Below are positions 1 to 35,159 of a DNA stretch of 35,159 bases, one piece after another. Position numbers and translations under genes: made by a program. How positions within the stretch are numbered: the stretch's first letter is position 1; each line of letters opens with the position of its first letter. Origin of the DNA: a virus; the IMG/VR virus record IMGVR_UViG_3300032223_000329, positions 1 to 35,159 of that record. The stretch is one strand, 5' to 3'. The notes beneath the pieces are model-generated. The model had not been told where the DNA came from and ran no database searches. It saw nothing but the letters and a program-made list of their open reading frames with translations.

Positions 1-233
1 ATCCCGACCCATTAGACCTTTGGTGTATTGGCTAGAAATTGATTCAGTTGGAACAAACAAACCTTTTAAGCTATCAACGATTGTTGAAGATGTAAATGGT
101 TCGATTGTGCATGAACGGCGGCCATCACGTGGTGCGCCTTCAGAATCAAGATAAGCGGCCGCAGTCAGGTAAGTAATCAAACCAGTTGGTGCAGTACCGG
201 CAGTACCAACGATGTTTGCGGTGTTGTTTTTAG
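1..233. repeat. Left copy of imperfect terminal direct repeat (contig overlap)
   Basis: Bases 1-233 match 34927-35159 in the same orientation without gaps, with 14 mismatches that I counted by eye. Ten fall in the first 50 bases and four in the rest. Both copies lie inside the coat gene in the same frame, and only one residue differs (Ser here, Ala in the right copy). This looks like the overlap of a circular or permuted genome assembled from variant strains, not a functional repeat. Confidence 0.9.
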
Positions 234-603
234 CAACTAACAAACCATCACGGTCCATTTTGTTAGCAACAGTAGCAATAGCTGGCTTCAGGATACGGTC
301 AGAGAACATATCTAAAGACAATGCCAAATCTTGTGTTGTGAACTGGGTGGAAACTTGGAACTGTGTTGATAATGTAACTGGTACAGAAGTTTCGTTGAAA
401 TCTTCAACTACTAGATTAGGACCAATTGCGCCTAGGAAGCGTCCAGGACGGCGAACGTTAACGGTCTGACCAATTTTCGCACCAACTACCGCGAACTGAT
501 CATCGTAATTGCGGTCAACTTGACCAGTAAATGTTAGTTCGTTTTCAAGGACCATCAACGCTTCGTTGGTGATCTTGCTAATGGTTAATAAATTATTACT
601 CAT
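1..603 (-). CDS. Major capsid (coat) protein, P22 gp5-like, N-terminal part running off the left edge
   Basis: This is the first 201 codons of the major coat protein, which forms the icosahedral shell. It begins MSNNLLTISKITNEALMVLE and stays open to the window edge. The start is the ATG at 603, with an AAGGA ribosome site six bases upstream. The text around residues 35-60 (VGAKIGQTVNVRRPGRF) and the later Ala/Thr-rich stretch fit the P22 coat-fold family. Joining base 1 to base 34926 continues the same frame to the stop at 34291, giving 412 residues; P22 coat has 430. The gene follows the scaffold gene, as in P22. Function is by family and gene order. Confidence 0.88.
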   Translation of the reverse strand, partial: MSNNLLTISKITNEALMVLENELTFTGQVDRNYDDQFAVVGAKIGQTVNVRRPGRFLGAIGPNLVVEDFNETSVPVTLSTQFQVSTQFTTQDLALSLDMFSDRILKPAIATVANKMDRDGLLVAKNNTANIVGTAGTAPTGLITYLTAAAYLDSEGAPRDGRRSCTIEPFTSSTIVDSLKGLFVPTESISSQYTKGLMGRD

Positions 604-635
604 GATAATTCCTTAAAATTAAATTAGGTTTAACC

Positions 636-1553
636 TTATCTAATCTTCCCAGCTTGTCTAGCGGCTTTCCATTGTTGGTATGACATATCGTTGCCATCCA
701 TACCTACATCGGCTACACCACTTGTTGACCTTAAAGGACGAATAGGTTCAGGTGCTTTAGACTTCGCCGCAACAGTTTTCTTTTCCGCTTTTACTGGTTC
801 TTCAGTCTTTTCAAACTTCGCTTCCAGTTTCCCAATGAGTTTTAAAGCACCAGCAGTAGTCATTTTGGATAGCTTTTCAGCCATTTCATCATCACTTGCA
901 AGTTCGTATAGGATTCTAGGTCCCACGTCACTTTCAATGATTGCATCGCGTACTGTGTCGTTTACCGTCATCGTGCTTGATGCCACCATTTCTTCATAAT
1001 CAGGTAATTCAGCAATTGTTGTTTCTAGCTTTTGTTGCCAGGTCTTAATGACCGTTTCACGTTTAGCTTCAACTTCTCTTTGCTTAATTTCCTGGTCACG
1101 CTTTGCTAATGCTTGTTGCGCTGACCAATCAGCTAAAGCTTCGGCATATTCAAAAGCATCTTTATAGCCATCCGGCGTTGGCTTTTGATTTGCTTGGGGT
1201 TCCTGGGTAGGTGCCCTAAAGCTTTCTTTAGCCGCCAATTGACTTTCAAGTTCTTTTATCTTTGCTTCTGCTTCTTTACGTTGCCTGGTCAGTTCGGAAA
1301 ATCGCTTTTCCAACTTTGGGTTTTGCTTCTTTTCTTCTGTTACGGTCGCTTCATCTTCCGCTAATTTTGGTTCACTCTGATCCTTTTCGGCCGCTGGCTC
1401 TACTGGAGTTTCCTCAACAGTAGCCGCAGTTGGGCTTTCTTCGGAAGCTAAACCTAATTTATTAGCATTGAAATCAGCTAAATTTTCACTTGTTACGATT
1501 GAACTGGCCTGTTTGGGTTGTTCAATTACTTCTGCTACTTGTGCTTCTGACAT
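636..1553 (-). CDS. Capsid scaffolding protein
   Basis: A very hydrophilic 305-residue protein sits between portal and coat, where P22-like phages place the scaffold that guides coat assembly and then leaves the procapsid. It is rich in Glu, Lys, Ala and Gln, has a predicted coiled coil around residues 85-110 (ELTRQRKEAEAKIKELESQ), and ends in a short basic tail after SYQQWKAARQAGKIR, a kind of tail seen in phage scaffolds. A longer reading from a TTG at 1565 is possible. The ATG at 1553 is preferred because GGAG lies six bases upstream of it and overlaps that TTG codon. The call rests on position and composition; there is no enzymatic motif. Confidence 0.8.
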   Translation of the reverse strand: MSEAQVAEVIEQPKQASSIVTSENLADFNANKLGLASEESPTAATVEETPVEPAAEKDQSEPKLAEDEATVTEEKKQNPKLEKRFSELTRQRKEAEAKIKELESQLAAKESFRAPTQEPQANQKPTPDGYKDAFEYAEALADWSAQQALAKRDQEIKQREVEAKRETVIKTWQQKLETTIAELPDYEEMVASSTMTVNDTVRDAIIESDVGPRILYELASDDEMAEKLSKMTTAGALKLIGKLEAKFEKTEEPVKAEKKTVAAKSKAPEPIRPLRSTSGVADVGMDGNDMSYQQWKAARQAGKIR

Positions 1554-1608
1554 GGATAACTCCAAGAATTAACCCTATGAATAACACCATAGGTAGTGTT
1601 GTGAAGCC

Positions 1609-1637
1609 ATCTTAATACTATATCTAGTGTTTTGCAA
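1609..1637 (-). promoter_or_regulatory. Possible leftward promoter for scaffold and coat
   Basis: On the minus strand TTGCAA (1637-1632) is followed after 17 bases by TAAGAT (1614-1609). It lies in the 84-base gap between the portal stop and the scaffold start, so it could give extra transcription of the highly expressed scaffold and coat genes. The match to a sigma-70 promoter is only moderate and the spacing rule alone produces chance hits. Confidence 0.3.
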
Positions 1638-3803
1638 CTACATCATTTGTTGTGGTGGTTGCCCTTGTTGCGGTTGTTGTGGCTGGGGCAACATTGTTTG
1701 CATATTGTCAACAATGCTATTTGCCGCACGATCCATATAAACGCTTTGGTCTGCATTACGTGAAGCAATTTCTGCTTCTAATCTAGCGGTGTCCATATGG
1801 CCAAGGATTAATTTCATCAACGCATCAATTTCAGTCTTGTTTTGGCTGGTTACAGAACGGGTATTTTGGTCGTGTAATTTGACTTCAGCGGCCAATACTG
1901 CACGGCGATCTTCACCAACTTGACGTACTTGCTCAACGTCTTGACGGTTTTTAATCATCATCTGTAAGCCCTGAATTTGTTGTGCCATTTGTTGCATTTG
2001 TTGCTGGCTATTAGCCAATTGCATCTGAACTTGTGGTGGAATTGGTGATTTTTCATCAATTTGTGCCAATGGATTGACTGCGGCAAGGCGGTCAGCAATG
2101 GTTTCAGCACCAGGGAAATCCATATTTCTAAAGATTAAATCACCGGCTTGGTTCATTAAATTAGGGTCGGCGGCCAATAGGGTCATCATAGAATCTACGG
2201 CTTCCTGGCGTTTAGTGTTATAGCCTGGGCCTGTGTCCATAACAACGTCATATTCACCAACGGTTACGTCATTGAGTATCATTTCAATGCCGTTTTCATC
2301 TTGCTGGCCTGATTTTTGATTAATTGTCATTAATTCGGGTTTACCATCATCCCCAATGATCCGCATTACCCGTTCAGAACTATAAATTTTAGGGATCAAA
2401 TCAAGAATAATACGTCCAGTATGGGCAATTGAACGGGTCAAATTGTCGTAATAATGGAAGTTGGTCATATCAATTTGTTGTTGCTGACCTTGCAAAGCTT
2501 TGCCGCTAATGTTACCCATTGGCAATTGATTAGGGTCAACAATGCCTACTACGGCTTGTAAATCTTGGGTAATTGATTGTGCCGCCGCCATGATTGCGGC
2601 CGGTGGTTGTTCCGGTGTTTGACGAATTGGGGGTGGTGCTGGCTGACCGTTTATGTCAGTCATCTTATAACGCAAATAAGCATAAGACGTATTGTTAGCA
2701 CTAGCCCATTCTGCTTCATGCCCTTCATCTTGGCCTTCTGCCATGATCCATTTAGCACGGGGCGCGAGAGCCACCGATTCAGTCATAGATGTTTGCCAAA
2801 AGTTATACATACGCTGGGGGTCTTTAGCCATACGAACCAGGCCAAACTTCTTACGTTTGTTATCAACTACGCATTGCTGGCCATAAGTTGGTACAACTGG
2901 GATATATTTACCAGCCCAAGTGCCTTCTTCTAGCACTTCCATCGCGGTAACTTTGCACCATTTAATTTGTTTTTTGAATGTTTTACGGCGGCTTACTTCA
3001 TAAATACCAGCGGCATCCATTACTTCAGGATCAGGCAATTCATCTTCATAAGCCGTAGTGCCGTCTGACAATAGAACTAAATGAGTGCTAATAATTCGAG
3101 TATAAAAGTATTCTGCAATGCGAATATCGTGCTTTGTTACCCATTCTGTATTGCTATCACCAGTACCACGGGCAGAAAAGCTACCGCCATCATCGGCATC
3201 CGGGTACATTTTTCTAAAGTTTTCTTTAGACATAACCACGGTAATAAGGCATTTTTCTGCATCTGAACCATCCGGTGCTACTGAATTGGGGTCAAAGTAA
3301 ACGGTAAACGGATTGTCAATGGGCTTAATGTAAATTTCTTGATCAAAACTATCGGGTCGTACATAGTCAGTAGTAACACGCCAATAACCCCAACCCATAC
3401 GAACGGCGAAATCAAAAGCCGTGTCATAAGCATGATCAGCATTTGAATTGACTTCAACGTGACGGCATATTCCAGTAATGATTTCAGCCATTTTTGCATC
3501 AGTTTCATTATTCATCCCCTGGCACTTGATACGTGGGCGTTGCTGGCGTTGCTGATTAGTTATTTGGCGAACGTAAGCATCCACTTTATTGATGGTTAGG
3601 CATGGGCGCGCTTCTAGGGTACGGCTATTTTGAATTTCTACTGGCCATTGATCACCAGCGGCAAACTTAACGTCATCAAGGGCTTCTGCCCGGTTAGTTG
3701 TGTCTGCTTCGGCCGCTTGACGTAAGAATTCAATTGCTTCGGATATACGGGCATCGCCGTCTGTGTCACCGTAATATTTCTTTTCTTCGTAATAATCAGC
3801 CAT
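1638..3803 (-). CDS. Portal protein, P22 gp1-like
   Basis: This 721-residue protein should form the dodecameric DNA channel at one capsid vertex and dock the terminase; P22 portal has 725 residues. It starts MADYYEEKKYYGDTDGDARI, just four bases after the large terminase stop, and is followed by the scaffold. The body contains portal-like text such as the region after residue 70 (LEARPCLTINKVDAYVRQIT). The last 70-80 residues are very rich in Gln, Met and Pro and end QPPQQMM, a low-complexity tail that fits the C-terminal barrel or tail region of P22-like portals. The ribosome site is weak (GGGAT), which fits coupling to terminase translation. Confidence 0.93.
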   Translation of the reverse strand: MADYYEEKKYYGDTDGDARISEAIEFLRQAAEADTTNRAEALDDVKFAAGDQWPVEIQNSRTLEARPCLTINKVDAYVRQITNQQRQQRPRIKCQGMNNETDAKMAEIITGICRHVEVNSNADHAYDTAFDFAVRMGWGYWRVTTDYVRPDSFDQEIYIKPIDNPFTVYFDPNSVAPDGSDAEKCLITVVMSKENFRKMYPDADDGGSFSARGTGDSNTEWVTKHDIRIAEYFYTRIISTHLVLLSDGTTAYEDELPDPEVMDAAGIYEVSRRKTFKKQIKWCKVTAMEVLEEGTWAGKYIPVVPTYGQQCVVDNKRKKFGLVRMAKDPQRMYNFWQTSMTESVALAPRAKWIMAEGQDEGHEAEWASANNTSYAYLRYKMTDINGQPAPPPIRQTPEQPPAAIMAAAQSITQDLQAVVGIVDPNQLPMGNISGKALQGQQQQIDMTNFHYYDNLTRSIAHTGRIILDLIPKIYSSERVMRIIGDDGKPELMTINQKSGQQDENGIEMILNDVTVGEYDVVMDTGPGYNTKRQEAVDSMMTLLAADPNLMNQAGDLIFRNMDFPGAETIADRLAAVNPLAQIDEKSPIPPQVQMQLANSQQQMQQMAQQIQGLQMMIKNRQDVEQVRQVGEDRRAVLAAEVKLHDQNTRSVTSQNKTEIDALMKLILGHMDTARLEAEIASRNADQSVYMDRAANSIVDNMQTMLPQPQQPQQGQPPQQMM

Positions 3804-3806
3804 TAT

Positions 3807-5084
3807 TTATCCCATCCAGCCTACTGGTGCCCTGTAAGACTTTTGAACTTGGGCTTTTTTCGGCTCGTTAATCATTAAACCTATGTACCTAAAAGCATCA
3901 GCCCCGTGCGAATATTCATCATGTAGTGGCTTGGCACTAAACATTTTCGTATCAGGGTCAACGTCATACCGGTAATGTCTTAAACATTGTAAGCCTTCTT
4001 CAGTATTTTGCCTATCAAAATAGCATTTACTAAATATCGTTCTAGCCGCGTTAATACTGTCTGCAACTGGCACCCGGCCAAGTATTTGCACTTTCATTCC
4101 GGAAGCCCTAACAATTTCTTCTATGGATTTACCAGTACCCAATGATTTAGCTTTGGCATCATGCGGTAGCCATATCGTGTCATATACGTAACCAAACGAT
4201 TGAAGTTTGGCTAGGTAATAACTCATGGTTTGCTGGCTATCTTCAAAATAGCGTAATAACCTGGTTTCTTGGCCTACAAATTGGAGTAGCCAACAAGCCG
4301 TTTGGTCGGCCCACCCCAAATCGAACACGGCATGAACGGGTTTGGTTGCATCGTATGGCACATTGCATATGCGGCCTTCTAATTCAGCCATAGTGACTTC
4401 TTTAGCAAATATGGCACCATCTACCGTCTGACGTGGAATTCCTTCCCATACGTTGTTATAGGCTTCCATATCCCTACCCTGAAGGGCGCGGCGTTCTAAA
4501 TCCAATACTTCAGGGAAATAAGGGTTATCTGACCAGTTAACTTTTTGAATTACTGAATTTTCCGGTGGGTTCAATACAAACCGCTTCCAGGTTTCATCGG
4601 TAGGCAATTCAGGGTTAAAACTAATCCATATTTCAGAATCAGCTTTACGGATAGTAGGAACCAAAACGTTCCAGCTATTAGGGCTTACTGATTGGGCTTC
4701 TTCCACCCAGCAAATATCAATACCTTCAATAGATTTAACGTTGTTTGTATTGTTTTTAACGCCTACAAATATGAATTCTGTGCCATTGGTGCCGCGTAAT
4801 GACCGTTCAGTAATTTCATAATGGGCTTCTATGCCAAGGGCAAATATCTGATCACATAGCAATTTATGAACAGAATCTTTAATACTGGTTTGAAATTCAC
4901 GGGCGCATAGTACCCGTATGGTTTGTTCGCATCCTTTAAGCAATAATGCCCTGGCTATATTCCATGACTTGGAACCACCGCGCCCACCGTAAAGAACCCT
5001 ATAACGTGCCTTTTCAGGTACAAATAAACATTTAAGCTTTGCCGGAAACCGTGCTTTAGCTTTAGCTTCCTGAATCGTTGCCAT
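3807..5084 (-). CDS. Terminase large subunit
   Basis: This is the ATP-driven DNA packaging motor and nuclease. In the 425-residue protein, Walker A is GGRGGSKSW at about residues 33-41, and Walker B with the catalytic Glu is IDICWVEEA at about 122-130. The RNase H-like nuclease half has Asp in VFDLGWADQ (about 254), HDAK (about 308) and HDEYSHGADAF (about 387-397). Length and motifs fit the PBSX/P22-type large terminases. An upstream TTG at 5099 gives five extra residues. I chose the ATG at 5084, which overlaps the small subunit gene by 23 bases and has GAAG upstream. Confidence 0.96.
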   Translation of the reverse strand: MATIQEAKAKARFPAKLKCLFVPEKARYRVLYGGRGGSKSWNIARALLLKGCEQTIRVLCAREFQTSIKDSVHKLLCDQIFALGIEAHYEITERSLRGTNGTEFIFVGVKNNTNNVKSIEGIDICWVEEAQSVSPNSWNVLVPTIRKADSEIWISFNPELPTDETWKRFVLNPPENSVIQKVNWSDNPYFPEVLDLERRALQGRDMEAYNNVWEGIPRQTVDGAIFAKEVTMAELEGRICNVPYDATKPVHAVFDLGWADQTACWLLQFVGQETRLLRYFEDSQQTMSYYLAKLQSFGYVYDTIWLPHDAKAKSLGTGKSIEEIVRASGMKVQILGRVPVADSINAARTIFSKCYFDRQNTEEGLQCLRHYRYDVDPDTKMFSAKPLHDEYSHGADAFRYIGLMINEPKKAQVQKSYRAPVGWMG

Positions 5085-5379
5085 TGGCCGGTTCTTCAAA
5101 AACTAATGTAAAGCCAGGTTTTAGTTCTGCCCCACCAGGGCCTTGGATTTCTTGAATGGCTATTGGTTTGCCATCCATCCTATCCATGATTTCCTTAATG
5201 GCCCATGCTTCACCCTTTTCAGCGGCTTCCACAAGCTTTTCAGAAATCTTCCTCAACTTAAAGCGGTCGTTCTGTACCAGCACCATACGCAACTGGTCGT
5301 AAAACATCTTTCCCTTCTTGGCATTGTCGTTGCCTTCCGGTGCCCCACCCTTGTTAGTTGATTCAACGTCTAAACTCAT
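5062..5379 (-). CDS. Probable terminase small subunit
   Basis: A 105-residue protein directly upstream of, and overlapping, the large terminase gene; small subunits recognise the packaging site and load the motor. The N-terminal segment GGAPEGNDNAKKGK is typical of a group of short phage terminase small subunits, followed by a helical region and the segment AIKEIMDRMDGKPIAIQEI. Family assignment is from this pattern and gene order, and no helix-turn-helix is obvious. The start at 5379 has no clear Shine-Dalgarno. Instead, a 14-base operator-like sequence ends six bases before it. Confidence 0.72.
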   Translation of the reverse strand: MSLDVESTNKGGAPEGNDNAKKGKMFYDQLRMVLVQNDRFKLRKISEKLVEAAEKGEAWAIKEIMDRMDGKPIAIQEIQGPGGAELKPGFTLVFEEPANGNDSGS

Positions 5380-5385
5380 GATTTG

Positions 5386-5399
5386 TAAAGTAATCTTTA
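5386..5399. promoter_or_regulatory. Operator-like 14-mer before the small terminase gene
   Basis: TAAAGTAATCTTTA is identical to the 14-mers at 13106-13119 and 16049-16062, which sit inside promoter spacers. It is an inverted repeat (TAAAG/CTTTA) and fills the 17-base gap between a short gene and the small terminase start. No clear -35/-10 pair surrounds it here, so it may act on a promoter I cannot see, on translation, or as a roadblock. Confidence 0.55.
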
Positions 5400-5597
5400 T
5401 TCGTTTGCGGTTGTATTTTCGTTTGCTTCTGCCGCATCTACATCAGCCTGTGTAGTTGGGCTTTCTTCTACTGCATATACGCCATTAGTCAGTTCAGTTG
5501 GAACTCCTGGCTGGCTTACTAGGGCGTTAATATCCGCTTCCAATTCACTTGTTGTTTGTGGAATAGGGTATGGCAGATATACGTTTGGGGTAGTCAT
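5397..5597 (-). CDS. Hypothetical small acidic protein
   Basis: A 66-residue protein that I do not recognise. It starts MTTPNVYLPYPIPQTTSELE and becomes Ala/Glu/Thr-rich and acidic towards the end, with no membrane segment or Cys motif. Its start codon overlaps the stop of the upstream gene by one base (TAATG), which points to coupled translation. It is the last gene before the terminase pair in a run of short coupled genes. Confidence 0.65.
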   Translation of the reverse strand: MTTPNVYLPYPIPQTTSELEADINALVSQPGVPTELTNGVYAVEESPTTQADVDAAEANENTTANE

Positions 5598-5800
5598 TAT
5601 GCGGCTTCCTGTTCTTCGGCCTTTTTAACGATTGTAATATCGTCAGGGTTTACCTTGGGTTGTTGGGCCAAGAATTGTTCATTAGCAGTTGACAATAGGC
5701 GGTTATGCAATGTTTCCACTACTTCCATAGGAAGCTTTTTTAGTCCAGCCAATACTACTTGTGCTTCTTGAATTGTTAAATCACCAAAATTAATAATCAT
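5597..5800 (-). CDS. Hypothetical small helical protein
   Basis: A 67-residue protein, MIINFGDLTIQEAQVVLAGL at the N-terminus, probably mostly alpha-helical with an acidic Glu/Ala tail. Similar short proteins beginning with a NFGDLTIQEA-type segment occur near phage packaging genes, from memory, but no function is known to me. It overlaps the upstream gene by four bases (ATGA) and the downstream gene by one, so it belongs to the same coupled operon. Confidence 0.65.
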   Translation of the reverse strand: MIINFGDLTIQEAQVVLAGLKKLPMEVVETLHNRLLSTANEQFLAQQPKVNPDDITIVKKAEEQEAA

Positions 5801-6081
5801 TTTTTACCTTTCGTTGTTGGTTTTGCTTTAGCTTTTGCTTCACGTTGTACCGCATATCCAATAGCGACTGCTTGGGCTGGCTTTTTACCGGCTTTGATTT
5901 CTGTGGCTATGTTGGTTTGGCGTGTTTTGTCGGATGTTCCTTTTTTCAATGGCATTTTGGTTGCTACCTTTCGTGTTGTGGTTCTCTTAATTTGGGGTTT
6001 AGGTTGGGGTTTTGCAATAGGAAACGATGGATCAATAGGTTTTTTCTTAATCTTTAACCATTCTAAAAATCGCTTAAACAT
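5797..6081 (-). CDS. Small very basic protein
   Basis: A 94-residue, Lys-rich protein. The N-terminus MFKRFLEWLKIKKKP is amphipathic. A second segment from an internal Met (MPLKKGTSDKTRQTNIATEI) through KPAQAVAIGYAVQREAKAK is the kind of short basic domain seen repeatedly in phage and large-virus proteins, so translation might also begin there. An upstream TTG at 6087 is less likely. The ATG at 6081 overlaps the previous stop as TAATG. The role could be nucleic-acid binding, inferred from charge only. Confidence 0.62.
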   Translation of the reverse strand: MFKRFLEWLKIKKKPIDPSFPIAKPQPKPQIKRTTTRKVATKMPLKKGTSDKTRQTNIATEIKAGKKPAQAVAIGYAVQREAKAKAKPTTKGKK

Positions 6082-6359
6082 TAGCAATTCCAGTTCTTCA
6101 AGCTTGCTTTAGCGCGTTCTGCTGGACCTTTAGCCTTCTTTACTACGCCTTCCATCCTTGCACAAAAAGAAGCTTTACGCCCTTTGTCTTTTTCTGTTTT
6201 GGGATTAGGGGCTGGGGCTTTTAGGTTGCTACCGTTCTTGGCGTTGTATTCAGCACGGCCTTTAGCGGTCATGCCGGCACCCTTTTCAGTAGGATTGTAG
6301 GTTTTGCCTTTGCCGGTAGTTTTATGGGCTATTGGCTTATCGTGTTTTTTGGTAGCCAT
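6081..6359 (-). CDS. DUF6321-like small basic protein
   Basis: A 92-residue basic protein. The segments TYNPTEKGAGMTAKGRAEY and KASFCARMEGV, and a terminal NWNC, match the pattern I know as DUF6321. These proteins are short and Lys/Arg-rich and occur in many phages and algal viruses. Their biochemical function is not known to me. It is coupled on both sides by one-base TAATG overlaps. Confidence 0.72.
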   Translation of the reverse strand: MATKKHDKPIAHKTTGKGKTYNPTEKGAGMTAKGRAEYNAKNGSNLKAPAPNPKTEKDKGRKASFCARMEGVVKKAKGPAERAKASLKNWNC

Positions 6360-6526
6360 TATTTTTTCTTTGCAGTTTTAGCTGATTGCTTAAATGCTTC
6401 GGCGGTTGGTGCGCCTTTACTTCCAGGTTTACGCATCTTTTCTACTGGCTTGCCTTCAGCCTTTTCGCGTTCAATCCGTGCCTGTTTTTTATGAATATTG
6501 GCGTATAGGCCAGGTTTAGTTGCCAT
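6359..6526 (-). CDS. Small conserved phage protein, 55 residues
   Basis: A short gene read directly from the sequence: MATKPGLYANIHKKQARIER at the start, KMRKPGSKGAPTAEAFKQSA near the end, then TAKKK and a stop. Short basic proteins with this GLYANIH...KMRKPG...APT pattern recur in phage genomes, from memory, with unknown role. The start at 6526 overlaps the GroES gene by 11 bases, and the stop overlaps the next start as TAATG. Confidence 0.75.
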   Translation of the reverse strand: MATKPGLYANIHKKQARIEREKAEGKPVEKMRKPGSKGAPTAEAFKQSAKTAKKK

Positions 6527-6842
6527 TTGCTTGTTCCCTGTCAGTTACAAAACATACATCTTGCCATGACATTATCAGATAACGTTCATTATTAGTAAAG
6601 TATTCTTGATATTTTAGGTATTCATCGCCGCCCATAGTGCCAAATCTGACATATTGGCCAACTTCTACTGGCATGGCTTCACGGCGGCCTTTAACCTTCT
6701 TGCCAGGGCCTACGGCTACTACCGTGCCCATGTTGTCCACCTCTTTGTTATCAACAATGATGATAGAACTTAAAATGCGTTTATCCGGGCGAACAACTAT
6801 TTTGTCCCCCAGCGGTTTTAATATAAAATCTGTATCAGCCAT
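6516..6842 (-). CDS. Phage co-chaperonin GroES (Cpn10)
   Basis: A 108-residue GroES-like cap protein that would partner host GroEL. It opens with the usual LKPLGDKIVVRPDKR strand. A mobile-loop region (about residues 22-38) carries a hydrophobic III/IIV patch in place of the usual GIVIP. The Cpn10 signature GTVVAVGPGKKVKG and EVGQYVRFG follow, then a C-terminal strand YLIMSWQDVCFV. Host GroES proteins are about 95 residues. Phage versions such as T4 gp31 adapt GroEL for coat folding, and P22-type coat folding depends on GroEL/ES, so a role in coat folding is a reasonable inference. GGAG lies upstream, and a terminator separates the gene from the one before it. Confidence 0.88.
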   Translation of the reverse strand: MADTDFILKPLGDKIVVRPDKRILSSIIIVDNKEVDNMGTVVAVGPGKKVKGRREAMPVEVGQYVRFGTMGGDEYLKYQEYFTNNERYLIMSWQDVCFVTDREQANGN

Positions 6843-6872
6843 TGCAACTACTCCGATTGGTTGTATTGGTTA

Positions 6873-6910
6873 GAAAGCCCCTAGTTTACCTTCACGTGCT
6901 AGGGGTTTTC
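6873..6910 (-). terminator. Intrinsic terminator, possibly bidirectional
   Basis: CCCCTAG (6878-6884) pairs with CTAGGGG (6899-6905) around a 14-base loop, flanked by A and T runs that lengthen the stem. It follows the stop at 6913 in the leftward direction, three bases further on, and precedes the GroES gene. T-rich flanks on both sides mean it could work either way. Confidence 0.7.
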
Positions 6911-6912
6911 GC

Positions 6913-7116
6913 TTATTCTGATTGGTAATTATTGCCAAATTTAAACGGTACACCAGCATCATCCATACTGCTTTTAAGCACATAATCTGCGCCTGGTGTT
7001 GCCGTTTTAGTTGTTGCTTTGGCAGTTCTATGTCCCATGTAATCTTCCATTTTAATTAGATCAAGCAAATCCATAGATTTGCCCCCTTTTGGGTTTAGAT
7101 CAGCATTAAATGGCAT
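6913..7116 (-). CDS. Hypothetical protein
   Basis: A 67-residue protein starting MPFNADLNPKGGKSMDLLDL, with no motif that I recognise. The core DLIKMEDYMGHRTAK is charged and probably helical, and the C-terminal half is polar with one FKFGNNY segment. It lies two bases after the upstream gene and directly before a terminator, so it is the last gene of that transcript. Confidence 0.6.
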   Translation of the reverse strand: MPFNADLNPKGGKSMDLLDLIKMEDYMGHRTAKATTKTATPGADYVLKSSMDDAGVPFKFGNNYQSE

Positions 7117-7118
7117 GA

Positions 7119-7352
7119 TTAGTCAGCCATATCTTCTGATTTATAGGCATCACGGGTATGCGTATAGCAAATACCTTCAGTACGGCCTGTGTTAAACAGC
7201 TTATCAGCACCGGTCATATCTTCTTTGCCCATTGCTACGCCGCCAACGATTTTACCCATGCGTTCGCCGGTAGAATCAGAAGAATCAACGCCTTTTGGGG
7301 AAGTTGCGCCAGTTGTTGAAGGTACGCCCTTCATTGAATCCATTTTGCCCAT
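7119..7352 (-). CDS. Hypothetical Gly/Met/Ser-rich protein
   Basis: A 77-residue, low-complexity, polar protein beginning MGKMDSMKGVPSTTGATSPK with a Cys-containing stretch ICYTHTRDAYKSED near the end. I do not recognise it. A good ribosome site (AGGAG, eight bases) precedes the ATG at 7352. It forms a short transcript with the next gene, probably from the promoter-like sequence at 7390-7418. Confidence 0.6.
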   Translation of the reverse strand: MGKMDSMKGVPSTTGATSPKGVDSSDSTGERMGKIVGGVAMGKEDMTGADKLFNTGRTEGICYTHTRDAYKSEDMAD

Positions 7353-7389
7353 GATTAGTTCTCCTATGTTATGGGGGTATTACAAACTA

Positions 7390-7418
7390 CATTTTCGTCT
7401 ATTTTACTACCTTGTCAA
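7390..7418 (-). promoter_or_regulatory. Possible leftward sigma-70 promoter
   Basis: A perfect TTGACA (7418-7413) is followed after 17 bases by AAAATG (7395-7390), a poor -10. It lies in the 68-base gap after the polyvalent protein gene, where a new start for the 7352 and 7116 genes would make sense. Confidence 0.4.
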
Positions 7419-7420
7419 TA

Positions 7421-9082
7421 CTATTCTGTTGGATCATAACCAAATTCATGTAATGAATTTCCTTCTGTCCATAAATGTTTAGCTGGAACTGTTTTTTCAA
7501 TAATATGATGACTATCCCATCCTAATCCATGTTGATGGGCATAGTCCATGCTTGGCGTTACCCAATCACCAGGATTTATGTCTTGATCCTTAAATTCGGC
7601 TGGCACGGCGCGATAAACAGTAATTGGATGGTCAGGATTACCACGTGCTTCACGCAACGTATCTAAAACCGCCCTATCCATTTTGTTATTACCAGTACCG
7701 TAATAATGATGGCCATTGGGGCCATATACATCATCAGGGTACATTCCACGGTCTAACTCATGGGCTGGTGAATGGTAATCATCATTTCTTGGGGCTTTGT
7801 GGCTTCCACGGTATTCAAATTCGTTGGTTGGCAAATCAATTGATCTAGGGTGTTGGGTAGCAATAATTGCTTCATCAGGGTTAATATCTAGCCCGTAATT
7901 AATTGCGCCTTTTTGAAACGGAAAATATTGTTTTAATTCTTCAGGGTTTAAATTCATTCTGTTTTGAACTAAACGTGATTCTGCTTCACCGCCATGTTTC
8001 AAATAATCTTCATATCCCTGTTTTTCAGGATTTAATTTAATGTATTGCATAGCCAAATCATCACGAGTATTTATTAATTCAGCATATTTATCTTTATTGC
8101 CAGCTTTAAGATATTTGCTGGCTTCTTGATTTAATTCTTCAATTACTGAAATTAATTGGTCTTTTTGTGATTGATATTTGCCAACTTGTTGAGAATAATT
8201 TGCTCCTCTATTCCAACCTTCTTGGCCTTGTATGGCGTGTTGAATTTCATGCAATAACGTTGATTTTGCTTTTTCGGCTGGAAAATCAGGGTTAACTCTA
8301 ACTATATAACCTTCGTTTGTATGAACCAATTCACCTTTGTTTTGACTGCCTTTTTTGGTAAATTGAACTTCAGAATTCATTAATTCAGGATAAGCTTCAG
8401 CCAATTTGGGATGATAAAAAATATCATTTAATGTTACTGGTTCTGCGGTTTTGTCTTTGCCAAGTGCGGTCATTCGATCCATTACGGTTTCGCCGTATGT
8501 TCCGCTACCTTTTAAAGTAGAAAATTTATCGCTTAATTCACTACGCCATTGACCATCTAAACCACGAACCATGCCAGTTATTTGATGAATTTCTTCAGGT
8601 GTTGCACCTTTAGCTTCCATTTTTCTAGCATTGAAAGCCATTTCTTTGTTCCATATTTTTGATTCAGGGCCAATCATCATTAATCCTAATGAACGGCCTT
8701 CAGTCAATTTTGCTAAATCTTTAGCAACGCCACCAACTCCAGGGGATATTGCCGCGCCCACATCTTCTAATGTTGATGCGCCTTCATGGGTTGGGGTAAT
8801 TCTTGGAACGTAATCTAGGATTTCACGGGTAGTTGGCGCAACTCTACGGCCAAACGTGGATTCCATTGTTTCCGGGGCTACGGTTCTAGCAAATTCGCTT
8901 ATGTCACCTACTGATCCTGGAACGGATGCAATTGCGCCCCTAACTACTGATTCAGCCACGCTAGGCATAGCTTTGCGTACTCTTTGCAATCCTTCACCAG
9001 TTTCACGCCAATGTTGTTCGTTTTGCAAACCTTGCAAAATTTCGTATAACGATTGTTTAAGTGAAGGTTCTTGATTAGCCAT
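7421..9082 (-). CDS. Polyvalent protein: zinc metallopeptidase-like plus ADP-ribosyltransferase-like domains
   Basis: A 553-residue multidomain protein. Residues 1-135 contain Ala/Gly/Val-rich amphipathic segments. LLHEIQHAIQ gives HExxH (His278, Glu279, His282) and is followed by an EAESR segment at about 366-370, a zincin-type arrangement. A coiled stretch spans about 300-345. The C-terminal part (about 424-553) matches a phage ADP-ribosyltransferase-like module: YRGSHKAP, a DDVYGPN...YYGTG region, ITVYRAVP with the candidate Arg491, GDWVTPSMDYA with Ser511, and GNSLHEFGYDP with the candidate Glu546. That is an R-S-E set. Such polyvalent proteins are thought to be injected with the DNA and act on the host. 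The substrate is unknown. The two-domain call is from motifs. Confidence 0.78.
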   Translation of the reverse strand: MANQEPSLKQSLYEILQGLQNEQHWRETGEGLQRVRKAMPSVAESVVRGAIASVPGSVGDISEFARTVAPETMESTFGRRVAPTTREILDYVPRITPTHEGASTLEDVGAAISPGVGGVAKDLAKLTEGRSLGLMMIGPESKIWNKEMAFNARKMEAKGATPEEIHQITGMVRGLDGQWRSELSDKFSTLKGSGTYGETVMDRMTALGKDKTAEPVTLNDIFYHPKLAEAYPELMNSEVQFTKKGSQNKGELVHTNEGYIVRVNPDFPAEKAKSTLLHEIQHAIQGQEGWNRGANYSQQVGKYQSQKDQLISVIEELNQEASKYLKAGNKDKYAELINTRDDLAMQYIKLNPEKQGYEDYLKHGGEAESRLVQNRMNLNPEELKQYFPFQKGAINYGLDINPDEAIIATQHPRSIDLPTNEFEYRGSHKAPRNDDYHSPAHELDRGMYPDDVYGPNGHHYYGTGNNKMDRAVLDTLREARGNPDHPITVYRAVPAEFKDQDINPGDWVTPSMDYAHQHGLGWDSHHIIEKTVPAKHLWTEGNSLHEFGYDPTE

Positions 9083-9090
9083 AGCTAATT

Positions 9091-9438
9091 TTAAATTACT
9101 TCAATCATTACATCAACGCCACCGCCTTTTCTTATTTGGCCACGTTGAATCATAAGTACGTCAATTTGACCGTCATTGTCATAAACGCCAGCTTCTTCTA
9201 AACCGTCTAAAACGGCTTTTAGGCGGTTATCTAAATCGGTGACTACCTTTGAACGTGGATATAAAAATAACGTCACTTCAAGCCGCCTAGTGCCAAATTT
9301 AGGTATTTCTTGGGCTACAACACATTCTGCAACTGCCGTTTTAAATTCCCGCCCAGCTTTGCTCAATACAGTATTGCCCCTGAAGTTGCGCCAGTAGGTG
9401 TTAACACTAGGTGGGTAGGGCAGTTTAATTATTGTCAT
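9091..9438 (-). CDS. rusA: RusA-like Holliday junction resolvase
   Basis: At 115 residues it is close to E. coli RusA (120). It starts with the typical LPYPPSVNTYWR. The catalytic segment TDLDNRLKAVLDGLEEAG supplies Asp68, Asp70 and a Lys, and YDNDGQID supplies a third Asp at about 89. RusA is a dimeric metal-dependent nuclease that cuts four-way junctions. In a phage it clears branched intermediates before packaging. The start at 9438 overlaps the upstream gene by 14 bases. Confidence 0.93.
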   Translation of the reverse strand: MTIIKLPYPPSVNTYWRNFRGNTVLSKAGREFKTAVAECVVAQEIPKFGTRRLEVTLFLYPRSKVVTDLDNRLKAVLDGLEEAGVYDNDGQIDVLMIQRGQIRKGGGVDVMIEVI

Positions 9439-10171
9439 TTAATTCAGTTTCAGCCATTTGGCAAAAAATACCACATTCAATTGCTTTTTCAGTTGGGTAA
9501 TCGCCAGCATCCATAGGCAGTTCTGTAAGCCAAATACGTTCACCTTTATGTTTAAGGATTTTAGCCCCTACTGTACGTTCTATTTGTGCCATACGGTCAA
9601 ATTGATCCGGAAAATCATTGCGTATTTTGTTCCAATAACCTAATCCACCTTTTACACATCCAATACAATTGTTGTTTTGATAACCCAATTTATACATTGC
9701 TGGCAACTCTATACCAGCCCTATCAATAATTGCCAAACAATCAGATTTGCCAAGACCTTTATCTATAAGAATTGACCATAAATTTACATCATTATTTGCA
9801 TCTATAAACCTATCTACACGGTCTTGTTCTTCAGCCGTGTAACCAAATATTTGTCGGTCATTTGGCAATTCAAACGATTTACGAATGTCTTTTTTAAGGT
9901 GTACGGCGCATGGGGCACCCCCAATTCCTACAATGTATTTACGTTTTTCAAATACTTTATAAATACTGCCGTTATATTTGTCATTCTGAATAACTTTTAT
10001 TGGTTGTCCAAACCATTTTTCACAATCATGCATAAATCGTAAATTGTCAGGGTGTTCTTCTGCAACATGGCAATAAACCACTTCAACTGGTGTTTTGCTT
10101 TCAGCAATAGCCAGCTTGGTTGCTACGGCACTTGCCGCACCGCATGAAAACCAAGATATTGTTCTAGTCAT
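9425..10171 (-). CDS. PAPS reductase / PP-loop ATPase-like protein
   Basis: A 248-residue protein of the adenine nucleotide alpha-hydrolase (PP-loop) superfamily. The N-terminal SWFSCGAASAVATKLA carries the ATP pyrophosphate-binding loop, EVVYCHVAEEHPDN follows the usual second strand, and NNCIGCVKGG near residue 170 is a CxxC that could hold a metal or act in sulfur chemistry. Phages carry many such proteins annotated as phosphoadenosine phosphosulfate reductase, but true sulfate reduction is unlikely here. Its neighbours are nucleases and a methyltransferase, so nucleotide or DNA/RNA modification is an alternative. The exact reaction cannot be told from sequence. Confidence 0.75.
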   Translation of the reverse strand: MTRTISWFSCGAASAVATKLAIAESKTPVEVVYCHVAEEHPDNLRFMHDCEKWFGQPIKVIQNDKYNGSIYKVFEKRKYIVGIGGAPCAVHLKKDIRKSFELPNDRQIFGYTAEEQDRVDRFIDANNDVNLWSILIDKGLGKSDCLAIIDRAGIELPAMYKLGYQNNNCIGCVKGGLGYWNKIRNDFPDQFDRMAQIERTVGAKILKHKGERIWLTELPMDAGDYPTEKAIECGIFCQMAETELNDNN

Positions 10172-10445
10172 TTAGCAGTTCTTCAACTTTTTGGTGCAAA
10201 TCTTCTTCACTCCATCCCCAGTATTTTTGGAACCCACGGTGTCCGAGGGAATGTACGCTGGTATTTCCAAGACGATGGTGCCACATACACAAGGGTATAG
10301 TTTTTGCGGTTTTACGAGGTTGGCCGTGTCTGCGTATATGGTGGATTTCCACGGGTGTATCGGTGTCAGTAATTCCATTTTGTTGGCACAATATGCACCC
10401 CAATCTTGCCAATTTTGCATAATGTTTAGATTCTTCTTTTGTCAT
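10164..10445 (-). CDS. Ref-like HNH nuclease
   Basis: A 93-residue protein with CILCQQ near the start, VEIHHIRRHGQPRK in the middle and IPLCMWHHRLGNTSVHSLGH with FQKYWGWSEEDL after it. Paired Cys, a His-His and a later Cys...HH form a zinc/HNH-type site, and the whole pattern resembles the P1 Ref family of RecA-dependent nucleases (recombination enhancement). In phages these small Ref-like proteins sit in recombination gene clusters, as here beside RusA. It overlaps both neighbours by 8 and 20 bases. Nuclease activity is inferred from motifs. Confidence 0.78.
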   Translation of the reverse strand: MTKEESKHYAKLARLGCILCQQNGITDTDTPVEIHHIRRHGQPRKTAKTIPLCMWHHRLGNTSVHSLGHRGFQKYWGWSEEDLHQKVEELLND

Positions 10446-10989
10446 ATTTGCTAATACTTGCGAATAAATCGTTCCAGTTATATATTTGGTGTATTAAATC
10501 ATCATTTTCAATCTCATAAGTATCTGCTTTTAATTCAAAAGACGTATTGTTTGTTCTTTCACGAATTGTGCCTTTTTCATAAAATTTTGCAAAAAACAAA
10601 AAACTTACTTTAGGAAGCCAGCCGCATATAGTTAATTTGCTATTGCTAGTGTTTAAGCTGGAAAACACATAACCGTCCACGTCAAATTTTGTTTGCGATG
10701 CAATAAGATTATTGACATATTTAAGGGTTGGCGTAACCGTGCGGCCCATAGTTTTTATATCAATTTTTTTACCAGCAATTACAAAATCGACACCCCCATC
10801 ATGGGCGGTTGATGGCTTCATAAATGGTTCATTTAAAGCCATTGCCATCATATTTTGGCCTATAACGCCCACCATCTGTTGTTCTTTATTGCCGTTAGTA
10901 TTGTCCGGCCTATGACCTAAATTGTTGTTTTCAACAAAATGTTCACTAATTTCAATAACAGATTTTGGTACTACAACAGTAAACGCCAT
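10426..10989 (-). CDS. PD-(D/E)XK-type nuclease-like protein
   Basis: A 187-residue protein with a short restriction-endonuclease-fold signature: HDGGVDFVIAGKKIDIKT at about residues 63-80, giving Asp68 and Asp77-x-Lys79, with a Gln/Glu-bearing helix before it (EQQMVGVIGQNMMAMAL). The rest has no motif that I recognise. Family proteins cut DNA with metal. In this cluster it might process branched DNA or degrade host DNA. It could also be an inactive relative, because the order and spacing of the first acidic residue are uncertain. Confidence 0.6.
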   Translation of the reverse strand: MAFTVVVPKSVIEISEHFVENNNLGHRPDNTNGNKEQQMVGVIGQNMMAMALNEPFMKPSTAHDGGVDFVIAGKKIDIKTMGRTVTPTLKYVNNLIASQTKFDVDGYVFSSLNTSNSKLTICGWLPKVSFLFFAKFYEKGTIRERTNNTSFELKADTYEIENDDLIHQIYNWNDLFASISKYDKRRI

Positions 10990-11162
10990 TAATCAATATA
11001 AGCATCACGTAACCCTTTAGAAATATCTTCTAATTGTTGGGCTACATCCACAATATCTATGGATATTTCATGGGCTTGTTGAAAATGACCTTTTACAATC
11101 GTTTCATGAAAATCTTTCATTAATTTGTGCAATGCAAGGTATGGTGTTGAAAAATCCATCAT
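10989..11162 (-). CDS. Small helical protein, 57 residues
   Basis: Read directly from the sequence: MMDFSTPYLALHKLMKDFHE at the start and QQLEDISKGLRDAYID at the end, then a stop. It is acidic and probably two helices. It overlaps the upstream stop (ATGATG; either ATG could start) and the downstream start as TAATG. Function unknown. Confidence 0.65.
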   Translation of the reverse strand: MMDFSTPYLALHKLMKDFHETIVKGHFQQAHEISIDIVDVAQQLEDISKGLRDAYID

Positions 11163-11308
11163 TTTGTTGATCCCCCGTAAACCTGGCTTTCCAGGTGTTT
11201 AATTTGACTGCGTAATTGTTCGTTTTCTTGTTTAAGGCGGTTGTGTTCTATTAAATGCAATAAAAAAGGTGCCCATTCTTCAAAATCTTCAGTTATTTTG
11301 TCAGCCAT
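11159..11308 (-). CDS. Small coiled-coil protein, 49 residues
   Basis: MADKITEDFEEWAPFLLHLI begins the protein, and LKQENEQLRSQIKHLESQV forms a good leucine-zipper-like coiled coil. The frame is open further upstream to an ATG at 11341, but I prefer the ATG at 11308 because the upstream part coincides with another coupled gene at 11293-11388. It overlaps the next gene by four bases. Function unknown. Confidence 0.6.
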   Translation of the reverse strand: MADKITEDFEEWAPFLLHLIEHNRLKQENEQLRSQIKHLESQVYGGSTK

Positions 11309-11388
11309 ATATTCAACAGTACGTAGATAATGAAACACCATACCAATGCGCCGGTAAGCATAAAAATACTAAAAATAATTTCAATCAT
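11293..11388 (-). CDS. Very short membrane protein, 31 residues
   Basis: MIEIIFSIFMLTGALVWCFI followed by IYVLLNIWLTK is almost entirely one membrane segment with a positively charged end. The ATG at 11388 overlaps the stop of the previous gene in the classic ATGA way, and its 3' end overlaps the next start by 16 bases, which argues that it is translated. No function can be assigned. Confidence 0.5.
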   Translation of the reverse strand: MIEIIFSIFMLTGALVWCFIIYVLLNIWLTK

Positions 11389-11732
11389 TTTGTTAGCCTT
11401 TCAAGGTTACGATTACTAGCTTCTTGGGTACGCCACGCTTCAAATCGTAATTTAGCCGCTTCTAGCCGGTATTTCCACATTTCTGTTTTGTATGTTGCCG
11501 CGCCAATGGCTTTGCAAAGGTCTTGGTATTCTTGGCTGGCATACGCTTCACGTTCTTGGGCACCCAAGCTTTGTTCATTAGACTTTTTCATCATGATTGA
11601 ACGTAATGAGTGACGGTAAGCTTCCAACTCTGCTAACTCACCTTTGGCCTTGGCAAATTCCGGCGCAAATTCATAAAGATAATCTACGCAATCATTGGGA
11701 TCAACAACTCTTGAATCAGCTTTCATAGCCAT
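11385..11732 (-). CDS. Conserved phage protein with YLYEFAPEFAKAKGE motif
   Basis: A 115-residue, charged and probably all-helical protein. The segment DYLYEFAPEFAKAKGELAEL and the C-terminal LEAAKLRFEAWRTQEASNR are a pattern I associate with a short conserved protein found beside phage replication genes. Its function is not known to me. Two ATGs are possible: 11732, or 11726 with a standard ATGA overlap with the upstream stop. Confidence 0.68.
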   Translation of the reverse strand: MAMKADSRVVDPNDCVDYLYEFAPEFAKAKGELAELEAYRHSLRSIMMKKSNEQSLGAQEREAYASQEYQDLCKAIGAATYKTEMWKYRLEAAKLRFEAWRTQEASNRNLERLTK

Positions 11733-11956
11733 TTACCAGGTTCGCCCCGGTTTCCTTTTTTCCATTGGTCGTAAAAATCCCCAGCAAGGCGTTCACGGCG
11801 TTTATCAAAATTAGGGTTAGCAAAATAACCCCTAAAACCGGTAAGCCCAAGCTTGGTACGGTAAATAAGCAATTGTCGGATTTCACATTCATACCGATGC
11901 CTTTCCAATTTCTTGGCTGATTCGTTGTCGGTACTGTCCCATAGATTCGCCAGCAT
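11723..11956 (-). CDS. Hypothetical basic protein beside the DnaT-like gene
   Basis: About 77 residues if it starts at the ATG at 11956 (MLANLWDSTDNESAKKLERH). The recognisable part, KLERHRYECEIRQLLIYRTK onward and then GYFANPNFDKRRERLAGDFY, is Arg/Lys-rich and ends GKWL. The start is uncertain: the frame overlaps the upstream gene heavily (68 bases), no good ribosome site is seen, and a TTG further downstream (TTGGAAAGG) could be the real start. Function unknown; position suggests a replication role. Confidence 0.6.
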   Translation of the reverse strand: MLANLWDSTDNESAKKLERHRYECEIRQLLIYRTKLGLTGFRGYFANPNFDKRRERLAGDFYDQWKKGNRGEPGKWL

Positions 11957-12263
11957 AAGCGTTAAGCCCCAATTCTTTGCCTTTAGCAAGTGTTAGTTCA
12001 TCTGAACTATACCAAGGTAATGAAGGCCGCTTTAGTTCTTTTGGTGTCATGTCCAATTCATCTTCCCAGCGGCCTTGGTTAAGCCACGTGCTGGCATGGG
12101 GTATGAAATCCATTTCCGTACCTTTTAGCTTCCAGTACGCCACGTGTTGTTCAATGGCTTCTACGGCATCGGATTGTTCTTGTTTAGTAAGCCGATTAAA
12201 TGCCGCTTGTGCCGCACGTTTAGCTATTTTACGTGGGTAATGTTTCCAAAATTGTTCAAACAT
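11889..12263 (-). CDS. DnaT-like / phage replication protein domain
   Basis: A 124-residue protein beginning MFEQFWKHYPRKIAKRAAQA, with FIPHASTWLNQGRWEDEL at about 55-72. This FWxxYPRK...TWLNxxRWxDE pattern is the domain found at the end of many phage replication initiators and in DnaT-like primosome proteins, where it binds single-stranded DNA and helps load helicase. Here it stands alone, with no helicase or polymerase in the window, so host replication proteins would be recruited (inference). The ATG at 12263 is preferred over an upstream GTG at 12272. It overlaps the methyltransferase gene by eight bases. Confidence 0.75.
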   Translation of the reverse strand: MFEQFWKHYPRKIAKRAAQAAFNRLTKQEQSDAVEAIEQHVAYWKLKGTEMDFIPHASTWLNQGRWEDELDMTPKELKRPSLPWYSSDELTLAKGKELGLNAYAGESMGQYRQRISQEIGKASV

Positions 12264-12831
12264 TATTGGCACCCCATTGGCTGGCTATTGCATCAGCTAT
12301 ACCTTGATAAGTTGTGCTTCTTAATTTCCAACGTTCAGGGCTAGGCGGCAATTTATGTAAACGTTGTTCACGTCCTTCAACAATATTTGTTGGTTGCAAT
12401 TCCGGCAAACCTTTTAACCATAGACAAGTAGCTTTACTTTCACCGTGACCAAACATCCAAGGTTGAATTACTTGATTTTGCCGCCTACCAATAATTTCTA
12501 CTGCGTACTTGTGCATTATTGGGTTTTCAATTGCAAATTTAGGAATGTTGCAATCCAGCAATTTTTTAAAAAAATTAGCACCATCCCTCATTTTGTCCCA
12601 ACGGCCTTCTTGTTTATAAAGCCATGAAACGCCTGAATTACATAAATAAGTGCATGGTGGATGGGCTATCATCAAATCCCAGCCATCATTAATTATGTCA
12701 AAAATATCGCCTTGATAATGCGGTCCTTCGGCATCAGAAGGCAATAAATCGCAACTCATAGCATCATGGCCCAATTTAATAAAAGCATCACGTACACGCC
12801 CTGAATATTCACAAGCAACTAAAACTTTCAT
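12256..12831 (-). CDS. DNA cytosine methyltransferase-like protein
   Basis: A 191-residue protein with a shortened C5-methyltransferase layout. VACEYSGRVRDAFIKLGHDA resembles the SAM-binding motif I, WDLMIAHPPCTYLCNSG contains the catalytic PPC of motif IV, and FAIENPIMHKY resembles the ENP motif VI. The target-recognition part is short (GHGESKATCLWLKGLPEL). Full C5 enzymes are usually over 300 residues, so this belongs to the short phage group whose activity is uncertain. It may protect phage DNA from host restriction. Confidence 0.75.
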   Translation of the reverse strand: MKVLVACEYSGRVRDAFIKLGHDAMSCDLLPSDAEGPHYQGDIFDIINDGWDLMIAHPPCTYLCNSGVSWLYKQEGRWDKMRDGANFFKKLLDCNIPKFAIENPIMHKYAVEIIGRRQNQVIQPWMFGHGESKATCLWLKGLPELQPTNIVEGREQRLHKLPPSPERWKLRSTTYQGIADAIASQWGANNV

Positions 12832-13056
12832 TTATTTTGCCTTTAATGATTCATATACATCATTAAAAAACCAGCTTTTACCACTATGGTAAGTGCCTAA
12901 ATGGCGATTGTATTTATCGTAATAAAGATGAATTGGCGCAGTAGATTCGCCATATTGTTCGTAATGTTTGCAATAACCTAAAGCTTCTTTTCCGTTTGCA
13001 TGGAATAAAAAGTTTTCAAAGTCTTTTTTCTTAAGATTTACATGAGTTACGTTCAT
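12832..13056 (-). CDS. Hypothetical protein, first gene of the leftward early operon
   Basis: A 74-residue protein starting MNVTHVNLKKKDFENFLFHA, rich in Tyr, His and Lys (GYCKHYEQYG, IHLYYDKYNRHLG), with no family that I recognise. An AAAGGA ribosome site lies upstream. It is the first gene after the promoter at 13099-13127 and its leader hairpin, so it should be made early. Its stop codon is directly next to the methyltransferase ATG. Confidence 0.68.
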   Translation of the reverse strand: MNVTHVNLKKKDFENFLFHANGKEALGYCKHYEQYGESTAPIHLYYDKYNRHLGTYHSGKSWFFNDVYESLKAK

Positions 13057-13076
13057 TTTGTTTTCCTTTAATTTTC

Positions 13077-13092
13077 ACCGCACCGTTGCAGT
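13077..13092 (-). promoter_or_regulatory. Predicted 5'-terminal mRNA hairpin (copy 1)
   Basis: On the minus strand ACTGCA, loop ACGG, TGCGGT form a six-pair stem with one T-G wobble. It starts six bases after the -10 hexamer, so it would be the very start of the transcript. It matches the hairpins at 13831-13846 and 16077-16092. Confidence 0.65.
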
Positions 13093-13098
13093 ACCTCT

Positions 13099-13127
13099 AA
13101 TTTACTAAAGTAATCTTTACTTGTAAA
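13099..13127 (-). promoter_or_regulatory. Leftward early promoter with embedded operator
   Basis: TTTACA (13127-13122), a 17-base spacer and TAAATT (13104-13099). The spacer is AG, then the 14-base near-palindrome TAAAGATTACTTTA, then G. The promoter at 16041-16069 has the same -35, the same -10 and the same 14-mer on the opposite strand. A repressor bound there would block polymerase directly. Confidence 0.7.
13106..13119. promoter_or_regulatory. Operator-like 14-mer in the leftward promoter
   Basis: TAAAGTAATCTTTA on the plus strand is an inverted repeat TAAAG/CTTTA around four bases. It is identical to the sites at 5386-5399 and 16049-16062. It lies between the -35 and -10 elements. Confidence 0.65.
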
Positions 13128-13186
13128 GCATTATTTTCTAGTGATTTACCCTAATATCTAATAACTGTTGTATTTATGTTGAATTG

Positions 13187-13371
13187 CTGATTGGTGGACG
13201 AACCTAGCCCACCTGGTTCGCCTTCAACTGTTTGCTTTATTGGAGCCACAGAACCCGACAGTCGTTCAAGGAGTAGGCACTATCTTCGCCACCTACTTCG
13301 CGCTATTGCATCCTTTGATCCCCCAGTAACGCTTCTATCCTGACCGCTGGTGGTGGTGAATCCCCAATCAG
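13187..13371. other. Non-coding stretch with a closing stem and a possible pseudoknot
   Basis: This is part of the 480-base gene-free region 13057-13536. CTGATTGG (13187-13194) is perfectly complementary to CCAATCAG (13364-13371), closing a 185-base domain. Inside, CGAACC (13199-13204) pairs with GGTTCG (13215-13220). GGTGG (13193-13197) can pair with CCACC (13209-13213), interleaved with the first stem as in an H-type pseudoknot, though it competes with the last bases of the closing stem. AGTAGG and CCTACT give another stem. By eye it is richer in G and C than its surroundings. I see no convincing gene. Confidence 0.4.
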
Positions 13372-13375
13372 AACG

Positions 13376-13516
13376 ATTGCGAATAAGAAACAAAAAACCC
13401 CTTAAAAGGCAGATTGTATGGAAACTAAACTGATTAAATGGTTCGAGGTCATTTAATTAATTCAGAACAATCCACCCATTAAGGGGTTCTAACTTTCGCG
13501 GTTTCCATGTCGCAAT
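13376..13516 (-). ncRNA. Candidate structured small RNA, leftward
   Basis: Five nested complementary pairs form one long interrupted rod: 13376-13382 with 13510-13516 (7 pairs), 13387-13391 with 13501-13505 (5), 13396-13405 with 13479-13488 (10), 13412-13417 with 13467-13472 (6), and 13430-13440 with 13450-13465 (11, with a bulge). A -10 TATAGT lies six bases upstream of the first paired base on the minus strand, and a run of six T follows the 10-pair stem in that direction. No known RNA family is recognised. Confidence 0.5.
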
Positions 13517-13522
13517 AAGTTA

Positions 13523-13551
13523 ACTATACCATAAAACTAAACTGTGCTTAA
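13523..13551 (-). promoter_or_regulatory. Possible promoter for the small RNA
   Basis: TATAGT (13528-13523) preceded at 17 bases by TTAAGC (13551-13546), a poor -35. A start at 13516 would fall exactly on the first base of the long rod structure. It overlaps the end of the repressor gene. Confidence 0.35.
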
Positions 13552-13767
13552 CTCCGGCCAAATTATTTGCCAAGTATCGGGAAAAAGGTCTTGCCTAGAC
13601 ACCAGGCCGTGGCTTTCCCGTTCAATGGTTGCCGCGATAAGCATTAAGGGCGCGGCTGGTATTGCGTTGTTGTTGCGCCATTGACACACCGCTTGGACCG
13701 TTACGCCACATAGCTTTGCTACCTTTGCTGGCCGGCCTAATAGGTCAATCATTTGTGCATCTGTCAT
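13537..13767 (-). CDS. Cro/YdaS-like transcriptional repressor
   Basis: A 76-residue helix-turn-helix protein. KVAKLCGVTVQAVCQWRNN is the DNA-binding helix pair, and SRQDLFPDTWQIIWPEL at the C-terminus is the hallmark ending of YdaS-type Cro-superfamily proteins. These dimers bind operators in phage control regions. It is transcribed away from the rightward SSB/exonuclease operon; the two divergent promoters overlap, and two operator-like sites lie in them, which fits autoregulation. No CI-type partner, integrase or antirepressor is seen. An AAGGA ribosome site precedes the ATG. Confidence 0.85.
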   Translation of the reverse strand: MTDAQMIDLLGRPAKVAKLCGVTVQAVCQWRNNNAIPAAPLMLIAATIERESHGLVSRQDLFPDTWQIIWPELSTV

Positions 13768-13784
13768 TTATTTTCCTTTTTTGC

Positions 13785-13798
13785 TAAATATTACTTTA
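13785..13798. promoter_or_regulatory. Degenerate operator-like site 1 in the divergent promoter region
   Basis: TAAATATTACTTTA matches 13 of 14 positions of TAAAGATTACTTTA. It overlaps the -35 of the rightward promoter. The decamer TTACTTTACA within and just after it recurs 21 bases further on, two helical turns away. Confidence 0.5.
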
Positions 13799-13823
13799 CA
13801 ACAACTAAATTTTACTTTACATT
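13795..13823 (+). promoter_or_regulatory. Rightward promoter of the SSB/exonuclease operon
   Basis: TTTACA (13795-13800), 17 bases, TACATT (13818-13823). Seven bases later the hairpin at 13831-13846 begins, the same geometry as at 16041-16092. Confidence 0.6.
13806..13819. promoter_or_regulatory. Degenerate operator-like site 2 in the divergent promoter region
   Basis: TAAATTTTACTTTA matches 12 of 14 positions of TAAAGATTACTTTA. It covers the end of the rightward spacer and the -10 of the leftward repressor promoter, so binding could shut both. Confidence 0.45.
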
Positions 13824-13837
13824 TGATAGTACGGCAA
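13809..13837 (-). promoter_or_regulatory. Leftward promoter of the repressor gene
   Basis: On the minus strand TTGCCG (13837-13832), 17 bases, TAAAAT (13814-13809). It is divergent from and overlaps the rightward promoter. Its -10 lies in an operator-like site. Confidence 0.5.
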
Positions 13838-13846
13838 TGGTGCCGT
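13831..13846 (+). promoter_or_regulatory. Predicted 5'-terminal mRNA hairpin (copy 2)
   Basis: ACGGCA, loop ATGG, TGCCGT: six perfect pairs starting seven bases after the -10 element, followed by GATAAATAAGGAG, which carries the ribosome site of the first gene. Compared with copy 3 the third pair is G-C instead of C-G, a compensatory change. Confidence 0.7.
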
Positions 13847-13864
13847 GATAAATAAGGAGTTGAC

Positions 13865-14056
13865 ATGGACGAAATGGCAGAAGTAATGAATGAATTTGAA
13901 CAACGCCTAGAAATAGCGTTAGAGAATATTGAACATGACTATGCAAGCCCTGACGATATTGCAGTAATTCGTGCGGCTTGTGGCAAACCAAAGCCAACAA
14001 AAAATCAGGTGTTAACAGAACTATTTAATGAATTTGGAACAATTTTTGGAAAGTGA
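13865..14056 (+). CDS. Hypothetical small acidic protein
   Basis: A 63-residue, helical, acidic protein beginning MDEMAEVMNEFEQRLEIALE, with PDDIAVIRAACGKPKPTKNQ after it. It is not recognised. It has the strongest ribosome site in the region (AGGAG, six bases) and is the first gene of the rightward operon, four bases before the SSB-like gene. It may be an early regulator; this is inferred from position only. Confidence 0.7.
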   Translation: MDEMAEVMNEFEQRLEIALENIEHDYASPDDIAVIRAACGKPKPTKNQVLTELFNEFGTIFGK

Positions 14057-14060
14057 AAAA

Positions 14061-14699
14061 ATGATAATTGCAAAACAAACCAGTTCCGGTAGTGACTTTA
14101 AACTACCACCAGCCGGTAGCTTCTTGGCTAGGCTATACCGCATTATTGACATTGGCACCCAAACAACTGAATGGATGGGTAAAAAGAAGATGCAACGCAA
14201 AATCATTGCCATGTTTGAATTACATGGTGAAGATAACGATGGCCAGCCATTGCAAACCGTGGAAGGCAAACCACTAATCGTATCTAAACGCTACACGCTA
14301 TCCTTGGACGAAAAAGCCACGCTACGTAAAGATTTAGAAGCTTGGCGCGGCAAAGCATTTACCCAAGAAGAATTAGATGGTTTTAACTTGGAAGTATTGC
14401 TAGGAAAATGTTGCATGGTATCTATTACTCATTCAACATATGATGGTAAAGAGTACGCAAACATTGCCGGTATCAGCCAGGTGCCAGCCGCATTGAAAAA
14501 ACTTGGTGAACCAGTTGGCGTAAATGAATTAATGATATTTACCCTTGATCCGTTTGATCAAGATAAATTTAGTAAGTTGTCAGAAGGTTTACAAGGTGTT
14601 ATTAAAAAGTCTGCGGAATACCGCAATACGTTTGAACCTAACGCGCCAGTAGTCAGTTCTGCACCGTCAGAATTGATTGATGACGATATTCCTTTTTAG
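14061..14699 (+). CDS. Phage single-stranded DNA-binding protein (SSB-like)
   Basis: A 212-residue protein. The body (KLPPAGSFLARLYRIIDIGT, then QRKIIAMFELHG and later YDGKEYANIAGISQVP) fits an OB-fold-like phage SSB family, and the end PSELIDDDIPF is the classic acidic SSB tip that recruits partner proteins. SSBs coat single strands during replication and recombination. The exonuclease two genes downstream is the natural partner. An upstream ATG at 14028 lies inside the previous gene. The ATG at 14061 with GGAAAG upstream is preferred. Confidence 0.8.
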   Translation: MIIAKQTSSGSDFKLPPAGSFLARLYRIIDIGTQTTEWMGKKKMQRKIIAMFELHGEDNDGQPLQTVEGKPLIVSKRYTLSLDEKATLRKDLEAWRGKAFTQEELDGFNLEVLLGKCCMVSITHSTYDGKEYANIAGISQVPAALKKLGEPVGVNELMIFTLDPFDQDKFSKLSEGLQGVIKKSAEYRNTFEPNAPVVSSAPSELIDDDIPF

Positions 14700-14707
14700 G
14701 GGGCAAT

Positions 14708-14911
14708 ATGAAGCCAATGGTTAAGTTTATGGTTTGTGATCACTACACCCTGAAAACAGTTCAGGAAATTGGGCACGATGAAGAAACTGAAATCATTGGT
14801 TTCAGCTATGAAGCTTTGTCTAGGTTTACAAGGGCGTTAGTTACTGAAGCCGCTTGCCTGGTCAAAGACCCAAAAGATAGAAAATTAATCTTACAAACAT
14901 TAGGTGAATAA
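14708..14911 (+). CDS. Hypothetical small protein
   Basis: A 67-residue protein beginning MKPMVKFMVCDHYTLKTVQE, then EETEIIGFSYEALSRFTRAL; not recognised. A GGGGG ribosome site precedes it, and it directly abuts the next gene. It lies between the SSB-like and exonuclease genes, so a DNA-metabolism accessory role is possible but not shown by the sequence. Confidence 0.65.
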   Translation: MKPMVKFMVCDHYTLKTVQEIGHDEETEIIGFSYEALSRFTRALVTEAACLVKDPKDRKLILQTLGE

Positions 14912-15136
14912 ATGAAATGTATTGAATGTAAATGGTTTGCTGGTCAAACTAATGATACGTATGGCGTATGTAAACGTTATCCACAAACGGCCAACAAAAG
15001 CCAAAATGATTGGTGCGGCGAATACACTAACAAAGTTGTAATAGTTACACCAGCCCAAGAAGAACCAATTCAAAAATTTGAAATTAAATGGGAAGAATCA
15101 ACAACGCCTAAACGTGGAAGAAAACCAAAAGCATGA
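14912..15136 (+). CDS. Small four-cysteine protein, likely zinc-binding
   Basis: A 74-residue protein with CIECKWF at the N-terminus, GVCKRYP at about 25 and DWCGEY at about 40. The C-x2-C...C...C spacing is a zinc-ribbon-like site that I recognise from short phage proteins of unknown function. The C-terminal TTPKRGRKPKA is basic and AT-hook-like, suggesting contact with nucleic acid. The stop overlaps the exonuclease start as ATGA. Confidence 0.7.
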   Translation: MKCIECKWFAGQTNDTYGVCKRYPQTANKSQNDWCGEYTNKVVIVTPAQEEPIQKFEIKWEESTTPKRGRKPKA

Positions 15137-15921
15137 TAATTAAAGAACGTCAATCGGAATCAGGGCATTGGTATGATCGTGAAGGAAATCCAGCATATAG
15201 TGTTACTGCCAAGAACGGCCAGCAACGAGCAACAACGTTACGGGATGCAAGATCACTTAATCTTTGCCCAAGTGTTTCAGGAATTATTGGAGTTGCGGCA
15301 AAACCAGGCCTTGATACATGGAAACAACAACAAGTCCTATTAGCCGCGCTAACCCTTCCTAGGGAAACTGGTGAACCTGAACAAGCTTGGCTTGAACGGG
15401 TAATGATGGACGCAAAACAAACAGGGCGCATAGCCGCTGACCGTGGCACTTCTATTCATGCAACTATTCAAGCATTTTTTGAAGGTGCATTAATACCTGA
15501 AGCCATGCCAATTTGCCGCCCCGTTGAAGAAGCCATTAAAACGCATTTTGGGGAACTTTTGCTATTACCGGAACTATCCTTTGCCCATGTCCTTGGGTAC
15601 GGCGGTAAGGCCGATTTAATAGCTAAATCAAGGCATGATTTTGATGGTGTTTGTATTGATATAAAAACCAAAGAAACAGAAGATATTGCCAAAGCCGATG
15701 TTTACCCGGAGCATGGGATGCAATTAGCGGCGTATCGCCAAGGTTTTAATATGCCTAAAGCCCGATGCGCGAACGTATTTGTTGGCTACAAAATGGTTAG
15801 TGGGCAGATTGTGTTTACTGGCGTTAAAGTTGTAGAGCATGAAGCGGCCGATTTAGACCGTTATTGGTTGATGTTTACCAAGTTGTTAGAGTTTTGGCAG
15901 TTAAAAAACAATCACAAGTAA
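15133..15921 (+). CDS. RecB/Cas4-like PD-(D/E)XK exonuclease
   Basis: A 262-residue nuclease. RGTSIHATIQAFFEG holds the conserved His (about 109), GYGGKADLIAK gives Asp161, CIDIKTKE gives Asp176-x-Lys178, and QLAAYRQGF is the Q-x3-Y motif IV. This set defines the RecB/YqaJ/Cas4 exonuclease group that resects double-stranded ends. With the SSB-like protein it forms a recombination module, but no recognisable annealase (Red-beta, Erf or RecT) is seen, so partners may be host-encoded or unrecognised. Confidence 0.85.
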   Translation: MIIKERQSESGHWYDREGNPAYSVTAKNGQQRATTLRDARSLNLCPSVSGIIGVAAKPGLDTWKQQQVLLAALTLPRETGEPEQAWLERVMMDAKQTGRIAADRGTSIHATIQAFFEGALIPEAMPICRPVEEAIKTHFGELLLLPELSFAHVLGYGGKADLIAKSRHDFDGVCIDIKTKETEDIAKADVYPEHGMQLAAYRQGFNMPKARCANVFVGYKMVSGQIVFTGVKVVEHEAADLDRYWLMFTKLLEFWQLKNNHK

Positions 15922-15934
15922 CAATAGGGCGGTT

Positions 15935-15978
15935 AACTGGACGTTGAAGGATGCAACAATTTGGGGTTTTTTCCAGTT
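15935..15978 (+). other. Gene-free gap after the exonuclease, possible weak terminator
   Basis: The gap 15922-16112 holds AACTGGA (15935-15941) complementary to TCCAGTT (15972-15978), an inner GTTG/CAAC pair, and a TTGGGGTTTTTT run before the distal arm. This could end the upstream transcript, but the geometry is not standard. The right part of the gap holds the promoter, operator and hairpin listed separately. Confidence 0.3.
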
Positions 15979-16040
15979 TCCACCCAATTAGTAGCAGTTG
16001 CCAAATTCACGCCTTTCGTTGTTTAAATGCAAAATACCGC

Positions 16041-16069
16041 TTTACAAGTAAAGTAATCTTTAGTAAATT
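16041..16069 (+). promoter_or_regulatory. Rightward promoter with embedded operator
   Basis: TTTACA (16041-16046), a 17-base spacer, TAAATT (16064-16069). The spacer is AG, the 14-mer TAAAGTAATCTTTA, then G, mirroring the leftward promoter at 13099-13127. It drives the lipoprotein-like gene operon. Confidence 0.7.
16049..16062. promoter_or_regulatory. Operator-like 14-mer in the 16 kb promoter
   Basis: TAAAGTAATCTTTA, identical to 5386-5399 and 13106-13119. It fills the promoter spacer. Confidence 0.65.
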
Positions 16070-16076
16070 AACCAAT

Positions 16077-16092
16077 ACCGCAATGTTGCGGT
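16077..16092 (+). promoter_or_regulatory. Predicted 5'-terminal mRNA hairpin (copy 3)
   Basis: ACCGCA, loop ATGT, TGCGGT: six perfect pairs starting seven bases after the -10, followed by GATAAATAAAGGA with the ribosome site. It shows a compensatory change against copy 2. Confidence 0.7.
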
Positions 16093-16112
16093 GATAAATA
16101 AAGGAATTAATC

Positions 16113-16571
16113 ATGGATCGTGAAGCAAAACAAGAACAAGCCTATTGGGCCGCACAAGCAAAATTTGAGAACCAACAACGTATGATTGATAAGGGTTGGG
16201 GCGATAAAGAAGATTACAAAAAACTACTGGCTTTTGAAGCCAAACGTGCCCGTAATCAGCGTTGGAAAAACAAAGCTAATGAAATTATTACTGGCATTTT
16301 GATGGTTGGGCTAGTCATTGGATTGTTGTTTTTAACTGGTTGTTCTAGCACTTCAGGCACTACTGGCACAGTATATAGCCAAGCACCATCCCAGCAATTA
16401 ATATTAGACAAACAAGTAGCCGCGCTTACTAGAAATGAAGTTATTAATGGCGTTACAGAGTGCGAGGGTGCCGGCCTTCGCGCCCATGTAATTACCACTA
16501 AACGTCAAATTAATGGCTTTACTGCGGATATTCCAGTAGAAGTAACTTGTATGCCTAAATTTAAATATTAA
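16113..16571 (+). CDS. Membrane protein with an internal lipoprotein-type motif
   Basis: A 152-residue protein. The first ~55 residues are charged and helical (AYWAAQAKFENQQRMIDKGW, later KRARNQRWKNKANE). A membrane segment IITGILMVGLVIGLLFL then runs straight into LTGC (Cys77) followed by SSTSGTTG, a lipobox. The rest is polar, with two more Cys. A normal lipoprotein signal would start near an internal Met64, so either it is made from an internal start or it has an unusual cytoplasmic extension. Early expression suggests an envelope-acting host-takeover or superinfection-exclusion role (inference). Confidence 0.65.
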   Translation: MDREAKQEQAYWAAQAKFENQQRMIDKGWGDKEDYKKLLAFEAKRARNQRWKNKANEIITGILMVGLVIGLLFLTGCSSTSGTTGTVYSQAPSQQLILDKQVAALTRNEVINGVTECEGAGLRAHVITTKRQINGFTADIPVEVTCMPKFKY

Positions 16572-16580
16572 GGGGATAAC

Positions 16581-16784
16581 ATGAACGAACATATTTGGAC
16601 TGCCAGCGGTACCGATATAACCATTAGATGGCGTATTGCTGGTTGGGTACCGCCTTCAGAACTTCAAGAATATCGGGATAAATGGAAGTATTATCAAAAT
16701 TTGCCATTGCGTAATTTAGACGATGCGGCAAAAGAACAATATGAACAAGTATTGCGTAAAGCTAAAGTATTGAGGGTTAAATGA
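16581..16784 (+). CDS. Hypothetical small protein
   Basis: A 67-residue protein: MNEHIWTASGTDITIRWRIA, then GWVPPSELQEYRDKWKYYQN. It is Trp/Tyr-rich and charged, with no family known to me, though similar GWVPPSE...YREKW segments occur in other phage small proteins, from memory. A GGGG ribosome site precedes it, and it overlaps the next gene by four bases. Confidence 0.65.
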   Translation: MNEHIWTASGTDITIRWRIAGWVPPSELQEYRDKWKYYQNLPLRNLDDAAKEQYEQVLRKAKVLRVK

Positions 16785-16969
16785 CTAAAGAAAAGAAAAC
16801 AGAACGTAAATGGATTGAAAAGGATAAAAACATCTGTGACGATTGTTTTATCCAAAGATTCCCTGATTTTTCCTATGAAGGATCAACTGCGCTAACAATA
16901 TGGCGTATGGCCTGGGATTTATCCAGGGAAACTAAAGAAAACGAAAAACCGCTAATACAAACTATTTAG
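16781..16969 (+). CDS. Hypothetical small protein
   Basis: A 62-residue protein with a basic start (MTKEKKTERKWIEKDKN) and a CDDCF pair, then YEGSTALTIWRMAWDLSRET. Not recognised. It is the last gene of the short rightward operon. Its last eight bases overlap the end of the convergent gene, and a terminator follows. Confidence 0.6.
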   Translation: MTKEKKTERKWIEKDKNICDDCFIQRFPDFSYEGSTALTIWRMAWDLSRETKENEKPLIQTI

Positions 16970-17117
16970 CTGGATGAGCCTTACTCATAGGCTCTTTTTC
17001 ATGTTTTTTTAGGTCACGCTTTAATTCATACAAACCGTTACGTAGTTGAATCATTTGTTTGTTTTCTTTTTTTTGCATTGCTTTTGATTCAACTTCTTCG
17101 TGTTTTTCATTGTGCAT
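16962..17117 (-). CDS. Small basic helical protein, 51 residues, end of the late operon
   Basis: Read directly: MHNEKHEEVESKAMQKKENK, then MIQLRNGLYELKRDLKKHEK and EPMSKAHPAK. It is highly charged and coiled-coil-like. Its start overlaps the endolysin gene by 11 bases and it ends the leftward lysis cassette. Function unknown. Its 3' end contains the terminator of the opposing transcript. Confidence 0.6.
   Translation of the reverse strand: MHNEKHEEVESKAMQKKENKQMIQLRNGLYELKRDLKKHEKEPMSKAHPAK
16976..17000 (+). terminator. Rightward intrinsic terminator inside a convergent gene
   Basis: GAGCC (16976-16980), nine-base loop, GGCTC (16990-16994), then TTTTTC. It lies seven bases after the last rightward stop and within the coding end of the leftward 51-residue gene. 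The stem is short (five pairs) but GC-rich with a proper T run. Confidence 0.65.
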
Positions 17118-17718
17118 TTTGTGTTCCTAGTGCTTTAAGTGCTTCTATCATCTTTGATTTACGGTCATCAAGCCCCAGTAAACCGCCATTAATACGTTGT
17201 GTCATTACTTGAAAAGCATTGCTGGTACCTTCATCAGCCAAAGCATTAAGTGATTTTTTGTTCCAAAACCAGCCAGCCGATAAAGCGGCGTAACGGGGTT
17301 CTTCCAAAAGATGGGGGTTAACTATTAAATCAACGCCTAAAGCTTCCCCACAATGCAAATAAGCTTCCCTACCGGTACATTGTATCAATCCACGTCCTAT
17401 AAACTTGGCGGCATCTTCCGGCGTTTCATTTCCCATACGCCCAACATATACTTTACTAGCTATCTTTTCAGGCTGGCGTTCATATTGCGTTGCAACATCC
17501 ATACTAGGAAAACGGCTTGGCCAAGTAGCCATTAAAGCTTTAGCTGAATAATTTAAGTTTTCTTTAGTGGCTTTGAAGTTCATGCTTTCGTGCATTGTCT
17601 GCCCCATGAAACACGCTTGGCGTTTAGGAGTAGATATATCGTATTTATCAAACGTTTCGTTTAATGGTTTTAACCATTCTTCGCCAATACCAAGGGCTTT
17701 TAATTGATCGCTAGTCAT
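17107..17718 (-). CDS. Endolysin, GH19 chitinase-type
   Basis: A 203-residue glycoside hydrolase family 19 lysin that would cut the peptidoglycan glycan chain at lysis. FMGQTMHESMNFKATKENLN carries the catalytic Glu (about 44), NYSAKALMATWPSRFP follows, KFIGRGLIQCTGREAY is the conserved GRG-x-QxTG segment, and TQRINGG is the usual downstream motif. No signal peptide is seen, so release depends on the holin genes upstream. The start overlaps the secreted-protein gene by four bases. Confidence 0.92.
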   Translation of the reverse strand: MTSDQLKALGIGEEWLKPLNETFDKYDISTPKRQACFMGQTMHESMNFKATKENLNYSAKALMATWPSRFPSMDVATQYERQPEKIASKVYVGRMGNETPEDAAKFIGRGLIQCTGREAYLHCGEALGVDLIVNPHLLEEPRYAALSAGWFWNKKSLNALADEGTSNAFQVMTQRINGGLLGLDDRKSKMIEALKALGTQNAQ

Positions 17719-18260
17719 TTATTTAATAAGTTGCCACCTACTGGGTCAACTGCGCCTAATGGAGCCATAGTAAAAGCTTTAGTTCCTGGTTTAACGTGAT
17801 CTGCGTTCCAAGGTGATTCATTAATAGGGCCTACGCAATCAGCCAGGGTTACACCATTAACTGGTTTTGCCCGTTTTGTGCATAAAAAAGACCACATATT
17901 TGACATTCCTTTTCCTTGGCCTAATTCAGTTGTAAAGCTACGAGTTACGGGTGCAACAGAATTCCAACTAGGGGCTTGTGGATAAGTAGTTGGTACGGGA
18001 ACCCCAAACAATGACCAAACTTTACCTTTTGGGGCATTGCATGAACCGTTCATTAAATCAAGATTGGCAATAGCAGTTCCAGTAAGCACCGGGCATACTG
18101 CTACGCCTTCTTTGAATTGTTTGCCATTTACAGTAATTAAATTGCCATTGGCTACGGTAGATGAAGCCGCACATAAAGCATATTCACCATCGCATATAGC
18201 CAAAGTATGGGCTTGAGTATTTAAACTTAATAAAGATAATAACAATAATAATTTTTTCAT
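17715..18260 (-). CDS. Secreted protein of the lysis cassette
   Basis: A 181-residue protein with a clear signal peptide, MKKLLLLLSLLSLNTQAHT, probably cut after QA or AH. The mature part has several Cys (AICDGEYALCAASS, AVCPVLTG, GSCNAPKG, SFLCTKRA, DCVGPI) and fits a periplasmic or envelope protein. I recognise the TLAICDGEYALCAAS...MSNMWSF pattern from other phage and prophage lysis regions but know no function. Placed between holin and endolysin, it might act on the outer membrane or cell wall. This is inference. Confidence 0.68.
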   Translation of the reverse strand: MKKLLLLLSLLSLNTQAHTLAICDGEYALCAASSTVANGNLITVNGKQFKEGVAVCPVLTGTAIANLDLMNGSCNAPKGKVWSLFGVPVPTTYPQAPSWNSVAPVTRSFTTELGQGKGMSNMWSFLCTKRAKPVNGVTLADCVGPINESPWNADHVKPGTKAFTMAPLGAVDPVGGNLLNK

Positions 18261-18661
18261 TCTTTTGTTTTTGCCTTCATATCAATGATTTTTTCAAGGG
18301 TTCTGCCGCCAAAATAAAACGACATAATCAACATACCCCATTGGCCTAACAATTCAACATACTTTTGGTTAGTGTCAATACCGCCAGCACTCATCATGGC
18401 AAATATGACATAAAACACCAAAATAAATATTAAGGTCATTGGTCGTATATTTTTAGATAGCCAGCTATCACTAGCCATATCAGCTTGCGCCCGTTTAGTA
18501 AGTTCTTGGGCTTCGTTAATATCGGCTTGAATATCAGCCAACTTGCCTTCTTGGGCTAATTTAGCCAAATCTAATTGGGCCTGGGCTTTTTGTGCTGGGT
18601 CAGGAATTAGCTTATCTACCAGCTTCATTCCTACGCCAATAATGTCATCTATTCCAAACAT
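18257..18661 (-). CDS. Holin, Holin_3TMs-like
   Basis: A 134-residue membrane protein. The N-terminal MFGIDDIIGVGMKLVDKLIP is amphipathic, the next ~45 residues are charged and helical (QAQLDLAKLAQEGKL...ADM), WLSKNIRPMTLIFILVFYVI starts the first strong membrane segment, and LGQWGMLIMSFYFGGRTLEK forms the second. This layout is the 3-TM phage holin superfamily. It would time lysis by making membrane holes. It overlaps the downstream gene by four bases. Confidence 0.85.
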   Translation of the reverse strand: MFGIDDIIGVGMKLVDKLIPDPAQKAQAQLDLAKLAQEGKLADIQADINEAQELTKRAQADMASDSWLSKNIRPMTLIFILVFYVIFAMMSAGGIDTNQKYVELLGQWGMLIMSFYFGGRTLEKIIDMKAKTKE

Positions 18662-18662
18662 A

Positions 18663-19019
18663 TTATTTCCCTATGACGGTTTCGTTTGTGCCTTTAGTAA
18701 TAAGAACACGGTCTTTATCCACTACAACATTCATAGGATCACGGTCAGCCATGCCATCTAAACGGGCAATCAGTTCTTTCATAATTTCAAATTCAGGCTT
18801 ATCTTGTTTAGGATTAGCCCCGGCAACGCCGTTAAGCATAGATATAAGGGCGGTCAAAGATGCACCAAGCAATCCCATTACGGCGGCCATTTTGCCTTCA
18901 TCTAAAACAATAGAAGCACCCACGCCCATCGCTACGATAATAGTTATATAAATAAGCCCATGACGGCCAATAGCTTTACCAGCTACTTCTTTTGCGGTTT
19001 CAATATATGGTTCGTTCAT
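18663..19019 (-). CDS. Membrane protein of the lysis cassette
   Basis: A 118-residue protein with two predicted membrane segments, LIYITIIVAMGVGASIVL (about 22-39) and MAAVMGLLGASLTALISML (about 44-62), then a charged soluble tail. It may be a second holin or antiholin. No family name is certain. The start overlaps the stop of the upstream gene as TAATG. Confidence 0.6.
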   Translation of the reverse strand: MNEPYIETAKEVAGKAIGRHGLIYITIIVAMGVGASIVLDEGKMAAVMGLLGASLTALISMLNGVAGANPKQDKPEFEIMKELIARLDGMADRDPMNVVVDKDRVLITKGTNETVIGK

Positions 19020-19234
19020 TATTTCACCAAGTAATGTTTAACTAAATCAAAAATAAAGTCTTTGCCAAAAAGAACAGAAAAAATAACGGCATAAAGTAAA
19101 TATTCAATTTTTTGCATCCTTTGTACGCCTTTGGCAAAAGATTCTTGTATGTTGTCGTATCTTTCTGCACAAACGGCTTCATGAACTGATAAGCGAGTAT
19201 CAGTATGGTGAACTGTTTCTTGTATTGAATCCAT
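19019..19234 (-). CDS. XhlA-like small membrane protein
   Basis: A 71-residue protein with a charged helical N-terminal half (IQETVHHTDTRLSVHEAVCA) and a C-terminal membrane segment LLYAVIFSVLFGKDFIF. This soluble-coil plus C-terminal anchor layout resembles haemolysin XhlA proteins that assist holin-type lysis. It is the first gene of the lysis group, right after the collar fibre gene. Confidence 0.6.
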   Translation of the reverse strand: MDSIQETVHHTDTRLSVHEAVCAERYDNIQESFAKGVQRMQKIEYLLYAVIFSVLFGKDFIFDLVKHYLVK

Positions 19235-19240
19235 AACCCA

Positions 19241-19984
19241 TTAAGTTTTCATAATGAACGCTAATGCGTAGTATGGTGGCAAATTTGCGTTTGTACCGCT
19301 TGAACCAGCAGAAGCATTAGTTGTAGCTACTGTAATTCCAGTTGTAGCAGTTGATGATGGGTCTGTTGTTCCTTGTGCAGTTGAAAATGATCCAGCATAT
19401 AAACCAGTTCCACCATTTATTCCCCAAGGCCTTGTAATATTGTGTAAATGTCCTGGGTCTGTAACAGTAGAAGTGGCTGTATGGGTATGAGATACAACAA
19501 TTGCATCAGCCGAACCACCAGTTTGACCTACGGAATAAGTTGATCCAGCACCTAAAATAAAGCTATTACGCAAATCCGGCGTACCGTTTGTGCCGTTACA
19601 TAAGACCCAGCCTGAAGGAATAGAACCGGTTGATCCTGACCAAATTGCAATTAAACCTGAAGGTATGGTTGCCGCGGTTCCAGTTGCGTTTTGCAAAATT
19701 GGATATAAATTATCTAAAGTTTGTAAAGTTACTCCAGCAGAAGTTTGCAAAACAAATTTATAGGTATAGCCAGTTTGCATCCAAATTTCATTAGCTGGCC
19801 GTCCAGCACTATCCAAAATAATTGGATTGGTATTAGCAATAGTGCCGTTATAAGTTGTGTAAGTGGTTAATGGAGTGCTAGAACCAGCCTGGTAGGTGTA
19901 AAGCAAACCACCGGATAATGGAACGCCATTGTTATCAAAAAATTGTTGGCCATTGCCAACTGGGGATAAAAGAACCGATGCCAT
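19241..19984 (-). CDS. Tail collar-domain fibre protein
   Basis: A 247-residue receptor-binding-type protein. The N-terminal half (VGNGQQFFDNNGVPLSGGLL...NPIILDSAGRPANEIW) is a module often found in short phage fibres. At about 107-143 the phage tail collar signature appears: AIWSGSTGSIPSGWVLCNG, then TPDLRNSFILGAG. The rest is Ser/Thr/Gly-rich with HTHTATS and HLHN, and the end LPPYYALAFIMKT is the usual collar-domain finish. It is coupled to the ejection protein gene by a TAATG overlap. Confidence 0.85.
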   Translation of the reverse strand: MASVLLSPVGNGQQFFDNNGVPLSGGLLYTYQAGSSTPLTTYTTYNGTIANTNPIILDSAGRPANEIWMQTGYTYKFVLQTSAGVTLQTLDNLYPILQNATGTAATIPSGLIAIWSGSTGSIPSGWVLCNGTNGTPDLRNSFILGAGSTYSVGQTGGSADAIVVSHTHTATSTVTDPGHLHNITRPWGINGGTGLYAGSFSTAQGTTDPSSTATTGITVATTNASAGSSGTNANLPPYYALAFIMKT

Positions 19985-22371
19985 TATTTTTGTTCCTTGC
20001 CATAATTTATAAATTCATTAATTCTATTCAAATCCCGGCGTTTTGTAACTTCTTCTTTACCCATTTTTAATAAATGAACGGCTGGGGCTGGAACACCTGA
20101 TAATGCGTAAGTAGTAGCAATATCAGCTACATAAGATTTAAGATTAGCCGCAGTATTTGAAGTATTTACTGATCCTTCCGGAACGGTATAAATATCTTTA
20201 GTTACGTCATTCAACGTGCGATAACGTGCGGCCGCTTCTTTGCCAAAAATTAAATCAAGCTTACCTGATTTGTCTAATTTTTTAATTAATGGATCAAGTT
20301 TTGCTACTGAAACAACTGGGTTTCCATTAATGTCAGGCCTTGTGCTTTTTGTAGCTTCATCTTTAATATGTTCTGCTACCACGCCGCGTAATTCATTAAT
20401 CATCTGTTGACCTTCAAGGCCGGCATTTTCCAAAGTTTTAAATATTTCCTCTACCCTAGAACGTGGGCCTTTAAGCATTGAATCTTCTACAAGATTTTCA
20501 ATGGCTACTTTACGTTCTGTTGTGCCTTTTTTAATTGCAGTAATGTCACGAATAGCTGGGTTTTCTTCAAATTCTTTCATATACCGGTTATTGAGGGCAC
20601 GGGCTTCTTGATATAAAGTGCCACCAGCATCTTTAGTAATAGCATCAATTTGGTTGCGAATTTTGCCACCATGAAATCCATTAGAAGTTCCATATTCAGT
20701 TTCGGCATTAATCAATGCACGAATATCTTCTAATTGGCGTAAATTAATTGAACCGGTAGCATTATTAGGATCATTAGATTTAATATCTTCTTCCACCATT
20801 TTAAGGATGGGGTTTTGATCATATTGCGTAGGACGTTTAGTTTTGATGTTTTCAATGTAATCAAGCACCGGTTTATATGGAACTTGTTGCAATGTTTCAC
20901 CGGCAGTATCAGCGGCGGTATAGGCATTTTGAACACCTTGATACCGTTCTTTTTGATATTTGGCTACTACATCATTTAATTGTTGGCCTAATTCAGCACG
21001 TTCAATGCCTGTTTCTTTTGCGCCAGTAGCTTGAATTTCTTTGTCAAAATTGCGAATAACTTTAGCGTTTTGATCGGCATAATGGGCGCGTAATGGTGCG
21101 CCAATTTCAGGTTCTTTAGCTTTTTCACGGGCGTAGTTAACATCAGCAAAATTTCTAGTAGCCTGGTCACGTGACAATTGAATTGGTTCTAATAAGCTTT
21201 CAGCGTTTACTTGGCGTAATTTAGCTTGTGGCAATTCTGCCGCGCCAACGCTACGTACATTAGGATTTTCTTCAGGCAATAGACTTGGAAGTTTTTCTTG
21301 AACCTTGCCTTTAATGTTTTGATATTGGGCTTGTATTTGTTCTTTAGCCATAGGTAAAGCTTCAGCACCAGCTTCATAAGTCTTTTTAGCACCACGTGCG
21401 GCGGCTGGGCCAGCGGCAATTAATGCGGCGTTCATAAACCAGGAAACGTCAGATTTAGGTAATCCAGTTTCCTTGGCTATGTAATCTGCGCCTTTGTCCA
21501 TGTTTTTGCCAACATAATCCATCATGCGATTAGCGGCTTCAGCGTTATAGGCTGGGTCATTAGTAATCCCAAAAGCTTTACCAATAGGGCGGTCAGCAAA
21601 CTGGGTAACTTTATCTAAAGCTTCAGTTGCTATTTTGGTATCACCTAACTTATCAATAAGCTTTGCAAACGGTTCACCTACAAATTTGGCGGCCGCTGGA
21701 ATTGCGCCATAAACAACGTCACCCAATGCGGCGGCTTGTTTAGGCAATGTTTTTGTATAGTAATCAGGATTTGTTAAATCATTCTGTAAACCCTGAAATT
21801 GACGATTTATAGATTGGGTAACAGTTGGCTGATAAATGCCCTGGCGGCCTGTATATTTAGCCCCAGGTACATCAATACCTTCGTCATTAGTAAAATCTTG
21901 GTCAGGAGTTGCCCAAGGCGCAGAAGGATTAATTTCTACATGAACTGGGTCTTTTTTACCATATGGACGATGTAAGCCATAAGTAGATAAAAATGTATCA
22001 GGAACATGGGGAAGAATATCAATTCCCATTCCTTTTTCATGGGTGCTATAACCTGGCGGCGCGACAAGATTAGGGTTTGTACCACGTTGAGCAAACAATT
22101 GTGCTTGTTTAGGGGTTTCCCTAAATCCGCTAGTAATTGGGAATGGTTCGCCTTTTGGGTTTAATTCTTTATTAGCTAACCAATCACGGGCGGCAATATC
22201 AATACGTTGTTTTAAATCAGGGTTAAGGTTTTCCAAATCTACTTTTGGCATAGGAATAGCTTTGGCATTATCAAAAGATAATGGTGCCGGGCTAACAGTA
22301 ACAAACTTGTTCTTTAGGTATTTAAGCCCAGGAACAAGGTCTAATTCCTCGTCATAAGTAGTATCGGCCAT
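19984..22371 (-). CDS. Ejection (internal virion) protein with M15 peptidase domain
   Basis: A 795-residue protein in the P22 gp16 position. Residues 75-150 form a D-Ala-D-Ala carboxypeptidase/VanY (M15) domain: PITSGFRETPKQAQLF, then STHEKGMGIDIL giving zinc ligands His111 and Asp118, and DPVHVEINP giving His144 with catalytic Glu146. It probably opens cell-wall cross-links at DNA entry. The remaining ~640 residues are long Ala/Glu/Lys helices typical of ejection proteins, with a hydrophobic patch AALIAAGPAAAR around residue 313. The C-terminal INEFINYGKEQK is polar. Confidence 0.82.
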   Translation of the reverse strand: MADTTYDEELDLVPGLKYLKNKFVTVSPAPLSFDNAKAIPMPKVDLENLNPDLKQRIDIAARDWLANKELNPKGEPFPITSGFRETPKQAQLFAQRGTNPNLVAPPGYSTHEKGMGIDILPHVPDTFLSTYGLHRPYGKKDPVHVEINPSAPWATPDQDFTNDEGIDVPGAKYTGRQGIYQPTVTQSINRQFQGLQNDLTNPDYYTKTLPKQAAALGDVVYGAIPAAAKFVGEPFAKLIDKLGDTKIATEALDKVTQFADRPIGKAFGITNDPAYNAEAANRMMDYVGKNMDKGADYIAKETGLPKSDVSWFMNAALIAAGPAAARGAKKTYEAGAEALPMAKEQIQAQYQNIKGKVQEKLPSLLPEENPNVRSVGAAELPQAKLRQVNAESLLEPIQLSRDQATRNFADVNYAREKAKEPEIGAPLRAHYADQNAKVIRNFDKEIQATGAKETGIERAELGQQLNDVVAKYQKERYQGVQNAYTAADTAGETLQQVPYKPVLDYIENIKTKRPTQYDQNPILKMVEEDIKSNDPNNATGSINLRQLEDIRALINAETEYGTSNGFHGGKIRNQIDAITKDAGGTLYQEARALNNRYMKEFEENPAIRDITAIKKGTTERKVAIENLVEDSMLKGPRSRVEEIFKTLENAGLEGQQMINELRGVVAEHIKDEATKSTRPDINGNPVVSVAKLDPLIKKLDKSGKLDLIFGKEAAARYRTLNDVTKDIYTVPEGSVNTSNTAANLKSYVADIATTYALSGVPAPAVHLLKMGKEEVTKRRDLNRINEFINYGKEQK

Positions 22372-23819
22372 TATTGATATAAACCTTTAGCTAAACGATG
22401 AATAATGACTGAATTCTTTTTGTATTTTTTGAAATCGGATTCACTCATATTGCCAGTAATTTGATCAATTTTTGCTTGCTTTTCATTTTCAGGCATTTTT
22501 GATTGAGCAATATTATCAATTTGGAAAATACGTGAATCATAATGATCAGCCCAAGCATTTTGAAATTTTTGCGCTTGGATTTTTCCATTAATATCGCCGC
22601 GTTTTTCAACAAATTTATTAAGCCCAGCCGTGTAAAGTTCAGCGGCAGTTGATTCAGCTTTAACTTGTTGCATTACGCCAGCAAGAGCATCCGGTGCAAT
22701 CTTTTCGCTACCGGATAATTTAGCATTAAGTTCACGGGAAGAATCAGTTTTATCCAATCCCATAACTGCGGCATTTCTAGCTTGAACTTGGGAAAGATTT
22801 TTAACCAACGCATCCAAGTCAGCATTAGGAAATATCCATTTACCGCCTTGTTGAATCATCTGATAAGCTTTAGAACCGCTGGCTGAACCCATGTAATCTT
22901 CAACTTTACGTACGGCTTGTTGCAAATCTTTTTGTGCGACCAAGGTTGTATTGGCATTTAATACTTTTTTATCGCCTTCAGAATAAGCGGCTTCTTGGTA
23001 TTTATCTAAATTTCTAATACCAGCGGAATTTGGCGTAAAGCTTAAACTTTCATCTTCTTGAATCAATTTAGGCATTTTAGATTCAACTTTTGGTGCCATT
23101 GCGCCAGTAGGTTGAGAAACAACGCCACCAGGACCAGCAAAGTTAGTAGGCTCAATACTTGGTGTTGATCCAGCAACAGAAGGTCTTGTAACAACTGGAC
23201 GGTCAGCACCAGCAATATTTTGAATAGAAGCTTTAGGTGCAAATTGCTGATATTGGTCTGCTGGGGATAGCAATTGATTGGCAGTCTGTAATGCAATTTT
23301 AGGCAAACTAGCACCATCGTTAGCCATACTTAAATTGCCAATAGCCGCATCAGCATAACGATGAATATTTTTGCTATTAGGAAATTGGTCTTTTAGATTG
23401 TTTAATGCTTTTGCATAAGTATTTTTATCTTGCACCCCAGCATAGCCTAATGCTGAATAAACAGAACCTACAACACTACGTTCTTTTTGGTCAAAATTCA
23501 GTTTTGCATCACGGGCTTCAGTATTATTTTTGTGCAACGCATTAAGTTTTCCAGCATATTCTGCGCCAGTTAAAGGCATGATTACTGGAATTACTGAATT
23601 TACTTTGTCAATATCAATATCGCCATCAGGCGTTGACCAATTTTTAGGGTCTTTCATAAACCCTTGATAAACTTCGCGTTCTATGCCGACTTGTTTAGCT
23701 TTAGCGGCTTCTACTTGTGCAATATCAGCTTGTGCTGAATAAGCTTGCAGTTTAAGCAAATCGCCTAAACTTGTGCCCGTATTTTTTGGCATTAAATCTG
23801 CGGTAAATTGTGCGGCCAT
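22371..23819 (-). CDS. Ejection protein (P22 gp20-like position)
   Basis: A 482-residue, Ala/Gln/Lys-rich, mostly helical protein starting MAAQFTADLMPKNTGTSLGD. It has no catalytic motif that I can see; a Pro/Ser/Val-rich middle (about 200-255) links two helical parts. It lies between the gp7-like and M15 genes, as gp20 does in P22, so it should be packaged and injected with the DNA. Assignment is by position and composition. It overlaps the next gene as TAATG. Confidence 0.68.
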   Translation of the reverse strand: MAAQFTADLMPKNTGTSLGDLLKLQAYSAQADIAQVEAAKAKQVGIEREVYQGFMKDPKNWSTPDGDIDIDKVNSVIPVIMPLTGAEYAGKLNALHKNNTEARDAKLNFDQKERSVVGSVYSALGYAGVQDKNTYAKALNNLKDQFPNSKNIHRYADAAIGNLSMANDGASLPKIALQTANQLLSPADQYQQFAPKASIQNIAGADRPVVTRPSVAGSTPSIEPTNFAGPGGVVSQPTGAMAPKVESKMPKLIQEDESLSFTPNSAGIRNLDKYQEAAYSEGDKKVLNANTTLVAQKDLQQAVRKVEDYMGSASGSKAYQMIQQGGKWIFPNADLDALVKNLSQVQARNAAVMGLDKTDSSRELNAKLSGSEKIAPDALAGVMQQVKAESTAAELYTAGLNKFVEKRGDINGKIQAQKFQNAWADHYDSRIFQIDNIAQSKMPENEKQAKIDQITGNMSESDFKKYKKNSVIIHRLAKGLYQ

Positions 23820-23821
23820 AA

Positions 23822-24487
23822 TTAACCCATTTTCTTTAAACCATACAACATGGCATAGTTACTAATATTGTTTAAACCGCCAGCATAAGCGTTTGCGGCA
23901 CCCATTGTTCCAGCGGCTTGGGCATTACCAATACTGGAATAAAGGTTAGAAGCATTAGCTGAAGCACCAGTAGCGGCATTAGAAGTAGTTGTGTTAGCGT
24001 TTTGACCAAATCCAATACTAGCACCTAAATTGCTTGCTACGTTTGAACGATTGACTTGATATTGATTAAAAGCATCGGTCAAAGCGTTGCCAGCATATCC
24101 TTGGGCAAACTGTAATCCACCTTGAATAGCATTGCCACTAACCGCGCCCCCACCAGCATTTAATCCAGCATTAAATTGTCCTAAACCTTGTTTTAATCCA
24201 AATTCATAATTAGGCATTAAACGGGTTAAATCATTCATAGATGGCTGGGCAGTAAAATAACCGTTATCTATGTAATTTCCATATTGCAATGCACCTTTTT
24301 CACCTAATGTACGGTAAGGTGCATTTTGGTCATTAATGGTGTTAAACATTTTTTCGTTGTATTGCAAGCCACGATTTGCGGCATCGGCATATTGACCGGC
24401 GGCTCTACCAGCGGCATCTGCTTGCATACTTGAACCTATTATTCCCAAAACGGCTGATCCCCCAATTGCGGCGGCTACCCATGACAT
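23822..24487 (-). CDS. Ejection / internal virion protein (P22 gp7-like position)
   Basis: A 221-residue protein: MSWVAAAIGGSAVLGIIGSS is a hydrophobic Ala/Gly start, then charged and Tyr-containing text (AANRGLQYNEKMFNTINDQN, APYRTLGEKGALQYGNYI) that I recognise from podophage internal virion or DNA transfer proteins, and an Asn/Ala/Gly-rich C-terminal third. It is likely part of the injected set that forms a trans-envelope channel. It is first of the three ejection genes. Confidence 0.72.
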   Translation of the reverse strand: MSWVAAAIGGSAVLGIIGSSMQADAAGRAAGQYADAANRGLQYNEKMFNTINDQNAPYRTLGEKGALQYGNYIDNGYFTAQPSMNDLTRLMPNYEFGLKQGLGQFNAGLNAGGGAVSGNAIQGGLQFAQGYAGNALTDAFNQYQVNRSNVASNLGASIGFGQNANTTTSNAATGASANASNLYSSIGNAQAAGTMGAANAYAGGLNNISNYAMLYGLKKMG

Positions 24488-24490
24488 AAT

Positions 24491-24964
24491 TTACCCTTCC
24501 AATGCCATTTTTTGGCACTCAATAACGATTGATTTCAATTTGTTGCTTGAATCAAATAAAGCAGTTTCATCCGGTTCTATTAATTCTGCTTCAATTTCAT
24601 CTAAATTGGTTTTATCCGTCCTGTGAACAGTTGTTCCAATTGAATCCATAGTAGCTAAAGTAACCCTTTTAGTCCCTCTTTTGCACTCAATTATATCGCC
24701 AGCAGATAGCTTTTTCATACCCTTTTCTGTCCAAGCAATAATTTCACCTTTAGCGCAAATAAATAAGTGATCCTTCTTATGAACCTTGCCAATAATTAAT
24801 GTTCCAGCTTTTCTAAACACCCGGCGGCTATACATTCCATCAGCAAAAAAATGGTCAGTAACCATATTTTCAGCTTGTGGCAATTTAGAAACTTCTTGTT
24901 GAAGTTTATCAATTTGTTCCTTGTTAGGAACTTTTGCCGATAAATGTTCAATAATTTGGTTCAT
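24491..24964 (-). CDS. Cupin-like phage protein
   Basis: A 157-residue protein with a cupin-type beta barrel: YSRRVFRKAGTLIIGKVHKK, DHLFICAKGEIIAWTEKG and LSAGDIIECKRGTKRVTLAT. A tail follows with TVHRTDKTNLDEIEAELIEP. The HKKDHLFI and GTKR segments replace the usual cupin metal ligands, so binding is uncertain. Such proteins occur among structural genes of related phages, but their role is not known to me. The start overlaps the upstream stop by four bases. Confidence 0.7.
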   Translation of the reverse strand: MNQIIEHLSAKVPNKEQIDKLQQEVSKLPQAENMVTDHFFADGMYSRRVFRKAGTLIIGKVHKKDHLFICAKGEIIAWTEKGMKKLSAGDIIECKRGTKRVTLATMDSIGTTVHRTDKTNLDEIEAELIEPDETALFDSSNKLKSIVIECQKMALEG

Positions 24965-25215
24965 GGGTTGTAATAAGGCACTTTAAATGGTTGACCGTTA
25001 ACAGTAATGTTAATAAATCCTACTGGATTAGCTGGCAATGTAGCCGCGCCCTTGGTGGCAGTTGTAGCTGAAGTAAAGTTGAGTATTCCAAGAAAAAACT
25101 GTTGCCACGCCCTAGTTGGACGTTTAGTTTGACCATCTAAAAATTCAGATTGTGGATAAGGGTTATTTTGGCTATTAGTCCAAATACCGCCTTGACCGCC
25201 TGGTGCTTGTGCCAT
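24961..25215 (-). CDS. Hypothetical small virion-region protein
   Basis: An 84-residue protein: MAQAPGGQGGIWTNSQNNPY, then RPTRAWQQFFLGILNF, and a C-terminal VGFINITVNGQPFKVPYYNP that looks like a beta strand pair. Not recognised with confidence. It takes the position that P22 gives to gp26/gp14 between gp10 and gp7, but it is far too short for gp26 (233 residues). It could be a tail-tip or assembly factor (inference). Confidence 0.6.
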   Translation of the reverse strand: MAQAPGGQGGIWTNSQNNPYPQSEFLDGQTKRPTRAWQQFFLGILNFTSATTATKGAATLPANPVGFINITVNGQPFKVPYYNP

Positions 25216-27410
25216 TAGTTTTCTCCAGCTTCAGCTTTAAGATTTGCGGCCACAATAACGGCCTTAATTGGATCAGTTACCACTACTTCAAATATACGGT
25301 CACGGGCCTGGCCTAATCTACGCCAAATAGCACGGTTTTTATATGCCCCTTGTACGCCTATGCTTGTCCAATGTTCGTTAGACCACGTAGAACCACCATC
25401 ATTAGACCAACGCAACATAGCCTGTGGGTTAGCCCCAAGTGTTGATAAATTGGCTTGGCCAGCTATTGCAAAGCCAGCAACGCCTACGCCGGCAACACCA
25501 TTGGTTGGGCTAGTTGAACCAGTTATGTTTCCTTCTAAACCAACGCCAGGTTGGAAAAGAATTTGCAATTCTGAAAAGTATTGACGTTGAAAGTCTGTAA
25601 CTAAATGGGGTGCCCGGCGAACACGGCGAATTTCTTGGCCGCTATCAGTATAGGTATTGGGATCAAGCATATAAATTTGCCCATTTTCCCAATCGCCTAC
25701 CAAATTCATATTTTGAAAATGACTATGGCAATTTCCACGATGGCGATGGAATACGTTTTGGTTATCTACCCAAAGCCATTTATGCCACATACCGCTGGCA
25801 ATGTCATAAGCCCAAGTTAAATCAAGCCCTGGGAAACTAATTACATAAACTTCATGGCCTTCAATAAGATAAGTCCAAGCCCTAGCATCGCTAATATCAG
25901 CACCTTCAATGCTATTTTCTACGGCATGAGTGCTAATTCTTGTAGGAATATAGCCATTCATCATCATTACTTGGCCATCACCACGGTTATTTTTACTTAA
26001 ATAAGCAAAAGAATTACCTACACGGGCTACTGAAAACTTCGCCGCAATTCCATGCTGGGTGGATGTTCCAGGAATACGTTGGAAGGCAAACGGGAAAAGG
26101 CCGCTATCTACCCATACTTCGCTTGAAACTTCACCTAATAAATAAACTTCACGGTGATCAACAATCATTGATACCAAGTTATCCGGTGCGCCATCTTTAG
26201 AACTAAACCCTAGTTGTGAAGAAATAGGGGAAAGAATATTAGAACTACCCCATTGCTGGGTATTTGGACGGTTATAAACAAAATAGTTATCAACAACATC
26301 AACAACATCCGCGCCACTAAAAGCACCATCGGTAGTTGGCAAAACACTAAAGTTAAGCGCATACAACGTTGTTGATGCAACAGTTTGTGATGGTGTAATA
26401 ACATAAGTTCCGGTGTTGCCTGTACCAGTACCAAAAGTTAATGTAAGGGTTAACCCTGTACCATTACCGCTAGTTGTGGTTGCCGCTGGGGTTCCAGGCA
26501 CTACTGTATAAACACCATAATTAACTACTGTTAACCCAGTAACCGCACCGCTACCACCAATGCTTGCTACTGTGTAAGTTGTTTGTTGACTGTATATACC
26601 ACCAGTAACCGTAATAGTGTCACCAATTGCATAACCAGTACCAGCCGCAGTAATACTAAAACTAATAGCGGCAGAACCACCTAAAGCCGTAATAATGGTT
26701 CCAGGAGTAACTCCAGTACCTTGAATAGTTTGGCCTGGATAAAGGGTTCCGCTTGAAACTGCGGTAACAGTCAAAACGGTTCCTGAAATAGAACCAGTAA
26801 TAGTTGCGCCGGTTGCTGAAGAATTGTATTGTTGGGATAATTGTGATTGGCTTATATTGATTGCATAAGTTCCCACTCCACCGGTTCCGGTGCCCAATCC
26901 AGTAATAACTGTTTCGGGTGTAACCCCAGCACCAAATAATTGTTGGCCAACTGATACGGTACCGGATTTCATCAACGTTACCGTTAAAGTTGTTCCGCTT
27001 ACTGAACCAGTAAATTGTGCTGAAGATGGGTTAGAAATACGCCATGTATAACGATAAGAACCGTCAACAATATAAATATTTTGACTATTATCAGTAATTC
27101 CAACAATGCCGGTGCTAGTATTTATTGAACCAATTCGTGTTGGCGTTAATGTTGAACTTAACGCATAAACATCGCTACCGCAAACAACAATTAAATATTG
27201 TCCACCTGAAACTTGGCGCATACCGCGTACTTCAGCATAATTTAATGTTACTTTGGTAACTAATCCTGGAGTTGGATAAAGCGCAATTACGCCATATTGA
27301 CCAGGTTGTTTTAATGGATCAATTTCAGGGCGAAAATTGATACATTCTTGATCGTCCTGATAAATGGAAGGTGCTTCATATGAAGGGCCAACAAAGCCAA
27401 AATCAGGCAT
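25215..27410 (-). CDS. Tail accessory / DNA stabilization protein, P22 gp10-like, with inserted domains
   Basis: A 731-residue protein. Residues 1-130 (PSYEAPSIYQDDQECINFRP, then GLVTKVTL and VRGMRQVSGGQYLIVVCGSD) and about 355-731 (VEVDxxxSG-like text, FQRIPGTSTQHGIAAKFSVA, RRAPHLVTDF) fit the gp10 family, which closes the tail channel. Residues ~131-352 are an extra block of Gly/Thr/Ser-rich beta repeats absent from P22 gp10 (472 residues). They include two copies of a ~70-residue unit, the second split by another module. Removing the block leaves about 510 residues. Confidence 0.78.
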   Translation of the reverse strand: MPDFGFVGPSYEAPSIYQDDQECINFRPEIDPLKQPGQYGVIALYPTPGLVTKVTLNYAEVRGMRQVSGGQYLIVVCGSDVYALSSTLTPTRIGSINTSTGIVGITDNSQNIYIVDGSYRYTWRISNPSSAQFTGSVSGTTLTVTLMKSGTVSVGQQLFGAGVTPETVITGLGTGTGGVGTYAINISQSQLSQQYNSSATGATITGSISGTVLTVTAVSSGTLYPGQTIQGTGVTPGTIITALGGSAAISFSITAAGTGYAIGDTITVTGGIYSQQTTYTVASIGGSGAVTGLTVVNYGVYTVVPGTPAATTTSGNGTGLTLTLTFGTGTGNTGTYVITPSQTVASTTLYALNFSVLPTTDGAFSGADVVDVVDNYFVYNRPNTQQWGSSNILSPISSQLGFSSKDGAPDNLVSMIVDHREVYLLGEVSSEVWVDSGLFPFAFQRIPGTSTQHGIAAKFSVARVGNSFAYLSKNNRGDGQVMMMNGYIPTRISTHAVENSIEGADISDARAWTYLIEGHEVYVISFPGLDLTWAYDIASGMWHKWLWVDNQNVFHRHRGNCHSHFQNMNLVGDWENGQIYMLDPNTYTDSGQEIRRVRRAPHLVTDFQRQYFSELQILFQPGVGLEGNITGSTSPTNGVAGVGVAGFAIAGQANLSTLGANPQAMLRWSNDGGSTWSNEHWTSIGVQGAYKNRAIWRRLGQARDRIFEVVVTDPIKAVIVAANLKAEAGEN

Positions 27411-27418
27411 TTTGTACC

Positions 27419-28156
27419 TTAATCAAAAAATACAACAGTTGTTAACGCTGAATTGAAATAAACTGCATCACCGCTTGTGTAAGTTCCTCTAACCGTATTA
27501 ATTTGGCATGATGTAGTAGTTGGTGCTACTCCGTTTGTTCCATCCCAGTTAAAGCTTACAAAAATACCACCTGAATTTGGATAAGTAGGGCCATATCCTG
27601 CGCTACCAGCCATTACATAGTTACCATCTGCTAAAGCAGTTGTAAAGTTAACAGTCCATTGTCCTGTACCACGTACACCTATTGAAGAAACGTTAAATGC
27701 TTTTAAAATTGTTCCGCTTGCATTAAATGAAACCCAAGCTTTTGCAATCCCAGTTCCGGTAGATGAAGTCCAATTTGTACCATTAGAAATAAGCACATTA
27801 CCGGAAGAACCAGGGGAAATAGAAGATATTGCACTTGTACCATTGCCAATCAAAACGGCATTTGCAGTTAAAGTTTTTACTCCGGTTCCACCTGAACTTA
27901 CTGCAACTCCAGTTGATGAAGTTAATGTGGTAAATGCGCCAGTATTTGGAGTTGCCGAACCTATTGGCCCAGGAGCACTTAAAGTATTGTTTACTAAACC
28001 AGTAAATCCTGTTCCTGAAACAGAACCATTACAAACTAAATTGGCTGGTGAAATAGAAGAAGCAACAAAAACACCGTTATAAACGGCATTATTAACATCA
28101 TTTAACCATGCGGCATAAATGACTGTTTGTTGATCAATAAAAGTGGTTGATGCCAT
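27419..28156 (-). CDS. Short fibre protein sharing its C-terminal domain with the long fibre
   Basis: A 245-residue protein from the ATG at 28156 (MASTTFIDQQTVIYAAWLND) with GGAG eight bases upstream; the frame is open further upstream without a good start. After ATPNTGAFTTLTSSTGVAVS, a Gly/Ser/Thr repeat zone leads to a C-terminal ~105 residues (AWVSFNASGTILKAFNVSSI, TGQWTVNFTTALADGNYV) that match the end of the 940-residue fibre. It is probably a second tail fibre or fibre tip. Confidence 0.75.
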   Translation of the reverse strand: MASTTFIDQQTVIYAAWLNDVNNAVYNGVFVASSISPANLVCNGSVSGTGFTGLVNNTLSAPGPIGSATPNTGAFTTLTSSTGVAVSSGGTGVKTLTANAVLIGNGTSAISSISPGSSGNVLISNGTNWTSSTGTGIAKAWVSFNASGTILKAFNVSSIGVRGTGQWTVNFTTALADGNYVMAGSAGYGPTYPNSGGIFVSFNWDGTNGVAPTTTSCQINTVRGTYTSGDAVYFNSALTTVVFFD

Positions 28157-28157
28157 A

Positions 28158-28484
28158 TTAATTGCTCCAAGGCAAAGGTAATTGAACAAAAGGCGGCTGA
28201 TTATCTGCGGTAATTTGAGCCGCAATTGTGGATTGCATTTGGCTAATTTGTTGGGGGCCTAAAGCTTCTGTAAGCCATCCCAATACTTGACTTTCGGTCA
28301 AATCAGCATAAGGCGTATAAGTAGCAGAATTACCAAGAACTAAAGCCTGTGCAACTTCAATGTTTGAACTATAAGTTCCATCTGTGCCTGAATAAGTAGC
28401 AAAAATAGTAAAAACAACGTCTTGTTCGCCTTGAAATTCAGGATAAGTATTTAAAGCAGAAATAGTCCAAGAATACGTAATCAT
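28158..28484 (-). CDS. Small tail-associated protein (DUF7936-like)
   Basis: A 108-residue protein starting [20 protein letters not shown] at an ATG that overlaps the upstream stop (ATGA). The pattern, a beta-rich N-terminal half with [19 protein letters not shown], then [15 protein letters not shown] and a final VQLPLPW, is one I recall for short conserved tail-region proteins, probably virion components. The same outline, much diverged, is seen in the gene at 29483-29809. Confidence 0.6.
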
Positions 28485-29473
28485 TGTGTAAAGCCCCCCG
28501 TAAGAATCCAACCAGCATCTTTAGCCCTACTCATTAATAAAGCATCTTGGTAACGGGAAACACGCATTGGAGCCATATTGGTAGATTTTAAAGTTGCTTT
28601 AGCTTGTGCGGCATAAGATGAAATCATGCTTAATATTGCTGGATTTGTTTTTCCATACATAGGCATTAATCGTTCTGCTAGGCACCAACGTAATGCGGCC
28701 GTATATCCTTGTGGCAACGTAGCATCGTCATAAAGTGACGTATAGTTTCTAAAAAGAGTTTCAGCAAACATATGGATTTCACCCTGGGAAGGGCTTGGCC
28801 ATAAAAATACGTTGCCTGAATCTTCATTTGCATTAAAATAAAGTCCTTTTGGCCAAGGTCCATTAAGGGTTTTTAAACCAATGGAATTGTAGTTTTCAAG
28901 GGCTAAAATGGCTACTGGATAGTCAATACCACCAGTTAATATTGGGCTTCCGCTACTTTGGCTAGTATTAATACGTACATAGCAAGAATTAATATTTAAT
29001 GGTTTGGCGTAATAAGCTTGAATTAGCTGGGAAGCTACCGAACTTGAATAAGTTGTATTTAGTAAATAAGTACCAACTTCGTTAACGTTACCGCCAGCAC
29101 CAGTTAAAGTGGCAATAATTTTGGTTCCATCAGTAATACCGGTTCCGCTTAAATACTGGTTTACCACTACTGCACCGCTACTAATAGCGGTAACAGTTAA
29201 AACATTGCCTGAAATAGAGCCGGTATATTGCGCCCCAATAAAGTTAGGAGTGGTATGGTTTGGCCCAATAGTGTATTGAACTTGCCCAGGGATAACGTTC
29301 CAAATAATTTCTTGGATGTTAAATACCATCATGTTTTCGTTAGACCATTGGTCAACGATTAAATTAAGCATTGCCAAAGCATCTTGGGCCGCATCTGCGC
29401 TTGGAACTTCACCAGCTTCCAATGCTCCAATATCTTTTAATGAGCCGCTAATAATATCGAATGGTGTTGGCAT
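28481..29473 (-). CDS. Tail accessory factor, P22 gp4-like, with an inserted domain
   Basis: A 330-residue head-to-tail adaptor. The N-terminus ([40 protein letters not shown]) is typical of the gp4-like family that binds below the portal. A ~70-residue Gly/Thr-rich unit (about 81-153, [18 protein letters not shown]...GTYLL) interrupts it. The rest ([55 protein letters not shown]) continues the family. The same unit is found in the gp10-like protein. P22 gp4 is only 166 residues, but related podophage versions are larger. Confidence 0.8.
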
Positions 29474-29482
29474 TGCTATTCC

Positions 29483-29809
29483 TTATTCAATAGTAAAAGT
29501 GCCGGCCAGCCAAGGAAAATCCACTTTAGATACTTTTAAAGTGTCGGCTAACTTTAGCTTTATTAATTGATCTTCTAAATTAGATTTTATTGGATTTACA
29601 CCATCAATAGTAGTGTCTTTTTCAATCCATTGAATTATGTCAGATTCCACAATTTGATCTAATGGTTTGTTTGCGGTTCCGTCTGCAAAAGAATGATTGC
29701 CTTCGCTTTCAACTGTATTTTGACCATCATTTGCGGTAATTAAATAACGAACTGATACAAGCAAATTTTCACTAGCAAACAATTCTAATGGTTTCCATAT
29801 AATGATCAT
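29483..29809 (-). CDS. Small tail-associated protein
   Basis: A 108-residue protein: MIIIWKPLELFASENLLVSV, then NDGQNTVESEGNHSFADG, VESDIIQWIEKDTT and a final DFPWLAGTFTIE. The layout resembles the 28158-28484 protein (beta-rich start with DG, a WI helix, a PW end), and it could be a diverged paralogue. It overlaps the upstream gene by four bases (ATGA). Probably a virion or assembly protein, by position. Confidence 0.55.
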   Translation of the reverse strand: MIIIWKPLELFASENLLVSVRYLITANDGQNTVESEGNHSFADGTANKPLDQIVESDIIQWIEKDTTIDGVNPIKSNLEDQLIKLKLADTLKVSKVDFPWLAGTFTIE

Positions 29810-30213
29810 GATGGATTAATAATATTTATTAGTTGTTGTGTTGTAATTGCAGAAGCAATTGCATTTCTATCAGAAATTAAATTAGATAGCCATGTTGCAT
29901 CATCAGGAATGTTTTCTATACCAGTTAAAGTATTTAATTGTCTATTTTGAGCAACTATTAATGCGCTTGAATTGTATTTATTTAATTTAATAGCTTGTGC
30001 TTTAGAAAAATTAACTGTTACTACAGAACCATTAATTTCCCAAGCATCAAAAAATTCAAAATCTGCACCTTTTGGAAGAATAGAATCATCAACAATAATT
30101 GCTCCTACAGGGCAGTCTTTTTCTAAAACTGCTTCTATTGGAATTTCACCGGTGGGGGTACACACAACTACATTTGACCCATTGGGATTTTGATAAATAA
30201 TTACTTGTGACAT
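29806..30213 (-). CDS. Possible fibre-associated assembly protein
   Basis: A 135-residue protein: MSQVIIYQNPNGSNVVVCTP, then CPVGAIIVDDSILPKGADFE, FFDAWEINGSVVTVNFSKAQ. Short proteins with this pattern regularly follow fibre genes in phages and may be chaperones or caps (from memory; not proven). Here it comes directly after the 940-residue fibre. Its end, NAIASAITTQQLINIINPS, is helical. Confidence 0.6.
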   Translation of the reverse strand: MSQVIIYQNPNGSNVVVCTPTGEIPIEAVLEKDCPVGAIIVDDSILPKGADFEFFDAWEINGSVVTVNFSKAQAIKLNKYNSSALIVAQNRQLNTLTGIENIPDDATWLSNLISDRNAIASAITTQQLINIINPS

Positions 30214-30220
30214 TTTTTTC

Positions 30221-33043
30221 CTATCTAAAAAATATAGCAGTTACAATGCCAGCGTTTTCTGGTCCATTATTTGAAGTGTTATATGTAATAAGCTGACAAC
30301 TTCCTGTGGATATACCACTTGTTCCATTAAAAGAAGTCTGCCTATACGGATCGCTTGGGCCGCCTTGGCAAGTTCCAACTGCATAATTAGAATCAGGCAT
30401 AGAAGTTGTAAAGTTTACTGTGTAATTTCCGGTACCGTTAAAAGATACAGAACTTACATTTGCCTGTCCATTAATTGATGTGCTTCCATTGGCAGTAAAT
30501 TGAACCCATGCTCTAGCCCCATAATAGGAAGGAGAACCAGTAGTTGTAGTTAATTGATTTGGACTTGAATTTGTAATAGTTACTGCACCAGTAGAACCTG
30601 ATAGAGAAATACCAGTTCCAGCAGTAACAGAAGTAACACCACCACCAGCAGTTGCCCAAGTACCATCACCACGCCAATATGTTGAAGATGAAGCACCAGT
30701 ACCACCATTTAGTCTTGCTACCGCCAAGTTTCCGGATGAAATATTGGAAGCATTTAATGTAGTTAAGTTTGCGCCTGATACCGCACCAAAAGAGCCTGAC
30801 CAAGTTCCTGAAGTAATGGTGCCAACAGTTGCTAAATTAGCGGCTGAAGTAATTGAAGCTTGGGTTGCTCCACTAACCGTAGTTGCAGAAGTAGCAGTAG
30901 CGGCATTTCCACCAATGGATAAGCTTGCGGCAGTACCAGTTAAACCTGTACCAGCACCGCTAAATGATGTTGCGCTAAATACACCAGTTGATGGTACAAA
31001 GCTTACTTTTGTAGAACTGGTTGTAGCGGCATTGTTACCGCTAGTGTTTAACGATAAAACTGGATAATAAGTTGATACTGAACTTGTATTATCAGTAATT
31101 GCTATGTTTGTGGCATTGGTTGCAGTTGTTGCGGATGTTGCACTTGTTGCAGTTGCCGCATTACCGCCAATCGAAAGCCCTGAAGCAGTACCAGTTAAAT
31201 TTGTTGCAACGCCACTAGAAGGCGTTCCCAATGCGCCACCGTTTGTTACAAAAGCACCAGCAGAACCTACGGCCACCGCTAATGCAGTTGCTACTCCAGT
31301 TCCTAATCCACTAATACCAGTTGATACGGGTAAACCAGTAGCGTTTGTTAAAGTAGCCGCTGAAGGCGTACCAAGGTTAGGCGTTGTAAATACTGGGCTT
31401 GTTGCCAAAGCTACAACTGTTCCGGAACCAGTTGTTGAATAACTTGTGCCCCATGCTGAACCAGTTGAATTAGGAATACCGGCACCAGGGTAAACCATTC
31501 CGGATGGTGTAGTCCAAGTTGGTGCTGAAGCAGAACCTTGGCTTGTTAATACTTGGCCAGCAGTACCAAATCCACTTGTACCGCTTGTAGCTGGTGTTGT
31601 ACCAAGGTTTGTAGATAAACCAATAGCACCAGTTGCATTAATAACGTGGGCAGATTGGCCAGTAGTACCCCAAGCTAAATAGGTTTTAAATCCATTGCCT
31701 GATCCAAGACTTACATCACCGTCATGGCCTGATAAATAAATTCCATTATTAATACTAAAGAAATCAGCCGGTGTTGAAGCACTAAATACCGATGAATTCA
31801 TACCAAATTCAGCGTAATAAGTTGAATCTGTACCTAAATCATTGCTTAATATGTAGTTTGTGGAAGCACCGGCAGTACCGGATTTGTTTTGCAACATAGT
31901 CTGCAAATAGCCACCAGCAACAGTAGCACCCATAGCCAATGGTGAATTGCTTGCATTAAAGCTTAATACTGGCGTTGTATTGGTAGTAGAACTTGTAGAT
32001 AAAGTAGTAAATGCTCCAGTATTTGGAGTAGTTGCACCTACTGAACCATTGATATTAATGCTTGCAGTACCCGTTAAATTGGTTACTACGCCGCTTGCTG
32101 GAGTTCCTAGGGCTGGCGTAATAAAGGTTGGGCTATTGGCAAATACTAATGCACCTGAACCAGTTTCATCAGTAACAGTTGCGGCTAAATTGGCAGAAGT
32201 TGGCGTTTGTAAGAAAGCCAACATATTTGTTCCAAGACCAGTTACGTTACCAATTGCTGGAGTAATTGTGGTGTTGGTGACTGAAGTAATTTGTCCTTGG
32301 GCGTTTACTGCAAATACTGGGGTTGCAGTTGCAGAACCATAAGTTGAAGCTGGAACGCCTGTATTAGTAATGCTAAATTGAAAACCAGTTAAAGTTAAAC
32401 CGGTGCCAGCAGTATAAGTCGCTGAAGTAGTAAATTGTGCAAATATAACTGGGGTTACGCCTAGTGTTCCACCAGGTTGTGCGGTGCAAAACCAAGCACT
32501 ACCTTTTTGTGTTCCATATTCTATAAAAGCAATTGCAGAAATTAATTCATTCCAAGTATCTGCATCAAGAGAACGTGACCAAGTACCGGCAGAAGCTATA
32601 TAAATACCGTTATCAGCTTGTGCGGTCTGATTTTTGACCATTACACGATCACCGTCTAAAGTTGTGTAACTGTCAATTGTTTGCAAACCGGACAATGTAA
32701 TATTTGTCAAAGTTGCTACTGCAACGGGTTGTTTCCAGCTAATTCCAGCGGCATAAGATTGCAATGCCAATAAGTTAACAATATCAGTTGCGCCTACTGG
32801 CTGGGTAGAAATTGTGCCAGTATTTGTTGCAATGTTGGTAAATGCTCCAGCGGCCGGCGTTGTTAAACCAATAGTTGTGCTATTAATTATGCTATTTGTA
32901 ATATTTAAACTCGTTTGACTTGGGTTTATGGAAGCATAAAATGGCACACCTTGGCCAATAAAAGTATTAAAAGACCCATCTAAATTGAAGTAGGCTTGAA
33001 CTGGTAATAAATTCTGTACCGCAGAATTAGATGGGCTGGTCAT
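30221..33043 (-). CDS. Long tail fibre protein
   Basis: A 940-residue fibre. The N-terminus (NLLPVQAYFNLDGSFNTFIG) is probably the anchor. At about 130-190 GDRVMVKNQTAQADNGIYI...SRSLDADTWNEL is a common phage-fibre domain. Repeats follow: GLTTPAAGAFTNI/ATPNTGAFTTL units, GTPASGVVTNLTGTAS and GTPSSGVATNLTGTAS units, LSIGGNAATATSATS units. The last ~95 residues (ARAWVQFTANGSTSI, VSSVSFNGTGNYTVNFTTSM) form the tip, shared with the 245-residue fibre. Unusually for P22-like phages it lies between head and tail-accessory genes. Confidence 0.88.
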   Translation of the reverse strand: MTSPSNSAVQNLLPVQAYFNLDGSFNTFIGQGVPFYASINPSQTSLNITNSIINSTTIGLTTPAAGAFTNIATNTGTISTQPVGATDIVNLLALQSYAAGISWKQPVAVATLTNITLSGLQTIDSYTTLDGDRVMVKNQTAQADNGIYIASAGTWSRSLDADTWNELISAIAFIEYGTQKGSAWFCTAQPGGTLGVTPVIFAQFTTSATYTAGTGLTLTGFQFSITNTGVPASTYGSATATPVFAVNAQGQITSVTNTTITPAIGNVTGLGTNMLAFLQTPTSANLAATVTDETGSGALVFANSPTFITPALGTPASGVVTNLTGTASININGSVGATTPNTGAFTTLSTSSTTNTTPVLSFNASNSPLAMGATVAGGYLQTMLQNKSGTAGASTNYILSNDLGTDSTYYAEFGMNSSVFSASTPADFFSINNGIYLSGHDGDVSLGSGNGFKTYLAWGTTGQSAHVINATGAIGLSTNLGTTPATSGTSGFGTAGQVLTSQGSASAPTWTTPSGMVYPGAGIPNSTGSAWGTSYSTTGSGTVVALATSPVFTTPNLGTPSAATLTNATGLPVSTGISGLGTGVATALAVAVGSAGAFVTNGGALGTPSSGVATNLTGTASGLSIGGNAATATSATSATTATNATNIAITDNTSSVSTYYPVLSLNTSGNNAATTSSTKVSFVPSTGVFSATSFSGAGTGLTGTAASLSIGGNAATATSATTVSGATQASITSAANLATVGTITSGTWSGSFGAVSGANLTTLNASNISSGNLAVARLNGGTGASSSTYWRGDGTWATAGGGVTSVTAGTGISLSGSTGAVTITNSSPNQLTTTTGSPSYYGARAWVQFTANGSTSINGQANVSSVSFNGTGNYTVNFTTSMPDSNYAVGTCQGGPSDPYRQTSFNGTSGISTGSCQLITYNTSNNGPENAGIVTAIFFR

Positions 33044-33056
33044 AAATGCTTCCTAA

Positions 33057-33386
33057 TTATTGTGCATCTACTGGTGTTACATACAAAGTTGAGGTGCCGC
33101 TAATGGTAATTGCTGAAACATAATACGGGCTAGATGGTACGGCCAAAACTACGGAAGTATCATGATTCAAAACATAATCGCCAGGCGTACCACCTACCGG
33201 ATGTACCGCATTTGTAGAAGCGGTAGCAATCTTGATAGCTACTGGTTGTGCCCCTGTATTGGCAAATTCAGCCCAAGTTACTTGATCATTTCCGGCTGGA
33301 GTGATCAAAACTGGGGTTGAAGCCGATGTAGTAACTGCAACAACGGTTGTTTTGCCAACTGGTCTTATTCCAATTGTAGTAGTCAT
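33057..33386 (-). CDS. Small head decoration-type protein
   Basis: A 109-residue beta-rich protein: MTTTIGIRPVGKTTVVAVTT, ASTPVLITPAGNDQVTWAEF, with an all-Val/Thr/Ala/Ser composition and no Cys or charged clusters. It lies just before the fibre gene in a row of three such proteins after the coat gene, which suggests decoration or head-completion proteins. Function is inferred from position and composition only. Confidence 0.55.
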   Translation of the reverse strand: MTTTIGIRPVGKTTVVAVTTSASTPVLITPAGNDQVTWAEFANTGAQPVAIKIATASTNAVHPVGGTPGDYVLNHDTSVVLAVPSSPYYVSAITISGTSTLYVTPVDAQ

Positions 33387-33388
33387 GA

Positions 33389-33712
33389 TTACACCACGTT
33401 CGATGGAATTGGCTGATCTTCACAAGATTTAACGCTAACCAACATAACTGCGGCGGCTTGGGTTACAGAAGCACCGGTTAAGTTAGCCAAACGAACAGTA
33501 ATTTGGTTGTCAGTATTGGTGTAAACGTTACCAATAATTACGCCAGTAGTCATTACGGCATCAATTTGCGCTTGAATTTTGTCAGTAGCTTTAACGCCTG
33601 GAACTGAAATGGTAACTTCAGTAGTTGTTGTTGCAAAAGTAGTGCTAGGGAATGTTACTTGAACAATGCTTGTTGCAAGTAGATTTCCACGTGCAATGGT
33701 AGTTTTTGACAT
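33389..33712 (-). CDS. Small head decoration-type protein
   Basis: A 107-residue beta-rich protein: MSKTTIARGNLLATSIVQVT, TEVTISVPGVKATDKIQAQI, then VYTNTDNQITVRLANLTG, ending in SCEDQPIPSNVV. This outline resembles short capsid-associated proteins. A ribosome site (AAGGA) lies upstream, and a perfect TATAAT stands at 33745-33740 after the terminator, so it may start a new transcript. Confidence 0.55.
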   Translation of the reverse strand: MSKTTIARGNLLATSIVQVTFPSTTFATTTTEVTISVPGVKATDKIQAQIDAVMTTGVIIGNVYTNTDNQITVRLANLTGASVTQAAAVMLVSVKSCEDQPIPSNVV

Positions 33713-33739
33713 GATATTTTCCTTAAATGAGGATGATTA

Positions 33740-33745
33740 ATTATA
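33740..33745 (-). promoter_or_regulatory. Possible -10 element between head genes
   Basis: TATAAT on the minus strand, just after the leftward terminator and 28 bases before the start at 33712. No good -35 is found at 16-18 bases, so this is weak. Confidence 0.25.
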
Positions 33746-33756
33746 AGCGTAAAAAC

Positions 33757-33783
33757 GAAAAAAACCACCCTTTATGGGGGTGG
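33757..33783 (-). terminator. Leftward intrinsic terminator
   Basis: On the minus strand CCACCC (33783-33778) pairs with GGGTGG (33770-33765) around a seven-base loop, followed directly by TTTTTTT. It lies 27 bases after the stop at 33810. Confidence 0.85.
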
Positions 33784-33809
33784 CTTTCCTCACTATTTCC
33801 TATTCCTTA

Positions 33810-34232
33810 TTAAGGTAGGAAAGTTAAGTCGTAACCGTAAACAAATACGTCCATAGTAGCCGCCGCACCTTGTGCAGTACCTACGTTGATGTATAAGTTT
33901 TGACCGGTTTGTGCCGCAGTTGAAGCAACAGTACGTTGGCTTACAACGGTTGCACCAGTAAGTGCTGACAATGCGGCGTTAGCTACGATTCCTGTACCAC
34001 CAGCAGATGGTGCAGTAAACAAGCCAGCGGCGGCAGTTGTCAAACTTGTTGATGCGTTAGTGAAAATAACGTTGGAAACAGAGTAGCTACCAGTATTCAA
34101 AATTGGTAGAACTGTATCGCCAGTTGCGTTGACGTTAACACCCTGATAAGAAGCCAATAAGCGAATAGCCTGGTTGGTTGCTAGATTTGAGGGGTGATTT
34201 GTTACGGTTGTTGCTGGGCCTGGATTTGCCAT
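33810..34232 (-). CDS. Probable head decoration protein
   Basis: A 140-residue, Ala/Thr/Ser/Asn-rich, beta-type protein: MANPGPATTVTNHPSNLATN, then GDTVLPILNTGSYSVSNVIF, ending MDVFVYGYDLTFLP. It is bracketed by terminators and has its own strong ribosome site (AAGGA), as for a highly expressed virion protein encoded next to the coat gene. Decoration or head-fibre protein is an inference from place and composition; no family is recognised. Confidence 0.6.
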   Translation of the reverse strand: MANPGPATTVTNHPSNLATNQAIRLLASYQGVNVNATGDTVLPILNTGSYSVSNVIFTNASTSLTTAAAGLFTAPSAGGTGIVANAALSALTGATVVSQRTVASTAAQTGQNLYINVGTAQGAAATMDVFVYGYDLTFLP

Positions 34233-34258
34233 GATTTTAATTCCTTAAATTTAGTGTT

Positions 34259-34284
34259 TAAAAATGGGGGGTTTTACGCCCCCT
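34259..34284 (-). terminator. Leftward intrinsic terminator after the coat gene
   Basis: On the minus strand a GGGGG run (34283-34279) and a CCCCC run (34271-34267) pair around a seven-base loop (CGTAAAA), followed by ATTTTTA. It directly follows the coat stop codon at 34291. Confidence 0.85.
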
Positions 34285-34290
34285 ATTTCA

Positions 34291-35159
34291 TTACGATGCA
34301 ATACGGCAAGCCAATTCAGGGTACAAAGGTGCCCAGCCATACAGAACGTCCAAACGAGTTGGGATGGAATCGTTGTTGATGGTGTATTGACGAACCACAC
34401 GGATTGACAAACCAAGTTCTTTATCAGAAGCACGGCCAGCGAAATGAACGCCTTCAGGCAATTCCAAGTCAGCACAAGCTAAAGTAAACGCATTGCGGTG
34501 CATCAAAATGTTCTGTGGTGAAGTTACGCCAGTATTGTTAAATGGGGTAACAGTCTGTGAACCACTTGATGTAACGCTTACGTTTTGGAACTGACCAGCA
34601 GTAATAACGGCTGGAACAACGGTAACAGTAGCAGTACCACCGGAACCGATTGCAGTTGTAGATTGAACTACAAAGTTACGCAATTTGCCATAAGACTGAC
34701 GGTTTTGTGGGTTAACCGCAAATACGCCAGCAATAGTAAATGTATCACCTTGGTTCAATGTAGCGGCCGCAGAAGTAGCACCGATAGTGATGTTGCTTGA
34801 ATAAGCCCAACCACTTGTCAAGAAGCCAGTTGCAGTTGTTACGTTGCAAGATAAAGTAGCAGTTGAATAAGAACCGAAAGTTTGTGACACAACGTTTTGG
34901 TCCATATACCAGTTCATACCACCGGAATCGCGCCCCATCAGGCCTTTTGTATATTGGCTAGAAATGGCTTCGGTAGGAACAAACAAACCTTTTAAGCTAT
35001 CAACGATTGTTGAAGATGTAAATGGCTCGATTGTGCATGAACGGCGGCCATCACGTGGTGCGCCTTCAGAATCAAGGTAAGCGGCCGCAGTTAGGTAAGT
35101 AATCAAACCAGTTGGTGCAGTACCAGCAGTACCAACGATGTTTGCGGTGTTGTTTTTAG
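34291..35159 (-). CDS. Major capsid (coat) protein, C-terminal part running off the right edge
   Basis: The frame is open to the right edge and ends at 34291. Past the overlap it continues GRDSGGMNWYMDQNVVSQTF, then a Thr/Ser/Gly-rich middle with SSGSQTVTPFNNTGV, and FTLACADLELPEGVHFAGRA, TRLDVLYGWAPLYPELACRI, which are typical of the C-terminal P-domain of P22-like coats. With bases 1-603 it forms one 412-residue protein (34927-35159 duplicates 1-233). No in-frame stop or shift is present at the join. A strong terminator follows. Confidence 0.9.
   Translation of the reverse strand, partial: KNNTANIVGTAGTAPTGLITYLTAAAYLDSEGAPRDGRRSCTIEPFTSSTIVDSLKGLFVPTEAISSQYTKGLMGRDSGGMNWYMDQNVVSQTFGSYSTATLSCNVTTATGFLTSGWAYSSNITIGATSAAATLNQGDTFTIAGVFAVNPQNRQSYGKLRNFVVQSTTAIGSGGTATVTVVPAVITAGQFQNVSVTSSGSQTVTPFNNTGVTSPQNILMHRNAFTLACADLELPEGVHFAGRASDKELGLSIRVVRQYTINNDSIPTRLDVLYGWAPLYPELACRIAS
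34927..35159. repeat. Right copy of imperfect terminal direct repeat (contig overlap)
   Basis: Matches 1-233 with 14 mismatches and no gaps. Base 34926 joins base 1 in frame within the coat gene, giving a circular unit of 34926 bases. Confidence 0.9.

Follow-up and report, generated by a model that had tools for sequence, protein, structure and literature searches.

In phage P22 the proteins C2 and Cro share three operators per promoter, and the circuit also includes CII-like and antitermination genes. The centre of a P22-type operator influences affinity through indirect readout, with A/T being favoured. The other close system is YdaS of CP-933P (E. coli O157:H7), which binds to operators located over a pair of divergent promoters and has been argued to be a Cro analogue and not a toxin (PMC8630535). 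Here we describe a locus with a predicted repressor of this type in a viral DNA of 35,159 nt (the window, that is, the whole stretch analysed). A P22-like portal protein is also present in this phage. All features are listed in Table 1.

Table 1. Features of the locus, with positions in the window.
Feature	Position	Strand	Sequence or content	Basis
Doubtful fifth site	5385..5401	+	GTAAAGTAATCTTTATT; adjoins gene 5379-5062	
P_L operon head	9091..13056	-	74-aa ORF; DNA methyltransferase-like, replication-initiation-like, HNH-type, PAPS-reductase-like and RusA-like genes	
P_L 5'-leader hairpin	13076..13093	-	UACUGCA-ACGG-UGCGGUG	hairpin pattern; covariation
P_L, leftward early promoter	13099..13127	-	TTTACA-17-TAAATT	sequence; kept in relatives
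O_L, predicted operator	13104..13121	-	AGTAAAG-ATTA-CTTTAGT; within P_L spacer	sequence; relatives
Predicted repressor gene	13537..13767	-	76 aa; P22 Cro / YdaS family	Pfam, phrog, fold
O_R2, predicted operator	13783..13800	+	GCTAAAT-ATTA-CTTTACA; covers P_R -35 box	sequence; relatives
P_R, rightward early promoter	13795..13823	+	TTTACA-17-TACATT; divergent from repressor gene	sequence; kept in ~80 relatives
O_R1, predicted operator	13804..13821	+	ACTAAAT-TTTA-CTTTACA; within P_R spacer	sequence; relatives
P_R 5'-leader hairpin	13830..13847	+	UACGGCA-AUGG-UGCCGUG	hairpin pattern; covariation
P_R operon	13865..15921	+	63-aa ORF, phrog_862-family protein, two small ORFs, PD-(D/E)XK exonuclease	
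P_R2, second rightward promoter	16041..16069	+	TTTACA-17-TAAATT	sequence; kept in relatives
P_R2 operator, predicted	16047..16064	+	AGTAAAG-TAAT-CTTTAGT; within P_R2 spacer	sequence; relatives
P_R2 5'-leader hairpin	16076..16093	+	UACCGCA-AUGU-UGCGGUG	hairpin pattern; covariation
P_R2 operon	16113..16969	+	152-aa, 67-aa and 62-aa ORFs	

The predicted repressor

The 76-aa protein passed the cut-offs of two Pfam families, YdaS_toxin (PF15943, 34.1 bits, cut-off 30) and P22_Cro (PF14549, 31.1 bits, cut-off 30.2), which places it in the same Pfam family as P22 Cro. We read the Pfam name 'YdaS toxin' as denoting a Cro-like regulator (PMC8630535). The protein was also assigned to phrog_35, transcriptional repressor, and the profile reaches both P22 Cro and C2. 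The AF2 model (pLDDT 89.8) is all-helical, with six helices and a helix-turn-helix, and its nearest solved folds are YdaS of CP-933P, Xfaso 1 Cro, N15 Cro and P22 Cro, with Foldseek probabilities of 0.90-1.00, TM-scores of only ~0.45-0.57 and no E-value below 0.001. YdaS of CP-933P (PDB 8c7k, 8co2) was the best PDB match by sequence as well as by fold, including the C-terminal IWPE. Judged by its profiles and modelled fold, the protein is a P22 Cro/YdaS-type repressor. There is one YdaS-family match per genome; among the families reported for those neighbouring ORFs that were screened none was YdaT-like. Against the circuit proposed below, we found no clear promoter that would drive the repressor gene.

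Promoters and operators

On their respective strands P_L reads TTTACAAGTAAAGATTACTTTAGTAAATT and P_R2 reads TTTACAAGTAAAGTAATCTTTAGTAAATT. The preliminary description of this DNA had reported that the two share hexamers, spacing and flanks, and this was confirmed: 25 of the 29 bases are identical and the differing bases are the central four (ATTA vs TAAT). The unit of 25 fixed bases occurs twice in the window and was absent from 300 dinucleotide shuffles. For the exact pattern TTTACA-N17-TAAATT we obtained two matches in the window, P_L and P_R2 only, compared to a mean of 0.07 and a maximum of 1 across 300 dinucleotide shuffles. The same description had attached meaning to the operator being flipped between the two promoters. 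As only the central 4 bp differ, 'operator flipped' and 'centre differs' are one statement. Among the 37 relatives possessing both the P_L and the P_R2 site the pair was flipped in 8, with 5.9 expected (P = 0.20), and we therefore rejected the flip as a special arrangement.

The shared element is the palindrome ACTAAAG-N4-CTTTAGT, which lies in the 17-bp spacer of P_L, P_R and P_R2. Sites had previously been described at two promoters; both are present, but the count was too low, with four sites at three promoters. The additional promoter is the one that diverges from the YdaS-like gene itself, where O_R2 lies 21 bp from O_R1 and immediately upstream of the repressor start codon. The P_L and P_R2 operators fit every fixed position of the P22-type pattern ANTNAAG-N4-CTTNANT, and the O_R1/O_R2 pair departs from it at one inner position.

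Other copies of the palindrome were found in the window. The exact core TAAAG-N4-CTTTA also occurs at 1217 and 3215. The copy at 3215 was rejected as an operator: it lies in the portal gene, its spacing is kept in relatives and the coding sequence (Lys-Glu-Asn-Phe) explains it. The site at 5385 directly precedes a gene that by location is in the terminase small-subunit position, with the gene for the terminase large subunit following closely. Its position is kept in 7/7 clade-1 relatives with a full-length homologue, yet no equivalent TTAAG-N4-CTTAA was found near the terminase gene in nine clade-2 genomes, and for this reason we leave the site as doubtful. It overlaps a stop codon and a ribosome-binding region, and its conservation may have other reasons than operator function.

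Covariation of operator and repressor

A search of the collection for the promoter-operator unit matched 45 stretches. The recurrence in related phages that had been proposed as a check was observed, with operator sites at matching places round the repressor gene in ~80 related viral contigs. The relatives fall into two sister clades. In clade 1, that of this phage, the recognition region (residues 24-30) reads VQAVCQW, and the 80 loci contain 112 copies of TAAAG-N4-CTTTA and 0 of TTAAG-N4-CTTAA. In clade 2 it reads VPAVSMW, and the respective counts in 94 loci are 0 and 167. There is thus no crossover in 174 loci (112:0 and 0:167), although these loci are not independent and the covariation is essentially one evolutionary change between the two clades. 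The exact clade-2 palindrome occurs only two to three times per record in the nine near-full-length clade-2 records, and in four of the nine the sites are placed at the P_L, P_R and P_R2 positions.

Both operator types have counterparts in P22. The clade-1 operator matches P22 OR2 (ACTAAAG-ATTC-CTTTAGT) at 14/14 arm positions, and the arms of OL1 and OR3 exactly match the clade-2 operators, with a 4-bp centre that is alike. The clade-1 centres are ~97% A/T, and those of clade 2 include CCAG and CTGG. Across the 37 relatives with both the P_L and the P_R2 site the centres comprise more than 12 different tetranucleotides, mostly A/T-rich.

The palindrome looks like generic A/T-rich HTH sites, so that a regulator of the host and not a phage protein might occupy it. 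We regard this as highly improbable given three observations: operator and repressor segregate perfectly between the clades, a pair of sites lies at the promoter of the repressor itself, and the operator matches that of P22 exactly, the protein being of the P22 Cro family. Equally improbable in our view is that the promoter units all derive by copying from a single ancestor, with the palindrome as inherited baggage of no regulatory meaning. The units do share the full layout of promoter, operator, hairpin and ribosome site, and some relatives carry additional ones (in L041 at +697 and +1246). However, conservation in the arms is ~2 bits per position, against variable centres and flanks, and in clade 2 all the operators have changed jointly, whereas neutral copies would decay independently.

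The proposed circuit

We propose that the 76-aa repressor acts through the sites at P_L, P_R and P_R2, blocking all three promoters and probably limiting its own synthesis (probability about 0.85). A dimer would read the facing ACTAAAG half-sites across the non-conserved, A/T-rich 4-bp centre, and once bound would block RNA polymerase at each promoter; at O_R2, beside its own start codon, it would probably act on its own gene. The site sits in all three promoters and changes together with the repressor in relatives, which strongly suggests that one protein switches all three operons. The earlier proposal that the YdaS-like protein governs both operons known at that point is thereby supported at the level of sequence, by the palindrome at the gene's own promoter, the covariation between clades and the P22 operator match. 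The comparisons of recurrence, covariation and P22 match could each have failed and did not.

At the presumed start site of each of the three promoters there is a covarying hairpin. We considered it as a second sequence-specific DNA operator and rejected this, since the stem letters change freely and the pairing is kept. The hairpin pattern occurs at seven distinct places in the window compared to 4.1 raw hits in shuffles; as the pattern by itself is unspecific at genome scale, what makes the hairpins significant is where they lie and that they covary. Tentatively, with the odds somewhat against it, we suggest that an early-gene cassette (promoter, P22-type spacer operator, covarying 5' hairpin and ribosome site) has been copied to each early operon and that one Cro-type repressor controls all the copies, with no CI involved. 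The hairpin might then have a function as RNA, deciding the fate of the transcript in every repressor-controlled unit, by 5'-end protection or as a processive-antitermination site.

Lifestyle genes

We searched 15 near-full-length genomes for genes associated with lifestyle. An integrase or serine recombinase (PF00589, PF00239), the mark of a temperate integrating phage, was found in 0/15, with positive controls. An S24 (CI-type) repressor was likewise not found in these genomes, though a CI-type protein of another family could escape, and neither were the two opposed repressors sharing operators that characterize a lambdoid CI and Cro switch. Plasmid-like maintenance was rejected, as 0/15 genomes carried a ParA-type ATPase (PF13614). 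With no integrase, S24 repressor or ParA found in the 15 genomes, the system has the look of an early shut-off of the Cro type that works on its own.

The protein could also be a maintenance repressor (immunity or carrier-state) that acts at the same operators and keeps all early operons switched off during a latent state without integration. Its gene has the cI/c2 position, lying leftward between P_L and P_R and being transcribed away from P_R, whereas in temperate phages the YdaS/Cro genes belong to the rightward operon and face a CI or LexA gene, and the operator is common to all early promoters. The lifestyle genes listed above speak against it, as does the protein being a small Cro-type domain only. 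Furthermore a pattern scan of 84,980 bacterial and archaeal genomes, which reaches only fairly close relatives, detected no relatives of the repressor, and a pattern scan found no close prophages of this phage group in bacterial genomes. Overall we consider a maintenance role unlikely, and favour a Cro-like shut-off of early genes in a phage with no detectable integrase or CI-type repressor.

Comparison with known systems

With these results an uncultivated, common freshwater podovirus group gains a testable circuit with operator sequences at the level of single bases. The two clades form a natural pair in which one change of the recognition region accompanies one operator change, which is useful for the rules of protein-DNA recognition in the Cro family. 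The arrangement suggests that a single Cro-type repressor is able to run a phage alone, and attention is drawn to the hairpin conserved at the 5' end of every controlled transcript.

Compared to P22, there is a single Cro-type gene in the c2 position, each promoter has one or two sites, and P_R2 is present as a third promoter. The single operator at P_L and at P_R2, fewer than in lambda or P22, counts against the proposed circuit. CP-933P has four IRs and PaaR2 as CI analogue, and its P_R operon opens with ydaS, whereas here a CI partner is not visible; the consensus reported for the YdaS half-site of CP-933P, GTTTAGTAA, has TTTAGTAA in common with the flank of our operator. The known correlation between recognition helix and half-site follows the same logic as in our two clades, but in our case the correlation is observed within a single uncultivated phage group whose sites are flanked by the same genes.

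Promoter and operator units

The two oppositely directed promoters P_L and P_R2 share the same operator, and their sequences are exactly as the preliminary description gave them. The unit TTTACAAGTAAAG-N4-CTTTAGTAAATT occurs twice in the window, once per strand, and 0 times in 300 dinucleotide shuffles; for the two hexamers at 17-bp spacing such shuffles give an expectation of only 0.07. The difference between the copies is confined to the four central bases (ATTA versus TAAT). The counts give no sign that the flip of the operator is a special arrangement: in relatives 8 of 37 pairs were flipped with 5.9 expected (P = 0.20), and the flip in the window is one draw among many.

Searching with the operator arms instead of the 14-mer added two copies spaced 21 bp, which fall in the gap separating the YdaS-like gene from the rightward operon beginning at 13865. 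A third predicted promoter of the same build, P_R, has one of them in its spacer; the other overlaps the P_R -35 box just upstream of the repressor start. With this pair and P_R the layout becomes P_L, leftward repressor gene, operator pair, P_R and P_R2, the last being a second rightward promoter behind the exonuclease gene.

Coordinates of the features in the viral record
Feature	Position	Strand	Remarks
P_L	13099-13127	-	predicted early promoter
P_R	13795-13823	+	TTTACA-17-TACATT
P_R2	16041-16069	+	predicted early promoter
Added operator copies	13783-13800, 13804-13821		
Repressor gene	13537-13767	-	76 aa, YdaS-like
7-bp hairpins	13076-13093	-	one per transcript predicted to be repressor-controlled
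	13830-13847	+	
	16076-16093	+	
RF02932 RNA	13253-13374	-	85.4 bits (gathering 49.4)
TAAAG-N4-CTTTA site	5385-5401		variable centre
GroES-like co-chaperonin gene	6516-6842	-	Pfam Cpn10, 45.1 bits
PAPS-reductase-like gene	9425-10171	-	phrog_424, in leftward operon
Direct repeat	1-233, 34927-35159		233 nt, 94% identical

Part of the seemingly empty 400-bp stretch that separates the repressor gene from P_L matches the Rfam Betaproteobacteria-1 RNA, which 10 of 15 scanned relatives have in unchanged strand sense. The co-chaperonin gene stands among the genes upstream of terminase. The terminal direct repeat suggests that the record covers the whole genome, whose length would be about 34.9 kb.

Conservation among relatives

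Viral contigs scanned with the 76-aa protein yielded 80 relatives (clade 1). A search of related phages for the promoter-operator unit had been proposed, and the sites do recur: nearly all relatives spanning the relevant stretch keep them at matching places. Counted from the repressor start, the operator pair lies at about -55 and -34, the P_L site at +480 to +1250 and the P_R2 site at about -2100 to -3150. The right arm, CTTTAGT, shows no variation over 64 distinct sites from P_L and P_R2, and the left arm hardly any; apart from being ~97% A/T, the centre is unconstrained. Some relatives have an extra unit copy near P_L (L041, +697 and +1246; L045, +698 and +1311), as if the cassette were portable.

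Repressor family and operator covariation

The 76-aa protein scores above the cut-offs of both Pfam YdaS_toxin and P22_Cro and matches phrog_35, named transcriptional repressor. Its AlphaFold2 model is confident (pLDDT 89.8), and the closest solved structures are YdaS of CP-933P, Xfaso 1 Cro, N15 Cro and P22 Cro, with modest TM-scores of 0.44-0.57. YdaS of CP-933P binds over two divergent promoters and has been argued to be a Cro analogue rather than a toxin (PMC8630535). In Acinetobacter phage Ab1656-2 the repressor homologue is annotated as Cro, opposite a LexA/CI gene.

A second clade was recognised through exonuclease relatives (55-57% identity). Its orthologous repressor is 47-53% identical, with the recognition region VPAVSMW replacing VQAVCQW, and TTAAG-N4-CTTAA stands at the corresponding promoter positions. 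At 80 VQAVCQW loci we counted 112 TAAAG-N4-CTTTA and 0 TTAAG-N4-CTTAA sites, and at 94 VPAVSMW loci (further clade-2 loci included) 0 and 167, respectively; as these are related loci, the counts represent one evolutionary change seen many times. The perfect clade-2 palindrome occurs only 2-3 times per genome in nine near-full-length records, and in the four records whose loci were inspected the palindromes stand at the P_L, P_R and P_R2 positions. At the sequence level, a profile covering the two clades also picks up P22 Cro and P22 C2. The terminase large subunit is preceded by a gene that has the site at 5385-5401 immediately upstream of it; this site is conserved in clade 1 but not in clade 2.

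We took the P22-type operator consensus to be ANTNAAG-N4-CTTNANT and tested it on the P22 record, where the annotated OL/OR stretches contain four strict matches. The P22 site ACTAAAG-ATTC-CTTTAGT, presumably OR2, lies within the early right promoter, and its arms are identical to those of clade 1; the arms of what we take to be OL1 and OR3 are identical to those of clade 2. The numbering is our assumption, as the record annotates the operators only as a group. The P22 repressor reads the central bases by indirect readout (PMC3317979). Covariation, the P22 match and family membership together uphold in substance the earlier proposal that one YdaS-like repressor controls both operons, as a prediction from sequence.

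Hairpin at the transcript start

Each operator is followed, some ten bases further downstream and where the transcript presumably starts, by a hairpin of the form UAC-NNNN-loop-NNNN-GUG. Its pairs are kept in 98.8% of cases (23 distinct versions); two-sided changes number 23, where shuffles give 6.0, and the covariation score is unmatched by any shuffle. In slid controls the value fell from 0.51 to <=0.12. Clade 2 has the hairpin too, and so, it seems, does MW202674 (portal 70% identical). Because the sequence is free and the pairing kept, the hairpin, if it acts at all, acts as structure; 5'-end protection and an antitermination site are candidate roles.

Proposed control and lifestyle

Sitting in the promoter spacer, a dimer of the repressor would keep RNA polymerase off all three early promoters; with the operator pair at P_R, contact would extend to the leader of the repressor gene itself. 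The repressor gene occupies the cI position, and the main rival reading is therefore a non-integrating carrier state run by the 76-aa protein. In 15 near-full-length genomes (controls positive) we found neither a tyrosine or serine recombinase nor an S24-type repressor nor a ParA-type ATPase, and at the sensitivity of a pattern search 84,980 bacterial and archaeal genomes gave no relative of the repressor; the likeliest role is therefore to shut off early genes in a Cro-like manner in a lytic phage. We read the system as a Cro-operator system of the P22 type; its kind is known, and its arrangement of a single repressor with three promoters is unusual.
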